In this document: positions 1-64,000 of the stretch, piece after piece
Numbering within the stretch: position 1 is the first letter of the stretch
Layout of the letters: each line of letters opens with the position of its first letter
Assembly (NCBI RefSeq): GCF_001424345.1
Contig: NZ_LMPF01000001.1
Span: 265,751-329,750 of the forward strand
Source of the DNA: Burkholderia sp. Leaf177
GTDB lineage: Bacteria > Pseudomonadota > Gammaproteobacteria > Burkholderiales > Burkholderiaceae
Length of the DNA: 64,000 nucleotides
Reading direction: 5' to 3'
The notes under the pieces: generated by a model
The model's input: only the letters and a program-made list of their open reading frames with translations
The model's database searches: none
What the model was told of the DNA's origin: nothing
Made by a program: the position numbers and the translations under genes

Positions 1-649
1 CGCTGACCCAGCCGCGGAGGAAATCTTCGCAACGCGGGTCGGAGAGGCGGAAAAAGTAGTGCGTCGATGTTTTGCGGACCGGCGTTGCGCCCGAGACAAC
101 CGAATATGGGTTGATCAGGTCGAGCGGCTGGTACGTCGAGCCGCAGACTTCGCAGTTGTCGCCGTATTGGTCCTTCGCGCCGCACTTCGGGCATTCGCCC
201 TTGATGAAGCGGTCCGGCAGGAACATTTCCTTGACTGGATCGTAGGCCTGCTCGATATCCCGTGCATCGATCAAACCGGCTTCCTGGAGCGACGTGTAGA
301 TCGATTCGCACAAGACGCGGTTTTCCTCGGCGTCGGTGGAGTAATAGTTGTCGAAGGAAATGCCGAAGCTGTCGAAATCGCGTTTGTGCTCTTTGCCGAC
401 GCGTTCGATCAATTGTTTCGGCGTGATGCCTTCCTGCTCGGCGCGCAGCATGATGGGCGTGCCGTGGGTATCGTCAGCGCCGACGTAATACACCTCGTGA
501 CCGTGCATTCGCAGCGCCCGAACCCAGATATCCGTCTGGATATATTCGACCATATGGCCGATATGAATCTGGCCGTTCGCATATGGAAGCGCCGACGTGA
601 CGAGGACTCGGCGATGGGCGGGTGCGGAAATCGGTGCTGACGATGACAT
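1..649 (-). CDS. metG: Methionyl-tRNA synthetase, N-terminal part (runs off window)
   Basis: This enzyme charges tRNA-Met with methionine in the cytoplasm. The 216 codons present carry the class I HIGH signature at residues 29-32, just after the typical [10 protein letters not shown] segment. A zinc knuckle of two CxxC pairs follows at Cys153/156 and Cys166/169, inside the connective-peptide insertion. The reading frame is open to the window edge, so the KMSKS loop and anticodon domain lie outside. I chose the ATG at 649 because the conserved N-terminus begins about 15 residues later. A TAGAAT hexamer at 703-708 (minus strand) could be its -10 box, but no good -35 is visible. It is transcribed away from the OmpA-like gene and apbC. 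Confidence 0.97.
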
Positions 650-1014
650 AAGGCGCTGACCTGCGGTTAAAAGTCGGTGATTGCGTAAAAAAGCGAACCA
701 CGATTCTAGCAGGAGGCGAACAGCACGCTGGGCGCGGAGGAAGGCGACGCAGGCGAGGCGAAAACCCCAGCGTTCACAAATTCTGGACGAAAAAAAACCG
801 GGGCAATATAGCGGGCCCCGGAGCAACAACGACAAGAGGAGAATGGCACGTGGCGGCACTGCCAGCCACCTACCGTTAATACAGACACGCGGTGTGCGGC
901 CAAAGTTTCAACTATTTTCCGGGTTTCTCGCGAATCTTCACGATATTTTCCAGAACCGGTCAAAACCCCGGCCGCACTGCCAAAAGAGTCAATTCCCCTT
1001 GTAAATCAAGCCGC
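650..1014. other. Intergenic region between metG and the OmpA-like lipoprotein gene
   Basis: These 365 bases hold no credible gene. Overlapping frames on both strands are short and have no recognisable product. The part nearest metG must carry its promoter; only the weak TAGAAT at 703-708 can be pointed to. No convincing hairpin with a T-run is seen for the lipoprotein gene that ends at 1015. Confidence 0.5.
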
Positions 1015-1671
1015 TTACTGTACTTGTCCCGGTTGTGCCGTCGCGCGCAGATAAATCTCCACGCGGCGATTCTGTGCGCGACCAGCTTCCGTTGCGTTAT
1101 CGGCGATAGGCTGGGTCTGGCCCATGCCCGAAGCTGCCAGGCGCTGACCTGCTACACCGTGACCCGCCAGATACGATGCCACGCTTTGTGCACGGTTCTG
1201 CGACAAAGTCTGGTTGTAAGCCGGTTGGCCCGTGCTATCCGTATGGCCGACCACCTGAGCGATCAGCTCCGGATGCTGCACCAGCGTTTGCGTGACCTGG
1301 TCGAGCACAGGCGCGAACGTCGGCTTGATGGCGTAGCTGTTGGTATCGAACGAGATTGCGTTCGGGATATTGACCTTCAGCGAGCCGTCCTGCTGCTCGG
1401 TCACTTGCGTGCCGGTGCCTTTCGTGGCGCCCGTCAGCTTGCCCTTGATGGCCTGCCAGTTGTAACCGGTGATGCCGCCAGCAGCAGCGCCGACGCCTGC
1501 GCCGATCGCCGCACCCTTGCCGCCGCCGAAAATTGCGCCAAGGCCCGCGCCGGTCGCGGCGCCAATACCCGTGCCCACCGCTGCATTATTGCCCTGCTGC
1601 GAAGCGCAACCGGCGACCAATGCACCAGCTACGGCGATTACGGACAAGCGCGTCATCATTTTCGAGTTCAT
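1015..1671 (-). CDS. OmpA-family lipoprotein with glycine-zipper domain
   Basis: The predicted product is an outer-membrane lipoprotein that binds peptidoglycan. A signal peptide ends in a lipobox with the lipidated Cys at residue 22 (ALVAGC). A glycine/alanine-rich zipper segment (about residues 32-75) resembles small Gly-zipper outer-membrane modules. The C-terminal 110 residues are an OmpA C-terminal domain with GHTDSTG and the NRRVEIYL ending, the peptidoglycan-binding fold. The ATG at 1671 has GGAG eight bases upstream, whereas upstream in-frame ATGs at 1677 and 1692 are badly spaced. The arrangement matches the YiaD type, and the 218-residue length is normal for it. It is divergent from apbC. 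Confidence 0.9.
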   Translation of the reverse strand: MNSKMMTRLSVIAVAGALVAGCASQQGNNAAVGTGIGAATGAGLGAIFGGGKGAAIGAGVGAAAGGITGYNWQAIKGKLTGATKGTGTQVTEQQDGSLKVNIPNAISFDTNSYAIKPTFAPVLDQVTQTLVQHPELIAQVVGHTDSTGQPAYNQTLSQNRAQSVASYLAGHGVAGQRLAASGMGQTQPIADNATEAGRAQNRRVEIYLRATAQPGQVQ

Positions 1672-1940
1672 TGTCATTTCTCCAGGATTCAATCAAGACA
1701 GCCGCGCGGTGCACGTGGAAGTTCCCTGTGGGGTCTTCCGGCGTGCCGTTGCGCCTGCCACTACAATACGGCCAAGGATTCAACCGCTTAAAACGATGCG
1801 TCCCCAGACCATGGCAGCGTGGGATAGTGCAGCGCACGCGTGCGCCACGCAATGTCGTGCAACAATTCCTTTCAAATTTCATACCACGTGCGCGAAAGTG
1901 TTCGATCCCTTTTCGCAACAAGCGTTCCCACGGAGTTCCG

Positions 1941-3029
1941 ATGAGTCTTGATCGCGCCCAGATCGACACCGCCCTCGGCGGCCTGATCGATCCCAATACC
2001 AGCCGCACTTTCGCGGACACAAAAAGCATCCGCACCGTGACCATAGACGGCGCACATGTCAGCGTCAACGTCGTGCTGGGATATCCGGCAAAGAGCCAGT
2101 TCGATGCAATTCGCGCGCTGGTTTCGGAAGCCGTCGCCCGGGTTCCAGGCGTACAGGACGTGAAAGTGGACGTATCGTCGCAGGTCGTCGCTCACGCCGT
2201 CCAACGCGGCGTGAAACTGTTGCCGAACGTTAAAAATATCATCGCCGTGGCTTCGGGGAAGGGCGGCGTCGGCAAAAGCACGACTGCCGTGAATCTGGCG
2301 CTGGCGCTGGCGTCGGAAGGTGCATCGGTAGGCATGCTCGACGCCGATATCTACGGCCCGTCGCTTCCCATGATGCTCGGCATCAGCGGCCGCCCGGAAT
2401 CGCCCGACAATCAGTCGATGAACCCGCTCGTCGGCCACGGCATCCAGGCCAATTCCATCGGCTTTCTGATCGAGCAGGACAATCCCATGGTCTGGCGCGG
2501 CCCGATGGTCACGTCCGCGCTCGAACAGTTGCTGCGGCAGACGAACTGGAAGGATCTCGATTACCTCGTCGTGGATATGCCGCCGGGGACGGGTGACATC
2601 CAGTTGACGCTATCGCAGAAAGTTCCGGTGACGGGCGCCGTGATCGTGACCACGCCGCAGGACATCGCACTGCTCGACGCCAAGAAAGGTTTGAAAATGT
2701 TCGAGAAGGTCGGCATTCCCATTCTGGGAATCGTCGAGAACATGAGCACGCATATCTGCTCGAATTGCGGCCACGAAGAACACATCTTCGGTGCGGGCGG
2801 CGGCGAGCGGATGTCGAAGGAATACGGCGTGCCGGTGCTCGGCAGTTTGCCGCTTGACATTGCCATCCGCGAGAAAACCGATGCCGGCCAGCCAACCGTG
2901 GTGTCGCAACCCGACAGCAAGATTGCCGACGCGTACCGGTCGATTGCCCGCAAGGTCGCGATTTCGATTGCGGAGCGCCAACGCGACATGACGTCGATGT
3001 TCCCGAGCATCGTGGTGCAGAACACCTGA
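1941..3029 (+). CDS. apbC: Mrp/ApbC iron-sulfur cluster carrier ATPase
   Basis: Mrp/ApbC proteins bind and transfer 4Fe-4S clusters to apoproteins, using ATP. The N-terminal 85 residues look like the MIP18/DUF59 domain that often precedes the ATPase. The deviant Walker A GKGGVGKST has its lysine at residue 112, VVDMPPGTGD matches the Walker B/switch region, and a CSNC pair near residue 275 matches the cluster-binding CxxC. The 362-residue length is typical. The ATG at 1941 has CGGAG five bases upstream; much longer in-frame extensions upstream lack family similarity. metG lying close by on the other strand is the usual arrangement in Burkholderiaceae. Confidence 0.96.
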   Translation: MSLDRAQIDTALGGLIDPNTSRTFADTKSIRTVTIDGAHVSVNVVLGYPAKSQFDAIRALVSEAVARVPGVQDVKVDVSSQVVAHAVQRGVKLLPNVKNIIAVASGKGGVGKSTTAVNLALALASEGASVGMLDADIYGPSLPMMLGISGRPESPDNQSMNPLVGHGIQANSIGFLIEQDNPMVWRGPMVTSALEQLLRQTNWKDLDYLVVDMPPGTGDIQLTLSQKVPVTGAVIVTTPQDIALLDAKKGLKMFEKVGIPILGIVENMSTHICSNCGHEEHIFGAGGGERMSKEYGVPVLGSLPLDIAIREKTDAGQPTVVSQPDSKIADAYRSIARKVAISIAERQRDMTSMFPSIVVQNT

Positions 3030-3135
3030 GCGGCGAGCGACGTCGGGCCCCGTGCGTGTCGCGGTATCATGTTGCCTTCGATTGGCGCGGTCAGGTGAGC
3101 ACACGGGGTGGTCGCGGCGTCGCCATGAGGATTGC

Positions 3136-3729
3136 ATGAAACGAAGATTCAACGGGCCTGGATCGAGCAGCCTGCCTGCCGCGACAAACCCGGCCTTGGG
3201 CCCGATTGCACGCTTCTGCACACGCGCGGCCACGGGGTTCGCGCTCACCGCCGGCACATTGCTGCTGAGTGGCTGCGGCATATTCTTCCAGAACCACGAA
3301 AAACGCGCCGATGCGACGCTGCAGTCCACCGCGGGCAGCAGCGTAAGCGGGTCGTTGACTTTCATTGAACGCGCGGATGGCGTGCAGGTTTCATACAACC
3401 TGTCCGGCATGCCGCCCAACAGCGAGCACGCGCTGCAGATCCACGAACGCGGCGACTGCATTGTCTCGAATCCGTCCGATGGCGGCCCGGTGTTCTCGCC
3501 GGCAGCGGATCGCAGCCGGTCATCGAAAGTCGAAGGCGACCTGGCGACCATCCGGGCTGACGCAAACGGCTCGGCCACTGGGTTCATTGTCGCGCCCGAT
3601 CTCTCGCTCGACGGCGTGCGCTCGGTTCTTTCACGCGCGGTCCTGCTTCATCGCGATACGTCCGACTCGTATTCGCTCAGCCCGCACGGCGCCGGTCCGG
3701 CACTCGCATGTGGCGTGATTCGTCAATGA
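3136..3729 (+). CDS. SodC-like lipoprotein lacking most metal ligands
   Basis: This is a 197-residue predicted lipoprotein with a Cu/Zn superoxide dismutase fold. A long n-region precedes the lipobox LLLSGC, giving lipidated Cys47. Fold landmarks remain: HERGDC at 103-108, ACGVI at 191-195 (the two disulfide cysteines) and LLH at 170-172. The metal site is largely gone. The first Cu-ligand His is Gln101, and no His occurs between residues 104 and 171, so the bridging and zinc histidines are absent. It probably does not dismutate superoxide; a structural or adhesive envelope role is inference. The ATG has GAGG five bases upstream. It follows apbC by 106 bases. Confidence 0.8.
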   Translation: MKRRFNGPGSSSLPAATNPALGPIARFCTRAATGFALTAGTLLLSGCGIFFQNHEKRADATLQSTAGSSVSGSLTFIERADGVQVSYNLSGMPPNSEHALQIHERGDCIVSNPSDGGPVFSPAADRSRSSKVEGDLATIRADANGSATGFIVAPDLSLDGVRSVLSRAVLLHRDTSDSYSLSPHGAGPALACGVIRQ

Positions 3730-3929
3730 AATCAGCGCTCTAAAACGTTCGGCCCGGCTTCTTGGCCAGGTCGCGTCGCACGGGCCATCACATCAAGTAA
3801 AATACGCGCTTCTCGGCGGGTCCTACTGGCTTCGGCATGCATCTGCATGCATTCCAGGTTCCCGGCCACGCCCTGTTTCATGCACGGCGGCTTCACTCGA
3901 GCCGCTTCTTTCGTTGGGTAGCGTTCCCT

Positions 3930-4499
3930 ATGAGCATCAAGTCCGACAAGTGGATCCGGCGCATGGCCGAAGAGCACAAGATGATCGAGCCGTTTGTGCG
4001 CGATCAGGTGCGTGTGTCCGAAGACGGTAGAAAAATCGTGAGTTACGGCACATCGAGCTACGGCTACGACATTCGCGTGGCAGACGAATTCAAGATCTTC
4101 ACGAACATCAATTCCACGATCGTCGATCCGAAAAATTTCGATGAGAAATCGTTTGTCGATTTCAAGGGCGACGTCTGCATCATTCCGCCGAATTCCTTTG
4201 CGCTGGCGCGTACGGTCGAGTATTTCCGGATTCCGCGCTCGTGCCTGACCGTGTGCCTGGGGAAATCCACGTACGCGCGCTGCGGGATCATTGTGAACGT
4301 GACGCCGTTCGAACCCGAATGGGAAGGGTATGTGACGCTCGAATTCTCGAATACGACACCTTTGCCTGCCAAAATCTACGCGAACGAAGGCGTGGCGCAG
4401 GTCCTGTTTTTTGAAAGCGACGAAATCTGCGAGACGTCCTACGCCGATCGTGGGGGCAAGTATCAAGGGCAAAGCGGCGTAACGCTGCCGAAAACCTGA
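3930..4499 (+). CDS. dcd: dCTP deaminase
   Basis: Dcd converts dCTP to dUTP plus ammonia, feeding dTMP synthesis through dUTPase. The 189-residue length, the N-terminus [19 protein letters not shown] and the core [20 protein letters not shown] (which contains the catalytic glutamate region) match the bacterial enzyme throughout. The protein starts at the ATG at 3930; a longer in-frame extension back to 3837 has no family match. It is followed by the decarboxylase gene on the same strand with 103 bases between them, an interval that holds two inverted repeats. Confidence 0.97.
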
Positions 4500-4522
4500 C
4501 GTTTCTGCTGCTACGAAACGTC
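4498..4522 (+). terminator. Possible terminator hairpin after dcd
   Basis: A perfect 8-bp inverted repeat (4498-4505 with 4515-4522, nine-base loop) overlaps the dcd stop codon. A TTTTT run follows only nine bases later, so it is a weak intrinsic terminator or simply an mRNA 3' hairpin. Confidence 0.35.
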
Positions 4523-4541
4523 GTTGCAACACTTTTTGAAA

Positions 4542-4580
4542 GACCGCTGGACTCGAGCATGCACAACTCGGCCAGCGGTC
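4542..4580 (+). promoter_or_regulatory. Leader hairpin in front of the decarboxylase gene
   Basis: A perfect 9-bp inverted repeat, GACCGCTGG (4542-4550) and CCAGCGGTC (4572-4580), flanks a 21-base loop. It ends nine bases before the Shine-Dalgarno GGAG at 4590-4593, so it would form next to the ribosome-binding site of the decarboxylase mRNA. A regulatory role is inferred from position only. Confidence 0.4.
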
Positions 4581-4602
4581 GTTCCATTTGGAGATTCGCC
4601 TC

Positions 4603-6900
4603 ATGAAGTTTCGTTTTCCCGTCGTCATCATCGACGAAGATTTTCGTTCCGAGAACATTTCGGGTTCCGGTATTCGTGCGCTCGCCGAGGCGATCGAGCG
4701 CGAAGGCGTCGAGGTGCTCGGGCTGACGAGTTACGGCGATCTGACGTCGTTTGCGCAGCAGTCGAGCCGCGCGTCGTGTTTTATCCTGTCGATCGATGAC
4801 GACGAATTGCTGCCATACGCCGACAACAACGTGGTGCTGGCCGAGGGCGACACGCCGGAACTGGCATCCGCAATCGTCGCGTTGCGCGCGTTCGTGCAGG
4901 CCGTGCGCCGGCGCAACGCGGACATTCCGATTTTCCTGTACGGCGAAACGCGCACTTCACGGCATTTGCCCAACGACATCCTGCGCGAGCTGCACGGCTT
5001 CATCCACATGTTCGAGGACACGCCGGAATTCGTCGCGCGCCATATCATCCGCGAAGCAAAGGTGTACCTCGACGCGCTCGCACCGCCGTTCTTCAAGGAA
5101 CTCGTGCAATACGCCGAAGAGGGTTCGTACTCGTGGCACTGCCCGGGACACTCGGGCGGCGTGGCGTTCCTGAAGAACCCGCTTGGTCAGATGTTCCACC
5201 AGTTTTTCGGCGAGAACATGTTGCGGGCCGACGTCTGCAATGCCGTCGATGAACTCGGCCAGCTGCTCGACCATACCGGTCCCGTGGCGGCATCGGAACG
5301 AAATGCGGCGCGCATTTTCAGCGCGGACCATTTGTTCTTTGTGACGAATGGCACGTCGACATCGAACAAGATTGTCTGGCACGCGACCGTTGCCCCAGGC
5401 GACATCGTGTTGGTCGACCGCAATTGCCACAAGTCGATCCTGCACGCCATCACCATGACGGGCGCAATCCCGGTGTTTCTCACGCCAACGCGTAATCACT
5501 TTGGCCTGATCGGACCGATTCCGCGCGACGAGTTCAAACCGGAAAACATCCGCAAGAAGATCGAGGCGAATCCGTTCGCGCGCGAGGCGCTCGCGAAAAA
5601 TCCGAACGTGAAGCCGCGCATTCTGACCATCACGCAAAGTACGTACGACGGCATTGTCTACAACGTCGAGATGATCAAGGATCTGCTCGGCGACATGCTG
5701 GACACGCTTCATTTCGACGAAGCCTGGCTGCCGCACGCCGAGTTCCACGAGTTTTATCAGGACATGCACGCCATTGGCGCTGGCCGTCCGCGTACGGGCG
5801 CGCTGGTGTTTGCCACGCACTCAACGCACAAGCTGCTTGCCGGGATTTCGCAGGCGTCGCAGATCGTGGTGCAGGATTCCGAGAACAGCACGTTCGACAA
5901 ACATCGCTTCAATGAAGCGTATTTGATGCACACGTCGACCAGCCCGCAATACGCGATCATCGCTTCGTGCGACGTGGCCGCGGCCATGATGGAGCCGCCG
6001 GGCGGCACGGCGCTCGTGGAAGAATCGATTGCGGAAGCGCTCGATTTCCGCCGCGCCATGCGCAAGGTCGACGACGAATACGGCGACGACTGGTTCTTCA
6101 AGGTCTGGGGACCGGAAGCGCTGGCTGAAGAGGGCATCGGCGATCGCGAGGAATGGGTGTTAAAGCCGAACGACCATTGGCATGGTTTCGGCGCGCTCGC
6201 CGAAGGCTTCAACATGCTCGACCCGATCAAGGCGACCATCATTACGCCGGGACTCGATGTAGACGGCGAGTTCGGTGAAACGGGCATTCCGGCCGCGATC
6301 GTGACGAAATATCTGGCGGAGCACGGAATCATTGTGGAGAAGACCGGGCTGTATTCGTTCTTCATCATGTTCACGATCGGGATCACGAAGGGCCGCTGGA
6401 ATTCAATGGTCACCGAGCTGCAACAGTTCAAGGACGACTACGACAACAACCAGCCGTTGTGGCGCGTGTTGCCGGACTTCATCGCGCAGCATCCGTCGTA
6501 CGAGCGCATGGGATTGCGCGATCTTTGCGAGCAGATCCACAGTGTTTATCGTGCCAACGATATCGCGCGGCTTACCACCGAGATGTATCTGTCGAGCATG
6601 GAACCGGCCATGAAACCGTCCGAAGCGTATGCAAAGCTGGTGCATCGCGAGATTGACCGGGTGCCTATCGACGAACTCGAAGGGCGTGTCACGACCATCT
6701 TGCTGACGCCGTATCCGCCGGGCATTCCGTTGCTGATTCCGGGCGAGCGCTTTAACAAGACCATCGTGGATTACTTGCGATTTGCGCGCGAATTCAACGA
6801 GCGCTTCCCGGGTTTTCATACGGATATCCACGGGTTGGTCGGCGAGATGATCAACGGGCGGATTGAGTATTTTGTGGATTGCGTCGCGCTCGAGCGCTGA
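4603..6900 (+). CDS. Orn/Lys/Arg decarboxylase, class I PLP type
   Basis: This family decarboxylates arginine, lysine or ornithine to the polyamine or diamine with pyridoxal phosphate. At 765 residues it has the layout of the large inducible enzymes: an N-terminal response-regulator-like wing domain (1-130), the PLP domain and a C-terminal domain. The PLP lysine is Lys410 in ATHSTHKLL, and HFDEAW upstream holds the conserved aspartate. Sequence signs such as SYSWHCPGHSGG and LLDHTGP resemble the degradative arginine decarboxylase AdiA more than CadA or SpeC, but I cannot fix the substrate. The ATG at 4603 has GGAG nine bases upstream. A strong terminator follows the stop. Confidence 0.93.
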   Translation: MKFRFPVVIIDEDFRSENISGSGIRALAEAIEREGVEVLGLTSYGDLTSFAQQSSRASCFILSIDDDELLPYADNNVVLAEGDTPELASAIVALRAFVQAVRRRNADIPIFLYGETRTSRHLPNDILRELHGFIHMFEDTPEFVARHIIREAKVYLDALAPPFFKELVQYAEEGSYSWHCPGHSGGVAFLKNPLGQMFHQFFGENMLRADVCNAVDELGQLLDHTGPVAASERNAARIFSADHLFFVTNGTSTSNKIVWHATVAPGDIVLVDRNCHKSILHAITMTGAIPVFLTPTRNHFGLIGPIPRDEFKPENIRKKIEANPFAREALAKNPNVKPRILTITQSTYDGIVYNVEMIKDLLGDMLDTLHFDEAWLPHAEFHEFYQDMHAIGAGRPRTGALVFATHSTHKLLAGISQASQIVVQDSENSTFDKHRFNEAYLMHTSTSPQYAIIASCDVAAAMMEPPGGTALVEESIAEALDFRRAMRKVDDEYGDDWFFKVWGPEALAEEGIGDREEWVLKPNDHWHGFGALAEGFNMLDPIKATIITPGLDVDGEFGETGIPAAIVTKYLAEHGIIVEKTGLYSFFIMFTIGITKGRWNSMVTELQQFKDDYDNNQPLWRVLPDFIAQHPSYERMGLRDLCEQIHSVYRANDIARLTTEMYLSSMEPAMKPSEAYAKLVHREIDRVPIDELEGRVTTILLTPYPPGIPLLIPGERFNKTIVDYLRFAREFNERFPGFHTDIHGLVGEMINGRIEYFVDCVALER

Positions 6901-6924
6901 GCCGGTGCGGTAGATTGCAATGAA

Positions 6925-6956
6925 CAAGGCCCGCAGAACGCGGGCCTTGATTTTTT
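6925..6956 (+). terminator. Intrinsic terminator after the decarboxylase gene
   Basis: A perfect 10-bp stem (6925-6934 with 6940-6949), a five-base loop and a run of six T at 6951-6956 lie 24 bases after the decarboxylase stop. The T-run overlaps the stop codon of the convergent bestrophin gene. Confidence 0.9.
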
Positions 6957-7896
6957 AAGTCACGATAAACCTGCGTTCAGTCACACCCGGCTCCGGCAAT
7001 CCTTTCGGTGGACGCTTGAAATCGGGATCGGCGGTCAAGTCGTGGAGCATTGTTTCGATTGCATCGCAGAGCGCGCTCAGCGCCAGATCGTTTTCTTCCA
7101 GGCCGAACGGATCTTCGATCTGCGCCGCAATCGCTTCCAGCGACATGAACGCGTACGCGACCAGAAGCGCGAACAACGGCGTCAATGCGCCCGCGCCATC
7201 GACAAGGCCAAACGGCAGCATCACGCAGAACAAATAGACCGTTCGATGGATCATCACCGAATACGAGAATGGCAAAGGTGTGGACGCGAGCCGCTCGCAA
7301 CCGCCGATCACGCCGGACAATTCGTTGAGATTCTGCTCGAAGGCGAGCAAACCGTAACCATCGAGCGCGCCTTCGCGTGTGCGCGTGGCGGACCATTCGC
7401 CGAGCCAGCGCAAGATCGTCGTCGATCGATTTTGCGTCTTGACGGTGCGCTGATATAACGCAGGCGTCAGACGCGTAGCGAGATCAGGAAGCGGATCGGT
7501 GCGGCGCATTTCATGGCGCAGCGCGTGACCGAGCGCCCCGATCGCCGCGATGAACGCGTGCGTGTCTTCACGCTTGACATCGCGTGGCAGCGTCAATGCC
7601 TGACGCGCCAGCGAGCGTCCATGAATGGACAGCGATCCCCATAATTTGCGGCCTTCCCACCAGCGCTCATAACTCGCGCTATTTCGAAAACCGAGGAACA
7701 CCGCGAGCGCGATGCCCACCAGTGCAAACGGCGGCGTGCCCAGTCCGACGGGGTAATTGCGCACGTGGTCGTGCATCACGATTGCCGCGATGGACAGCAG
7801 GAAGATCAGCGCGAGCCGCGGCAGCAGCTGCGGCAGCACGGACCCGCGCCAGACGAACAACATGCGGAACCAGTTGAGTTTGGGGCGGATGATCAT
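6955..7896 (-). CDS. Bestrophin-like (YneE/UPF0187) membrane protein
   Basis: The product belongs to the bacterial bestrophin homologues, pentameric anion or cation channels of the inner membrane. Family signs are the N-terminal MIIRPKLNWFRMLFVWRGS, the LGFRNSASYERWWEGRKLWG block near residues 72-91, and the C-terminal DPFGLEENDL segment. Hydrophobic helices are visible at about 22-42, 56-72, 220-236 and 240-256. The length of 313 residues is usual. Two palindromic boxes lie 65 bases upstream of the start and may control it. Ion specificity cannot be told from sequence. Confidence 0.88.
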   Translation of the reverse strand: MIIRPKLNWFRMLFVWRGSVLPQLLPRLALIFLLSIAAIVMHDHVRNYPVGLGTPPFALVGIALAVFLGFRNSASYERWWEGRKLWGSLSIHGRSLARQALTLPRDVKREDTHAFIAAIGALGHALRHEMRRTDPLPDLATRLTPALYQRTVKTQNRSTTILRWLGEWSATRTREGALDGYGLLAFEQNLNELSGVIGGCERLASTPLPFSYSVMIHRTVYLFCVMLPFGLVDGAGALTPLFALLVAYAFMSLEAIAAQIEDPFGLEENDLALSALCDAIETMLHDLTADPDFKRPPKGLPEPGVTERRFIVT

Positions 7897-7961
7897 GGGC
7901 GCTTGGTTCGGTCGGACGCGAAGTGTGAAGAGCCTGTTTTTGCAGATGGTCCGGCGACACT

Positions 7962-7999
7962 GTAGCCAAATCGGCTACGAACGTAGCCGATTTGGCTAC
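7962..7999. promoter_or_regulatory. Twin 17-bp palindromic boxes between argH and the bestrophin gene
   Basis: Two boxes, GTAGCCAAATCGGCTAC (7962-7978) and GTAGCCGATTTGGCTAC (7983-7999), are each inverted repeats (GTAGCC N5 GGCTAC) and are reverse complements of each other. Together they form an 18-bp perfect inverted repeat with a two-base centre. Box starts are 21 bp apart, about two helical turns. No T-run follows on either strand, so this fits an operator or a very stable argH mRNA 3' hairpin better than an intrinsic terminator. Confidence 0.6.
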
Positions 8000-8019
8000 G
8001 TCTTGCGTCGACGACTACT

Positions 8020-9426
8020 TCAGCCCAACCCCACCCGCGCCGCCGTCACCGCTGCCCGAACCTGTTCCGGTGCCGTCCCACCCGCGTGATTCCGGCTCGC
8101 CACCGATCCTTCCAGCGTCAAATACTCGAACACATCTTCACCGATTAGATGCGCGACGTTCGGCAACTCCGCGCGCATTTCATCGAGCGTCAGATCCGCC
8201 AGATCGCAACCGCGATCCACGCAAATGCGCACGGCGAGCGCGACGGCCTCATGCGCATCGCGGAACGGCAAACCGCGCTTCACCAGATAATCCGCCAAGT
8301 CCGTCGCCGTCGAAAATCCCTGCAACGCGGCAGCGCGCATGGCGTCAGGCTTGACCGTGATACCCGATGCCATTTCAGCAAAAATGCGCAGCGTGTCGGA
8401 GACGGTATCGACGGTATCGAACAGCGGTTCCTTGTCTTCCTGATTGTCCTTGTTGTACGCGAGCGGCTGGCCCTTCATCAGCGTCAACAAAGAAACCAGA
8501 TTGCCGTTCACGCGCCCCGTCTTGCCGCGCGCGAGTTCGGGCACGTCCGGATTTTTCTTCTGCGGCATGATCGACGAGCCGGTACAAAAGCGATCGGCCA
8601 GATCGATGAAACCAACTCGCGGGCTCATCCACAACACAAGTTCTTCGGAGAAGCGCGACACGTGCGTCATGATCAACGCCGCAGCCGCCGTGAATTCGAT
8701 AGCGAAATCGCGATCCGACACAGCGTCGAGCGAATTGGCGCAGATGCCATCGAAGCCGAGCGTTTTCGCGACGGCATTGCGGTCGATCGGATAGCTCGTT
8801 CCGGCCAGCGCCGCGGCGCCAAGCGGCAAGCGATTCACGCGCTTGCGGCAATCGATCATGCGTTCGCTGTCACGCGTGAACATTTCCACATACGCGAGCA
8901 AGTGATGCCCGAACGTCACGGGTTGCGCGACCTGCAAATGCGTGAAGCCGGGCATGATGGTTTCCGCATTCAGCTCGGCAATATCGATCAACGCGCGGCG
9001 CAGTTCAATCAGCAATTCGCCGATCCGGTCGATCTCGCCGCGCAGCCACAAACGGATATCGGTTGCTACCTGGTCGTTACGCGAGCGGCCGGTATGCAGG
9101 CGTTTGCCGGCATCGCCAATCAACGCTGTCAAACGTGCTTCGATATTCAGATGCACATCTTCCAGATCGAGTTTCCATTCGAACTCGCCGCGCTCGATCT
9201 CGCCCTGGATCTGCGTCATGCCTTTCTGGATGGCCTGAAAATCCGCATCGCCGATGATCTTCTGCGCGGCGAGCATGGCGGCGTGGGCGAGCGAACCCTG
9301 GATATCAACGAGTGCGAGACGCTTGTCGAAGAACACCGATGACGTATAGCGCTTGACCAGATCGGACATTGGTTCGTTGAAGCGAGCCGACCAGGCTTCG
9401 CCTTTCTTGTGCAGTTGGGACGTCAT
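8020..9426 (-). CDS. argH: Argininosuccinate lyase
   Basis: ArgH splits argininosuccinate into arginine and fumarate, the last step of arginine synthesis. The fumarase/aspartase superfamily signature [12 protein letters not shown] is intact, as are [13 protein letters not shown] and the THLQ motif of [18 protein letters not shown]. The 468-residue length is normal. The ATG at 9426 begins [16 protein letters not shown], the usual start of the family; the frame remains open 70 codons upstream without similarity. The Shine-Dalgarno is weak. No other arg gene is adjacent; it stands alone between the bestrophin gene and the anti-sigma gene. Confidence 0.97.
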
Positions 9427-9510
9427 AGTGATGTTCTTAAGAGGACAAAAACGCGGAATTGCCGATTTTACAGGCAATGACAAACCTGCAGCCAAACCTC
9501 TGCGGCACGC

Positions 9511-9539
9511 AATAGAAAAGGGCGTCTCTCGACGCCCTT
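9511..9539 (-). terminator. Intrinsic terminator after the anti-sigma gene
   Basis: AAGGGCGTC (9518-9526) pairs with GACGCCCTT (9531-9539) around a TCTC loop. On the minus strand the stem is followed by TTTTCTATT. It lies 24 bases downstream of the anti-sigma stop and upstream of argH, so it separates the two transcripts. Confidence 0.85.
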
Positions 9540-9562
9540 GAAGATTCACCGCATGAAAACCA

Positions 9563-10348
9563 TCACGCTGCCGGAATGACCTTACCCGTATAAACCACCG
9601 GCCCGGTCGGTCCGTTTGGATTCGGCGAGCCGCCAACTGGTTCGACGGAAACCGCCAGCACCGGATACGCGTTCACAGAAGCCGCCTTGAACTTCGCGGT
9701 TCCGCCAACCGGCAGCACGCCGAGCGACACCGGATGTCCTTCCTTCGGCAGGCCCCAGAGCTGCATGGATTTATCGGAGGGATCGGACGAACCGCTCAGG
9801 CGGCGCACCGTAACTTCCGAAGTCCGGTCATCCCACGTCACGAGCATGCGAGCGTTGGACTTTTCGTCAGCCAGCGTTGCCACATAGCCGATACGCGGTT
9901 CTTGCGCCACTTGCGGCGCGGGCGCAGGCGCGGGCACGGGAGCAATGGTGGAAAGCTCGCGTATCGATACCACCAGCGCGATCGCAGCAATCGCGGTGGC
10001 CGCGATCGACCAGCCGCGCCAGAACGAGAGGTTCTCGAACCAGCCCGGCTTCGGTCGGACGCGCTCAGGCGCCGCCGGAACCGGGCGAGCCGCCGCTGCA
10101 TCGCGCCGGGCATTGACCAGATTCAGCCGCCGCTCGATGGCGGTCCAGATCTCGGGCGGCGGTGCGACAGCCGGTCCGAGTTCCGTCATGGCCGCGAGCC
10201 GCAAGCGCCAGGTTTCAACAGCAAGCCGTATGGCCGGATCGTGCTGGGAAATACTTTCGAAGCGTCTTCGTGAACCGCCTCGCAGCACGCCGAGCGTGTA
10301 TTCGGCTGCGAGCTGATCGACGAGGCCTGCGTATCGATGCAGATCCAT
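9563..10348 (-). CDS. RskA-family anti-sigma factor
   Basis: The product is a single-pass membrane anti-sigma factor that would hold its partner ECF sigma factor inactive. The cytoplasmic part (1-110) has the [10 protein letters not shown] start typical of the family. One membrane helix spans about 112-129, and a Pro/Ala linker leads to a periplasmic RskA C-terminal domain (about 145-261) with [18 protein letters not shown]. The ATG at 10348 shares one base with the sigma-gene stop (TGATG) and is preceded by GGGAGGG, so translation is coupled. A longer start at 10399 lies inside the sigma gene and is unlikely. Control probably involves regulated proteolysis, by family analogy. Confidence 0.88.
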
Positions 10349-10932
10349 CACAACCCTCCCAGGCACGTCTTGAGTTTTTCCAGGCCGCGACGAATCCACG
10401 ACTTCACTGTGCCGAGCGGTACTTTGAGAACATCGGCCACTTCGCTGTGGCTCTGGTCACGCAGATAGGCAAGCGCCACGGCCTGGCGCTGATTGGCTTC
10501 GAGCCGGTCCATGCAGATGGCGAGTTGCCGTGCTTCCTGGCTCATCAGCATCTGGTCGGAGGGATCTGCCTCGTTCGCCGGCAGGGTATCGTCCAACGCA
10601 TCGCTCCATTCGGTTTCGGCGCTTGCCCCGTTGGCTTTCTGCCGCCGCAAATAATCGAGTGCCCGGTTGCGGACGATCGCCGCCATCCAGGTCATTGGCG
10701 CGGACAGGCCTGCTTTGTAGTCCCCCGCGTATCGCCAGATATTGACGAACGCGTCTTGCAAAACTTCTTCGGCCCACTCGCGCTTCACCAATATACGAAG
10801 CGCGAGGCCAAACAGTTTCGATGAAGTTAAATCGTAGAGCGCGCGCAACGCGGCGGCGTCTTCGCTGGCAACACGGTCGAGCAATTGCACGAGGGTGTCG
10901 GGAGTCGGGTCGTGAGAGAGGATTGTCGTCAT
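10348..10932 (-). CDS. ECF RNA polymerase sigma factor (SigK-like)
   Basis: This 194-residue ECF sigma factor directs RNA polymerase to a small regulon. Region 2 is seen at about 27-95 (LYDLTSSKLFGLALRIL, then DAFVNIWRYAGDY). Region 4 is at about 135-190, with the helix-turn-helix SEVADVLKVPLGTVKSWIRR. It is paired with the RskA-type anti-sigma gene directly downstream. Such pairs often autoregulate and respond to envelope or oxidative stress, but no regulon member is evident here. The GATTCATCCGGATGC stretch about 80 bases upstream is a candidate promoter element that I cannot confirm. Confidence 0.92.
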   Translation of the reverse strand: MTTILSHDPTPDTLVQLLDRVASEDAAALRALYDLTSSKLFGLALRILVKREWAEEVLQDAFVNIWRYAGDYKAGLSAPMTWMAAIVRNRALDYLRRQKANGASAETEWSDALDDTLPANEADPSDQMLMSQEARQLAICMDRLEANQRQAVALAYLRDQSHSEVADVLKVPLGTVKSWIRRGLEKLKTCLGGL

Positions 10933-11061
10933 GGGACCGGTCGGGTGGGCGGCGCGATCGATATTACCGAAATAATCGCTTTGAGCCGCATTGGTTTTTT
11001 TGCATCCGGATGAATCCGTTTCACTTTTTCAAACGTAATAACGGATACGAGCCTGCTTCTT

Positions 11062-11176
11062 GGTCACGCGAACGGTTCGCGTAACCGGCGCGGCTCACCA
11101 TGTGTCCCCGTTCTCCTCTGGCCTTGGCCGGGGAGAAGCGGCTTTGCCCGGTCCCAAATAGGCCGGGCATTTTTTT
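11062..11176 (+). ncRNA. Candidate structured small RNA with terminator
   Basis: Between two minus-strand genes the plus strand carries three successive hairpins. The first (11062-11086) pairs 10 of 11 bases around CGG. The second (11111-11137) has TTCTCC/GGAGAA outer and GGCC/GGCC inner stems. The third (11145-11151 with 11163-11169) is followed by seven T at 11170-11176. The T-run is on the plus strand only, where no protein gene needs a terminator, so an independent transcript is suggested. No convincing promoter was found, and the 5' end is arbitrary. Confidence 0.4.
11145..11176 (+). terminator. Plus-strand intrinsic terminator in the sigma/XRE gap
   Basis: TGCCCGG (11145-11151) pairs with CCGGGCA (11163-11169) across an 11-base loop and is followed by TTTTTTT. 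Read on the minus strand no T-run follows the stem. Confidence 0.65.
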
Positions 11177-11228
11177 GCGCTGCGTGCTCGTGATTCGGGT
11201 CGCAGTAATCGTCTGCATTTTTCCTGCG

Positions 11229-12056
11229 TCAAGCGCCGACGAGCATCACGAGCTTCAAATCCTCCCGATGCGCCGGCTTGAACGTGATCTGGTCATATAC
11301 AAGCCGGCCGCGCGTGGGATGGTTGAATTCCCGCGTGCCGCCTTCGCGCTCGCCTACATCTTGCGATGCCCAAAAGCGCCCAAAAGCGTCGCTTGCCGCG
11401 CTGAGTGAATCGATCAACGCGCGCGTCGGGGCATCGTTCAAATGGCGGATCGAATCCGCCCGAAACTCGGCCACGAGCCTGCGCGCCCGCGTTTCCCAAT
11501 CCACGATCAAACTCTGCGCTCCGGCCCCGGTAAACGTGAAGGAGAGCAGGTTCCGATCCTGATCCCGCGCGCCATCCAGCCAGCCTATGAACAATGCCGC
11601 CGCTTGCGCATTCCATCGAAGGGCGTTCCATTGGCGGTCGAGGACGTAGGCGGGGGCATCGATCAATTCCACCGATTTCAACAGCGACGCTGGTGCGTCC
11701 TGCGCCGCCGGATCAGGCTCGGCGGGGTCGCGCTGGGCGGCGAGTTCGAACAGATAGGCGCGCTCGGCACGCGAAAGCTGCAGCGCAACGGCGATGCGCG
11801 CGAGGGCATCGGCGGAAGCGGAAACCGGCCGTCCCTGCTCGATCCACGTGTACCAGGTCGGACTCACGCCGCACAATTGCGCGACTTCCTCACGACGCAA
11901 ACCCGGCGTACGGCGTCGCGGACCGGGCGGCAGGCCGACGGCCATAGGAGAAAGCCGCTCGCGATGCGCGCGAATGAATTCGCCGAGCGCGCGGGCCGGC
12001 GTTGCATCGAGTGGTGGCGCGGCAGTGGCTGCGGCGACAGGTGACGACAAGGTCAT
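11229..12056 (-). CDS. XRE-family regulator with MmyB-like ligand domain
   Basis: The N-terminal 90 residues hold an XRE helix-turn-helix (RREEVAQLCGVSPTWYTWIE) preceded by the GPRRRTPGLRREEV stretch typical of MmyB-type regulators. The remaining 180 residues match the MmyB-like PAS-type ligand-binding domain (YVLDRQWNALRWNAQAAALF). I place the start at the ATG at 12056 (MTLSSPVAAATAAPP); a start at 12176 would run through the divergent promoter region. The gene is divergent from a methyltransferase gene, with a perfect palindrome between them that is its most likely operator. The ligand is unknown. Confidence 0.85.
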   Translation of the reverse strand: MTLSSPVAAATAAPPLDATPARALGEFIRAHRERLSPMAVGLPPGPRRRTPGLRREEVAQLCGVSPTWYTWIEQGRPVSASADALARIAVALQLSRAERAYLFELAAQRDPAEPDPAAQDAPASLLKSVELIDAPAYVLDRQWNALRWNAQAAALFIGWLDGARDQDRNLLSFTFTGAGAQSLIVDWETRARRLVAEFRADSIRHLNDAPTRALIDSLSAASDAFGRFWASQDVGEREGGTREFNHPTRGRLVYDQITFKPAHREDLKLVMLVGA

Positions 12057-12121
12057 GAGTACGTGCTGAAAAGAGGTTCGACGCGCGTTCGGGTAGTTTA
12101 GATACCAGAATAACCGCACAA

Positions 12122-12137
12122 CTTGTACCGGTACAAG
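12122..12137. promoter_or_regulatory. Perfect 16-bp palindrome, operator candidate
   Basis: CTTGTACCGGTACAAG is a perfect palindrome in the 143-base divergent gap. It overlaps TTGTAC (12123-12128), which with TATTGT (12146-12151) at 17-bp spacing could be the methyltransferase promoter. A bound dimeric regulator would block it. The adjacent XRE regulator is the obvious candidate ligand-responsive repressor. Confidence 0.6.
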
Positions 12138-12199
12138 GCGGCGCTTATTGTAGCGTTGCCGTGCCCGAGAAAACACTGACAGAAACCTGGAGTTGCCCC

Positions 12200-12952
12200 A
12201 TGAAACATCACGATCAGGTCGCCGATGCCTTCGGTTCGACCGCCGCCGCTTATCTCACCAGCGCCGTCCACGCGACGGGCGCGGATCTGCAGGAACTCGC
12301 GCACGAGGTCGCGGCGGTCCCGGACGCAGTCGTGCTCGACCTGGGTTGCGGGGCCGGCCACGTGAGTTTTTCGGTGGCGCCGCACGCTAAAAGCGTGGTG
12401 GCGTATGACATCGCGGAACAGATGCTGACGACGGTTGCCGCCGCGGCGAAGGATCGCGGGCTCGAAAACATCACGACGCAGCAAGGTCCCGCCGAGCGTT
12501 TGCCTTTTGCCGATGCCACGTTCGACCGTGTGTTGAGCCGCATGAGCGCGCACCATTGGCACGATGTCCCGGCGGCGCTCAGGGAAGTCCGGCGCGTCTT
12601 GAAGCCGGGCGGGCGCGTGGTGTTCGTTGATATCGCGGGCGCGGATCATCCATTACTCGATACCCATATCCAGGCCGTGGAAGTGCTGCGCGATGGCTCG
12701 CATATCCGGGATTATCGTGGGGACGAGTGGCTGGCTTTATTCGGGCAAGCGGGATTCAGGGCGGAGATTCGCAGCCGATGGCGCCTGCCGCTTCAATTCG
12801 ATACGTGGGTTGAGAGAATGCGCACGCCGCCGGAAAGGGTGGCGGCGATTCGCTCGATCTGGAAGAACGCGCCCGATGAAGTGCGCCAGTATTTCGCGGT
12901 TCAGGACGATGGATCGTTTGAACTGGATGCGTTGATGATTGGGGCGGAATGA
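12200..12952 (+). CDS. Class I SAM-dependent methyltransferase
   Basis: The 250-residue product has the SAM motif I VLDLGCGAGHVSF at about residue 51, AYDIAEQML as motif II, and LREVRRVLKPGGRVVFVD as the post-motif segment. It resembles the UbiE/methyltransf_11 group. The substrate is unknown. The ATG at 12200 has GGAG seven bases upstream; an upstream in-frame GTG at 12161 lacks one. It is divergent from the MmyB-like regulator, which suggests an inducible, perhaps detoxifying or secondary-metabolite role; that is inference. Confidence 0.88.
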   Translation: MKHHDQVADAFGSTAAAYLTSAVHATGADLQELAHEVAAVPDAVVLDLGCGAGHVSFSVAPHAKSVVAYDIAEQMLTTVAAAAKDRGLENITTQQGPAERLPFADATFDRVLSRMSAHHWHDVPAALREVRRVLKPGGRVVFVDIAGADHPLLDTHIQAVEVLRDGSHIRDYRGDEWLALFGQAGFRAEIRSRWRLPLQFDTWVERMRTPPERVAAIRSIWKNAPDEVRQYFAVQDDGSFELDALMIGAE

Positions 12953-12957
12953 TGGGA

Positions 12958-12988
12958 AAGCCGGGTGGGATTCGAACCCGCCCGGCTT
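12958..12988 (-). terminator. Hairpin after ppc, resembling a tRNA T-arm
   Basis: A 12-bp stem (12958-12969 with 12977-12988, one G-T pair) with loop ATTCGAA lies ten bases beyond the ppc stop. Only CTTTCCC follows on the minus strand, so termination strength is doubtful. The loop and flanks read like the TTCGAATCCCA T-arm of a tRNA, but no other tRNA part is present. Confidence 0.4.
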
Positions 12989-12997
12989 AAAACGAAA

Positions 12998-15982
12998 TCA
13001 CCCCGTATTTCGCAACCCCGCGGCAATCCCATTAATCGTCAAATGAATCCCGCGCCCGAGCCGCACGTTGTCATCGCCCGCGCGGTGCCGCTTCAGCAAC
13101 TCAACCTGCAAGTGATTCAGCGGATCCAGATACGGGAACCGGTTTTTTATCGATCGCGCGAGCAGCGGATTATTCGCAAGCCGTTCGCTGTGGCCCGTAA
13201 TCTCCGACAACACGTTCGACGTCCGTTCCCATTCCGCCACGATCCGGCTGAACACATGCTTGCGCAGTTTTTTATCGGTGACGAGCTGCGCGTAACGCGA
13301 TGCCACCGCAATGTCCGTCTTCGCCAGAACCATGTCCATGTTCGAGAGCAAATTCGCAAAGAACGGCCAGGTCTTGTGCATCTTCTTGAGCGTACCAAGC
13401 CGTTTGGCGCGCTCGGCGGCGTCCGGTGCGGTATCGAGAAAATCGGTCACCGCGCTGCCGAAGCCATACCAGCCGGTCAGCAATAAACGGCATTGCCCCC
13501 ACGAAAAACCCCACGGAATCGCCCGCAAATCCTCGATCTTGCGCTGCTTCGGATCCTGCAATTTCCGTGATGCCGGCCGGCTGCCGATATTCAACTCGGC
13601 AATCTCGGAGATGGGCGTCGATTCGAAGAAATACTCCTTGAATCCCGGCGTCTCATAAACCAGCGCGCGATACGCGGCCATCGCGGAATCCGACAGCGTC
13701 TGCATGGTCGCTTCGAAAGCGGGCAAATGCGCGGGCGTGCTTTCGTGCGGCAAAAGCGATGCTTCCAGCGTCGCCGCCACCACGAGCTCGAGATTGCGCC
13801 GGCCGATTTCCGGATTGCCGAACTTGCTCGCAATCACTTCGCCTTGCTCGGTGGTGCGGATCTGGCCATCGACGGTACCCGGCGGCTGCGAGAGGATTGC
13901 CTGATACGTCGGACCACCGCCGCGCCCGACCGTACCTCCGCGACCATGAAAGAGCCGCAGCGTGGTTTTATGCTGCTTGAACAAGGCAACGAGCGCCAGT
14001 TCGGCCCGATACAATTCCCAGTTCGATGTAAGGAAACCGCCGTCCTTGTTGCTATCGGAGTAACCGAGCATGACTTCCTGCTCGCCGCCTTGCAGCTCGA
14101 CCAGTTTTTTCACGCCGGGCAGCGCAAAGAAATCGCCCATGATGAGCGGCGCGTTGCGCAAGTCCGCGATGGTTTCGAACAGCGGAATCACCATCAAGCC
14201 GTTCTGCGCGGGATTTTTCTCGTGACCCAGACGCCCCTGCAGCAACCCGGTTTCCTTTTGCAGCAACATGACTTCGAGCAAATCGCTGACCGTTTCCGTA
14301 TGCGAAATGATGTAGTTGCGCACGGCGCGCGTACCGAACTTCTCACGCGTCACGCGCGCCGCTTCGAGCACGCCGAGTTCGCTCCTGGCAAGATCCGAAT
14401 AGTCGAAATAGGGCAGGCGCAGCGGGCGCGGCTGGGCCAGTTCGTTGAGCAGCAACGTGATCTTGTCGGCTTCGGGCAGCGCGGCATAGTCGTCCTGAAC
14501 GCCCGCGCGCGCCAGCAATTCGGCGATCACGGCTTCATGTATGTCGGAACTCTGACGCAAGTCGATACTCGCCAGATGGAAGCCGAACACTTCCGCCGCG
14601 CGCGCCAGAGGCGACAAACGCGGCGCCGACAAATATTCGCCATGATGCGCGGCCAGCGATTCGATCAACACATTGAGATCAGCGCCAAATTCCGTCGCCG
14701 ATGCATACGGTTTCGCCGGATGACGGCTGCGCGCCGCGACCACGCCGACGCCGAGACGTTCGTCGGCGGAAGCTACAAGCCTTGCATACACGCCGATCAG
14801 CGCTCGCCGATACGGCTCATCGGTCCGATGCGGCGACGAATCCGGAGAGTTATCGGCGAGCTTCTTGAGCGCATCGCTCGCGCCGGCCAGCAAGTTCGAC
14901 ACCGATAATTCCGCGCCGAGCCTATGCACCTGCTCCAGATAATGTTCGAAAATCACCGTGGCCTGCCGCGTGATGGCGTGAACCAGCGTGGGTGCGGTGA
15001 CGTTCGGATTGCCGTCGCGATCGCCGCCAATCCAGCTTCCCATTTGCAGGAACGCCGGCAGACGCGCGGGCAGGCCGTGCTCGGCGAGCGCGGCTTCAAT
15101 ATCGGCGTAAAGCGCGGGGATTTCTTCCAGGAACGTCGCGCGGTAATACGACAGCGCGTTTTCGATTTCATCGGCGACGGTCAGGCGTGCATCGCGCAAC
15201 ATCCGCGTTTGCCACAGCGATGTGACGCGGGCGCGCAGCATCGATTCATTGTGCGCACGCTCGCGCACGGTCAGTTCCTGGTCGCGTTCGGCGAGCAACC
15301 GCGCGACTTCGTGCTGCGCATCCAGAATGCTCTTGCGCGAAACTTCGGTCGGGTGAGCGGTCAGGACGGGCACGATCAGCGCGTCATCGAAGAACTTTTG
15401 CAGCGTGACTTTCGCCGACGAAGCATTCGGGCTCGCCTTCAATCGTTCGATGGCATAAGCCATCGTCCCGGCTTGCGGCGTGGAACCGGCAAGCGCATGA
15501 ATCCGCCGACGCCGGTTGTGATGCCGGTCCTCGGCGATATTCGCCAGATGTGAAAAATAGCTGAACGCGCGCACGACGCTCACCGTTTGCTCGGGCGAAA
15601 GCGATTTCAGGCGCTTGTCCAGCGCTTGCGACGCCTCGCTGTCTTCCTCGCGACGAAATTTGACTGCGGTCTGACGAATCGTTTCGACGACATCGAACAC
15701 TTTGTCGCCTTCCTGCTCGCGCACGACGTCGCCGAGAAGGCGCCCGAGATAACGGATGTCCTCGAAGAGCGGCAGGTCTTTGTCATCGCGCGTTCGCGAA
15801 GTATGTTTGGACGGCTTGTCGGCCACTTTCACAGCGGGTTTCTTGACGACGGGGGCACGCGCTTTGGAAGCTTTGGCCGGGGACGACACATCGGCCGCGA
15901 TGGCCTTGACGGACGAACCTTCATCCTTCGATACCGCATTGCGGCGGGGGCGGGCATTGCGCGCCGATCCGGGAGAGCTCAC
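12998..15982 (-). CDS. ppc: Phosphoenolpyruvate carboxylase
   Basis: PEP carboxylase makes oxaloacetate from PEP and bicarbonate, refilling the TCA cycle. Catalytic landmarks are present: [12 protein letters not shown] with the first active-site His, [14 protein letters not shown] with the second, and [16 protein letters not shown]. The C-terminus ends RNTG as in other PEPCs. At 994 residues it exceeds the roughly 880 of the E. coli enzyme, largely through a basic, Ala/Lys/Ser/Pro-rich N-terminal tail of about 65 residues. The GTG at 15982 has AGAGGA seven bases upstream, which supports the long form. It is divergent from hemC. Confidence 0.97.
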
Positions 15983-16331
15983 GTTGAATTCCTCTTGTTA
16001 GCCAACTTTAAAGCCACAGACTAAATAAGGAAGCGTGCGGGGCGCCGTGCATGAAACGACGTCCGCCTGCTCCGCCAAGCTGCTTACAGTGTTACTGGCG
16101 TTGCGGCTGAAACTCGAGAAATCAAAGGCGATCGGGCGCGGCCGCGCTAACGAATGCATGCCCCATCCACTACGCGCGCCGCATGTTGCGGCTTTGTGCC
16201 CTGCTGTCTCCGTCCTGCCGCATCGCGCCCGGCCCGTTGCGCGGCGCTTCGGCGCGGCTCGGACTGTAATTGGGCTTTGGCGTGCGTGCTACCATTGTTT
16301 GTTATCCATCCCGTCATTCGATTGACCCGCA
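15983..16331. other. Divergent ppc/hemC intergenic region
   Basis: These 349 bases contain no supportable gene. They must hold the promoters of ppc and of the hemC operon, but I could not pick convincing -35/-10 pairs. GC-rich stretches at about 16185-16260 carry repeated short CGCGC-type words of no clear meaning. Confidence 0.5.
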
Positions 16332-17333
16332 ATGAACTCCGAGACGCCTTTCACGCCACCGCCCCGTACTTTAGTCATTGCCTCGCGGGAGAGCCGTCTT
16401 GCCATGTGGCAGGCTGAGCACGTGCAGTTTGCGCTGCACAAATTATATCCATCTTGCGACGTCAAAATCCTCGGAATGACGACTCGCGGCGATCAGATTC
16501 TCGACCGGACCTTATCGAAGGTTGGCGGCAAGGGGCTCTTCGTCAAGGAACTCGAAGCAGCACTCGCTGACGGTCGCGCCGACCTCGCCGTGCATTCGCT
16601 GAAAGACGTGCCCATGGAACTGCCCGATGGTTTCACGCTGAGCACGATCCTCGAGCGCGAGGATCCCCGCGATGCCTTCGTTTCGCCGCATTTTGCATCG
16701 CTCGCGGAATTGCCTCACGGCAGCATCGTGGGGACGTCGAGCTTGCGTCGCGAAGCCATGCTGCGCATGCATTTCCCTCATCTCGACGTGCGCCCGTTGC
16801 GCGGCAATCTCGATACGCGTCTCGGCAAGCTCGATCGCGGCGATTACGCGGCGATCATTCTGGCCGCGGCCGGGCTGATCCGGCTCGGGCTGGAATCGCG
16901 GATTCGCGCGCATCTGTCGCCGGAAGAAAGTCTGCCGGCGGCGGGGCAAGGCGCGCTTGGCATCGAAATCCGTGCCGGCCGCGACGATCTCGCCGCGTGG
17001 CTCGCGCCGCTGCATCACGAGGCCACGGCCGCGGCGGTCGAAGCGGAACGCATGGTGTCGCGCTCGCTCGGCGGCAGTTGCGAAGTGCCGCTCGCGGCGT
17101 ATGCCGAATGGCGCGAAGGCGCGCTGCATTTGCGCGGATGTGTATCGACAGTCGATGGCACGCGTGTGCTGCGAGCCGAAGGATCTTCGAACGCGGCTGA
17201 TGTCGAGTCCGCGCTCGATCTCGGCGCTCGTGTCTCCGCTGAACTCGAAGCGCAGGGCGCAATGGACATCGTCCGCGAATTGAGCACAGCGAGCGGCGCA
17301 CGTATTCCTCCTGCTGCAACGCCTGCCGACTGA
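16332..17333 (+). CDS. hemC: Porphobilinogen deaminase (hydroxymethylbilane synthase)
   Basis: HemC polymerises four porphobilinogens to hydroxymethylbilane. The cofactor-binding cysteine is Cys250 in [36 protein letters not shown] and [10 protein letters not shown] are the substrate and cofactor contact motifs. The 333-residue length is normal with a short Pro-rich N-terminal tail. The stop TGA overlaps the ATG of hemDX by one base, so translation is coupled. It opens a haem operon with hemDX and hemY. Confidence 0.97.
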
Positions 17334-19549
17334 TGGCGAGCACTCACGATTCCACGCAACCACCGGCCGATGCCACCACGCGGCGATCCACCGTTGTCAT
17401 CACGCGTCCTTCGGGCCAGTCGGCGGAACTTGTCTCGCTGCTCGAACGGGCGGGGCTCGCGCCGTTCGAGTTTCCGCTCATCGACATAGGTCCCGTCGCC
17501 GATATTTCCCCGCTGCAAGCCGCGCTCGGCGAACTGTACGCGCCCGCCGAACTCGGCTTTGCGCTCGTTGTGTTTGTATCGCCGAATGCCGTCCAGCATG
17601 CGTTCGCCGCGCTCACCTCGCCCTGGCCGACGCACGTTGCCATTGGCGTGGTCGGTCCCGGCAGCGTGGCGGCGCTGTCGCGCCAGGGTGTCGCCGCGCC
17701 CGCGTACACGGTGATCAGTCCAGGCGCCGACGCCAACATCACCGAAACGCCCACCGATCCCCGTTACGATTCCGAAGCGTTGCACGCGGCGATCACGGCG
17801 CATTTCGGCGCCGATGGCCTCAAGGACAAACGCGTTTTGATCGTGCGTGGCGATGGCGGCCGGGAATGGCTCGCCGACACGCTGGGCGAATCCGGCGCGA
17901 AGGTCGAGAAAGTGGCGGCGTACACGCGCATCGTGCCCGAGCCGTCCATGCGCGACTGGGAGCGGATTCACGCGTTGCTCGCGGGCGAACCGCACGCGTG
18001 GCTGCTCACAAGCTCGGAAGGCGTGCGCAATCTCGAGGATCTGGCACGCGAATATCTCACCGCCGACGAAACCCTGACGCTCAAGCAGGTGCCGCTCGTC
18101 ACGCCGCATCCGCGTATTGCCGAAGCCGCGCGGCAGGCGGGTTTTGATAGGATTACGGTGTCCGGCGCCGGCGACGAACGCATTGTTCAGGCGTTCAGCA
18201 CGCTCTTCGCCACTGCTTCGAAACCGGACCCAAAAGCCGCAGCCCGAGACGAACCGGACGCGCAGGTTGCAGAGGCACAAAAACATGGACACACGGCCCC
18301 GGCGGCAACGCCGTCCAGCCAGTCCAGTCAAAAAACCAACCAGGAGTCCGCGCCGACGGATTCCAGGCCGGCCTTCGCGGCGGCTCACCAACCGGCTCAA
18401 TCACGCATGACTGATTCGATCGATTCCAGCAAGACCGCTTCAAAATCCGATGCCAAGTCCACGGCGTCGGCTCCGCCTTCGAATCCGCCGAACACGCCGT
18501 TCACGCCGTATGAATCGCAGGTGAAAGAGCGGCGCGGCGGCGCGGGCACCGCGCTAGTCTGGCTGGTGCTCGTGATTGCCATCGTGGTGGCGGGCGTGGG
18601 CGGTTTCATGCTCAACCGCAAGTTCGATCAACGCGATGCGCAGCTCGCGCAGCGTTTGCAATCAAGCGACGCACAAACCGCCGCGTTGCGCGCACAAGCC
18701 GATCAGGCCGCGAGTTCGGTCAACGCCATCAACACGCAGATCATCCAGTTCCAGGGCAAGCTCACGGACGCGCAGGCGCAAAGCCAGGCGCTGCAACAGC
18801 AATATCAGGATCTCGCCAGCAACCGCGACGACTGGACGCTGGCTGAAGTCGAGCAGATCCTGTCGAGCGCCAGCCAGCAGCTGCAGCTCACCGGCAACGT
18901 CCAGCTCGCGCTGTTCGCGCTGCAAAGCGCCGATACGCGTCTTGCCGCTACAACCGGTCCGCAGATCGTGACAATCCGCAAGGCCATTGCGCAGGACATG
19001 GACAAGTTGCGCGCAACGCCATCCACTGATTTGACGGGTCTTGCCATCAAGCTCGATACCGCCATCGACCAGATCGATCGTTTGCCGCTCGCCGGCGAAG
19101 CGCCGATCGTGCCGTCCACCGCTCATGCCGATACCCCCGGCGACAGCGCCGCCATCGCCGCCGCGACCAATCAGCCGCGCTGGAAAGTCTGGCTGCAGCA
19201 GATTGCGGGCGGCATCGGACAGCAGTTGTCGAGTCTCGTGTCGGTGCGCCGTATCGATAACGCCGACGCCATGCTCGCCTCGCCGGATCAAGGTTATTTC
19301 GTGCGTGAAAACGTGAAGCTGCGCTTGCTGTCGGCACGTTTGTCGCTGCTTTCGCGCAGTGAACCGGCGCTCAAGTCGGACCTCAATGCCGCGGATACGG
19401 CGCTTGGCCGTTACTTCGATCCGTCGTCGGGTAAGGTCAAGTCGGTGCGCGATCTCATCAAGCAGGTCAACGACGCGTCGACCGCCGTCACCGTCCCCGA
19501 CCTGAACGCGAGTCTCGCGGCGGTCCATCAGTTCAAGCGAGGCGGATGA
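17333..19549 (+). CDS. hemDX: Fused uroporphyrinogen-III synthase / HemX membrane protein
   Basis: Residues 1-300 form uroporphyrinogen-III synthase (HemD), which cyclises hydroxymethylbilane with ring-D inversion; VVITRPSGQ, WLLTSSEGV and VTVSGAGDE-like segments match the family. Residues 300-400 are a low-complexity Ala/Pro/Ser/Lys linker. A membrane helix lies at about 404-426, and the rest (to 738) is a periplasmic HemX domain with a coiled coil and WTLAEVEQILSSASQQLQL. The fusion is known from this bacterial family. An in-frame ATG at codon 359 (18407) has no Shine-Dalgarno. Both ends overlap their neighbours (hemC, hemY). Confidence 0.95.
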   Translation: MASTHDSTQPPADATTRRSTVVITRPSGQSAELVSLLERAGLAPFEFPLIDIGPVADISPLQAALGELYAPAELGFALVVFVSPNAVQHAFAALTSPWPTHVAIGVVGPGSVAALSRQGVAAPAYTVISPGADANITETPTDPRYDSEALHAAITAHFGADGLKDKRVLIVRGDGGREWLADTLGESGAKVEKVAAYTRIVPEPSMRDWERIHALLAGEPHAWLLTSSEGVRNLEDLAREYLTADETLTLKQVPLVTPHPRIAEAARQAGFDRITVSGAGDERIVQAFSTLFATASKPDPKAAARDEPDAQVAEAQKHGHTAPAATPSSQSSQKTNQESAPTDSRPAFAAAHQPAQSRMTDSIDSSKTASKSDAKSTASAPPSNPPNTPFTPYESQVKERRGGAGTALVWLVLVIAIVVAGVGGFMLNRKFDQRDAQLAQRLQSSDAQTAALRAQADQAASSVNAINTQIIQFQGKLTDAQAQSQALQQQYQDLASNRDDWTLAEVEQILSSASQQLQLTGNVQLALFALQSADTRLAATTGPQIVTIRKAIAQDMDKLRATPSTDLTGLAIKLDTAIDQIDRLPLAGEAPIVPSTAHADTPGDSAAIAAATNQPRWKVWLQQIAGGIGQQLSSLVSVRRIDNADAMLASPDQGYFVRENVKLRLLSARLSLLSRSEPALKSDLNAADTALGRYFDPSSGKVKSVRDLIKQVNDASTAVTVPDLNASLAAVHQFKRGG

Positions 19550-20742
19550 TGACGATGCGTGGACTCATCTGGTTTGTGCTCCTGTTCGCGGCGGCCGCCG
19601 CGCTCGCGCTGGTCGGTGTGTTCGACGGCGGCCAGGTGCTGCTCGTGATCCCGCCATATCGCGTGGATGTGTCGCTGAACCTGTTCGTGGTCGCGCTGGT
19701 GGTGACGTTCATCGTGCTGTACGCGGTGCTGCGCGCCATTCGCAGCGTGTGGAAAATGCCGCAGCGCGTGTCGGCGTACCGGACGCGTTCGCGGCTGGCG
19801 AAGGCGAACGCGGCATTGCGCGATGCCATCGGCCACTTGTACGCCGGGCGTTTTTCGAAGGCGGAAAAGTCGGCGCGCGATTCTCTGAACGTCGATGAAA
19901 ACGCCGGTGCGGCCGGGTTGATCGGTGCAAAAGCGGCGCATGAAATGCATGAGTACGCGCGTCGCGACGAATGGCTCGCGAAGGTGACGGACAGCGACTG
20001 GCAGGACGCGCGTTTGATGGCCACCGCCGACATGCGTGCCGATGGTCGCGATGCCGACGGCGCGCTCGTTGCGTTGACCGAAATGCAGGCGCAGGGCGGA
20101 CGTCGATTGCACGCGCAGCAGATCGCGTTGCGCGCGCAGCAGCAGTTGAAGAACTGGGGCGAAGTGCTGAAGCTCGTGAAGACGCTGGAAAAGCGCGAGG
20201 CGCTGCATCCGGCGGTCGCGGTGCGTTTGCGTCAGGTCGCGGCTGAAAATCTGCTGCGCGATCGCCGGCACAATCCGGATGCATTGCTGGAGTTCTGGCA
20301 GACGTTGTCGCCAGTTGAACGGCAATCGCCGCGTCTGGCCGATCTGGCCGCCGAGTTGCTGATCGCGCTGGATCGACGCAACGACGCGCGCAAGATCGTG
20401 GAGGAAGCGCTCAATCACAATTGGGACGCGCGCTTGCTGCGCCGGTATCCCGATTGCGCGTCGCCGGGAGATGCGTTGCCGTTGATTCAGCGTGCCGAAG
20501 CCTGGCAGAAGGAACGCACGGAAGACGCCGACTTGCTGTTCACGCTCGGCCGTCTTTGTCTACATCAGCAGTTATGGGGCAAGGCACAGGCGTTCCTGGA
20601 ATCGGCCTTGAAACTCGCCGATAACGAACCGCTCAAGATTCGCACGCATCGCGCGCTGGCGCGTTTGCACGAACAACTCGGCGATAGCGACAAGGCGAGC
20701 CAGCATTATCGTGAAAGCGCGCTGGCAATGAACGTGGTCTGA
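19546..20742 (+). CDS. hemY: HemY, TPR-containing inner-membrane protein
   Basis: This 398-residue protein has two N-terminal membrane helices (about 5-25 and 42-62), followed by a HemY_N domain and tetratricopeptide-like helices to the C-terminus (LFTLGRLCLHQQLWGKAQAFLESALKL). In proteobacteria it belongs to the haem operon; it is not the protoporphyrinogen oxidase of the same name in Gram-positives, and its exact biochemical role is unsettled. The ATG overlaps the hemDX stop (ATGA), so it is coupled. A bidirectional terminator follows. Confidence 0.94.
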   Translation: MMTMRGLIWFVLLFAAAAALALVGVFDGGQVLLVIPPYRVDVSLNLFVVALVVTFIVLYAVLRAIRSVWKMPQRVSAYRTRSRLAKANAALRDAIGHLYAGRFSKAEKSARDSLNVDENAGAAGLIGAKAAHEMHEYARRDEWLAKVTDSDWQDARLMATADMRADGRDADGALVALTEMQAQGGRRLHAQQIALRAQQQLKNWGEVLKLVKTLEKREALHPAVAVRLRQVAAENLLRDRRHNPDALLEFWQTLSPVERQSPRLADLAAELLIALDRRNDARKIVEEALNHNWDARLLRRYPDCASPGDALPLIQRAEAWQKERTEDADLLFTLGRLCLHQQLWGKAQAFLESALKLADNEPLKIRTHRALARLHEQLGDSDKASQHYRESALAMNVV

Positions 20743-20756
20743 GTTCTGGTTGCTTC

Positions 20757-20800
20757 AGAAAAACCGCGAGCTTCTTCTTACGAAGGCTCGCGGTTTTTTA
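20757..20800. terminator. Bidirectional terminator between hemY and tolC
   Basis: An 11-bp stem AAACCGCGAGC (20761-20771) with GCTCGCGGTTT (20786-20796), extended inward by TTC/GAA, is followed by T-run 20794-20799. An A-run precedes it, so it can work for both convergent genes. It lies only five bases from the tolC stop. Confidence 0.9.
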
Positions 20801-20804
20801 TTGC

Positions 20805-22307
20805 TTATTGAGGCAGGGAACGTCGGCCGGATGCCGGATTCCCCGTGCGCGGATGCGGCACGGTCGGGACGACGGGAAGGGCGGTCAGCGCGGTTTCGTC
20901 GGTGGGAGAAAGGAGAGAGTTCAGCGAGAGCACGTCGCTGTCGGTGAGACTTGCCGTAGACGCTTTCAATTTCAGCGAGTTGATCAGTGTGTCGTAACGC
21001 GCTTTCGCGAGATCGCGCCGCGCGGAAAAAAGCTGATCTTGTGCATTGAGTACATCGATATTGATCCGCACGCCGACCTGATAACCCAGCAAGTTCGATT
21101 CAAGCGATGTCCGCGCCGACCGCTCGGCGGTTTCGAGCGCGCGAACCTGCGCAAGTCCGCTCGATACTCCCAGAAACGCCTGTCGCGCCGATAACGCCGC
21201 CGAACGCCGCGCGCTATCGAGGTCCGATGCCGCCTTGTCCTCAAGCGCGAGCGTTTGCCGCACGCGGCTTTGCGTCGCGCCGCCTTCATAGAGCGGAATG
21301 GTGAGCTGAACGCCGACCGTTGCGTTGGTGTAATACGCGCCGAAATTGCCAAGTTCGGCCGCCGCAGCCGGAATGCCCGGGCCGATAGACCCCGCGCCGC
21401 TGCCAAAACCGCCGCCGAAATTCCCGCCGAAGTTGCCCGCGCCCGCCGCACCCAAGCTGCTTTTTGAATAACTTGCGACCAGATCGAGCGACGGATAGTG
21501 GCCCGCCTTCGCCTTCAATGTCTCGCGCTGCGAGTTCGCCGTCGCCAGTTGCTTGAGCACTACGTCGTAATTGGTGTCGCGCGCCATGTCCACCCATTGC
21601 TGCATATCCGCGGGAACCGGCTGCGGGAGTGTCACGCCTCGAGCAAGTCCATCCACCCGTGTCACCGGATGCCCGACGATCTGCTCGAGCGACGCCAGTT
21701 TCACCTCGAGATCGTTCTGCGCCGCGATTTCCTGCGATACCGCCTGGTCGTATTTGGCCTGGGCTTCGTTGGTATCGGTGATGGTGGCGCTGCCGGCAGT
21801 GAAGGAATGTTTCGCCGATTCGAGCTGCTCGGCAATGGAAGCCTTCTGCGATCGGACGATCGCGAGACTATCCTGGGCCGAAAGCGCGTCGAAGTAAGCC
21901 TGGCCGAGCCTCACGATCAAATCCTGGCGAGCGGCGGCGAATTGAGCTTGAGCCGTTGTCAGCGCAATCTGGCCTTGCTGATAGCCTTGCCAGTTCGCAA
22001 CGTTGATAAGCGGTTGAGTCAGCGAAACAACAAAACCATTGCTGTTCCCATTCGATGCCGGGAAGCCGCCGCCAAACTCCGTGCGTTGCTCGTTGGCAGA
22101 CACCGATGCCGACAATTGCGGCAGCAACTTTGCGCGCGCTTGCGGCAATTGTTCGCTGTCGGCAGTCAGGCTGGCGCGAGCGCTTTGAAGCTGCGCGTCG
22201 GTGTTGAGCGCTTCGTCGTAGAGTTGATCGAGGCCCACGGCCATGGCCGGTGAGCACGCTAACCCGGCGCTGATGCTGGACAGCGCCAACGCAAACATCG
22301 GGCGCAT
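20805..22307 (-). CDS. tolC: TolC-family outer-membrane efflux channel
   Basis: TolC forms the trimeric outer-membrane tunnel for drug efflux and type I secretion. The signal peptide ends SPAMA at about residue 23, followed by VGLDQLYDEALNTDAQL, the usual TolC start. Two OEP repeats follow, with IPLYEGG in the second half and the RVNIDVLNAQ-type motif near residue 400 (VRINIDVLNAQDQLF). A Gly-rich insertion (about 285-325) extends one loop. The 500-residue length and the pcm-rhodanese-tolC order are usual. The ATG at 22307 is preferred because the signal peptide starts there; GGA lies a few bases upstream. Confidence 0.95.
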   Translation of the reverse strand: MRPMFALALSSISAGLACSPAMAVGLDQLYDEALNTDAQLQSARASLTADSEQLPQARAKLLPQLSASVSANEQRTEFGGGFPASNGNSNGFVVSLTQPLINVANWQGYQQGQIALTTAQAQFAAARQDLIVRLGQAYFDALSAQDSLAIVRSQKASIAEQLESAKHSFTAGSATITDTNEAQAKYDQAVSQEIAAQNDLEVKLASLEQIVGHPVTRVDGLARGVTLPQPVPADMQQWVDMARDTNYDVVLKQLATANSQRETLKAKAGHYPSLDLVASYSKSSLGAAGAGNFGGNFGGGFGSGAGSIGPGIPAAAAELGNFGAYYTNATVGVQLTIPLYEGGATQSRVRQTLALEDKAASDLDSARRSAALSARQAFLGVSSGLAQVRALETAERSARTSLESNLLGYQVGVRINIDVLNAQDQLFSARRDLAKARYDTLINSLKLKASTASLTDSDVLSLNSLLSPTDETALTALPVVPTVPHPRTGNPASGRRSLPQ

Positions 22308-22339
22308 GGAAATTCCGTGATAACTAAAAGGCCTGCAAA

Positions 22340-22663
22340 TCAATACGTGGGGATGGCCGGATCGACTTGTTTCGACCAGGCGTCAATGCCACCAAACAGA
22401 TTAAAAACTTGCGTGAAGCCACGCGACTCCAGAAACATGCCGACTTGCGCGCTGCGTGCGCCGTGATGGCAGATGCAGACGATCTGCGCGTCGTCGTCCA
22501 GTTCTTCGCTGCGTGCAGGAATATCGCGCATGGGAATGGCGACAATGTTGGCCATCCTGGCCGTTTCAAGTTCCCAAGGTTCGCGGACGTCGAGCAGGAC
22601 AGGGGCGGGACGCGACGAGTCGGCGAGCCATTCGGCCAGTTCGGTTGCGGACAGATTTTGCAT
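22340..22663 (-). CDS. Single-domain rhodanese (GlpE-like sulfurtransferase)
   Basis: The 107-residue product is one rhodanese domain. The active-site loop is CHHGARS with catalytic Cys65, and LLDVREPWE marks the conserved Asp/Arg/Glu. It should move sulfane sulfur to thiols or cyanide; the partner is unknown. The ATG at 22663 (MQNLSATELAEWL) gives a normal domain start; an in-frame extension to 22756 has no family match. It lies 32 bases upstream of tolC on the same strand and after pcm, so all three may be cotranscribed. Confidence 0.9.
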   Translation of the reverse strand: MQNLSATELAEWLADSSRPAPVLLDVREPWELETARMANIVAIPMRDIPARSEELDDDAQIVCICHHGARSAQVGMFLESRGFTQVFNLFGGIDAWSKQVDPAIPTY

Positions 22664-22792
22664 GGGATTCCGGTGAAAGCGGCAAGCATCGGCCAAGCGG
22701 ATTTGCTCGAACGATGTGCTGACTGAGTTTGCCAGTTGGAAGGATCGGACACGCACGGTTCAACCCGTACGCGTCCGGATTCCCGGGAAAAC

Positions 22793-23446
22793 TTAAAACT
22801 TGAAGCGTGAAGGCTGTACGGCGTTTTTGAGCGGTCCGATCAGCGTTTCGAAGATATCTGCAACGCGGAATTGCTTTTCGTCCACGCGCGTGATGATCTG
22901 CGCCTTCATGACCGGCGCGCCGCCAACGAACGCCGCGAGCCTACCGCCGATCTTCAACTGGTCGAGGAATTCCTGCGGCATGACCGGCAAGCCACCTGAC
23001 ACACAAATGATGTCGAAGGTTTCGCCCTGGTTCCAGCCGCGCGCGCCGTCGCCGAGTGCGACTTGTGCGTTCGACACACCATTGGCGGCAAGATTTTCCT
23101 CGGCCAGCTTGGCGAGTTCCGGCTCGATCTCAACGGTCGTCACGGAGCGGCCGCGTGCGCCGAGCAGCGCTGCCATGTAGCCTGTGCCCGCGCCGATTTC
23201 CAGCACGATTTCGTGCTTTTTCACAGCCAGTTCCTGCAACACACGCGCTTCGACGCGTGGAAACAGCATGTGCTGGCCAGCCGGCAGCGGAATTTCGAGA
23301 TCCGCGAACGCGATGTTCCGGTACGCGGCTGGGACGAAATTCTCACGCTTGACGATCGACAGCAGGTTCAGGACGTCCTGGTCCAGCACATCCCAGGGAC
23401 GGATCTGCTGTTCGATCATGTTGAAACGCGCTTGCTCGATGTTCAT
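22793..23446 (-). CDS. pcm: Protein-L-isoaspartate O-methyltransferase
   Basis: Pcm methylates isoaspartyl residues to start repair of aged proteins. The SAM motif VLEIGAGTGYMAALL is at about residue 80, with TVEIEPELA as motif II. PLPAGQHMLFPRVEARVLQEL matches the region that usually reads as the substrate-binding part. The 217-residue length is normal. It starts a minus-strand set with the rhodanese and tolC genes. The variant LPAGQ instead of the common ISQP makes this a beta-proteobacterial subtype. Confidence 0.9.
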   Translation of the reverse strand: MNIEQARFNMIEQQIRPWDVLDQDVLNLLSIVKRENFVPAAYRNIAFADLEIPLPAGQHMLFPRVEARVLQELAVKKHEIVLEIGAGTGYMAALLGARGRSVTTVEIEPELAKLAEENLAANGVSNAQVALGDGARGWNQGETFDIICVSGGLPVMPQEFLDQLKIGGRLAAFVGGAPVMKAQIITRVDEKQFRVADIFETLIGPLKNAVQPSRFKF

Positions 23447-23631
23447 TTTCAGTCTGCGGGTCGATCGACCGTTGAGGGTGGAGTTGACTTATTGAGCAGC
23501 GCCGCGACACAACGCGATGCCGTAAATAAGCCGAAAATCGAAGTCGGATTGTAGCAAATCAACAAGCGCCGGAAAGTCGTGGCGACACGCGTTAGCCATT
23601 CGGCCGAGGAAAAGCGCCTGGGTCGAAGCCA

Positions 23632-24252
23632 TCAATGGGGCAAGCGCACGTCGAGTTTCAGCGTCAGCAGCCTCGCGACGAGGATGAACGCCGTGGAAAG
23701 CAGCACGTTGTAGACGCCCAGAACGCCGATTGCGTCGAGTCCTAGATATAGCCAGCATCCGGCAAACGCACACACCGCGTAGGGCCGCGAGTCGCGCAGG
23801 ATCAGCGGAACTTCGTTGCACAGCACGTCCCGAATGATGCCGCCAAAAACGCCCGTCACCACGCCCATCAAGGCCGCGGTGAACGCGGGCATTTGCGCAT
23901 CGAGTGCGATCGACGTGCCCGAAATGCTGAACAAGCCGAGACCGATGGCATCGGCGACGAGCAACGCGCGCTGGTCGAACAGGCGCGTCGTCAGGCGCAG
24001 GAAAATCGGCGCCGTGAGCGCCAACGCGAAAATCACGATCACGTAATCCTGATGCTCGACCCAGTAAAACGGCCGGCGCGACAGCAGCACGTCGCGCACG
24101 GTGCCGCCGCCGAACGCCGTTGCAAGCGCGACCAGAAAAGCGCCGACGGCATCCAGCCGGCGCTTCCTTGCTTCGATCAAACCTGAGATTGCGTATGCGA
24201 AGATTGCGAGCCCCTCCATGATGGAGATGGCCAAAGTGAGCCTGGGATGCAC
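23632..24252 (-). CDS. TRIC-type (UPF0126) inner-membrane channel protein
   Basis: The 206-residue product has about seven membrane helices and the internal duplication of the UPF0126/TRIC family. GLAIFAYAISGLIEA with AFGGGTVRDVLL in the first half is repeated as IGLGLFSISGTSIAL with VFGGIIRDVLC in the second. Members form cation channels, and E. coli YicG/YadS are homologues. The GTG at 24252 has GAGG eight bases upstream and follows the smr stop by two bases, so it is coupled; a TTG two codons upstream is less well spaced. A longer reading frame upstream is the shadow of the smr gene. Confidence 0.88.
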   Translation of the reverse strand: MHPRLTLAISIMEGLAIFAYAISGLIEARKRRLDAVGAFLVALATAFGGGTVRDVLLSRRPFYWVEHQDYVIVIFALALTAPIFLRLTTRLFDQRALLVADAIGLGLFSISGTSIALDAQMPAFTAALMGVVTGVFGGIIRDVLCNEVPLILRDSRPYAVCAFAGCWLYLGLDAIGVLGVYNVLLSTAFILVARLLTLKLDVRLPH

Positions 24253-24254
24253 CG

Positions 24255-25082
24255 TCAAGGCCTCTTTCGCTGTTCGCAATGGCTGCGGATATCGCGATCT
24301 TGCGGATGTCCGTAATTGTGCGACGTGCCTCCCGGCTGCAGCAGCACGAGCACGGCGCCGGCGCCGCCGTCGTGCGGACGCGCCTGACAGAACGCGATCA
24401 CTTCCTCTTTCTGCACGAGCCACGCGCGGACCTTGCCCTTCAGCACGGGCTCGCGGCCAATCGACCCGAGGCCTTTGCCGTGAATCACGCGCAGGCATCG
24501 CAGGCCGCGTTTTACGGCTTCCCTGATGAATTCCGATAACGCCTCGCGTGCTTCCTCGCGCCGCATTCCGTGCAGATCGAGCTGCGCCTGCACGATCCAC
24601 GCGCCGCGCCGGAGTTTTCTCACCACTTCTTCACGCACGCCGTGGCGGCAGTAGGAAAGGCTGTCGTCGGAATCGAGCAGGCTTTCGGGGTCGTAATCAT
24701 CGGAAAGCGCCTCGTGCAGCACGGCTTCTTCGTCGAGGCGCGTCTGGAGCGGCAAAGGCGGGGGCGGCACGCGCGGCAACGGCACGCGCTCCGCAACGTT
24801 CAACGGTTCCACTTCGCCGATGGCGTGCCGGAACACGTCGGCATCGGCCAATGCCTCGCGTTCGGCCACGATAGCCGCGGCGCGCTGGGCACGGTGCCGG
24901 ACGGCTTGCGCCTGAAGCGATTCACGCAGCGTGGCGAGTCCGGCGAGACCTTCGCGTTTGAGCGCCGCCGCGAGTTCTGCCTGCGTCGGCGGTGCTTTCG
25001 CCGATGCCGCGGCTACGCCCGGCGCCTTGTCGCGCGGTCGTCTGGGCCGGGGTTCGTTCGGATGTGGCAGGTTTTTGGGCAT
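24255..25082 (-). CDS. Smr-domain protein
   Basis: The C-terminal 90 residues are an Smr domain with the signature LDLHGMRREEAREAL and HGKGLGS, as in MutS2 C-termini; stand-alone Smr proteins can nick DNA or RNA. The N-terminal 150 residues are charged, with a Pro-rich stretch at about residues 99-111 and an acidic patch. The ATG at 25082 begins MPKNLPHPNEPRPRRP, the usual start of the YdaL/SmrA group, although no clear Shine-Dalgarno is seen. It lies between trxB and the TRIC gene on the same strand. Confidence 0.9.
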   Translation of the reverse strand: MPKNLPHPNEPRPRRPRDKAPGVAAASAKAPPTQAELAAALKREGLAGLATLRESLQAQAVRHRAQRAAAIVAEREALADADVFRHAIGEVEPLNVAERVPLPRVPPPPLPLQTRLDEEAVLHEALSDDYDPESLLDSDDSLSYCRHGVREEVVRKLRRGAWIVQAQLDLHGMRREEAREALSEFIREAVKRGLRCLRVIHGKGLGSIGREPVLKGKVRAWLVQKEEVIAFCQARPHDGGAGAVLVLLQPGGTSHNYGHPQDRDIRSHCEQRKRP

Positions 25083-25295
25083 TGCTGGGCAGAGGAAAAC
25101 GCACGGCGGCGCAACGCGGATCGGCCGCTTCCGGAGCCTCTTTTTAACATGGACGCCGGCGAAATGGACGCGCCCGAAGCGCGCCTGGCCGATTTTTGCC
25201 GCGCCCGAAACGAAAACGCCGGCTGATCCTGGGAATCGCACCGGCGTCTGATTGTTTGCGCGGCTTGCTATACATCAGCGCAATGGTTCAGCGGA

Positions 25296-26655
<1,360 letters not shown>

Positions 26656-28962
26656 ATGGCAAAAGCTACCTATTCTGCAAGTGCGCAGGCATTGCCTCAC
26701 CGCATGTCGCGACTTTTCACCGAGATTCGATGGATTCTGCAGGTCGCGCTCGGCGTGTTCCTGCTCATGGCGCTCGTAAGCTACAGCCGCCACGATCCAA
26801 GCTGGACCCACGCCGCGCAGGTCGACCAGATCGCCAATTGGGCCGGGCGCGTAGGCGCCTGGACCTCGGACATCCTGTTGCTGCTGTTCGGCCTTTCGGC
26901 CTATTGGTGGGTGGTGTTGCTCGCGCGTCGGATCATCGCGAATTATCGAAGGATCACGAATCAGGAGTCTTCCGCCGAACAACCGGCGAAAGATCGCACG
27001 TGGCTCGCGGAAGCTTTCGCGTTCGTGCTCGTGCTGCTGGCGAGCGACGGTATTGAAGCGCTGCGCATGTGGTCGCTCAAGGTTCAGGTGCCGCGCGCGC
27101 CGGGCGGCGTGGTCGGCGAGGCCGTGGCGCACGCGGTTTCCCATGCATTCGGCTTTACCGGCGCCACGCTGATTTTGCTGATTGCGCTTGCGATCGGCTT
27201 GTCGCTCTATTTTAACTTTTCCTGGCTTTCCGTCTGCGAAAAAACCGGCGACGGCATCATGGCCACCATCACCGGCGCACGTCTGCGGCGCGAAGCGGGG
27301 CGGGACCGGAAGCTCGGCGAAGTGGCGGCGGAGAAGCGCGAAGGCAAAGTGGTGCGCGGCCGCGTCAAGATCGAGGAGCAGGAACCGGTGATGATCGTGC
27401 CGCCAGTTGCCACGGCCAAGTCGGCGCGCGTGGAAAAAGAAAAGCAGGTGCCGCTTTTCACCGATCTCCCCGGCGATTCCACGTTGCCGCCGCTCGCCTT
27501 GCTCGACGCCGCGCCGGAAGTGAAGGAAACCATTTCCGCCGATACGCTCGAATACACGTCCCGTTTGATCGAGAAAAAGCTGAAGGATTTCGGCGTGGAA
27601 GTGGCGGTGGTCGCGGCTTATCCGGGGCCGGTAGTGACGCGTTACGAAATCGAGCCGGCCACGGGCGTCAAAGGGTCGCAGATCGTCGGCTTGGCGAAGG
27701 ATCTGGCGCGCTCGCTTTCGCTGGTTTCCATCCGCGTGGTCGAGACCATTCCGGGCAAGAATTTCATGGCGCTGGAGTTGCCGAATCAGCGCCGCCAGAC
27801 CGTGCGTTTGTCGGAGATTCTCGGTTCGCAAGTTTATGCCGATGCCGCTTCGCCTTTGACCATGGGCCTCGGCAAGGATATTGGCGGGAAGCCGGTGTGC
27901 GCGGATCTCGCGAAGATGCCGCACTTGCTGGTGGCCGGTACGACGGGTTCGGGCAAATCGGTGGGTATCAACGCGATGATTCTTTCGCTGTTGTACAAGG
28001 CCACCGCCGACGAAGTGCGCATGATTCTCATCGATCCGAAGATGCTCGAAATGAGCGTCTACGAAGGCATCCCGCATCTGCTCTGTCCGGTCGTGACCGA
28101 CATGCGGCAAGCCGGGCACGCGCTCAACTGGGCCGTTGCCGAAATGGAACGCCGCTACAAGTTGATGAGCAAGATGGGCGTGCGAAATCTCGCGGGTTTC
28201 AACAACAAGATCGACGAAGCCACGAAGCGCGAAGAGAAGATTCCTAACCCGTTCAGCCTGACGCCGGACGAGCCGGAACCGCTGAACCGGCTGCCGACCA
28301 TCGTGGTCGTGATCGACGAACTGGCCGACCTGATGATGGTCGTCGGCAAGAAGGTCGAGGAACTGATTGCGCGGATCGCACAGAAAGCGCGCGCGGCCGG
28401 CATTCACCTGATTCTCGCGACGCAGCGGCCGTCGGTGGACGTGATCACCGGCTTGATCAAGGCGAACGTGCCGACGCGCATGGCGTTCCAGGTTTCATCG
28501 AAGATCGATTCGCGGACCATTCTCGATCAGCAAGGCGCCGAGTCGCTGCTCGGCATGGGCGACATGCTTTATCTGCCGCCGGGTTCCGGCTTGCCGGTGC
28601 GCGTGCATGGCGCGTTTGTATCGGATGAAGAAGTGCATCGCGTGGTGAACAAGCTGAAGGAGCAGGGCGAGCCGAATTACATAGAAGGGATTCTTGAAGG
28701 CGGCGTGGTCGGCGACGGCGAAGAAGGCGCGCCGGGAGCGGCCGGCGGCGGTGATGGCGAAGCCGATCCGCTCTACGATCAGGCTGTCGAGATCGTGATC
28801 AAGAACAAGCGTGCGTCCATCTCGCTTGTGCAGCGGCACTTGCGGATCGGTTATAACCGTGCAGCGCGGTTGCTCGAGCAAATGGAAAATTCGGGACTGG
28901 TGTCGAGCATGTCTTCGAACGGCAATCGCGAAATCCTCTCGCCGGCGCGCGAAGCGGAATAG
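26656..28962 (+). CDS. ftsK: DNA translocase FtsK
   Basis: FtsK pumps chromosome termini through the closing septum and activates XerCD at dif. Four N-terminal membrane helices (about 23-41, 72-90, 117-135, 167-185) anchor it. A linker much shorter than in E. coli leads to the motor, with Walker [11 protein letters not shown] (Lys434) and [13 protein letters not shown] as Walker B. The winged-helix gamma domain for KOPS recognition closes the protein ([12 protein letters not shown]-like segment [18 protein letters not shown]). The 768-residue length is typical for this group. I use the ATG at 26656; an upstream in-frame GTG at 26620 cannot be excluded. lolA follows by 30 bases. Confidence 0.96.
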
Positions 28963-28992
28963 GCGGAACAGGTTTCTGGAGGTTTTATTGTT

Positions 28993-29673
28993 ATGCAGTC
29001 AGTGTTGAAGTCGATTCATCGAGTGGTTCAAGCAGGCGTTCTGGGTGCTTCCATGCTGCTGGCATCGCAGGCGTTCGCAAGCGGCACGGAACAATTGAAG
29101 GCGTTTGTAGCACAGGTTCATGCCGCGCACGGGACGTTCGTTCAGCGTGAGGTGAAAGCGCCGAGCAAGGCGGCATCGGCTACGGCTACTCAGAGCGCCG
29201 CGCCGAGAACCTCGGGCACGGCGAGCGGCACGTTCACGTTCGCGCGGCCCGGCAAGTTCATCTGGTCGTACGAGAAACCCTACGCACAAGTGCTTCAAGC
29301 CGACGGCGACAAGCTGTATGTCTACGACAAGGATTTGAACCAGGTCACCGTGCGCGAGCTGGGTAATGCACTCGGCGCGAGTCCGGCAGCCATTCTCTTC
29401 GGCAGCAATGATCTGGACAAGAATTTCACGCTGCGCGACGCGGGCGTGAAGGACGGCATCGACTGGCTGGAATTGACGCCGAAAGCGCAGGACACGCAGT
29501 TTCAGCAGGTTGGCATCGGCTTCAGAAACGGCAATCTGGAAGCCATGGAATTGCACGATGTATTCGGTAACGTGACTTTGCTGACGTTTTCGAATATCGA
29601 GAAGAACCCGCCGCTGAAGAGCAATCAGTTCAAATTCGTGGTGCCAAAAGGCGCCGACGTGATCAACGGTTAA
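28993..29673 (+). CDS. lolA: Outer-membrane lipoprotein carrier LolA
   Basis: LolA carries lipoproteins across the periplasm from LolCDE to LolB. A signal peptide ends LASQAFA at about residue 29. [21 protein letters not shown] and [19 protein letters not shown] are the conserved strands of the lipoprotein-binding half-barrel. An Ala/Ser/Thr-rich insertion lies at about 55-75. The gene follows ftsK, the same order as in E. coli, and GGAGG stands ten bases upstream of the ATG. A terminator follows. Confidence 0.95.
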
Positions 29674-29688
29674 CCAGCGTTCCGAATC

Positions 29689-29716
29689 GCGAGGCGGCGA
29701 CCGCCTCGCTCTTTCG
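29689..29716 (+). terminator. Intrinsic terminator after lolA
   Basis: GCGAGGCGG (29689-29697) pairs with CCGCCTCGC (29701-29709) around a three-base loop and is followed by TCTTTCGT. The T-tract is interrupted. Confidence 0.6.
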
Positions 29717-29730
29717 TGCTTGCCCGTAAC

Positions 29731-29771
29731 CGACGAAATCAAGCCGACGAAATCAAGCGACCCAATCAAGC
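29731..29771. repeat. 14-bp tandem repeat, nearly three copies
   Basis: CGACGAAATCAAGC occurs twice in tandem (29731-29744 and 29745-29758), followed by a degenerate 13-base third copy (29759-29771) that runs into the 3' end of the permease gene. The permease stop codon at 29766-29768 lies inside the third copy. Confidence 0.75.
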
Positions 29772-31097
29772 CGACGACCGGCTTTCTTCCCGCCGTCCCC
29801 CGCCCATCACCAATGCCAGATAAGCCAGCGCGCCGATTGCAAGCGACGGCAGCGTGGCGCCGAGATTCGGCATCCATTGATTGATCGCGTGGTACGCCGC
29901 AATCCCGAGCGCCCATGCAACAAACCCGCTGACATGCCAACCGCCCGAAAACGCGTACGGGCCGTGGGCGTCGGTGAGCGCGGCCACCGTCACGCGGCGT
30001 TTGCGCACGATAAAATGATCCGCGAGCACCACGCCGAAAAGCGGCGCAAAGACCGAGCCGATCAGCAGCAGGAAGTTCTGGTACTTGCCCATTTGCACAA
30101 GCAACGCGATCAACGTGCACAACCCGCCGAACGCCGCCGATAACAACGGCACGCTCGCTTTCGCCCAGAAGGTGCCGGTCGAGACGGCGGCCGAATGGAT
30201 ATCGGCGAAAGCGTTGTCGATTTCATCGATAAGAATCAGCAGCAGCGCAATCCCGCCCGCGGCTTGCGCAAACGCCACGGTCAGCAGTGCGTCGCCACCG
30301 CCCGCCGTCAGACCATAGAACGCGCCGAGCGCATAGAACCAGATATTCGCGATGCCGTAACCAAACAGCGTGCCGCGAAACGTGCCGCCCGCGCTGCGGC
30401 CAAAGCGCGTGTAATCGGCAATCAGCGGGAGCCATGAAAGCGGCATGGCTACAACCAGATCGATACCCGCGCCGAACGGCATTTCCCCGGTGCCGGGGCG
30501 GCTCATCAACGCGCTAATGTCTTGTTTCGACAGCAGATTCCACGTCAGCCATCCCGCGCCGCCGAGCAGCAGCCACATGCCCCACGTGCGCAAAAATCGC
30601 CGGACGAAGGACAGCGGGCCGGTGATCGCCAGGACGGTTGCCAGCACGCCGAAGATCAGCGTCCAAATGAGCGGTATCGACACACCGAAGGATTGTTTGG
30701 CGAGGGCATCGGCGGAATCGCGCATCACGATGATTTCAAACGATCCCCATCCGACCAGTTGCACCGCGTTGAGCACGGCGGGCACGGACGCGCCGCGCAG
30801 TCCGAGCGTAGGACGCAACGACGACATGGCCGCGAGCCCGGTATCCGTGCCGACCACACCGGCGAGCGCGAGCAACAACACGCCAATCACCGTGCCGATC
30901 CCGATGGCCGCAAGCGCGTGCGGCAACGACATGCCGGGTACGAGCAGCGCGCCGGCCTGCGCCACCAGCAACCCGATGCCAAGCGAGAACCACAGCGCGA
31001 AGGCGTCCGATGTACCGAATGCGCGGCGCGCGGCGGGAACCGGCAGCAAGGGCGCGTACGTGGAGGCGGCTGTGTCCGTGGTGTTCTCTTGTGCCAT
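29766..31097 (-). CDS. NCS1-family permease (cytosine / hydroxymethylpyrimidine type)
   Basis: The 443-residue product has about twelve membrane helices and belongs to the nucleobase:cation symporter-1 family. FALWFSLGIGLLVAQAGALL, VQLVGWGSFEIIVM and PLSWLPLIADYTRF match family positions. It resembles CodB and the thiamine-linked CytX group; the substrate is most likely cytosine or hydroxymethylpyrimidine, but this is not fixed. No TPP-riboswitch motif is visible upstream. AAGGA about nine bases before the ATG supports the start. The gene ends inside a short tandem repeat. Confidence 0.85.
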   Translation of the reverse strand: MAQENTTDTAASTYAPLLPVPAARRAFGTSDAFALWFSLGIGLLVAQAGALLVPGMSLPHALAAIGIGTVIGVLLLALAGVVGTDTGLAAMSSLRPTLGLRGASVPAVLNAVQLVGWGSFEIIVMRDSADALAKQSFGVSIPLIWTLIFGVLATVLAITGPLSFVRRFLRTWGMWLLLGGAGWLTWNLLSKQDISALMSRPGTGEMPFGAGIDLVVAMPLSWLPLIADYTRFGRSAGGTFRGTLFGYGIANIWFYALGAFYGLTAGGGDALLTVAFAQAAGGIALLLILIDEIDNAFADIHSAAVSTGTFWAKASVPLLSAAFGGLCTLIALLVQMGKYQNFLLLIGSVFAPLFGVVLADHFIVRKRRVTVAALTDAHGPYAFSGGWHVSGFVAWALGIAAYHAINQWMPNLGATLPSLAIGALAYLALVMGGGRREESRSSA

Positions 31098-31285
31098 TCG
31101 GTTTCGTCCTTACTTGCAGATGTTGGCCGGCTCGCGTTCGGTTTGCCAAGCAATCCCTTCAAGCGGCAACTGTCATAATCGACCATCGCAGCATTTTGAA
31201 GCAGCGCGGGCATTTGTCTCGAAAAGTGCACGATTATCGCTGTGTTCGCCGTTGTCCAGACACATTCGGAATCTCTCATCGCGCC

Positions 31286-32596
31286 ATGTTCGAAGAAAAC
31301 CGTGCCAATGTTCCCCTCGCCGAGCGTCTGCGTCCCCGTACCATCGACGAGGTGATCGGCCAGAAACACCTTCTCGGTCCCAACAAGCCGTTGCGCGTTG
31401 CGTTCGAATCCGGCGAAGCGCATTCCATGATTCTCTGGGGGCCGCCGGGCGTCGGCAAAACCACGCTCGCGCGGCTGATGGCGGCGGCGTTTCATGCGGA
31501 ATTCATCTCGCTTTCGGCGGTGTTGTCGGGCGTGAAGGACATTCGCGAGGCTGTGGAACTGGCGCAGATTCATCGGGCGAACGGGCATCAGACGCTTGTT
31601 TTCGTCGATGAAGTGCATCGGTTCAACAAAAGCCAGCAAGACGCATTTTTGCCGCACGTGGAGTCCGGTTTGTTCGTGTTCGTGGGCGCGACGACCGAGA
31701 ATCCATCGTTCGAGGTGAACAGCGCGCTGTTGTCGCGGGCGGCGGTGTACGTGCTGAAAAGCCTCGATGAGAGCGAGCTTGACGAGTTGCTGGAACGCGC
31801 GCAGGGCGAATTGGGCGGCCTGACTTTCTCCGATGACGCGCGCGCCGCGCTCATCGGTTCCGCCGACGGCGACGGCCGCAAGCTCCTCAACAACCTGGAA
31901 ATCGTGGCGCGGGCGGGCGCGCAACAAAAGTCGACGCACATTAACGGCGAGTTGCTCGGCAGCGCGCTTACCGAAAATCTGCGTCGTTTCGACAAAGGCG
32001 GCGACGCGTTCTACGACCAGATCAGCGCGCTGCATAAATCGGTTCGCGGCAGTAATCCGGACGCCACGCTCTACTGGTTTTGCAGGATGCTCGACGGCGG
32101 CGCCGACCCGCGTTATCTCGCGCGGCGAATCGTCCGGATGGCTTGGGAAGATATCGGGCTCGCCGATCCTCGCGCTGGTCGCATTGCGTTCGATGCCGCC
32201 GAAACCTACGAGCGCCTGGGAACGCCGGAAGGCGAACTTGCGCTTGCTCAGGCGCTGATTTATCTCGCGGTCGCGCCGAAGTCGAACGCTGGCTACATGG
32301 CCTATAACGAGGCGCGGCGGTTTGTCGGCAAGGATCAGTCACGCGGCGTGCCGGTTCATTTACGCAACGCGCCGACCAAGCTAATGAAAGAACTCGGATA
32401 CGGGCATGAATATCGGTACGCGCACGACGAACCCGACGCCTACGCGGCCGGCGAAACCTATTTGCCCGATGGCATGCGCGACCCGCATTGGTACGAGCCG
32501 ACGCCGCGCGGCCTGGAGGGCAAGATTGGTGAAAAGATGGCGCGTCTCGCACAACTCGACGCCCAATGGCGGCGCGAGCATAAGGACGACAAATAA
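31286..32596 (+). CDS. rarA: Replication-associated recombination protein A
   Basis: RarA (MgsA) is an AAA+ ATPase related to the clamp loader and acts at stalled replication forks. The [19 protein letters not shown] box precedes Walker [10 protein letters not shown] (Lys58). [20 protein letters not shown] is Walker B and the sensor region, and [17 protein letters not shown] is sensor 1. The C-terminal MgsA domain is present ([20 protein letters not shown]). The 436-residue length is normal. The ATG at 31286 gives the family start MFEENR. The gene lies between lolA and serS as is common in proteobacteria. Confidence 0.97.
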
Positions 32597-32624
32597 GCGC
32601 CGTTTTTATCGCCGATAAACATAG

Positions 32625-34034
<1,410 letters not shown>

Positions 34035-34069
34035 CGACTCCCTGTTGTAACAAGCTCACGAAAAGGGGC

Positions 34070-34098
34070 TTGGAAATCAGTTTGGAGTCGTCTATAAT
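34070..34098 (+). promoter_or_regulatory. Sigma-70 promoter of tRNA-Ser(CGA)
   Basis: TTGGAA (34070-34075) and TATAAT (34093-34098) are separated by 17 bp. The transcript would begin near 34105 with a perfect 9-bp hairpin, CTCTCGCTG (34103-34111) and CAGCGAGAG (34126-34134), in the tRNA leader. Confidence 0.75.
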
Positions 34099-34166
34099 CT
34101 TTCTCTCGCTGGACATCGACCCGTTCAGCGAGAGCCGCAACAAGCATCGTGCGGTTTGCAGTATCT

Positions 34167-34256
34167 GGAAAGGTGGCAGAGTGGTCGAATGCGCTGGACT
34201 CGAAATCCAGTGTACCTTTAGGGGTACCGTGAGTTCGAATCTCACCCTTTCCGCCA
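34167..34256 (+). tRNA. tRNA-Ser(CGA)
   Basis: A 90-base class II tRNA with encoded CCA. The acceptor stem is GGAAAGG/CCTTTCC, the anticodon loop CTCGAAA gives anticodon CGA (codon UCG), the long variable arm is TGTACC...GGTACC, and the T-loop is TTCGAAT. It lies just downstream of serS. Confidence 0.98.
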
Positions 34257-34261
34257 AATTC

Positions 34262-34298
34262 AAAAACCCCCGCTGATCGCAAGATCAGCGGGGGTTTT
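34262..34298 (+). terminator. Intrinsic terminator of tRNA-Ser(CGA)
   Basis: A perfect stem of at least 12 bp (34267-34278 with 34283-34294) closes a GCAA tetraloop and is followed by TTTT; flanking AAA/TTT extends the stem. Confidence 0.92.
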
Positions 34299-34309
34299 GC
34301 TTTGTGGCT

Positions 34310-34663
34310 TCAGCACTTGGGCAGCAGGCCCTGAATATCGGAAATCGACTTGCCGTCCGGATTCCTGCCGATCGAACTCCGGCTCAAATTGTTCGATGTC
34401 CGGCAAGCCCAGTTGTCGGGCTTTTCAAGCGCCGGCGTCTGTCGGTTGGCCCAATCGTCAACGCCGGATGCCGGCGCTGGTTCAGCGGGCTCGGACGACA
34501 TTCCGACAATAGCGGGCGGACGGTACATGTATTGGGGCGTTATCGACAGTGAGACCGGATCGTCGGGGCCCGCGGCGTGTGCAACTGGCAAAAAACATAA
34601 TGACTTGGCAATAACAAGGGCGGACACCACGCTGCGGCGGATTCGCGTAACAAATTGATTCAT
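34310..34663 (-). CDS. Small exported protein of unknown function
   Basis: I do not recognise this 117-residue protein. It has a clear signal peptide (basic MNQFVTRIRRS, hydrophobic core, cleavage after PVAHA at about residue 30). The mature part is hydrophilic, proline- and serine-rich, with two cysteines (WAC and the C-terminal KC) that could form a disulfide. GGAA lies six bases before the ATG. It lies just after tRNA-Ser(CGA), facing it, next to an AT-rich pocket. Confidence 0.7.
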   Translation of the reverse strand: MNQFVTRIRRSVVSALVIAKSLCFLPVAHAAGPDDPVSLSITPQYMYRPPAIVGMSSEPAEPAPASGVDDWANRQTPALEKPDNWACRTSNNLSRSSIGRNPDGKSISDIQGLLPKC

Positions 34664-35087
34664 GCATATTTCCGTTTAAAAATACCGGTTGCAGCAAATG
34701 CTACGTTGTTTGCAACGGAATCTATTTAATCAAAAAACAGTATTAATTCGTATTTTTAAACGCATTCACATTAACCAATTGGTTTTATAAACACGGGAAT
34801 AAGATTGTTTTCAAGGAATGGCGCGTTCTTTGAAAAAGCGATGCAAAGCGCCACGCAGCGGGCGCTCGCGCGTCGCTCAGTGCGTAAATCATAACGCCAA
34901 TTAATCGTTCGAAAAGCGTCTGGCCGGTATCTCTCGACTCAGCAACTTAATCACTTGGTTCGTTGCATATTCAGGCTGTAAGCGCTTGGCATAAACACCG
35001 CAACGTTGAAAAAACCAATTGCCATGAACGCGTAATGGCATCTGCGTACGGGCGCGACATTCTGGTCTTATTCAGTCCCGCCACAAA
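34664..35087. other. AT-rich intergenic pocket
   Basis: About 420 bases without a supportable gene, and clearly richer in A and T (especially 34720-34800) than the surrounding GC-rich sequence. It holds the promoter of the small exported-protein gene. Runs such as TTTTTAAA and AATTGG occur, but I see no clear repeat, att site or terminator. A 60-codon frame at 34963-35145 was considered and rejected. Confidence 0.6.
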
Positions 35088-35456
35088 TCAAGTCGTACAC
35101 CGCGCGATATTGAAGCGCATTTCCGGCTCCGGCAGCCGACCGTAGTCTCCAGCCGATTTCTGCACTTTCACCGTCGATCCATATTGCGACGGCGTCAGCG
35201 TCACGAGCCACGCGTTTGGTCCGACCACGAGTTCCGACGTGTTACCCATTTTCGATGTCGACACAGACGGCAGGCGATCTTCGAGGCAATTGAAAACATC
35301 CGATGCCGCGCGCCGCGACGATACGTATATCAGCGGGTTCGATGCACGAAGTTCGGGACCACTGGCGGAGCTACACGCCGTGAGCGCGAACGCCGCAAAC
35401 ATCGCGGTCGAAAGAGGAGCAAAAAGAGCGAAGGAAATGACACGACTTGAGATCAT
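35088..35456 (-). CDS. Small lipoprotein of unknown function
   Basis: This is a 122-residue predicted lipoprotein with lipobox ALTAC and lipidated Cys28 after a hydrophobic signal. The mature part carries about 95 polar residues with two further cysteines. I recognise no domain; the segment LVVGPNAWLVTLTPSQYGSTV suggests a small beta-rich fold. No good Shine-Dalgarno is seen before the ATG. It faces the other small exported gene's AT-rich upstream region. Confidence 0.7.
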   Translation of the reverse strand: MISSRVISFALFAPLSTAMFAAFALTACSSASGPELRASNPLIYVSSRRAASDVFNCLEDRLPSVSTSKMGNTSELVVGPNAWLVTLTPSQYGSTVKVQKSAGDYGRLPEPEMRFNIARCTT

Positions 35457-35684
35457 TGGCGAAACACGAGAGTCAAAACATTAAGCGAATAGAGCGTAAA
35501 CCGCTCGACGAAGCAAGTCCGGATCACGACGCACACAGCGCTTCGTGGTTGCACGGCGACTCCGAAACCATTGGAAAAAGAGCGGGAAAGCGCGCGATGC
35601 TATCATCGCCGGCATCCTGAAATAATGCGCGGCGGATACATCGATTTCGTATCGACATGACGCGCGCCGACACACCAACGCTCC

Positions 35685-36467
35685 ATGGCCATCACACTCA
35701 AGTCGCCCGCCGACATCGAAAAGCTTCGAATCTCCGGACGTCTCGCCGCAGAAGTCCTTGCGATGATCGGAGAGCACGTCAAGCCCGGCGTCACCACGGA
35801 AGAACTGGATGCAATCTGCAACCGCTTTATTGTCGATGAGCTGAAGGCAATCCCGGCGAACGTGGGTTACATGGGCTTTACGAAAACCATTTGCACATCG
35901 GTGAATCACGTGGTCTGCCACGGCATTCCGGGCGCGCGGGAATTGAAGGATGGCGATATCGTCAACATTGACGTCGCGATCATCAAGGACGGTTATTTCG
36001 GCGATACAAGCCGCATGTATTACGCGGGTACGCCCAGCCGCGAAGCCAGGCGTCTTTGCGATACGACTTACGAAGCCATGCTTGCCGGTATTCGCGCGGT
36101 GCGTCCCGGCGCGACGCTGGGCGACGTGGGTCATGCGATCCAGACCGTGGCGAACCGCGAAGGCTATTCGATCGTGCGCGAGTATTGCGGACATGGAATT
36201 GGACGTCTCTATCACGAAGATCCGCAAGTACTGCATTACGGACACCCGGGCGCGGGTTTGCGGCTCAAGCCGGGACTGGTCTTCACCATAGAACCCATGG
36301 TGAACGCAGGTCGTGCTGCGACGCAGCAATCGCGCGATGGCTGGACGGTGACGACGAAGGACCGGTCACTATCGGCGCAATGGGAGCATATGGTTGTCGT
36401 CACTGACGACGGCTACGAACTGCTCACACCCTGGCCCGATGGCACGGGTGAATATTCGGCGCCCTGA
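35685..36467 (+). CDS. map: Type I methionine aminopeptidase
   Basis: MAP removes the initiator methionine from nascent proteins. All metal ligands can be seen: the two aspartates in NIDVAIIKDGYFGDTSRMYY, His in CGHGIG, Glu in FTIEPM and Glu in QWEHM. CTSVNHVVCHGIPG carries the substrate-side His. The 260-residue length is normal. It is not next to rpsB or tsf, where the housekeeping map often lies, so it may be a second copy; this cannot be tested within the window. Confidence 0.94.
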   Translation: MAITLKSPADIEKLRISGRLAAEVLAMIGEHVKPGVTTEELDAICNRFIVDELKAIPANVGYMGFTKTICTSVNHVVCHGIPGARELKDGDIVNIDVAIIKDGYFGDTSRMYYAGTPSREARRLCDTTYEAMLAGIRAVRPGATLGDVGHAIQTVANREGYSIVREYCGHGIGRLYHEDPQVLHYGHPGAGLRLKPGLVFTIEPMVNAGRAATQQSRDGWTVTTKDRSLSAQWEHMVVVTDDGYELLTPWPDGTGEYSAP

Positions 36468-36569
36468 GACCTGGACTTGCCCGGCACGAACGTCATTAGG
36501 GCGGCTTCGCACGTTGCCTGCAATAATGATTTGACTCGTTTGCCTGTTCAGTTGAAGCTACGAATTAGA

Positions 36570-36640
36570 CTAAGCTGGCTAAGACAGTCTAAGAACATAG
36601 CTAAGAAGACAGCTTAAGAAGCTTGTGAAAGCTTGAGAGA
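36570..36640. repeat. Phased CTAAG-type short repeats upstream of a GNAT gene
   Basis: CTAAG occurs at 36570, 36579, 36589 and 36601, followed by related CTTAAG at 36613 and CTTG at 36622 and 36632. Spacings are 9-12 bases, close to one helical turn. The array ends about 15 bases before the GNAT start codon. Confidence 0.55.
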
Positions 36641-36651
36641 AAAACACCCGC

Positions 36652-37173
36652 ATGAGTCCTTCACTAACTGTTCACCGGATTGCCTCTCATCAAGGTGCTG
36701 TCCTGCGCGAGCTTCGCACGGCCTCGTTGCGCGAAGCACCGTATGCGTTCGGCGAGACGCTGGAGGAAGCGTTGTCCGCCGACGTCGCAAGCTTCGACGA
36801 AACGGCTGATCGCCACGCGAACTCCGAGATCACGGCATCGTTTATCTTGTACACGGAAGGTCATCCGGCGGGCCTTGTCGGCGCGTTCATTGAAGAGGCG
36901 GCTCAACCGCGCGCCTTCGTTTATGCATTGTGGGTGGCGCCGGCAGTGCGGCATCTGCGAGGCGGCGAGCTGCTGGTGAATGCCGCCACGCAATGGCTCG
37001 CGGAACGTCGCGTGCATGATGTCTTCGCGTGGATCGCCGATGGCAACCGCAACGCCATGCGCTTCTACGAACGCCTGGGCTTTGGTCCGACCGGCGAACG
37101 GCGCCGCATTCCTGCGCATCCCGAGGAATTCGAAACGCTGCTGGTGCGCCGCGTAAGCGATCAAACCACATAA
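36652..37173 (+). CDS. GNAT-family N-acetyltransferase
   Basis: The 173-residue product has the GNAT fold: the beta4 segment FVYALWVAPAVRHLRGGELLVNAA (about 83-106) includes the acetyl-CoA pyrophosphate loop in variant form (RHLRGGELL), and NRNAMRFYERLGFGPTGERR is motif B. The acceptor substrate is unknown. It is preceded by a phased short repeat array and followed on the same strand by the min genes. The Shine-Dalgarno is not strong. Confidence 0.88.
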   Translation: MSPSLTVHRIASHQGAVLRELRTASLREAPYAFGETLEEALSADVASFDETADRHANSEITASFILYTEGHPAGLVGAFIEEAAQPRAFVYALWVAPAVRHLRGGELLVNAATQWLAERRVHDVFAWIADGNRNAMRFYERLGFGPTGERRRIPAHPEEFETLLVRRVSDQTT

Positions 37174-37383
37174 CTTCCGGCGCGCGTTCGCGGCAATCGT
37201 CGCAACACGCGGGGCCATGCGTGATAACGTGGCCGGTCGTTTGTATCCTTTATTTGTATCCTCTGCGCTGTCCTCTTTCTTTCCAGCTGAACTTCACGAC
37301 GGCCGACATTGCGACGGCAATCTGAAATTTTTCTGTTGCCCGCGCTCACGCCTGTAAAATACGCAAAAATTTTGGCTTTACCT

Positions 37384-38139
37384 ATGTCGCTCAAAAAAAC
37401 GCCCTTTTTCGAATTGCGCAGCGGCTCTGTCGACACGCTTCTGTTTGTCGTCAAGACTACCGACCTCGACGCGATGCGCACGGAACTCACGCGGCGCTTC
37501 GAAGCGACTCCCGAGTTTTTTGCGGGCGATACCGTCGCCATCGACGTACGTAAGCTCGACGCCGGCGAACGTATATCGGTGAGCGAGCTCGCGGCGTTGC
37601 TCGACAGCGTGCGCATGCGTCCTGTCGGCGTGGTCGCGTTGCCGGAACAGACGTGGGCAGCAGAAGGCGCGTTGCCGCTGCTCGAAGCGCGCGACCGGCG
37701 TGGCGCGCCCAAACCATCGGTCGATGCCAACGTCGAGAACACCGAAGCCGTCGCCGTGATCGAAGCCGCCGTCGCGCAAGCGCCGCCGCCGAGCGCGCCG
37801 GTGCCGAAGACCACGATCATCGACCGGCCGTTGCGTTCTGGGCAGCAGGTGTATGCGAAGGGCGATCTGGTCGTGCTCGGGCTCGTGAGCTACGGCGCGG
37901 AAGTGATCGCGGAAGGCAACATTCATATCTATGCGCCGTTGCGCGGCCGGGCGCTCGCGGGCGTCCACGGCAATCTCGATGCGCGCATCTTCTGCACGTG
38001 TCTCGAGCCGGAACTCATTTCCATCGCCGGGATTTACAGGACGACAGAAACACCGCTCGGCCCCGACGTCCTGGGCAAGGCGGTGCAGATCTGGCTCGAC
38101 GAAGAAAAATTGATGATCGAACCGCTGCGGCTGACCTGA
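37384..38139 (+). CDS. minC: Septum site-determining protein MinC
   Basis: MinC inhibits FtsZ ring assembly away from mid-cell. The N-terminal domain (1-105) is followed by an Ala/Pro-rich linker (about 125-150). The C-terminal beta-helix (about 152-251) has the signatures [35 protein letters not shown] and ARIFC, which bind MinD. The 251-residue length is typical. It is first in the minC-minD-minE operon; the ATG at 37384 begins [12 protein letters not shown]. Confidence 0.96.
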
Positions 38140-38238
38140 TTGGCCTGATGGAAAAATCAGCCAAGGTGCGCCCGATGGGGACGGCGCGCTCCCGGACAGA
38201 ACGCCAGCGGATTTAATTGACGAACACAAGGTACAGGA

Positions 38239-39054
38239 ATGGCAAAAATCATTGTGGTGACTTCGGGCAAGGGCGGCGTCGGCAAGACGACCACCAGCGC
38301 GAGCTTCGCATCGGCCCTCGCGTTGCGCGGGCATAAAACGGCTGTTATCGACTTCGACGTCGGCCTGCGCAATCTCGATCTCATCATGGGCTGCGAACGC
38401 CGCGTGGTGTACGACCTCATCAATGTGATCCAGGGTGAAGCGAATCTGAACCAGGCGCTGATCAAGGACAAGAAGTGCGAGAACCTGTTCATCCTTCCGG
38501 CATCGCAGACGCGCGATAAAGACGCGCTGACGCAAGAAGGCGTGGAGAAGGTCATCAACGACCTGATCGCAATGGACTTCGAATATATCGTCTGCGACTC
38601 GCCAGCCGGGATTGAATCGGGCGCGCTGCTCGCCATGCATTTCGCCGACGAGGCGTTGATCGTGACGAACCCGGAAGTGTCGTCGGTGCGCGACTCGGAC
38701 CGGATTCTCGGCATTTTGTCGTCGAAGACTAAGCGCGCAATCGAAGGCAAGGAGCCGATCAAGGAACATTTGCTGATCACGCGTTACAACCCGAAGCGCG
38801 TGAGCGAAGGCGAGATGCTGTCGCTCACCGATATCCAGGAAATCCTGCGCATCGACCTGATTGGCGTGATTCCGGAATCGGAAGCGGTGCTGCATGCATC
38901 GAACCAGGGTTTGCCGGCCGTGCACCTCGATGGCACTGATGTGGCTGAAGCGTACAAGGACATCGTTTCGCGCTTTCTGGGCGAGGAAAAGTCCCTGCGC
39001 TTTATCGATTATCAGAAGCCAGGTCTGTTGCAACGCATTTTCGGCAACAAGTAA
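38239..39054 (+). CDS. minD: Septum site-determining ATPase MinD
   Basis: MinD is a membrane-binding ParA-type ATPase that recruits MinC and is released by MinE. The deviant Walker A is SGKGGVGKTT (signature Lys11, Lys16). CDSPAGIESGALLAMHFADE is the switch II region, and the amphipathic C-terminus (LLQRIFGNK) is the membrane-targeting sequence. The 271-residue length is normal. It lies 99 bases after minC and 9 bases before minE. Confidence 0.98.
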   Translation: MAKIIVVTSGKGGVGKTTTSASFASALALRGHKTAVIDFDVGLRNLDLIMGCERRVVYDLINVIQGEANLNQALIKDKKCENLFILPASQTRDKDALTQEGVEKVINDLIAMDFEYIVCDSPAGIESGALLAMHFADEALIVTNPEVSSVRDSDRILGILSSKTKRAIEGKEPIKEHLLITRYNPKRVSEGEMLSLTDIQEILRIDLIGVIPESEAVLHASNQGLPAVHLDGTDVAEAYKDIVSRFLGEEKSLRFIDYQKPGLLQRIFGNK

Positions 39055-39063
39055 GGGGACGCA

Positions 39064-39318
39064 ATGTCGATTCTTTCGTTTTTGCTGGGCGAGAAAAAGA
39101 AGTCCGCTTCGGTCGCGAAGGAACGCTTGCAGTTGATCATCGCGCACGAGCGCGCGGGTGGCCAGCCGGCCGCTGATTATCTGCCGGCGTTGCAACGAGA
39201 ACTCGTTGCCGTGATTTCCAAGTATGTGAAGATCTCAAGCGACGATATTCGCGTGAGCCTCGAACGTCAGGACGATCTCGAAGTGCTCGAGGTCAAGATC
39301 GAGATTCCATCGGCGTGA
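39064..39318 (+). CDS. minE: Cell division topological specificity factor MinE
   Basis: MinE stimulates MinD ATPase and drives pole-to-pole oscillation. The 84-residue protein has the N-terminal membrane-binding and anti-MinCD helix ([30 protein letters not shown]) and the C-terminal topological domain ([17 protein letters not shown]). GGGGAC upstream of the ATG acts as ribosome-binding site. It closes the min operon and is followed by a terminator. Confidence 0.97.
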
Positions 39319-39348
39319 CGTAATTCGAGTAACTCGAAAGCTGTTGAG

Positions 39349-39386
39349 AAAGCCGGAATCGATGGTTGATTCCGGCTTTTGTGTTT
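39349..39386 (+). terminator. Intrinsic terminator of the min operon
   Basis: A perfect 12-bp stem AAAGCCGGAATC (39349-39360) with GATTCCGGCTTT (39368-39379), loop GATGGTT, followed by TGTGTTTTT. Confidence 0.85.
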
Positions 39387-39570
39387 TTACGGTTTATCGT
39401 TTGCGCGCCTTAGCGTGTCTTAGCGTATATGGACGATGCCGAATTACATCAATATTCCGTTGCAGTTTAGCCATCGCGGTTACACCGCCGATGTCGGCTG
39501 AATCCTGGCTTCGCGCATTGATTGGGTATCGCTGCAGATTGCGTGCGGCGATCCACTCAAGAGGCCGATC

Positions 39571-39876
39571 ATGAAAATTCGTTTGTTTATCGCCCAGGCG
39601 GCCATTGCGATGGCCGGTGTTGCTGCCGTCGCGGGAAGCGCGTCGGCTGAAGTTGTCATCATCGCGCCGAATGCGCCGCCGCCCGTGCGTGTAGAGGCCG
39701 CGCCGCCCGCACGCGTTGGATATGTCTGGGATCAGGGACATTGGCGCTGGGAGCACGGCCGGTACGTGTGGAACCCGGGACACTGGCAAGTCGAGCGCGT
39801 GGGTTATCACTGGGTGCCGGGACACTGGTTCGCGCGTCATGGTGCGTGGCGTTATGCGCCGGGGCATTGGGCTTGA
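39571..39876 (+). CDS. YXWGXW-type repeat secreted protein
   Basis: A 101-residue exported protein: signal peptide ending GSASA (about residue 26), a short Pro/Ala stretch, then four imperfect repeats each ending in GHW (DQGHW, NPGHW, VPGHW, APGHW), separated by about 14-16 residues with a leading Y-x-W. This is the YXWGXW repeat pattern of small proteobacterial envelope proteins with no known function. The Trp/His-rich composition suggests metal or surface binding, which is inference. A tiny lipoprotein gene follows 61 bases later. Confidence 0.82.
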   Translation: MKIRLFIAQAAIAMAGVAAVAGSASAEVVIIAPNAPPPVRVEAAPPARVGYVWDQGHWRWEHGRYVWNPGHWQVERVGYHWVPGHWFARHGAWRYAPGHWA

Positions 39877-39937
39877 GATCGTTGCTGACGCGTTGGGCGG
39901 CACTCACGCCGCCCTTACCACCATACCGGAGCATCCG

Positions 39938-40051
39938 ATGAAAACGAAACTCCTGATTATCACCTTGCTGGCGACGCTGCTGGGCGGGTGTATTGTCGTG
40001 CCGGCGCATTCTTATGCTTATCGGCCGGCGGCGCGCGTTTATGTCTATTGA
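39938..40051 (+). CDS. Very small lipoprotein (37 residues)
   Basis: A 37-residue product with a textbook lipoprotein signal, MKTKLLIITLLATLLGGC, giving lipidated Cys18 and a mature peptide of only 20 residues that is rich in Tyr, Arg, Ala and Val. GGAG lies six bases before the ATG. It follows the YXWGXW gene on the same strand, probably cotranscribed. Its stop is three bases from the end of the convergent ClC gene, and no terminator lies between. Function unknown. Confidence 0.65.
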   Translation: MKTKLLIITLLATLLGGCIVVPAHSYAYRPAARVYVY

Positions 40052-40054
40052 GCG

Positions 40055-41425
40055 TTATTTGGTCGCCGGCTCTTCTGCCTCGACCGGACCCTCCGGCACT
40101 TCCGGCGATGCTTTCGGCACGGGCGCAGGTAACGGCGTCATGTAACGCTCGGCAAGCGCCTCGTACAGCGGCGGCGCGAAGAAGCGCGACACGCGGCTTG
40201 CAATCAACGCCGTTGCCATGAGTGAAATCACCAGCGCGTGGCCGTTGATCATCTCCATGACAATCACAAACGACATGATCGGCGACTGCGTGACGGCCGC
40301 GAGATAACCGACCATGCCGAGGGCGATGAGCATCGACAACTGCATGTCGCCGAAAACCATGTGCAGCACGTTGCCGAAGCCCGCGCCTATGGAAAGCGAT
40401 GGCGCGAAGATGCCGCCGGGAATGCCGGGCAAATACGAGCCGATCATCGATACCATCTTCAGCAGCGGATAAAAGACCGAAAGTTGTTCGTGGCCTTCGA
40501 GCAATCCGCGCGCTTCGGCGTAACCGCTGCCGAACGTCGTTCCGCCTGAAACGAGGCCGACGATCGCGATGATCAAGCCGCAGATCATCGCGAAAATGAC
40601 GGGTTTCGATGCATGCAATTCGCGCAGGCGCGCGGGAATCCACTTCGACGTATTGAGCAGCAGCCAGCAAAACAAGCCACCGGCGATTCCCGTCACAACG
40701 GCCGTCAGCACTACCGCGAGCGCCAGCAGGTTGGGAAAATGCGCGCTGACCTCGATGGTCCCGAAATACGTATAGTTGCCGTTCAGCCCCAGCGCGACGA
40801 TCCCCGCCAGGATGATCGCGGTGATCAGCACGCCGCTCGTGCGGGCTTCGAAACTGCGTGTGAGTTCTTCGATTGCAAACACAATGCCGGCGAGCGGCGT
40901 ATTGAATGCCGCCGATAACCCCGCCGCCGCGCCCGCCAGCACGAGTTGCCGTTCAATGCGCGCGTTCGATCGCGGGAAAAGGCGGCGAAGGTTGTACATG
41001 AGCGCCGCGCCGACCTGCACGGTCGGGCCTTCGCGGCCGATGGTGAAGCCGCCGAGTATCGCGAGAAAGGAGATGCCGAATTTCGCGATCACGATTCCCG
41101 GCGATAAAAGCCGTGTCCCAAGTCCCGGCGGGCTGTGCAATACCGCAATGACTTGAGGAATGCCGCTGCCTTCGGAGCCGCGAAAAAACTTGCGTGTGAG
41201 CCAGACGGACAACGCGGCGACGGCCGGCGTGAGGATAAGCGGCAACCAGACGTGATCGTGTTGGAACGTGCGGAAGCTGTTGTAACCCCAGTCGATCAGC
41301 CGCGCGTAAAACACGGCGACCAGTCCGACGACGATGGCGCCGACCCAGAAAATGCCGTATCTGTACCAGATGCTGCGTGCGCGCCGGATAGTCAGGCGGG
41401 GAAGGGAGCGGAGCAGGCGATTCAT
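40055..41425 (-). CDS. ClC-family chloride transporter
   Basis: The 456-residue product has the ClC architecture. GSEGSGIPQV and GREGPTV (gating Glu132) line the anion path, GIPGGIFAPSL is the third selectivity motif, and the Glu-Glu pair 186-187 in FAIEEL matches the internal proton-transfer glutamate of exchangers. It is therefore more likely a chloride/proton antiporter than a channel. No CBS domain follows; the C-terminus is a Pro/Glu-rich tail. An 11-bp inverted repeat lies about 40 bases upstream of the ATG. Confidence 0.93.
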   Translation of the reverse strand: MNRLLRSLPRLTIRRARSIWYRYGIFWVGAIVVGLVAVFYARLIDWGYNSFRTFQHDHVWLPLILTPAVAALSVWLTRKFFRGSEGSGIPQVIAVLHSPPGLGTRLLSPGIVIAKFGISFLAILGGFTIGREGPTVQVGAALMYNLRRLFPRSNARIERQLVLAGAAAGLSAAFNTPLAGIVFAIEELTRSFEARTSGVLITAIILAGIVALGLNGNYTYFGTIEVSAHFPNLLALAVVLTAVVTGIAGGLFCWLLLNTSKWIPARLRELHASKPVIFAMICGLIIAIVGLVSGGTTFGSGYAEARGLLEGHEQLSVFYPLLKMVSMIGSYLPGIPGGIFAPSLSIGAGFGNVLHMVFGDMQLSMLIALGMVGYLAAVTQSPIMSFVIVMEMINGHALVISLMATALIASRVSRFFAPPLYEALAERYMTPLPAPVPKASPEVPEGPVEAEEPATK

Positions 41426-41745
41426 AAGCGGTGAGCCATGCGACCGGCTGTCGGCAAAGCCGTGATTATATCGATGCGCGTGTCATCGATATAAAAGGGT
41501 GATATCAATTCGGATCGAAAAGAAAAATGGGACGCTGGCAATACGCCTGCGCCCCATAAAACACTCTCGTCGGGGTGGCGAGAGCGGAGAGAAATTGGTA
41601 ATGAGAAAGTAAGTTTAATTGAAGCCTTTTGTATAATGCGCAAACGTTTGAACAGACGCACAGGTGAATGAAAGATTTATCGACTAGTGTTAGAGAAGTC
41701 GAGAATTAGCGGTGGTACTTAATTCAAACAGGCACGGAAATTTTG
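41426..41745. other. Intergenic region upstream of the ClC gene
   Basis: About 320 bases, AT-richer than average, without a supportable gene. The one clear structure is the inverted repeat at 41466-41494 described separately. The ClC promoter must lie here. Confidence 0.5.
41466..41494. promoter_or_regulatory. 11-bp inverted repeat upstream of the ClC gene
   Basis: TTATATCGATG (41466-41476) and CATCGATATAA (41484-41494) are perfect inverted arms around CGCGTGT. The centre is about 55 bases upstream of the ClC start codon, a fitting place for an operator. No T-run follows, so it is not a terminator. Confidence 0.55.
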
Positions 41746-41925
41746 CTAGCCGGTGACCATTTCAAACGCTACGACCGCCGCAATTGCGCCCAGATTTGCG
41801 ATCAAAGCCTGGAACGCAATTCCGCGCCAGCTCGTTGTCTGAAATCTTACAGCTAGCATTAGCGCGCTGAATAACGCTATGGCAATGACTACGACAACAT
41901 GCGCACTGTGGAGATGTATCCGCAT
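41746..41925 (-). CDS. Small membrane protein (59 residues)
   Basis: The frame starting at the ATG at 41925 has GAGG eight bases upstream and codes for 59 residues with two hydrophobic helices (about 8-24 and 36-54), i.e. MRIHLHSAHVVVVIAIALF and the later ALIANLGAIAAVVAFEM. I recognise no family. It might be extended upstream to 42039, but the added residues look non-coding. It lies alone between the ClC and OpgC-like genes. Confidence 0.5.
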   Translation of the reverse strand: MRIHLHSAHVVVVIAIALFSALMLAVRFQTTSWRGIAFQALIANLGAIAAVVAFEMVTG

Positions 41926-42164
41926 GGGGCCAGCCTCATTATGTACAAGGTTTGTTCGAGTATAGACAGCGCATCCCGGTACGCAAGTTGCGACGTTCCG
42001 GATAAGAGCGAACGCTGCGGCTCTCCAGATGTAAGTCAATGATCTGACGGGAATTTTCCGAAGACATTTAGTACTAACCCGAATTCGCCGGCTGGACTGA
42101 TTTTATTGCTGCTTTCAACTACTTTGCATTCTTGCAGACACGTCGTTTTCACGGAGTCGCATCC

Positions 42165-43298
42165 ATGAGTTCCCCGAATCGCCGTTCCCTCGAAGTCGAT
42201 TTTTTTCGAGGACTCGTGCTGCTCGTCATCGCCGTGGATCACATTTCGGGAAGCGTGTTGTCGCACTTCACCCTTCATAGCTATGCGTTTTGCGATTCCG
42301 CCGAGGTGTTTGTGTTCCTCGGTGGTTATGCGTCGGCAGCGGCCTATACGTCGCTCGAAGCAAATCGCAGCCATTCAGCCGCATTGCGGCGGTTCTTGAA
42401 GCGGAGTTGGGAAATTTACCGGGCGTATCTTTTTACGGCTGTCATGATGCTGCTCGGCGGCGCGTTGCTGATGTGGCTGCGCATCGATACCCCCATGCTG
42501 CAGATCACCGAATGGCCCGCGTTCCTGGCCCGGCCGCTCAGCCTTTCCTTCGATATCGCCACGTTGCGGCATCAGCCGTATTTATCGTCGGTATTGCCGA
42601 TGTACGCCATGTTCGCGCTCGCCGTTCCGTTCGTGGTGCCGCTTGCCGCAAAAAAGCCGGTTGTCGTGCTGTTCGGCAGCCTGGGAATGTGGCTGTTTGC
42701 GTCGTCGCTTGCGCAGTGGTTGCCGTCCGCGTACGCCGAAGGCTGGTCGTTCAACCCGTTTGCGTGGCAGTTGATGTTCGCCATGGGCATCCTTTCACGC
42801 GTCCAGCCGATCAGCGCCGAATTCCATAACTCGAAAACGGCGCGCTGGCTGACGCGTGCTGCAATCGTCGTGTTTCTGACGTTTGCGTTCGCGAAGCTTT
42901 TTCTCGAAACGCAGGCGCCTCCGGGATACATGAAGCAAAACCTCGCAACCCTGCGCATCGTGAGTTTTGTGGTGGTCGCGTGGTTGTTCGCGCAGGCGGT
43001 GCACGCCGGATGGATTCGATCGATTGCGCAAAGTCTGCCGAGCGTGGTGAACGTCGGCAAACAGGGACTCGTGTGTTTTATCGCGGGCGCGTGCATGTCG
43101 CTGGTTATCGACACAGCGTTGCGCGTCGTATCGCTCGGTTCGTATCAATGGATGGCGGGACTGACCGGCGACGCCATCGCCATTGGCAGCCTGATCTGGC
43201 TCGCCGCTTTCTGGCGCGACCGGAAGGCCGCGCAGCGCACGCGCGTGCCCAAGCATCCCGCCGTACCGGCGCATGCGGCTAACCGGCGGGATCAGTAA
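42165..43298 (+). CDS. OpgC-like membrane acyltransferase family protein
   Basis: The 377-residue product has about ten membrane helices and the OpgC signature start EVDFFRGLVLLVIAVDHI, with later GYASAAAY and WLPSAYAEGWSFNPFAWQLMF. OpgC succinylates osmoregulated periplasmic glucans; homologues act as acyl transfer membrane proteins. No opgG or opgH is nearby, so the substrate is uncertain. The ATG at 42165 has GGAG eight bases upstream. It converges with the MHS transporter gene, six bases apart, with no terminator between. Confidence 0.87.
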   Translation: MSSPNRRSLEVDFFRGLVLLVIAVDHISGSVLSHFTLHSYAFCDSAEVFVFLGGYASAAAYTSLEANRSHSAALRRFLKRSWEIYRAYLFTAVMMLLGGALLMWLRIDTPMLQITEWPAFLARPLSLSFDIATLRHQPYLSSVLPMYAMFALAVPFVVPLAAKKPVVVLFGSLGMWLFASSLAQWLPSAYAEGWSFNPFAWQLMFAMGILSRVQPISAEFHNSKTARWLTRAAIVVFLTFAFAKLFLETQAPPGYMKQNLATLRIVSFVVVAWLFAQAVHAGWIRSIAQSLPSVVNVGKQGLVCFIAGACMSLVIDTALRVVSLGSYQWMAGLTGDAIAIGSLIWLAAFWRDRKAAQRTRVPKHPAVPAHAANRRDQ

Positions 43299-43304
43299 AA
43301 CGCG

Positions 43305-44612
43305 TTAAAGCTTGATCCCGCGCGTTTCCCGCATGCACAGCACGCCGATCAGGCTGATCGCCGCCGCCACGGAAACGTAGCCGCCAACCCAGGACAGGCC
43401 GCCGCGATTCGCAAGCAATTGCGCAATATACGGCGCCACCGATGCACCCAGAATCCCGCCCAGGTTGTACGCCACGCCCGCGCCGGTGTAGCGCACGTTG
43501 GTCGGGAAAAGCTCGGGCAACAGCGCGCCCATCGGGGCGAACGTCACGCCCATCAAGAACAGCTCGATAGTCAGGAACAGCGCGACCGCGTACGTGTTGC
43601 CGCTGCCGAGCAATGGCGCCATTGTGAAGCCGGACAGGATCGCCGCAATGCAACCGACGATCAGCACCGGGCGACGGCCGAATTTATCGCTGGCGAGCGC
43701 TGAAAGCGGTGTCGCGATCGCCATGAAAATGACCGCGAAGCACAACAGGCCGAGGAATTTTTCGCGGGTGAAATGAAGCGTGGAAACGCCGTATGACAGC
43801 GAGAAAACGGTCGAGATGTAGAAGAGGGTGTAGCAGACGATCATCGCGATGGCGCCGAGCAGCGTTGGGCCAAGATAGCGGCTGAGCAGCGTGGCAACGG
43901 GCACGCGCACACGTTCTTGCTTTTCGATGGCCGCGCGAAACGCCGGCGTTTCCGCGATTCTCAGGCGCACGTACAGGCCGAGCGCCACCAGCACGGCGCT
44001 GACAATGAATGGCACGCGCCAGCCCCAGCTGCGGAATTGTTCATCGGTTAAGGAAAGCGCAAGGCCAAAGAACAATCCGTTCGATGCCAGGAATCCCACC
44101 GACGGCCCCAGTTGCGGGAACATCCCGAACCAGCCGCGCCTGTTTTGCGGCGCGTATTCGGTCGCGAGCAGCGCCGCGCCGCCCCATTCGCCGCCCAGGC
44201 CAATGCCTTGCCCGAAGCGCAAGATGCACAGCAGCACGGGCGCCAGACTGCCGATGGACGCATATCCCGGCACGAAACCAATCAGCGTCGTGGAAACGCC
44301 CATGACCAGAAGCGATGCAACCAGCGTCGATTTTCGTCCGATCCTGTCGCCGAAATGGCCGAACACGAACGAGCCGATCGGCCGCGCTATAAACGCAATG
44401 CCGAACGTGACGAACGCCGACAACGCTTGTGCGGCCGGCGAACTGTGCGGGAAAAACACCGGGCCGATCACCAGCGCGGCCGCGGTCGCGTAGACATAGA
44501 AGTCGTAGAACTCGATCGCCGTCCCGATGAAACTCGCGAAGATGACGCGGGAGCTGCTCATTTTTGCATCGCTTGCGGGCGATGCAGGCAGTGAAGATGA
44601 AGCTGACGACAT
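43305..44612 (-). CDS. MHS-family MFS transporter
   Basis: The 435-residue, twelve-helix product belongs to the metabolite:H+ symporter group (ProP, ShiA, KgtP). ASFIGTAIEFYDFYVYATAA starts helix 1, FGHFGDRIGRKSTL is the MFS loop 2-3 signature, and GQGIGLGGEWGGAALLATEY is the MHS motif. Substrate cannot be assigned; organic acids, betaines or shikimate-like compounds are family substrates. The ATG at 44612 has GGAG five bases upstream. Confidence 0.9.
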   Translation of the reverse strand: MSSASSSLPASPASDAKMSSSRVIFASFIGTAIEFYDFYVYATAAALVIGPVFFPHSSPAAQALSAFVTFGIAFIARPIGSFVFGHFGDRIGRKSTLVASLLVMGVSTTLIGFVPGYASIGSLAPVLLCILRFGQGIGLGGEWGGAALLATEYAPQNRRGWFGMFPQLGPSVGFLASNGLFFGLALSLTDEQFRSWGWRVPFIVSAVLVALGLYVRLRIAETPAFRAAIEKQERVRVPVATLLSRYLGPTLLGAIAMIVCYTLFYISTVFSLSYGVSTLHFTREKFLGLLCFAVIFMAIATPLSALASDKFGRRPVLIVGCIAAILSGFTMAPLLGSGNTYAVALFLTIELFLMGVTFAPMGALLPELFPTNVRYTGAGVAYNLGGILGASVAPYIAQLLANRGGLSWVGGYVSVAAAISLIGVLCMRETRGIKL

Positions 44613-44892
44613 GGCGTCTCCGTTTCGCCCATCGCACGCGTTCTGGAGCGCGACGCGGGGCATTTTATTAAGGCAAATGAAGCAAATAAGGCGATCAGGT
44701 TGCGTCGAACGGCGCGCGGGTGCGGCGCGGTATCGAGCGGGCGGGGCGCATTGCACGAACGCCGGATGGGCAGCGGCAATGGCTTTGACCGGCATGGCCG
44801 GTTACCGGTGTAACGGATAGGTATCGAAAATTATAACGATCGTGCGTGGCGACGGGCAAGGAACTGTTTCTGGAAGCGCAATGAAAGCTCCT

Positions 44893-45375
44893 TCAATCGA
44901 TGGTCGTTGCCTGCGGCGAATGCGCGCTCCTCAGCTGGAACTGGCCGTTGTCGTTAAAGAGCCAGCCTTCGAAAAGATCGAGATGACCGTTGCCATCGAG
45001 CAGACGTGACGGCGGTGGAGGCAATGGTGAAGCGCGGCGCAGCGAGGCGAGCGCGGTGGCTTCGGCTTCGTCGTCGCCATTCGTCCGATACACCGAAGAG
45101 CGGATCACACGCCCGTTGCGGTCCACCGTGTACGCGACCACGACCAGCGAGCGCAGCATGGCTTGCGGCGTGCCTTTGAGCACCAGCGACGGGTTGCGCT
45201 CGAAAATGTGTTGCGCCACGCGCACTTTGTATTGATCGAGCGTCGCGCCCGCCACCGCCGCGGCAGGTTTTGGCGTTTCGAGCGCGCCGGGCGGCGGAGT
45301 GATCGTGCACGCCGCGAGCGTGGCCAGGAGCACGACGCCAGACGCCAATTGCCCGCTTTTCAAGCTGAAGATCAT
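44893..45375 (-). CDS. TonB C-terminal-domain-like lipoprotein
   Basis: The 160-residue protein has a lipobox LAAC (about residue 23) and a C-terminal part that resembles a TonB C-terminal fold: YKVRVAQHIFERNP, then LVVVAYTVDRNGRVIRSSVYRTNGDDEAEATALASLRRASPLPPPP-like pattern split over residues 75-125. It lacks the TonB membrane anchor and Pro-rich spacer. Its role is unknown. The ATG at 45375 has GGAG eleven bases upstream, which is somewhat far. Confidence 0.75.
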   Translation of the reverse strand: MIFSLKSGQLASGVVLLATLAACTITPPPGALETPKPAAAVAGATLDQYKVRVAQHIFERNPSLVLKGTPQAMLRSLVVVAYTVDRNGRVIRSSVYRTNGDDEAEATALASLRRASPLPPPPSRLLDGNGHLDLFEGWLFNDNGQFQLRSAHSPQATTID

Positions 45376-45488
45376 GGTCGACGAAACTCCACGGGAAAAC
45401 GCTGCATCAGCCTCAAAGATACCCGCCGGGACCACGTCTTGCTGCCCTAATTTGCATGCCCACATTATCACCATGCAAGGAGAGAACC

Positions 45489-45647
45489 ATGAACAGCGAT
45501 CCGACCGATCTGACCAACCCGCAGCCGGCAGAACACAGCGACAACGAGGCGAGCAAGATGCCCGAGCGTGACGATGAACACCGCAAGCAGGCGCCAAGCG
45601 ACCAGCCTGGAAAGAAGCCGGGCGAAGGCGAGCCGGACGTCGGTTGA
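45489..45647 (+). CDS. Small hydrophilic protein (52 residues)
   Basis: The ATG at 45489 is preceded by AAGGAGAG at good spacing. The 52-residue product is highly charged and Pro/Gln-rich (MNSDPTDLTNPQPAEHSDNE start, GEGEPDVG end), probably disordered, with no signal or membrane part. Such proteins recur in this family as hypothetical proteins. It lies divergent from the TonB-like gene and faces the TfoX-like gene. Confidence 0.55.
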   Translation: MNSDPTDLTNPQPAEHSDNEASKMPERDDEHRKQAPSDQPGKKPGEGEPDVG

Positions 45648-45661
45648 TGCATTGAGTCTGT

Positions 45662-46039
45662 TCACGCCGGCGCGGACTTCTTGCCGCGCCGGCGTGGTTT
45701 TGGCTCGACGCCGATACGTTCATCGCGTGCGAGCACGAGCTCGGTAATCCTTTTCACGACGTCTTCAAAAGCCGGATCGTCCTGCGACACATAGAGCCAT
45801 TTCCCTAGCACCGGATGTGGCTGCAAAGCCGGCATTTCATCGATTAGCGCAGCATGCCGGTCCCGCGATGTACAAACCAGCAAGCCATTCCACGGGTCTC
45901 CGCGATCGGCGGCGACCAGGCACAACAATCCATCCATATAAGCGGCGTCACAACCGAACATCCGCTTGGTGATGTAGGTCGGATCGCGCTCGAAGGCCTC
46001 GAAGATCCACGCGAGTGAATTATGGACGGCAGAAGGCAT
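45662..46039 (-). CDS. TfoX N-terminal-domain-like protein
   Basis: The 125-residue product resembles the TfoX/Sxy N-terminal domain: KRMFGCDAAYMDGLLCLV matches the KxMFGG...DG...L pattern, and the C-terminus is a basic tail (EPKPRRRGKKSAPA). TfoX regulates competence in some gammaproteobacteria; stand-alone N-terminal-domain proteins in other bacteria are mostly uncharacterised. Assignment is moderate. It lies just upstream of the LysR gene's end on the same strand (24-base gap). Confidence 0.65.
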   Translation of the reverse strand: MPSAVHNSLAWIFEAFERDPTYITKRMFGCDAAYMDGLLCLVAADRGDPWNGLLVCTSRDRHAALIDEMPALQPHPVLGKWLYVSQDDPAFEDVVKRITELVLARDERIGVEPKPRRRGKKSAPA

Positions 46040-46063
46040 CGTTATTTGCTCTCGATATAGAAC

Positions 46064-46987
46064 TCATATCCTGGCGGTTTCGCTCAGAAGCCATTCACGG
46101 AACGCGACGAGCCTCGGCAACGCGGCGCATTCCTTCTTGTAGACGACAAAATACGCGAGCGCCGACGGCAACGTAATGTCGGGAAACAGGCGGATCAGCC
46201 GGCCGGAACTGAGATCATCGCGTGCCAGGACGCTTCGCGCCAACGCCACGCCGTGCCCATCTATTGCCGCCTGCAAAACCGCCGCGGAATTGTTGATCTT
46301 CAAACCTGCGCGACCCGCGACCACGTTCGTCCCGGCATTTTCGAGCCACGAATTCCAGGTATCCCACGTGACAAAGCCCGCTTGACGATCCACGGAAAGA
46401 TCATCGATCAACGTCATGTTTGCCAGATCGGCCGGGCTGCGCAAGCCGGGATTGCGTTCGAGAAACGCGCCCGAGCACACAGGAAAAACCTCTTCGTCCA
46501 TCAGCTTTTCGGCTTCGAGTCCGGGCCAGTGCCCGGCGCCATAACGCACGCCGATATCGATACCTTGGGCCGCAAAATCCACGAGTTTCAGGCTGGTATC
46601 GAGACGAACATCGGTGTCCGGCCACGCCGCCTGAAACCGGTCGATACGCGGTAACAGCCACTTCGCCGCGAACGCGGGGCTGACCGTAACCGTCAACACG
46701 CCGCCCGTCGACGCTTCCTTGAGGCGCGCGAGCCCGAGATTCAGCCGGTCGAATCCTTCGCGGATATCGGGGAGCGCCCGGATTGCGATGTCCGTTGGGA
46801 CGAGACGCGCCCGCCCGCCGCCGCTTCGGTGAAAAAGCGGAAAGGCAAGCCACTCTTCCAGACTTCGAACGAGCTGTCCAACGGCCGCGGGCGTGACGTT
46901 CAACTCTGCCGCCGCGGCGGAAAAGCTCTGGTGTCGCGCGCTTACTTCAAACGCTCGCAGTGCATTGAGAAAAATAGGCGTAGTCAT
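46064..46987 (-). CDS. LysR-family regulator, GcvA-like
   Basis: The 307-residue protein has an N-terminal winged helix-turn-helix (ALRAFEVSARHQSFSAAAAE, LNVTPAAVGQLVRSLEEWL) and a periplasmic-binding-like effector domain. The segment SPAFAAKWLLPRIDRFQ is typical of the GcvA/AmpR branch. It is divergent from an SDR gene 137 bases away, the usual sign that it controls that gene. A TGAAC-N6-GTTCA repeat lies at 47033-47048 between them. The ligand is unknown. Confidence 0.92.
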   Translation of the reverse strand: MTTPIFLNALRAFEVSARHQSFSAAAAELNVTPAAVGQLVRSLEEWLAFPLFHRSGGGRARLVPTDIAIRALPDIREGFDRLNLGLARLKEASTGGVLTVTVSPAFAAKWLLPRIDRFQAAWPDTDVRLDTSLKLVDFAAQGIDIGVRYGAGHWPGLEAEKLMDEEVFPVCSGAFLERNPGLRSPADLANMTLIDDLSVDRQAGFVTWDTWNSWLENAGTNVVAGRAGLKINNSAAVLQAAIDGHGVALARSVLARDDLSSGRLIRLFPDITLPSALAYFVVYKKECAALPRLVAFREWLLSETARI

Positions 46988-47032
46988 GCCGATAAAGTTT
47001 TTCTTTTAGAAGCGGACAGAATAACTGATTTG

Positions 47033-47048
47033 TGAACGCGTTCGTTCA
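47033..47048. promoter_or_regulatory. Inverted repeat in the LysR/SDR divergent gap
   Basis: TGAAC (47033-47037) and GTTCA (47044-47048) flank six bases; a second overlapping palindrome GAACGCGTTC covers 47034-47043. Its place between the two start codons fits a LysR binding site, but it does not follow the T-N11-A rule exactly. Confidence 0.4.
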
Positions 47049-47124
47049 AGCTAACAATACTCTTCAACAAGGAAGCAGGGAGCGAGGCGTTCCTTCCCTT
47101 GGCTGAACTTTCCGGAGTATTGAA

Positions 47125-47901
47125 ATGCATAGTTTTTCTTCTAAAGTCGCGATTGTCACGGGCGGTGGATCGGGTATTGGCAAGGAAGTCGCGAAGCGCC
47201 TTGTGCAGGCTGGCGCGAGCGTGGTTATTGGTGGGCGTGACGACGCGAAGCTCAAGCTGGCGGCTGCAGAAATCGATCCAACCGGCGCCAACGTCCGCAC
47301 ATTCGCGGGCGACATTGCGTCGCCCGCAACGGCCGCCGGTCTCGTGAACCTGGCGACGCAAGCTTTCGGCGGCGTCGACATCCTGATCAACAACGCCGGC
47401 GTGTTTGCGCCCAAGGCGTTCCTCGATGTGACTGAGTCGGAATACGACTGGTTCATCGATACCATTCTCAAAGGCAAGTTTTTCATGGCCCAGGCGGCAG
47501 CACGGGCGATAAAACTTCGCGGCGGCGGCGCCATCGTTCAAACGGGATCGTTGTGGGCGTTGCAGGCGATCGGCGCGACGCCATCAGCCGCATATTCGGC
47601 GGCGAACGCGGGCGTGCATGCGTTGACGCGCAATCTCGCGATCGAGTTGGCGCCGGAAAATATCCGCATCAATACGGTGGCGCCGGCGGTTGTGGAGACG
47701 CCTGTGTACAACACGTTCATGACCGACGATCAGGTCAAGGCGACGCTGCCTACGTTCAATGCGTTTCATCCGCTCGGGCGCAATGGTCAGCCAGCGGATA
47801 TCGCCGAGGCGATCCTGTTCTTTGCATCGCAAAAAGCATCGTGGATCACCGGCACTGTGCTTCCCGTCGATGGCGGTGTCATGGCCGGACGTCAGGCTTG
47901 A
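47125..47901 (+). CDS. Short-chain dehydrogenase with altered YxxxK
   Basis: A 258-residue classical SDR: the cofactor motif TGGGSGIG is near residue 12, NNAG near residue 89, and GVMAGRQA closes the protein. The catalytic tyrosine is Tyr157, but position +4, normally the catalytic lysine, is Asn161 (codon AAC at 47605-47607; YSAAN). The rest of the surrounding helix (AGVHALTRNLAIELAPENIR) is normal, so the fold is intact while activity may be changed or lost. GGAG lies seven bases before the ATG. Divergent from the LysR gene. Confidence 0.88.
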   Translation: MHSFSSKVAIVTGGGSGIGKEVAKRLVQAGASVVIGGRDDAKLKLAAAEIDPTGANVRTFAGDIASPATAAGLVNLATQAFGGVDILINNAGVFAPKAFLDVTESEYDWFIDTILKGKFFMAQAAARAIKLRGGGAIVQTGSLWALQAIGATPSAAYSAANAGVHALTRNLAIELAPENIRINTVAPAVVETPVYNTFMTDDQVKATLPTFNAFHPLGRNGQPADIAEAILFFASQKASWITGTVLPVDGGVMAGRQA

Positions 47902-48036
47902 ATGAGGGAATGTTTATCGCGATGCGTGGCTGGCGCGCGGTGTTGAATATGAAATAGCGGATGGAGTTCGTCCGCTTGTTTATTCGCCGTCGGACGCCGG
48001 CGTGAGGAAAACATACGGCTTTAGTTCGGGATGCCC

Positions 48037-48076
48037 AAAAAAACAAAAACCCCGTAACTCAAAAAGTAACGGGGTT
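48037..48076 (-). terminator. Intrinsic terminator of tRNA-Ser(UGA)
   Basis: AACCCCGT (48048-48055) pairs with ACGGGGTT (48069-48076); on the minus strand the stem is followed by TTTTTGTTTTTTT. It lies 14 bases after the tRNA 3' end. Confidence 0.85.
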
Positions 48077-48089
48077 ATTTCCATGTTCT

Positions 48090-48179
48090 TGGCGGAAGCG
48101 GTGAGATTCGAACTCACGGATGGGTCACCCCATCGCTAGTTTTCAAGACTAGTGCCTTAAACCACTCGGCCACGCTTCC
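48090..48179 (-). tRNA. tRNA-Ser(UGA)
   Basis: A 90-base class II tRNA with encoded CCA; acceptor GGAAGCG/CGCTTCC, anticodon loop CTTGAAA giving TGA (codon UCA), a long variable arm GCGATGGG...CCCATC and the TTCGAAT T-loop. Confidence 0.98.
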
Positions 48180-48285
48180 ACGTTTCACAAATTACAACTA
48201 AACCAATCACCGGAACGGCGCTCCCTTCCGGCAAGGCGCGTATTGTAGCGCAACTTCGCCGGCTGTTTAAGCCTTCGAAAGCGCG

Positions 48286-49515
48286 TCACCCTTCCAGCGA
48301 TTTTGTCGCCCGCAAACCGGGAAACAGGCGCATCCAGAGCAGCGCGACGACAATCGTCCCCACGCCGCCGATCAACACCGCTGGCACCGCGCCAAACAAG
48401 CCCGCGGTCATGCCCGATTCAAACTCGCCAAGCTGGTTCGATGTCCCGATGAACAACGAATTGATCGCGCCCACGCGACCACGCATATCGTCGGGCGTCT
48501 GCAACTGGACGAGCGAATTGCGCACCACCACGCTGATCACGTCCGATGCACCCAGCGCACCGAGCGCGAGCATCGAAATGACGATGTTGCTCGATAACCC
48601 GAACACGATCGTCGCGACGCCAAACGCAATCACGCCGCCAAAAAGCGCCGTTCCCGCACGCTGCCGCAACGGAAAGTGCGCCAGATATATCGATCCCGCG
48701 AGCGCGCCAACCGCGGGCGCCGCGCGCAACATGCCGAGCGCCCAAGGGCCGGCGTGCAAGACGTCGCGGGCGAACACGGGCAGCAAGGCCGTCGCGCCGC
48801 CCAGCAGCACGGCGAAAAGATCCAGCGACAACGCGCCGAGAATCACTGGTTTGCGTCGAATGAAAGCAATGCCCGAGAACAGCGATTCAAGCGAGACCGG
48901 CGTACGCATGCGCACGGCTTTTTCGATTTTTATCGATGCAAGCAGCAGCGCCGCCCCCACAAACGCCACGCTCACCGCCCCATAAACCACGAGCGCGCCG
49001 AGTCCGTAGAGCAAACCGCCCATTGCGGGCCCGAGAATCTGCGCGGTCTGGTTCGCGGACGTGGACCACGCCGTTGCATATTGCAACTGCGCGCGCGGGA
49101 TCAGGTTGGGCAGCAACGCGGACATGGACGGAGATTCGAATGCCCGCGCCGATCCGGCAACGGCCGCGATCACATAGATCAACTCCTGGCTCGTCACGCC
49201 ACGCCATGTCGCAATACACAAGGTCAACGCCGCCACGCCCTCGATTGCCTGGCACACGAACGCGATCGTGCGCCGGTCGTATCTGTCGGCAACATGGCCG
49301 ACGACGAGCGTGAGCATGAACATCGGCAGGAACTGGGCGAGGCCGACGAGCCCGAGTGCGAATGCACTATGCGTGATCGAATAAATCTGCCAGCCGATGG
49401 CAACCGACATCATCTGGAACGCCACCGATGACATGACCCGAGCGCTCCAGAAGAGCGCAAACGGCCGGTGACGCATCACCGAGCCGGGTGGTACAGCAGG
49501 AGATGAGGCGCTCAA
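48286..49515 (-). CDS. MFS exporter (EntS-like, DHA3 group)
   Basis: The 409-residue protein has twelve predicted helices. FALFWSARVMSSVAFQMMSVAIGWQIY, GHVADRYDRR and the later DDMRGRVGAINSLFIG are typical of the EntS/DHA3 exporters. The substrate is unknown. A TTG directly after the hemW stop (49515) has AAGGA ten bases upstream; an alternative ATG at 49476 follows 13 codons later and starts MRHRPFALFWSARV. Either way it is coupled or nearly coupled to hemW. Confidence 0.87.
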   Translation of the reverse strand: MSASSPAVPPGSVMRHRPFALFWSARVMSSVAFQMMSVAIGWQIYSITHSAFALGLVGLAQFLPMFMLTLVVGHVADRYDRRTIAFVCQAIEGVAALTLCIATWRGVTSQELIYVIAAVAGSARAFESPSMSALLPNLIPRAQLQYATAWSTSANQTAQILGPAMGGLLYGLGALVVYGAVSVAFVGAALLLASIKIEKAVRMRTPVSLESLFSGIAFIRRKPVILGALSLDLFAVLLGGATALLPVFARDVLHAGPWALGMLRAAPAVGALAGSIYLAHFPLRQRAGTALFGGVIAFGVATIVFGLSSNIVISMLALGALGASDVISVVVRNSLVQLQTPDDMRGRVGAINSLFIGTSNQLGEFESGMTAGLFGAVPAVLIGGVGTIVVALLWMRLFPGLRATKSLEG

Positions 49516-50754
49516 TTAACGGTTGTCCTTGGGCGTTTTCGAGTCAGGGTTCTTGAGGAACAGCGCCTGGAGATCGTTGAGAAAATCCTGGCCGCGTTGC
49601 GTTGGCGCGATGGTTTCGATATCGCGCGTAATCAGGCCGCGCTTCTCTGCTTCTTTTAGCGCCGGTTCGATTGCGGACATCGCGAGGCCGGTTCGTTCGT
49701 TGAACGAATGCACCGGAAATCCTTCCACGAGCCTCAACGTGTTGAGCATGAATTCAAACGGCAGATCGCGCGGACCGACTTCGTTCTCTTCCTGCACGGC
49801 CGCGCCGCCGAGCGCTTCGTCCATGTACGTGGCGGGATGTTTGTATCGGACCTGACGGACGATTTTCTGCGGAAACGACAGCTTCGTGTGAGCGCCTGCG
49901 CCGATGCCGAGATAGTCGCCGAAGCGCCAGTAATTCAGGTTGTGCCGGCTCTTGCGATTCGGCTTCGCGTACGCCGACACTTCATAACGCTCGTATCCCG
50001 CCGACGCCGTGCGCTCGTGGATCCAGTCCTGCATGTCGGCGGATTCGTCGTCATCGGGAACGGGCGGCGGGTACTTCGCGAACATCGTGTTCGGTTCGAG
50101 CGTCAGGTGATACAGCGACAAATGCGGCGGCGCGAAACTGATCGCTGTTTCTATGTCGGCGCGGCATTCGTCGAGCGTCTGTTTCGGCAGCGCGAACATC
50201 AGGTCGAGGTTGAAGTTATCGAAGTTCCTGGCGGCAATTTCCACGGCTTGACGCGCTTGCGTGGCGTCGTGAATCCGGCCGAGCGCTTTCAAGTGCGTTT
50301 CGTTGAAGCTCTGGATTCCTATCGATAAACGATTCACGCCGCTCGCCCGGAACTGCGCGAACTTTGCGGCTTCGAACGTGCCGGGATTCGCTTCGAGCGT
50401 GATTTCGGCGTCGGCGTCGAGAGGCAGCAGCGCGCGGGCATCGGAGAGAAGACGGTCCAATCCTTTCGCCGACAACAAGCTGGGCGTGCCTCCGCCAATG
50501 AAGATGGAATGCACCTGACGGCCCCAGACCATTGGCAATGCTTGCTCGAGGTCGGCGCGCAATGCATCGAGATAACGGTCTTCCGGGAACGTCTGGCCCT
50601 TCCACTCGTGTGAATTGAAATCGCAATACGGACACTTCCTAACGCACCACGGGAAATGTACATAGAGCGACAACGGCGGCAACGAAGTCAGCCGGATACT
50701 GCCCGGCGACGTGAACGCCTTCACCACGTTGATGGCCTGCGGACCCGTGCTCAC
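49516..50754 (-). CDS. hemW: HemW-like radical SAM haem chaperone
   Basis: HemW binds haem and donates it to respiratory enzymes; it is related to the coproporphyrinogen dehydrogenase HemN but distinct from it. The radical-SAM cysteines are Cys37, Cys41 and Cys44 (CVRKCPYC), followed by IGGGTPS and the HemW landmark HNLNYWRFGDYLGIGAGAH. The GTG start overlaps the rdgB stop by four bases (GTGA), so translation is coupled. The 412-residue length is normal. Confidence 0.94.
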   Translation of the reverse strand: MSTGPQAINVVKAFTSPGSIRLTSLPPLSLYVHFPWCVRKCPYCDFNSHEWKGQTFPEDRYLDALRADLEQALPMVWGRQVHSIFIGGGTPSLLSAKGLDRLLSDARALLPLDADAEITLEANPGTFEAAKFAQFRASGVNRLSIGIQSFNETHLKALGRIHDATQARQAVEIAARNFDNFNLDLMFALPKQTLDECRADIETAISFAPPHLSLYHLTLEPNTMFAKYPPPVPDDDESADMQDWIHERTASAGYERYEVSAYAKPNRKSRHNLNYWRFGDYLGIGAGAHTKLSFPQKIVRQVRYKHPATYMDEALGGAAVQEENEVGPRDLPFEFMLNTLRLVEGFPVHSFNERTGLAMSAIEPALKEAEKRGLITRDIETIAPTQRGQDFLNDLQALFLKNPDSKTPKDNR

Positions 50755-51368
50755 GATACGTCCTTCAGCCGTTCCAGCAGTTGACGCAGCGCGATCGCAC
50801 GATGGCTGCTGGCGTTTTTAACGGCGGGATCGAGTTCGCCGGCAGTTTTTCCAAGCGATGGCACGAAGAAATGCGCGTCGTAGCCAAAGCCGTTTTCGCC
50901 GCGCGGTGCATCGACCACTTCGCCATGCCAGCGGCCTTCCGCAATCAGCGGCTCGGGATCGTCGGCATGACGAACGAGCACGAGCACGGAGAAGAAATAC
51001 GCGCGGCGATCGGCTTCGTTCGCAAGATCCGCGACGAGCCGCGCGTTATTCGCGGCATCGCTTTTTTCGCCGCCGTTCTGCAATTGCGCGTAGCGGGCGG
51101 AATAGACGCCGGGCGCGCCGCGCAATGCGTGCACGCACAGGCCGGAGTCGTCGGCGAGAGCGGGAAGCCCTGTTGCTTTCGATGCATGCCGCGCCTTCGC
51201 CAGCGCGTTCTCGACGAAGGTCACGTGCGGTTCTTCGGCCTCGGAAACACCGAGTTCGCCTTGCGTCACCAGATCGATGCCGGCCGTGCTCAGGAGCGCG
51301 GCGAATTCGCGCAACTTGCCCGCATTATTCGATGCAAGGACGACCCGTTTCAATGCTGTATCAGACAC
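50751..51368 (-). CDS. rdgB: XTP/dITP pyrophosphatase
   Basis: RdgB removes deaminated purine nucleotides (XTP, ITP, dITP) from the pool. [12 protein letters not shown] is the Ham1 start, [25 protein letters not shown] is the substrate pocket, and [10 protein letters not shown] and SHRAIAL are later motifs. The GTG at 51368 overlaps the rph stop by eight bases and has GGAG seven bases upstream. The order rph-rdgB-hemW is usual in proteobacteria. Confidence 0.97.
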
Positions 51369-52122
51369 GGAGCAACTCCAGCGCGACTTTCTGTTTCGCG
51401 ATCAACGTTTCGATCCCGCTTTGAGCCAGATCCATCAACGCGTTCATTTCGGCGCGCGTGAACGGCACGCCTTCGGCCGTTCCCTGAACCTCGACAAAAC
51501 CGCCGGCGCCCGTCATGACAACGTTCATGTCGGTATCGCATTTGGAATCTTCGTCGTAGTCCAGATCGAGCACGGGCTGGCCGTTGTACACGCCGACGGA
51601 GATGGCCGCGACGAATTCGTTGATCGGCGATTCCGCGATTTTTCCGGTAGCGATCAGCTTGGTAACGGCATCGTGAGCCGCGACGAAAGCGCCCGTGATG
51701 CTGGCCGTGCGCGTGCCGCCATCGGCCTGGATCACATCGCAATCGATATGCAACGTGCGCGCGCCGAGTTTGTTCAGGTCGAACACGGAACGCAGTGCGC
51801 GTCCGATCAGGCGCTGGATTTCCTGCGTGCGTCCGGTCTGCTTGCCGCGCGCGGCTTCGCGATCGTTACGCGTGTTCGTCGCGCGCGGCAGCATGCCGTA
51901 TTCGGCGGTGAGCCAGCCCTGATCGCGGCCGCGCAGGAATTCGGGCACACGCTCGGAGATGCTCGCGGTGCAGATCACTTTGGTATCGCCGAATTCGACA
52001 AGGACGGAACCTTCCGCGTGCTTCGTGTAGTGACGCGTGATGCGCACGTCGCGCAACTGGTTCGCGCGGCGGCCACTCGGGCGTGCAGACGGGGCGGGCG
52101 AGGTCAGCGGGGATTCTGTCAT
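51361..52122 (-). CDS. rph: Ribonuclease PH
   Basis: RNase PH trims tRNA 3' ends by phosphorolysis. [17 protein letters not shown] opens the core, and [19 protein letters not shown] is the catalytic loop region. [21 protein letters not shown] is also diagnostic (shown split). The 253-residue length includes a short Ser/Pro-rich N-terminal extension. The ATG at 52122 is the first in the coding-like part, though no strong Shine-Dalgarno precedes it. Divergent from yicC. Confidence 0.96.
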
Positions 52123-52395
52123 GGAGGCGATCTGGTGATATAGCGGTGAAGGAGGGCCGTCGCTGAGCAATAAAAGCGTGAGAACGCCGGGCCGGAACAC
52201 AAATTTTATCCGCAATCGGGATGAGCGTCCGGTTGGCCGTGCGCGTGCGGCATGCGTTCCACGGCCTTTCCTGGGGGCATATCGGCAAAAATGGGATAAT
52301 GCCAGCTTCCCCGCCCGGCCAACATTGCATGCCATTCGCGCAGCTTCACGCCGGGCGTACGAAGTGAACATCGATCTTCAAAAACGGACGCGACA

Positions 52396-53331
52396 ATGAT
52401 CTACAGCATGACAGGCTATGCGAGCGCCACGCGCGAAGTTGCGTCGGACGGCGCGGGCGCAAACGGCTCGGGCGTGGGTGTATCGGTGGAATTGCGCACG
52501 GTGAATTCGCGCTTTCTCGACATGAATTTCCGCATGCCGGAAGACGTTCGCGCGTGCGAACCGCAATTGCGCGAAATGCTGATGAACAAGCTCTCGCGCG
52601 GCAAGGTCGATATCCGCATCAACCTGAATCGCGCCGAGCAAACGACCATTTCCGGCGTGCTCAACCGCGATGCGCTGTCGCAACTCGCCGCGCTGGAGCG
52701 CTCGGTGCTCGACGTTTTCCCCGACTCCGAGCGCATGCGTACGGGCGAAATCCTGCGTTGGCCGGGCATTTTGTCGGAGAGCGGCGTGTCGGCGGAAACC
52801 TTGCGTGACGCGGTGCTGGCGTGCGGCAAGCAGGCGATTGCAGAACTCATCGATGTCCGCGCCCGCGAAGGCGCCGCGCTCAGCGCCGTGTTGATCGCGA
52901 ACGTGACCGAGATGGAAGCGATCGTTGCGCGCATCACGCCGCTCGTGCCGGAACTGATCACGAAGCATCAGCAGAAGATCGTGGAGCGCCTGCAGATTGC
53001 GCTTGGCATTGCGGCGCCGGAAGGCACGACGCAAACCAGCATTCCGCGCGAGGAAATCGCCGAACGGATCCGCCAGGAAGTGACCATGTACGGCATCCGT
53101 ATCGATATCAACGAGGAATTGCAACGCCTCACCGCACATCTGACGGAAACGCGTCACGTGCTGCAAAAGGGCGGAAAAGTGGGCAAGCGGCTCGACTTCA
53201 TGATGCAGGAACTCAATCGCGAAGCAAATACGCTGGGCTCGAAGGCGGCGGCAAAAGAACTCGCAGATGCATCGATGACACTGAAACTGCTCATCGAACA
53301 GATGCGCGAGCAAGTGCAGAATCTGGAGTAA
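52396..53331 (+). CDS. yicC: YicC-family endoribonuclease
   Basis: YicC proteins are conserved endoribonucleases; the E. coli protein has been linked to small-RNA turnover. The N-terminus SMTGYASATRE, NSRFLDMNFRMPED and the C-terminal KRLDFMMQELNREANTLGSK motif (in GKRLDFMMQELNRE and following) are diagnostic. The 311-residue length is slightly above the usual 290 because of a Gly/Ser-rich stretch at about 18-27. Followed closely by gmk (6-base gap), the standard order. Confidence 0.94.
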   Translation: MIYSMTGYASATREVASDGAGANGSGVGVSVELRTVNSRFLDMNFRMPEDVRACEPQLREMLMNKLSRGKVDIRINLNRAEQTTISGVLNRDALSQLAALERSVLDVFPDSERMRTGEILRWPGILSESGVSAETLRDAVLACGKQAIAELIDVRAREGAALSAVLIANVTEMEAIVARITPLVPELITKHQQKIVERLQIALGIAAPEGTTQTSIPREEIAERIRQEVTMYGIRIDINEELQRLTAHLTETRHVLQKGGKVGKRLDFMMQELNREANTLGSKAAAKELADASMTLKLLIEQMREQVQNLE

Positions 53332-53337
53332 GCACAA

Positions 53338-54003
53338 ATGAACGACGCTCAACGCAATACCTACGCCGGCGTTTATCCGGGCAATCTGTTCATGGTCGTG
53401 GCGCCGTCGGGCGCGGGCAAGTCGACGCTGGTCAATGCGCTACTCGCGCAAGATCCGGCCATTCGCCTGTCGGTGTCGTACACCACGCGCGACCCGCGGC
53501 CAGGCGAAGAAAACGGCGTGCAATACCATTTCGCTTCTATCGATGATTTCATGGCGCGTGACAACGCCGGCGAGTTTCTCGAAAGTGCGGAAGTGCACGG
53601 CAATTACTACGCAACGTCGCGCGTATGGATTGAAGAGCAGATGAAAAGCGGCCATGACGTGCTGCTCGAAATCGACTGGCAAGGCGCGCAACAGGTCAAG
53701 AAACGCTTTCGCAACGCGGTGGAAATTTTCATCCTGCCGCCGTCGCTGGATGCGCTTGAAGAGCGTTTGAAAAAGCGCGGTCAGGACTCGCCGAACGTGA
53801 TCGTGCGGCGTTTGCTTGCGGCGGGAAGCGAGATGGCGCACGCGCCGGAAGCGCAATACGTGCTGATCAACGAGAACTTCGATCAGGCGTTGACTGAGCT
53901 GCGCTGTCTCGTTGCCGCGACACGTCTGCGTTTCGGTTCGCAATATGCACGCCATACGAAGTTATTCGTCGAGTTGGGCATACACTCGCCACACGCCGAG
54001 TGA
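53338..54003 (+). CDS. gmk: Guanylate kinase
   Basis: Gmk phosphorylates GMP to GDP. P-loop [12 protein letters not shown], the GMP-binding [20 protein letters not shown] and [10 protein letters not shown], and [16 protein letters not shown] identify it. The 221-residue length is normal. It sits between yicC and rpoZ in the standard order and feeds the GDP/GTP pool used by SpoT two genes on. Confidence 0.98.
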
Positions 54004-54059
54004 GCGGGCTTTCCGGTCACATAAGGTAGAATGAAGAACATATCGAGAAGGAATCAACC

Positions 54060-54263
54060 ATGGCCCGCATCACTGTCGAAGACTGTCTGAAAATGATCCC
54101 CAATCGCTTCGAGCTCGCGCTCGCAGCAACGTACCGCGCGCGCCAGCTCGCTCAAGGCCACACGCCGAAGATCGAAAGCCGCGACAAACCGACCGTTGTA
54201 GCGCTGCGCGAAATCGCGGCGGGTCAGGTCGGCGTGGAAATGCTCAAGAAGGTTCCGGTCTGA
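54060..54263 (+). CDS. rpoZ: RNA polymerase omega subunit
   Basis: The 67-residue product is RpoZ, which helps assemble and stabilise beta-prime and forms part of a ppGpp site in many proteobacteria. [23 protein letters not shown] is shown as [10 protein letters not shown] plus [16 protein letters not shown], both typical; [11 protein letters not shown] and the short C-terminus complete it. AAGGAA precedes the ATG. Between gmk and spoT. Confidence 0.98.
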
Positions 54264-54344
54264 GTTAAAACGCTCGGTTATCGGCCAGGCATTTCGAACC
54301 AACGCGCATCTTTGCTAAAGCGTCAGCTAACCACGGAGGCGACC

Positions 54345-56771
54345 ATGAATCCTGTTCCATCGTCCGTCTCTGTGGATACGCACCACGACGAACCGGGCAG
54401 TGACGCCCAGGTTGAGCTGAACGCAGAAAACCACGCGCATGATCACGAGCACGACGGCGACTCTCCGTCGGCTGCACGCAAGTACATCGACGCGGTCCTC
54501 GAACAATCGTTTCGCCATTTGTTCGGGCCGACCGCCACTCCGGAAAAACCGCGCCGTCACGACGTCGTTTCCATTGCGAAACTGACAACCGAACTGGCCG
54601 CGTATCTTTCGCCGGAAGAAATCAAGCAAGTCAAACAGGCTTTCCATTTCAGCGATGAAGCCCATCTCGGGCAGTATCGTCAAAGTGGCGAGCCTTACAT
54701 CACTCATCCGGTTGCGGTCGCGGAAATCTGCGCAAGCTGGAAACTCGACGATCAATCCATCATGGCGGCGTTGCTCCACGACGTGATCGAAGATCAGGGC
54801 GTGACAAAAACCGAGATCGCGGAACGGTTCGGGCCGAAGGTTGCGGAACTCGTCGATGGCTTGTCGAAGCTCGACAAAATGGAGTTCCGCAATCGCGAGG
54901 AAGCGCAGGCGGAAAACTTCCGCAAGATGCTGCTCGCCATGGCGCGCGACGTACGCGTGATTCTCGTGAAGCTCGCCGACCGGTTGCACAACATGCGTAC
55001 GCTCGGCGCCGTTCCGCCGGAAAAGCGTCGTCGTGTGGCGCGCGAAACCATCGACATTTATGCGCCCATCGCGCATCGGCTCGGGCTGAACAACACGTAT
55101 CGCGAATTGCAGGATCTGAGTTTTGCGAATTTCAATCCGCATCGATACGCCACGCTCGAGCGCGCCGTAAAGGCCGCTCGCGGCAATCGGCGGGAAGTGG
55201 TCGGCAAGATCATGGAGTCGGTGCAGCGCACAATTGCGGACGCGAAGATCAAGGCCGACGTCACGGGCCGCGAGAAAACCATCTTCAGCATCTACAAGAA
55301 GATGCGCGACAAGCAGTTGTCGTTTTCGCAAGTGCTCGACGTGTACGGATTCCGCGTCGTGCTGGACACCGCGCTGGAATGCTATACGTGCATTGGTGCG
55401 TTGCACGCGCTCTACAAGCCGGTTCCGGGCAAGTTCAAGGATTACATCGCGATCCCGAAAGTGAACGGCTATCAGTCGTTGCACACCACGCTCGTGGGTC
55501 CGTTTGGCGCGCCGATCGAATTCCAGATCCGCACGCGCAAGATGCACGAAATCGCCGAAGCGGGCGTCGCCGCGCATTGGCTGTACAAGAACGGCGGCGC
55601 GGATCTCAACGATGTGCAAAAGCGTGCGCATCAATGGCTCAAGTCGTTGCTCGACATCCAGAGCGAAGCAGGCGATTCCAGCGAGTTCCTCGAACACGTC
55701 AAGATCGATCTGTTTCCGGACGCGGTGTACGTGTTCACGCCCAAGTCGAAAATCATGCCGCTGCCGCGCGGCGCCACGGCACTCGACTTCGCGTATTCCA
55801 TTCACAGCGATCTCGGCAATCAATGCGTCGCGGTGAAGATCAACAACGAATTGCTGCCGCTGCGCACGGAGTTGAAGAGCGGCGATATCGTGGAAGTGAT
55901 AACGGCGCCGTATTCGAAGCCGAATCCCGCGTGGCTCGGATTCGTGCGCACTGGCAAGGCACGTTCGGCGATTCGCCATTATCTGAAGACAATGCGCCTG
56001 AACGAATCGGTGCAACTGGGCGAACGGCTTGTCGATCAATCGCTCAAGGGCTACGGTCTTGCGCTTTCCGAGGTCACGCCGGAAGTCTGGGAAAAGCTCG
56101 TTCAGTGGACCGGCAACAAGAGCCGCCAGGAAATCTTCGCGGATATTGGCCTTGGCCGGCGCGTGGCCGCGGTGATGGCGAAGCGCATCGAAGTGTTGAT
56201 GAACGGACGCGACGACGACGATTCCCCGCGCGAAAGCTTCACCACGAACACCGCGCCGCCGGTTGTGATCACCGGCACGGAAGGCATGTCGGTGCAATTG
56301 TCGGCTTGCTGCCGCCCGATTCCCGGCGACGACATCATGGGGTATATCGGCATTGGGCTGGGCATGGCGATTCACACCACCGAATGCCGCGTCGCGCAGC
56401 GTATTCACAGACGTGACCCCGGCCGATGGATCGACGTTGCCTGGGCGCCGCAGCCGGGCCGTCTCTTCGACGTGGCCATCAAGGTGCTGGTGAGCACGTC
56501 GAAGGGCGTATTCGCCCGGGTGGCGGCCGACATCACATCCGCCGATGCCAACATTGTCCACATTGCCATGGACGAGGACGTGACGCAGGAATCCACCGTA
56601 TTGCGCTTTGTGATCCAGGTCAGTGACCGTGTGCATCTGGCAAACGTGATGCGGCGTGTCCGGACCAATCCGGACGTGATGCGCATTGCGCGTGAGCGGC
56701 CGAGTGACGAGCCGCATCATCGCAATAACGAAGGCGGCATGCGGATCGATCGCGAACGCGGCGACTACTGA
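54345..56771 (+). CDS. spoT: Bifunctional (p)ppGpp synthetase/hydrolase
   Basis: This RelA/SpoT protein makes and degrades (p)ppGpp. The HD hydrolase domain is intact (THPVAVAEI, ALLHDVIEDQ and KLADRLHNMRTL), the synthetase domain follows (DVYGFRVVLD, PKVNGYQSLHTTLVGPFG), then TGS (FTPKSKIMPLPRGATALDFA), the CC/conserved-cysteine and ACT domains. The 808-residue length includes an acidic/His-rich N-terminal stretch (about 10-40). ATG with GGAGG five bases upstream. Placement after gmk-rpoZ marks it as spoT rather than relA. Confidence 0.97.
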   Translation: MNPVPSSVSVDTHHDEPGSDAQVELNAENHAHDHEHDGDSPSAARKYIDAVLEQSFRHLFGPTATPEKPRRHDVVSIAKLTTELAAYLSPEEIKQVKQAFHFSDEAHLGQYRQSGEPYITHPVAVAEICASWKLDDQSIMAALLHDVIEDQGVTKTEIAERFGPKVAELVDGLSKLDKMEFRNREEAQAENFRKMLLAMARDVRVILVKLADRLHNMRTLGAVPPEKRRRVARETIDIYAPIAHRLGLNNTYRELQDLSFANFNPHRYATLERAVKAARGNRREVVGKIMESVQRTIADAKIKADVTGREKTIFSIYKKMRDKQLSFSQVLDVYGFRVVLDTALECYTCIGALHALYKPVPGKFKDYIAIPKVNGYQSLHTTLVGPFGAPIEFQIRTRKMHEIAEAGVAAHWLYKNGGADLNDVQKRAHQWLKSLLDIQSEAGDSSEFLEHVKIDLFPDAVYVFTPKSKIMPLPRGATALDFAYSIHSDLGNQCVAVKINNELLPLRTELKSGDIVEVITAPYSKPNPAWLGFVRTGKARSAIRHYLKTMRLNESVQLGERLVDQSLKGYGLALSEVTPEVWEKLVQWTGNKSRQEIFADIGLGRRVAAVMAKRIEVLMNGRDDDDSPRESFTTNTAPPVVITGTEGMSVQLSACCRPIPGDDIMGYIGIGLGMAIHTTECRVAQRIHRRDPGRWIDVAWAPQPGRLFDVAIKVLVSTSKGVFARVAADITSADANIVHIAMDEDVTQESTVLRFVIQVSDRVHLANVMRRVRTNPDVMRIARERPSDEPHHRNNEGGMRIDRERGDY

Positions 56772-56880
56772 CGTTCTGGCGCCGACGTTATCGGAGCGGC
56801 CGGCGCGCCACGTTTGAGTCGCTGCCGCTGGAACGCGACCTGCGTGCCCTGTACCCATTCTGCGTACAACGAGGGCACTT

Positions 56881-57372
56881 ATGAAAACATCAGAACTTGA
56901 AGGCGCCGAGCTCGACTATTGGGTCGCGCGAGGGCTGCACGACTTCATCCGCGAGATTCATTTCACCGATGGCGGCCAGACGCTCGCCATTCGCGGCAAC
57001 GATCGCGGACGAGCGTGGGACGGACGGTTTCTGCCGTCATCGTCATGGGAAGCCGCTTCGGTCGTGCTGGAGCGCGCGTGCAGGCTAGAAATGAGCGACC
57101 ACGGACGTGGAGAAGTCGTTTGCACCGCGGTGTTCGGCAAAGCTGGCGCGGAGGTGGAAGGGCGCGGCGCGTCGCTGAGAATTGCGTTGCTTCGCGCATT
57201 CCTGCTGCACGCGTTCGGCGAGACCGTGGACAATGAATATCCGCGCCGCTCGCAAATGCTGCTCGGCGAGCGCGCGGAGCCGTTGGGCGAGCAAAGCGCG
57301 ATTGCATCGGTGGACGATGCCCCGGCGCCCGATGGCAGGATTGGCGACATTGGCTCGACTGCCCGGCAATAA
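56881..57372 (+). CDS. NinX-like (DUF2591) protein
   Basis: The 163-residue product begins MKTSELEGAELDYWVARGL, which matches the start of DUF2591, a family that includes lambdoid-phage NinX proteins; the core continues with WEAASVVLERACRLEM-type text and ALLRAFLLHAFGETVDNE. Function is unknown. The C-terminal 35 residues are low-complexity. No other phage-type gene is near, so it may be a domesticated or chromosomal member. GAGG lies seven bases upstream of the ATG. It converges on two tRNA-Arg genes. Confidence 0.7.
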   Translation: MKTSELEGAELDYWVARGLHDFIREIHFTDGGQTLAIRGNDRGRAWDGRFLPSSSWEAASVVLERACRLEMSDHGRGEVVCTAVFGKAGAEVEGRGASLRIALLRAFLLHAFGETVDNEYPRRSQMLLGERAEPLGEQSAIASVDDAPAPDGRIGDIGSTARQ

Positions 57373-57401
57373 GGCTAGGCGCGAAAAACTGCTGCACAAA
57401 C

Positions 57402-57430
57402 AAAAAGGGCCTTCCGTGAGGAAGGCCCTT
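57402..57430 (-). terminator. Intrinsic terminator of the tRNA-Arg pair
   Basis: A perfect 11-bp stem (57405-57415 with 57420-57430) and four-base loop, followed on the minus strand by TTTTTG. It lies eight bases beyond the tRNA-Arg 3' end. Confidence 0.88.
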
Positions 57431-57437
57431 CTCAAAT

Positions 57438-57514
57438 TGGTGCGGCTGGCAGGATTCGAACCCACGACCCCTTGGTTCGTAGCCAAGTACTCTATCCATC
57501 TGAGCTACAGCCGC
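57438..57514 (-). tRNA. tRNA-Arg(ACG), copy 1
   Basis: A 77-base tRNA with encoded CCA, acceptor GCGGCTG/CAGCCGC, anticodon loop CTACGAA giving ACG (read as ICG) and T-loop TTCGAAT. Identical to the copy upstream at 57604-57680. Confidence 0.98.
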
Positions 57515-57603
57515 ATGTGCAACAGGGTAATACAAAAACGGACAACGACAAACTAATACGTGAAACGCCTGCAGTGTTCGGCCAACAAAGCGCTTTGAAA
57601 AAG

Positions 57604-57680
57604 TGGTGCGGCTGGCAGGATTCGAACCCACGACCCCTTGGTTCGTAGCCAAGTACTCTATCCATCTGAGCTACAGCCGC
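57604..57680 (-). tRNA. tRNA-Arg(ACG), copy 2
   Basis: Identical in all 77 bases to the downstream copy, separated by 89 bases of unrelated spacer; both read on the minus strand and share one terminator at 57402-57430, so they are probably cotranscribed. Confidence 0.98.
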
Positions 57681-57819
57681 ACGCGAGACCAAGAGTATAG
57701 CCAAGCTCTCCCAAAAAAGGAAGAGTCATGGCGCGATTTCTGTAATGCCGATCTCCTTCGTGTTACCTTGCTTGGGAGCGTTCTCGCTTTTCTACACGTC
57801 ATTTTGAGCGGTTTGCACC

Positions 57820-58380
57820 ATGAATAAAGCATTTGTCAAAGAGTCGGACGAAAGTGACGACGACCTCGATATTGAACAGCCACCCGGCGTTCCACCCGGT
57901 ACCAAAAACTACATTACGCCTGCGGGGCATCAGCGTCTGCGCGACGAACTGCTGCATCTGCTCGATGTGGAACGTCCGGATGTCGTGAAGTTGCTCTCGT
58001 GGGCGGCTTCGAATGGCGACCGGTCGGAGAACGGCGATTACATCTACGGCAAGCGGCGCTTGCGCGAAATCGATCGGCGTATCCGTTTCCTGACAAAGCG
58101 GCTGGACTTGGCCGAAGTGGTAGACAGCAGCCGGCAGGAGAATGTCGATCAGGTGTTTTTCGGCGCGACCGTAGCGTACGCCGGCGACGACGGGGAAGAG
58201 CAGACGGTGACCATCGTCGGCGTGGACGAGGTGAATCTGGACATTGGACACGTGAGCTGGATATCGCCCATCGCGCGTGCGCTGCTCAAAGCAAAGGTTG
58301 GCGACACGGTGACGCTTCACACGCCGGCCGGCGTGCAGCAGATCGATATTCTCGACGTGCACTATCCGCCGAAGGTTTGA
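57820..58380 (+). CDS. greB: Transcript cleavage factor GreB
   Basis: GreB rescues backtracked RNA polymerase by stimulating transcript cleavage. The coiled coil carries the catalytic tip NGDRSENGDYIYGKRRLREI with the acidic Asp/Glu pair, and KRLRELDRRIRFL-like residues (REIDRRIRFLTKRL) define GreB rather than GreA. The C-terminal FKBP-like domain ends DVHYPPKV. An acidic N-terminal extension of about 25 residues precedes. 186 residues. Followed by a bidirectional terminator. Confidence 0.95.
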   Translation: MNKAFVKESDESDDDLDIEQPPGVPPGTKNYITPAGHQRLRDELLHLLDVERPDVVKLLSWAASNGDRSENGDYIYGKRRLREIDRRIRFLTKRLDLAEVVDSSRQENVDQVFFGATVAYAGDDGEEQTVTIVGVDEVNLDIGHVSWISPIARALLKAKVGDTVTLHTPAGVQQIDILDVHYPPKV

Positions 58381-58407
58381 GCGCCAAGAGCGTAAAAGCT
58401 CGGGACG

Positions 58408-58437
58408 AAAAAAAAGCGCCGCAAGCGGCGCTTTTTT
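58408..58437. terminator. Bidirectional terminator between greB and the porin gene
   Basis: AAAAAGCGCCG and CGGCGCTTTTTT flank a CAAG loop (stem 58411-58421 with 58426-58436). A- and T-runs on both sides let it serve both convergent genes. Confidence 0.93.
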
Positions 58438-58463
58438 CACATCGGTACTGCTTGAATCGAAGC

Positions 58464-59621
58464 TTAGAAGCGGTGACGAATGCCAACCGTTGCCGACACT
58501 TGATTCGGGGTCGACGACATGCCTACGCCCGTGATCGGAGCGCCGAGGCCGGTGTCGCCCAGGTCAATCGCGTGAACGTATTCACCTTGCAGGTACACGT
58601 CAGTGCGCTTCGACAGCGAGTAAGCCGTTTGCAGGGCGAACTGATGGAACGAAGGCTTCGCGCCGTCAAGACGTGCGTCCGTGTACGTGTACTCGCCTGC
58701 CAGGCTCAGTGCCGGGGTCAGCGCGTAACGGCCGTTCAACTCATAGTTGTTGAAGCGAGCATAGTTGTTCGTCAGGCCAACACCGTTGGTTGCGCTGATT
58801 GCGCCGCCAGAGATGCCAACTGCGTCTTCAAGCTTCGTTTGCGTGAACACGAAGCCAACCGTTGCCGGGCCGAACGCGTAGTTCAAGCCAGCACCGAACG
58901 TGCGCTGCAGGCCAGCCACGAACGTGTTGTCGCCAGCAACTGCACCGCCGCTGTTCGACAGTGCTGCAGCAGCACCAGCGCCCGTGACGTTGTTGTTCAG
59001 TTGCAAGTAAGCAGCAGCGATGTTCAACGGACCGTAGTTGTACGATGCGCCAACGCTGTAAGCCCGGTTGTTCGAGAAACCGTCAGCCTGGTTCGAGAAC
59101 CCGTACTGAGCACCGAACTTGAAGCCAGCGTAGTTCGCGCTTTGGTACTTGATCGAGTTGTTGATACGGAACGAGTTGTCGAGGTTGTCGTTGTCGAACG
59201 GGTGGGCGAACTGCGTACCACCGTACTGCGTACCGGTCAGAGCCAACGGGCCCAGGTAGTCAACCACTGAGTCGTATTGACGACCAAGCGTTACAGCACC
59301 GTATTGCGTGCTCGACAGACCAACGAATGCTTGACGGCCGAATTCGCGACCACCTTGACCCAGCGTGCCGTTAGCAATGCTGAAGCCGTTTTCCAACGTG
59401 AAGATTGCCTTCAGGCCACCGCCGAGGTCTTCAGCGCCGCGCAAGCCCCAACGGCTGCCGTTCACCGAACCGCTCGTCATCTTGAAGTTGTGTTCGCCGC
59501 CTTGGTTGTTCGTGTACGTCAGGCCAGCATCGATCAAACCGTAGAGCGTCACGCTGCTTTGTGCGTGAGCGGCGGTTGCAAATACGCCCGACAGGGCGGC
59601 GACCATGAGAGTCTTTTTCAT
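58464..59621 (-). CDS. Gram-negative porin (OpcP/OmpC-like)
   Basis: A 385-residue trimeric general porin of the Burkholderiaceae type. The signal peptide ends TAAHA (residue 20), followed by QSSVTLYGLIDAGLTYTNN. GSRWGLRGAEDLGGGLKAIFTLENGF and GRQAFVGLSS are typical first strands, and the protein ends VSATVGIRHRF with the terminal Phe needed for Bam-dependent insertion. GGAG lies about eight bases before the ATG. A small hairpin (59644-59648 with 59655-59659) sits in the mRNA leader close to the Shine-Dalgarno. Codon usage is strongly biased to a few codons, as in highly expressed genes. Confidence 0.95.
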   Translation of the reverse strand: MKKTLMVAALSGVFATAAHAQSSVTLYGLIDAGLTYTNNQGGEHNFKMTSGSVNGSRWGLRGAEDLGGGLKAIFTLENGFSIANGTLGQGGREFGRQAFVGLSSTQYGAVTLGRQYDSVVDYLGPLALTGTQYGGTQFAHPFDNDNLDNSFRINNSIKYQSANYAGFKFGAQYGFSNQADGFSNNRAYSVGASYNYGPLNIAAAYLQLNNNVTGAGAAAALSNSGGAVAGDNTFVAGLQRTFGAGLNYAFGPATVGFVFTQTKLEDAVGISGGAISATNGVGLTNNYARFNNYELNGRYALTPALSLAGEYTYTDARLDGAKPSFHQFALQTAYSLSKRTDVYLQGEYVHAIDLGDTGLGAPITGVGMSSTPNQVSATVGIRHRF

Positions 59622-60041
59622 CTTTGTAACTCCGAGAGCAGTTTGGGTCTGACAACCCAGGCTTGAAGGAAACCTTCACTCCGACGCGCTGCGAGAGGCG
59701 CTGTCAGGTGATTTCATGTGCAATGAATTGACACAGTCGTTTCCGGACCAGACGAAGTGTAAAGACGGTGTTACAGCGATGGCATTCCGATTTCCGCAAT
59801 AAAGTATTCTGTTATCGGCAATGATGGGAAAATCCCGGAGAGGGCTTTACTGGCAAGGGTTTGCGGGGGATTGAGAAGAACACAAGGCGCGTGTCAACAA
59901 AGTGTCGTTGCGCAATTGCTACAAGTTCTATAGTTAAAATACAACGCCAATAATCCGAAATGTCGATTGTTGACGGAACCGCAATAGATGATTGCCAGAA
60001 CTGGGGATGATTCTCGTCTGATGCATGGCTATACTTAAATC
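59622..60041. other. Intergenic region upstream of the porin gene
   Basis: About 420 bases with no supportable protein gene, AT-rich in its distal half. It must hold the porin promoter and long leader on the minus strand and, if the candidate small RNA is real, that RNA's promoter on the plus strand. TAAAAT (59935-59940) and TATACT (60030-60035) are plus-strand -10-like hexamers, neither with a good -35. Confidence 0.5.
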
Positions 60042-60126
60042 GCTGCTTTCCGAAGCAGACTTTTTCGTTGACGGAAAAGATCTCCAAACCTTGTCAGCGC
60101 GACTTCCCAGTCGCGCTTTTTTTTTT
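60042..60126 (+). ncRNA. Candidate trans-acting small RNA next to the porin gene
   Basis: An 85-base plus-strand interval folds into three hairpins: CTGCTT/AAGCAG with loop TCCG (60043-60058); a 7-bp stem 60060-60066/60073-60079; and the terminator GCGCGACT/AGTCGCGC with loop TCCC (60097-60116) followed by ten T (60117-60126). A 17-base unpaired window between hairpins 2 and 3 contains ATCTCC, complementary to Shine-Dalgarno sequences. TATACT at 60030-60035 would place the start near 60042. There is no plus-strand protein gene here that needs this terminator. The shape matches Hfq-type small RNAs. Confidence 0.6.
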
Positions 60127-60185
60127 CAAAGCAAATCCACGGGGATTCGCTCCGAGCGCTATCTAATTAGTAGTCTCTGCGAAAC

Positions 60186-60458
60186 CTAATAGGCGAGTTC
60201 CATTTCCTCTTCAGGATGCTCCGGCGTTTCGACGGGCTTGCTGTTATCAAAAACCGCCGGGCTCGAAATCGTCCAGTCTTCCATTACGTAACGGCGGGCA
60301 TCCATTGGAGAGGACAACAGGTTTTGCCAATGATCGCCATGCCATGCAGGATCGAAATCCAGTAAAGACGTCGTTTGTGCTTCCGATGTTTCCACTGCGG
60401 GCTGAGGGGCCACCCAAGTCCTGATCCACGAAAACATGCTTTTGAGTTCGGTCGTCAC
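60186..60458 (-). CDS. Small acidic protein of unknown function (90 residues)
   Basis: The GTG at 60458 is preceded by a perfect AAGGAGGT six bases upstream, so a real gene is likely. The 90-residue product is acidic at its end (HPEEEMELAY) and Trp-rich near the start (FSWIRTWVAP) and middle, with no signal or clear domain. I do not recognise a family. It lies between the candidate small RNA and the exonuclease gene; no terminator is evident for it. Confidence 0.7.
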   Translation of the reverse strand: MTTELKSMFSWIRTWVAPQPAVETSEAQTTSLLDFDPAWHGDHWQNLLSSPMDARRYVMEDWTISSPAVFDNSKPVETPEHPEEEMELAY

Positions 60459-60740
60459 GGCCTGACCTCCTTAAAAAGTGTTTGCGGTACACGTTTATGA
60501 TGCCGACGGTCGCCCTCGGTAACAAGACTCGTAAACGCTTACGATTCGATAAATCCGGTTACAACCCGGGTAAATACTTCCGAATCCATATAGAGTTGGC
60601 TTAGAAGGGCAATTGTTGCGATGAATCCGCCTTTCGTCCTTCGCATTCAATAGTGCGAATTGCAGGAGATTAAGGAACCCGCTTTACCGTGGGATAAAAT
60701 GCAAGATCGGATTCCACTTCACTTTTAGCGGTCAGCACCC

Positions 60741-61886
60741 TTGCTCCCAATCGTTCCCAATCTCTTCTCCGCAGAGCCGCTGGTTTTTGTCGACCTGGAA
60801 ACAACGGGCGGCAGCCTGGGTGTTCATCGAATCACTGAAATTGGCGTTGTTGAAGTAGGGCCATCTGGCGTGACGCAGTGGAGTTCGCTCGTCAATCCGC
60901 AGCAGCCCATTCCATTTTTCATCCAGCAGCTCACCGGAATCAACGATTCGATGGTGCGCGAAGCGCCAACTTTCGATGCCCTCGCGCAGGATCTTCTGAC
61001 GCGTCTCCACGGCAGATTGTTTGTGGCGCACAACGCGCGCTTCGATCACGGCTTCCTGCGCAGCGAATTCAAGCGCGCGGGCATGAAGTTCCAGCCGGAC
61101 GTGCTGTGCACGGTGCAATTGTCGCGGGCGATCTACCCAGCCGAACGGCGGCATGGTCTCGATGCGCTGATCGAACGGCACGCGCTTGTCCCGTTCGCGC
61201 GCCATCGCGCACTCGCCGACGCCGATCTTCTCTGGCAGTTCTGGCAGCACCTTCACAGCACGCATTCCGCCGATATCCTGCGCGGCCATATAGAACAGGT
61301 GACGCGTCGTTTCCGGCTGGCTGGGGATATCGATGAAGACACGATCGAGCGCATCCCGGCGGGTTGCGGCGTATATGTGTTCTACGGTGAAAACGACGTT
61401 CCGCTGTATGTGGGGCGCAGCGTGCGCTTGCGTCAGCGGGTGCGCGCGCATTTGTCGGGCGTGAAGCGATCGGCGAAAGAGCTGCGGCTCGCCGAACTGG
61501 TCAGGCGCGTGGAGTGGACCGCGACGGGCGGCGAGATTGGCGCGATGCTCGAGGAAGGGCGTTCGATCGCGCGGTTTGGTCCGGCGCACAACCGCAGTTC
61601 GAAACTACGTCGCGACGATCCGCGCGGCGCACCGTGGATGTATCCCGGGGCGATTGCTATCGAAGAAGTGAACGCCGAGACGGGCCAACGCGTTTGGCAT
61701 GTCGTCGATGGTTGGCAATTTTTCGGCACGGCAACATCGCTCGATGAAGCCGCGCGCCTGCGTTCGTCTTCGGTATCGGCGAACTTCGAGCTGGCGACTT
61801 ACCGGATTCTCAGCGAGCGTTTGTCGCGCGGATTGAAGATCGTGCCGCTCGGCGCCGCGGTTCCGTTCAATCGCGAAGTCGCCTAA
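60741..61886 (+). CDS. DEDDh exonuclease fused to a GIY-YIG nuclease domain
   Basis: The N-terminal 175 residues are a DnaQ-like 3'-5' exonuclease: FVDLETTGG (ExoI, Asp/Glu), AHNARFDHGFL (ExoII) and RHRALADADLLW (ExoIII with His and Asp). The C-terminal half begins with a UvrC-type GIY-YIG module, GVYVFYGENDVPLYVGRS, then RLRQRVRAHL. Such fusions are known in proteobacteria and probably act in DNA repair; the GIY-YIG part resembles Cho/UvrC-N. No ATG is available between the upstream stop (60726) and the domain, so the TTG at 60741 is the likely start. Confidence 0.88.
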   Translation: MLPIVPNLFSAEPLVFVDLETTGGSLGVHRITEIGVVEVGPSGVTQWSSLVNPQQPIPFFIQQLTGINDSMVREAPTFDALAQDLLTRLHGRLFVAHNARFDHGFLRSEFKRAGMKFQPDVLCTVQLSRAIYPAERRHGLDALIERHALVPFARHRALADADLLWQFWQHLHSTHSADILRGHIEQVTRRFRLAGDIDEDTIERIPAGCGVYVFYGENDVPLYVGRSVRLRQRVRAHLSGVKRSAKELRLAELVRRVEWTATGGEIGAMLEEGRSIARFGPAHNRSSKLRRDDPRGAPWMYPGAIAIEEVNAETGQRVWHVVDGWQFFGTATSLDEAARLRSSSVSANFELATYRILSERLSRGLKIVPLGAAVPFNREVA

Positions 61887-61897
61887 CTCACAAGCAT

Positions 61898-62497
61898 CTA
61901 ACCTACAGCGCCCACGCCGCCAGCCGCGCAGACGTGCGACAACGCGCGGGCAAGCGGCGCGTTCTGAGCCGAGTCGTAACGCGTCATGTGTTTCCATCGC
62001 GCGATGCTGTCGGCGAGACGCAGCGGGCAATCGTCGGCGTGACGCAACTGCTCCACGCCAGCGAGCGCGCGCAAAAGCGAGTCCGTTACGCGGTCGAGCT
62101 GCGGGCGAGTATCCCGGGCGAGATCCGGAGGCGTGCCTTCAGGCGGCCGGGATTTGCGCCAGTTATCGAAGAGGGCGTTCTGCACGTCCTTGCTCGCCTC
62201 GATCTGATCCCGAAAGAAAGCTTGTGCGAACGCCGGATCGATCCCGGCCGCCTTCGCACGCGCATCGATGCGTGCAAGCAGCGCGGCTTCGCGAGGTTCA
62301 TCGGTGATGGATTCGTGACGCGCCCACTTCCAGCGCGCGACCGGTTCGGCCAAGGCCAACCGTTGCGACGACAACGCAATGAGATTGGTGAGCGGGGTAT
62401 CGTCGCCATCAGCGAATGCGTTCGATGAAAACGCCGCGACGATCGTCATGGACGTCGCCGTTACAGCAATGGCCCGCAGGAATGAAGTGGAAAGCAT
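61898..62497 (-). CDS. Secreted chorismate mutase (AroQ gamma type)
   Basis: The 199-residue product has a signal peptide (cleavage after NAFA, about residue 29) and the all-helical periplasmic chorismate mutase fold: LTNLIALSSQRLALAEPVARWK, then EAALLARIDARAKAAGIDPAFAQAFFRDQIEAS split over two helices. Such enzymes convert chorismate to prephenate outside the cytoplasm; their role is debated. It converges with the exonuclease gene, 11 bases apart. Confidence 0.9.
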   Translation of the reverse strand: MLSTSFLRAIAVTATSMTIVAAFSSNAFADGDDTPLTNLIALSSQRLALAEPVARWKWARHESITDEPREAALLARIDARAKAAGIDPAFAQAFFRDQIEASKDVQNALFDNWRKSRPPEGTPPDLARDTRPQLDRVTDSLLRALAGVEQLRHADDCPLRLADSIARWKHMTRYDSAQNAPLARALSHVCAAGGVGAVG

Positions 62498-62687
62498 GAG
62501 TGGCTGGTAGCGTGCAAAGAGCCGCAGCTTAACTCAAGGTTTGAATGTTGGTTTTGCGCGATACACGCGTGTCAACGCGGCACCGCTAAAGAGAGATGCC
62601 GCGATGTTCAAGCGTGCAAAAGCCGCAGTCCGCTCAGGGTCCGCATGGAACGTGCATGCGCGCAACGCATGCGACGAGTTGCACGAA

Positions 62688-62834
62688 TTACTTCGAGTCG
62701 CACAGGTTGCGTTGTTCGTCGAAGAAAGCCCGGACGTGCTCAGGCAATTCCGCAAGGAACTCGACTGCGACCGGGTCTTGATCCGGACAACGCACCGTGT
62801 CGGGTGCCGGGATTTTGGTCGGTTTGGCGTCCAT
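62688..62834 (-). CDS. Small protein of 48 residues
   Basis: The ATG at 62834 follows AAGGAGAGAAAGTG, a strong ribosome-binding site, and opens a 48-codon frame ending in TAA at 62690-62688. The product starts MDAKPTKIPAPDTVRCP and ends NLCDSK; it is acidic and has two cysteines. I recognise no family. The gene is too short for many gene callers. It lies alone between the chorismate mutase gene and the efflux gene. Confidence 0.5.
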   Translation of the reverse strand: MDAKPTKIPAPDTVRCPDQDPVAVEFLAELPEHVRAFFDEQRNLCDSK

Positions 62835-63371
62835 CACTTTCTCTCCTTGTATAAGGTCGATTATCAATCTCGACTCTGGCTTCGCGCTAGCGTCGAATGC
62901 GCGGCTGGAACTTTTCCCTGTTCCTTTGTTGCTTTAACGGAACACCAATGGCGTGACTTAAACGTGTCACAGTTAATAACCAGGTATTTGCCGTTATCCC
63001 TTTATTGCCGATACCGAATGTTGCTTTGCGGCAAATATTTCATCAAGCGCTTCAAACTCATCTCAATGCGCCAAACGCGTTACTCCCGCGGCGCAAACCG
63101 CCGTATAACCTCGTCCTTCTTATGTTGATAACGGCAGTATTTCGGCCCGGTTGACCGATTTATTATCTTTTAAAAAACTTTCTGATTTCGATGTGTCTGG
63201 AAACGCACACTGACATACAAACGGATGTTCGCAAATCAGCTAAATCCGAAACATCGATAAAGCGACGCGAAAATGTTTTTTTTGCGACCAATTTAAGCCG
63301 CGAGCTTAAAGCGTTACTTTAACTACGTGACGCTAAGCGTTACGGCAAAACATTTATCGTTGGAAGCGGTA
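62835..63371. other. Long AT-rich intergenic region
   Basis: About 540 bases without a supportable gene, richer in A and T than the rest of the window. It includes a T8 run at 63274-63281 without a stem, and a cluster of three GCGTTAC-like words (63311, 63327 inverted, 63337), one inside a TTAAAG/CTTTAA inverted repeat (63306-63322). The promoter for the 48-residue gene lies near its start. Confidence 0.5.
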
Positions 63372-64000
63372 TCAGTTGGATTGCGCTGCGATCGAGTCGA
63401 TGGCGCCCGTGGCAAGTGCCAAAGCTGCGGCGGCCGATAACGCGCCGCTGTAACTGTCCGCGTTTGCGTTTTTCGCTACGAGCAACTGGTTTTGTGCGAG
63501 CAGGGCGTCGGTGATCGAGCCGACACCTTGGCGGTAGGCATCGAATGCGGCGTCGTAGGTGGTCTGCGCGGCGCCCAGCAATTCCCTCGCGGCGGCGTTC
63601 GCAGCCAGACTCGTCTGCAGCGTGTTCTGCGCCACGACGATCTGGCGGACCGCGTCCTCGCGGCTTCGGACAAGGCGCGTCGATGCGCTGTCGGCGTCGT
63701 TGCGTGTTTGCGCGAGAACGGCCTGGCGCAAGCCGCCGTCGTACAGCGGAATCGTTACGCCGACGATCACGCTGCCGCCGTAACGCCCGCCGCTCAGATT
63801 CACCGTCGGCAATTGCTGGCCGATGCCCGGCACCGCCGATATCGAAGAGTTGCCCGTGTTGTATGCACCGTTCGCCGCCAGAAAGACCTTCGGCATGAAT
63901 TCCGACTCGGCCGATTTCACTCTGGCAAAGTTGATCCGCTCTGCGGCGTAGGCGCTCAGGACGTCGGGACGGCGCGCGATCGCATCCGAAACAATCCGTT
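63372..64000 (-). CDS. Outer-membrane efflux protein (NodT/TolC type), C-terminal part
   Basis: Only the last 209 codons are inside the window; the frame is open to position 64000. IARRPDVLSAYAAERIN, FARVKSAESEFMPKVFLA and later TIPLYDGGLRQAVL are the hallmarks of the second OEP repeat of RND-type outer-membrane factors. The start at an internal GTG (63920) seen as a separate frame is only the truncation effect. It usually follows RND pump and adaptor genes, which would lie beyond the window. Distinct from the tolC gene at 20.8 kb. Confidence 0.93.
   Translation of the reverse strand, partial: RIVSDAIARRPDVLSAYAAERINFARVKSAESEFMPKVFLAANGAYNTGNSSISAVPGIGQQLPTVNLSGGRYGGSVIVGVTIPLYDGGLRQAVLAQTRNDADSASTRLVRSREDAVRQIVVAQNTLQTSLAANAAARELLGAAQTTYDAAFDAYRQGVGSITDALLAQNQLLVAKNANADSYSGALSAAAALALATGAIDSIAAQSN

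Follow-up and report, generated by a model that had tools for sequence, protein, structure and literature searches.

A short region of Burkholderia sp. Leaf177, lying between two genes of the minus strand, one of which encodes a porin, raises the question of whether its plus strand carries a regulatory RNA and, if so, whether the neighbouring porin is what that RNA regulates. A reading of the sequence alone (hereafter the sequence-only reading) had proposed a compact small RNA in which an unpaired linker complementary to Shine-Dalgarno sequences precedes an intrinsic terminator, with the porin gene as its target or locus partner. All positions given are those of the window, by which we mean the whole 64,000-nt stretch of DNA that was analysed.

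Identity of the plus-strand element

A covariance-model search (cmscan) assigned positions 60042-60125 of the plus strand to Rfam family RF02869 (ncS025, "Burkholderia sRNA 25") with 104.3 bits (gathering score 46), the match spanning model positions 1-85 of 85 with E = 8.6e-18 for the whole window. The proposed small RNA, complete with linker and terminator, was thereby confirmed as a member of an experimentally detected family. Detection of NcS25 in Burkholderia cenocepacia relied on dRNA-seq and on Northern blots (PMC5688073, PMC10117139), and PMC10117139 describes its mapping at 84 nt by dRNA-seq, together with a Northern blot that included a deletion control. The published transcript is characterized as ~84 nt long and abundant in biofilms, and the match in the window is likewise 84 nt long. 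The sRNA is therefore already known: it has been named, Rfam has a curated family for it and its function has been published. Over this stretch, the best matches among at least 80 named records came from Caballeronia (87% and 85% identity over ~2.8 kb), and we put the probability that the element is the Caballeronia orthologue of the trans-acting sRNA NcS25 of B. cenocepacia J2315, acting by the mechanism set out below, at roughly 0.93.

Secondary structure

The minimum-energy fold of the RNA had an energy of -28.1 kcal/mol, where dinucleotide shuffles averaged -16.9 (z = -3.96) and none of 200 did as well. It reproduced the two hairpins that had been predicted on the plus strand, the first of 6 bp at 60043-60058 (helix 1, 92.4% of cells paired) and the second of 8 bp at 60060-60079 (helix 2, 93.2% of cells paired), the 5' arm and loop of hairpin 2 being complementary to the start codon region of a porin like BCAL3473 of B. 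cenocepacia. These hairpins are followed by an unpaired targeting linker, AUCUCCAAACCUUGUC (60080-60095, plus strand), which carries an anti-Shine-Dalgarno seed and opens with ATCTCC (60080-60085); the sequence-only reading was right about this motif but had given the unpaired segment 17 bases, where the fold leaves 16 nt. The RNA ends in an intrinsic terminator (60096-60126, plus strand) with a GC-rich stem at 60096-60117 and a T tract. Counting A60096-U60117, the stem has nine pairs, and otherwise it consists of the perfect 8 bp followed by ten T (60117-60126) that had been described. The element thus combines its own intrinsic terminator and long U tract with an exposed seed, features of Hfq-type sRNAs, and the U-rich terminator would be compatible with Hfq dependence in this strain.

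Conservation across Burkholderiaceae

Among 150 genomes of the family, 74 gave RF02869 matches at E <= 0.001, which in 67 genomes were over the cut-off; none of 14 control genomes, E. coli included, gave a match at this level. The remaining 76 genomes are treated here as lacking the sRNA, meaning that they gave no RF02869 match at E <= 0.001 under stricter filters. A repeat search of ten of these 76 under relaxed settings yielded no match at E <= 0.001 and, in three of them, E values of 0.0014-0.0020, below the cut-off; at E <= 1, the laxer search also matched 5 of the 14 control genomes, none over the cut-off. The genus names Caballeronia, Trinickia and Mycetohabitans derive in part from exact matches of 19 of the 74 sRNA-bearing genomes to 31 of at least 80 named records.

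The start of the linker is its most constant part, as TCTCC was present in all 75 matches, TCTCCAA in 73, TCTCCAAAC in 69 and the full 11-mer ATCTCCAAACC in 35. A covariance search across relatives, suggested by the sequence-only reading as a check, upheld conserved stems with both-side changes at 9 of 24 stem pairs, but the invariant window expected alongside them did not materialize, since fewer than half of the matches carry the whole 11-mer. In the 36 of 60 distinct sequences (from the 75 matches) that formed the covariation set, 92.8% of cells were paired according to the Rfam structure. Near-identical rows were thinned by eye for this set, which also leaves out the weakest matches and the Pandoraea-type rows, whose hairpin 1 does not align. 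Nine both-side changes were reached in 15 of 500 shuffles, and the covariation score of 0.184 (shuffled mean 0.148) in none of 500, counts that are not to be read as probabilities because the sequences are related; when the structure was slid, the score was at most 0.105. Helix 4, the terminator, has changes of both partners at 4 of 9 pairs and contains the clearest compensatory pair (A-U 17, G-C 14, G-U 4). The outermost pair of hairpin 1 (10/36) and the innermost pair of the terminator (13/32) were often unpaired.

Several lineage-specific variants were observed. Besides a full copy, genome G065 holds a second, weak NcS25-like match of 35.3 bits (L076, C4:738225-738301) that keeps GTCTCCAAATC, is without a TATACT box and may be a diverged paralogue. 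The Trinickia-type sRNAs L046, L047, L049, L050 and L052-L054 have GACGTCTCC in place of the AGATCTCC seen in most others; GGAGAC or GGAGACGTC is found in the leaders of several G025 porins, and the two observations together suggest that the target set may have shifted. UUUGUC is missing from the linkers of L055, L056, L058 and L059 (Mycetohabitans type) and of L060-L070, L072 and L074 (Pandoraea type). In the Pandoraea-type genome G031, a segment of hairpin 1, GCGAGAAG, is the complement of CTTCTCGC, which lies near the beginning of that genome's BCAL3473-like gene.

Promoter, terminator and flanking genes

The -10 box TATACT, which had been picked out on the plus strand, lies at 60030-60035 and is common among the RF02869 matches (TATACT in 66 of 75, TATAAT in 4, TACACT in 3, TATAGT in 1 and none in 1). 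A promoter scan found no sigma-70 -35/-10 pair, the only clear signal being the -10 box itself. Stacking the upstream sequences of 74 matches at this box brought out two conserved blocks, GATTnTTG and AAtAg..g.TTg, represented on the plus strand of the window by CAATAGATGATTG at 59982-59994, ending 35 nt before the -10 box, and by GATTGTTG at 59965-59972. The block at 59982-59994 is a possible activator site or UP-like element, and the two blocks, taken with the lack of a -35 consensus, hint at an activator. ATTG...CAAT half-sites within positions 59965-59994 could, we presume, suit one of the LysR type.

Both flanking genes lie on the minus strand, as had been stated. The porin gene (58464-59621; Pfam Porin_4, E = 4.7e-54) is divergent from the sRNA and occupies the position of BCAL3008, and a hypothetical ORF of 90 aa (60186-60458), with no Pfam match at E 0.001, converges on it. 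According to PMC10117139, ncS25 of B. cenocepacia is situated between the hypothetical gene BCAL3007 and the porin gene BCAL3008, with cspA beyond the hypothetical gene, so that the published arrangement of a divergent BCAL3008-type porin upstream and a hypothetical gene downstream is also the one found here. The same study describes a bidirectional terminator common to ncS25 and the downstream gene. Read on the minus strand, the terminator stem in the window is followed by TGACAAGG, without a T run, and by this measure it does not appear clearly bidirectional.

The possibility that the transcript is coding was also considered. The claim that the region has no plus-strand protein gene fails in the purely mechanical sense, since a 54-aa plus-strand ORF spans 60025-60189, and stands as regards coding, for we rejected this ORF on the grounds that its ATG precedes the -10 box and that slight variation in length among relatives would disrupt the frame.

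A reading in which no regulator exists, and the region is a chance array of hairpins or a terminator in the 3' UTR of a transcript from upstream, can draw on the fact that an intrinsic terminator alone would yield part of the signal, on the unmatched -35 consensus and on the frequency of terminator-like patterns, of which positions 59622-60480 hold 2 against a shuffled mean of 1.0, a count that is not telling by itself. It is nevertheless extremely improbable given the E value of the Rfam match, the conservation of -10 box, linker and covariation, the placement of the upstream gene on the opposite strand and the direct detection of the orthologue in B. cenocepacia (PMC5688073, PMC10117139).

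The adjacent porin as a proposed target

Proximity makes the divergent porin at 58464-59621 an obvious candidate for regulation by NcS25. By a simple ORF rule, 71 of 74 genomes have a divergent, porin-like start upstream of the sRNA, which in 56 of these lies 370-436 nt away (the starts in G030, G047 and G124, at 303-304 nt, are probably misplaced), and the same neighbourhood is described in PMC10117139. The suggestion that this gene is a locus partner of the sRNA was thus upheld. As a target, however, it was not supported. Its predicted binding energy to NcS25 (L081, -5.7 kcal/mol) is at background and was reached by 7 of 60 shuffled targets. When the linker was shuffled, 62 of 100 sequences bound as well or better, and the mean over 30 other genomes was also -5.7 kcal/mol. 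Furthermore, in Table 1 of PMC10117139, BCAL3008 mRNA, as measured by qPCR, is not significantly changed by deletion of ncS25 in B. cenocepacia. The adjacent porin is probably not the sRNA's target, and we regard regulation of it by NcS25 as very unlikely. At this locus, the inference that an RNA beside a porin must regulate that porin is misleading.

BCAL3473-like porins as probable distant targets

In B. cenocepacia, deletion of ncS25 raised expression of the distant porin BCAL3473 83-fold in planktonic and 27-fold in biofilm cells, an effect complemented in trans by native NcS25 and not by a linker mutant (PMC10117139). The pairing described there runs from -14 to +16 of BCAL3473, with possibly faster mRNA decay proposed as its consequence, and three further porins predicted by CopraRNA, together with a phosphotransferase gene, are reported as unresponsive to NcS25 (PMC10117139).

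A PF13609 search returned 29 porins in the genome studied here. Binding energies were calculated for porins only, from two-strand partition functions of NcS25 against 80 nt around each start, with starts chosen by a simple rule and single-base shuffles as controls. Three of the 29 stood apart, namely L084 (-16.5 kcal/mol), L082 (-15.9) and L096 (-15.7), none of which was equalled by any of its 60 shuffled targets; the next porin reached -10.9 kcal/mol. Shuffles confined to the linker bound as well in 0 of 100 cases for L084, 0 of 100 for L082 and 3 of 100 for L096. The gene L082, on contig C4, has a start region that reads ..CCCTTTGGAGATCATCA and then ATGAAAAAGTCGCTTCTC, and its leader sequence TTTGGAGATC is a 10-nt perfect Shine-Dalgarno complement to the linker. 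In the cofold, sRNA nucleotides 11-15 and 17-30 (the latter being 60058-60071) cover the start codon and first codons, an arrangement matching that described for BCAL3473 (-14 to +16; PMC10117139). From this shared pairing site, we infer that L082 is the likely orthologue of BCAL3473. The protein encoded by L096 is similar to that of L082, of which it is a paralogue, and its leader has a 7-nt complement, TTGGAGA.

Complementarity of this kind is conserved among relatives. When the best BCAL3473-like match was paired with the sRNA of its own genome, mean binding was -17.2 kcal/mol (n = 30 genomes, of which five matches are probably not orthologues), and (T)TGGAGA preceded the start in 25 of the 30, the five without it being Trinickia-type rows. 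The combined BCAL3473-type motif, searched as an exact pattern, occurred in 58 of the 74 sRNA-bearing genomes and in 1 of the 76 others (G010). Trinickia-type genera (g13, g25) account for 14 of the 16 sRNA-bearing genomes lacking it and were without it in 14 of 14, so that BCAL3473-like porins cannot be the sole role of the sRNA there. The association of sRNA and target motifs, in presence and absence, follows clades. In the Paraburkholderia-type genome G104, where one gene is split over rows L363 and L367 and L366 lacks a start, the BCAL3473-like porin ranked only 3rd of 28 by binding energy, which implies that such energies separate true targets only roughly. A porin leader of the form TTGACAAAGAC..GGAGA, complementary to both halves of the NcS25 linker, was observed in L342 (G104), which ranks first of the 28 porins there, and in L321 (G025), which is 6th of 21.

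Family membership, conserved structure and conserved complementarity are observed here, and the mechanism that we propose builds on them. NcS25 would have a promoter of its own (-10 at 60030), and its transcription would stop at the intrinsic terminator at 60117-60126. Its exposed linker would then seed on, and mask, the Shine-Dalgarno region of mRNAs from porin genes at other loci. On the BCAL3473-like L082 mRNA, hairpin 2 is predicted to open and to cover, by pairing, the start codon and the codons that follow, which would block ribosome entry or initiation and probably lead to degradation of the mRNA. Both expression of the sRNA and repression of L082 in this strain are, on this basis, what we infer.

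A tentative second target and a two-part linker

The 3' half of the linker, CCUUGUC, is dispensable for BCAL3473-type pairing, and a candidate use for it is repression of a second porin, L084, encoded ~75 kb away. L084 is the best of the 29 porins in this genome and binds with hairpins 1 and 2 intact, and the linker shuffles likewise favour it, as none of 100 did as well. A leader block, TTGACAGGG..TGGAGGAG, likewise searched as an exact pattern, was present in 53 of the 74 sRNA-bearing genomes and in 0 of the 76 others, and its presence agreed with that of UUGUC in the linker in 69 of 74. Across 29 genomes, L084-like porins bound at a mean of -11.9 kcal/mol and surpassed the adjacent porin in 29 of 29 (L265 was left out of this set as its start was not found, and the tandem copy L285 stands for G146). 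Against this, clade confounds the association between block and sRNA; a slightly changed block, TGACAGGGTACGGAGGA, occurs in G016, a genome that gave no sRNA match up to E 1; G097, G068 and G130 keep the block though their linkers are degenerate and have lost UUGUC; and by binding energy the L084-like porin comes no higher than 7th of 21 in G025 and 5th of 28 in G104. In B. cenocepacia, moreover, the three further porins predicted by CopraRNA, a better method than the energies used here, were unresponsive (PMC10117139), and the L084 orthologue is possibly among them. For these reasons, we rate L084 as a target at about one chance in three. The association of L084-like leaders with the sRNA may possibly be new.

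It is conceivable, though we consider it a little less likely than repression of L084 itself, that NcS25 is a small hub for several porins whose linker has two parts, UCUCCAA, which would address BCAL3473-like porins, and UCUCC together with CCUU(U)GUC, which would address L084-like ones. Both motifs were found in 39 of the 74 sRNA-bearing genomes, the BCAL3473-type alone in 19 (17 of them Pandoraea or Mycetohabitans types), the L084-type alone in 14 (13 of them Trinickia types) and neither in 2 (G114, G134). If the hub reading were true, each lineage would have kept one target or the other, and the conservation of a linker 3' half that BCAL3473-type pairing leaves unused would be explained. 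The L084-like porin is in any case a concrete second candidate target, one that would account for the part of the linker that the known target does not use.

Relation to known systems

The window contains a further small RNA, ncS16 (RF02866; 789-873, minus strand; 74.8 bits against 48), which stems from the B. cenocepacia biofilm sRNA set (PMC5688073, PMC10987360). It belongs to the same published set as NcS25 and is of similar size, yet Rfam assigns it to a different family with a distinct model. Two tRNA genes on the minus strand (57441-57514 and 57607-57680, 64.3 bits each) are probably a tandem pair. As PMC10117139 presents its screen of 30 strains, the genus Caballeronia is absent among them, and our searches add Caballeronia, Trinickia and Mycetohabitans to the genera represented there.

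The closest known counterpart of the element is NcS25 of B. cenocepacia J2315, with which it shares the length of 84 nt, the linker, the divergent porin and hypothetical gene beside it and the complementarity to the Shine-Dalgarno sequence and start codon of a BCAL3473-like porin. It differs from the Burkholderia-type rows L003 and L004 (AAACCUUUGUC) in that its linker (AAACCUUGUC) is one base shorter, and from B. cenocepacia NcS25 in that this genome holds two BCAL3473-like paralogues with strong pairing (L082 and L096). Beyond Burkholderiaceae, the enterobacterial sRNAs MicF, MicC and RybB are short, encoded in trans and mask the Shine-Dalgarno sequences of outer-membrane porin mRNAs. The likeness drawn here between NcS25 and these three RNAs is one of mode of action.
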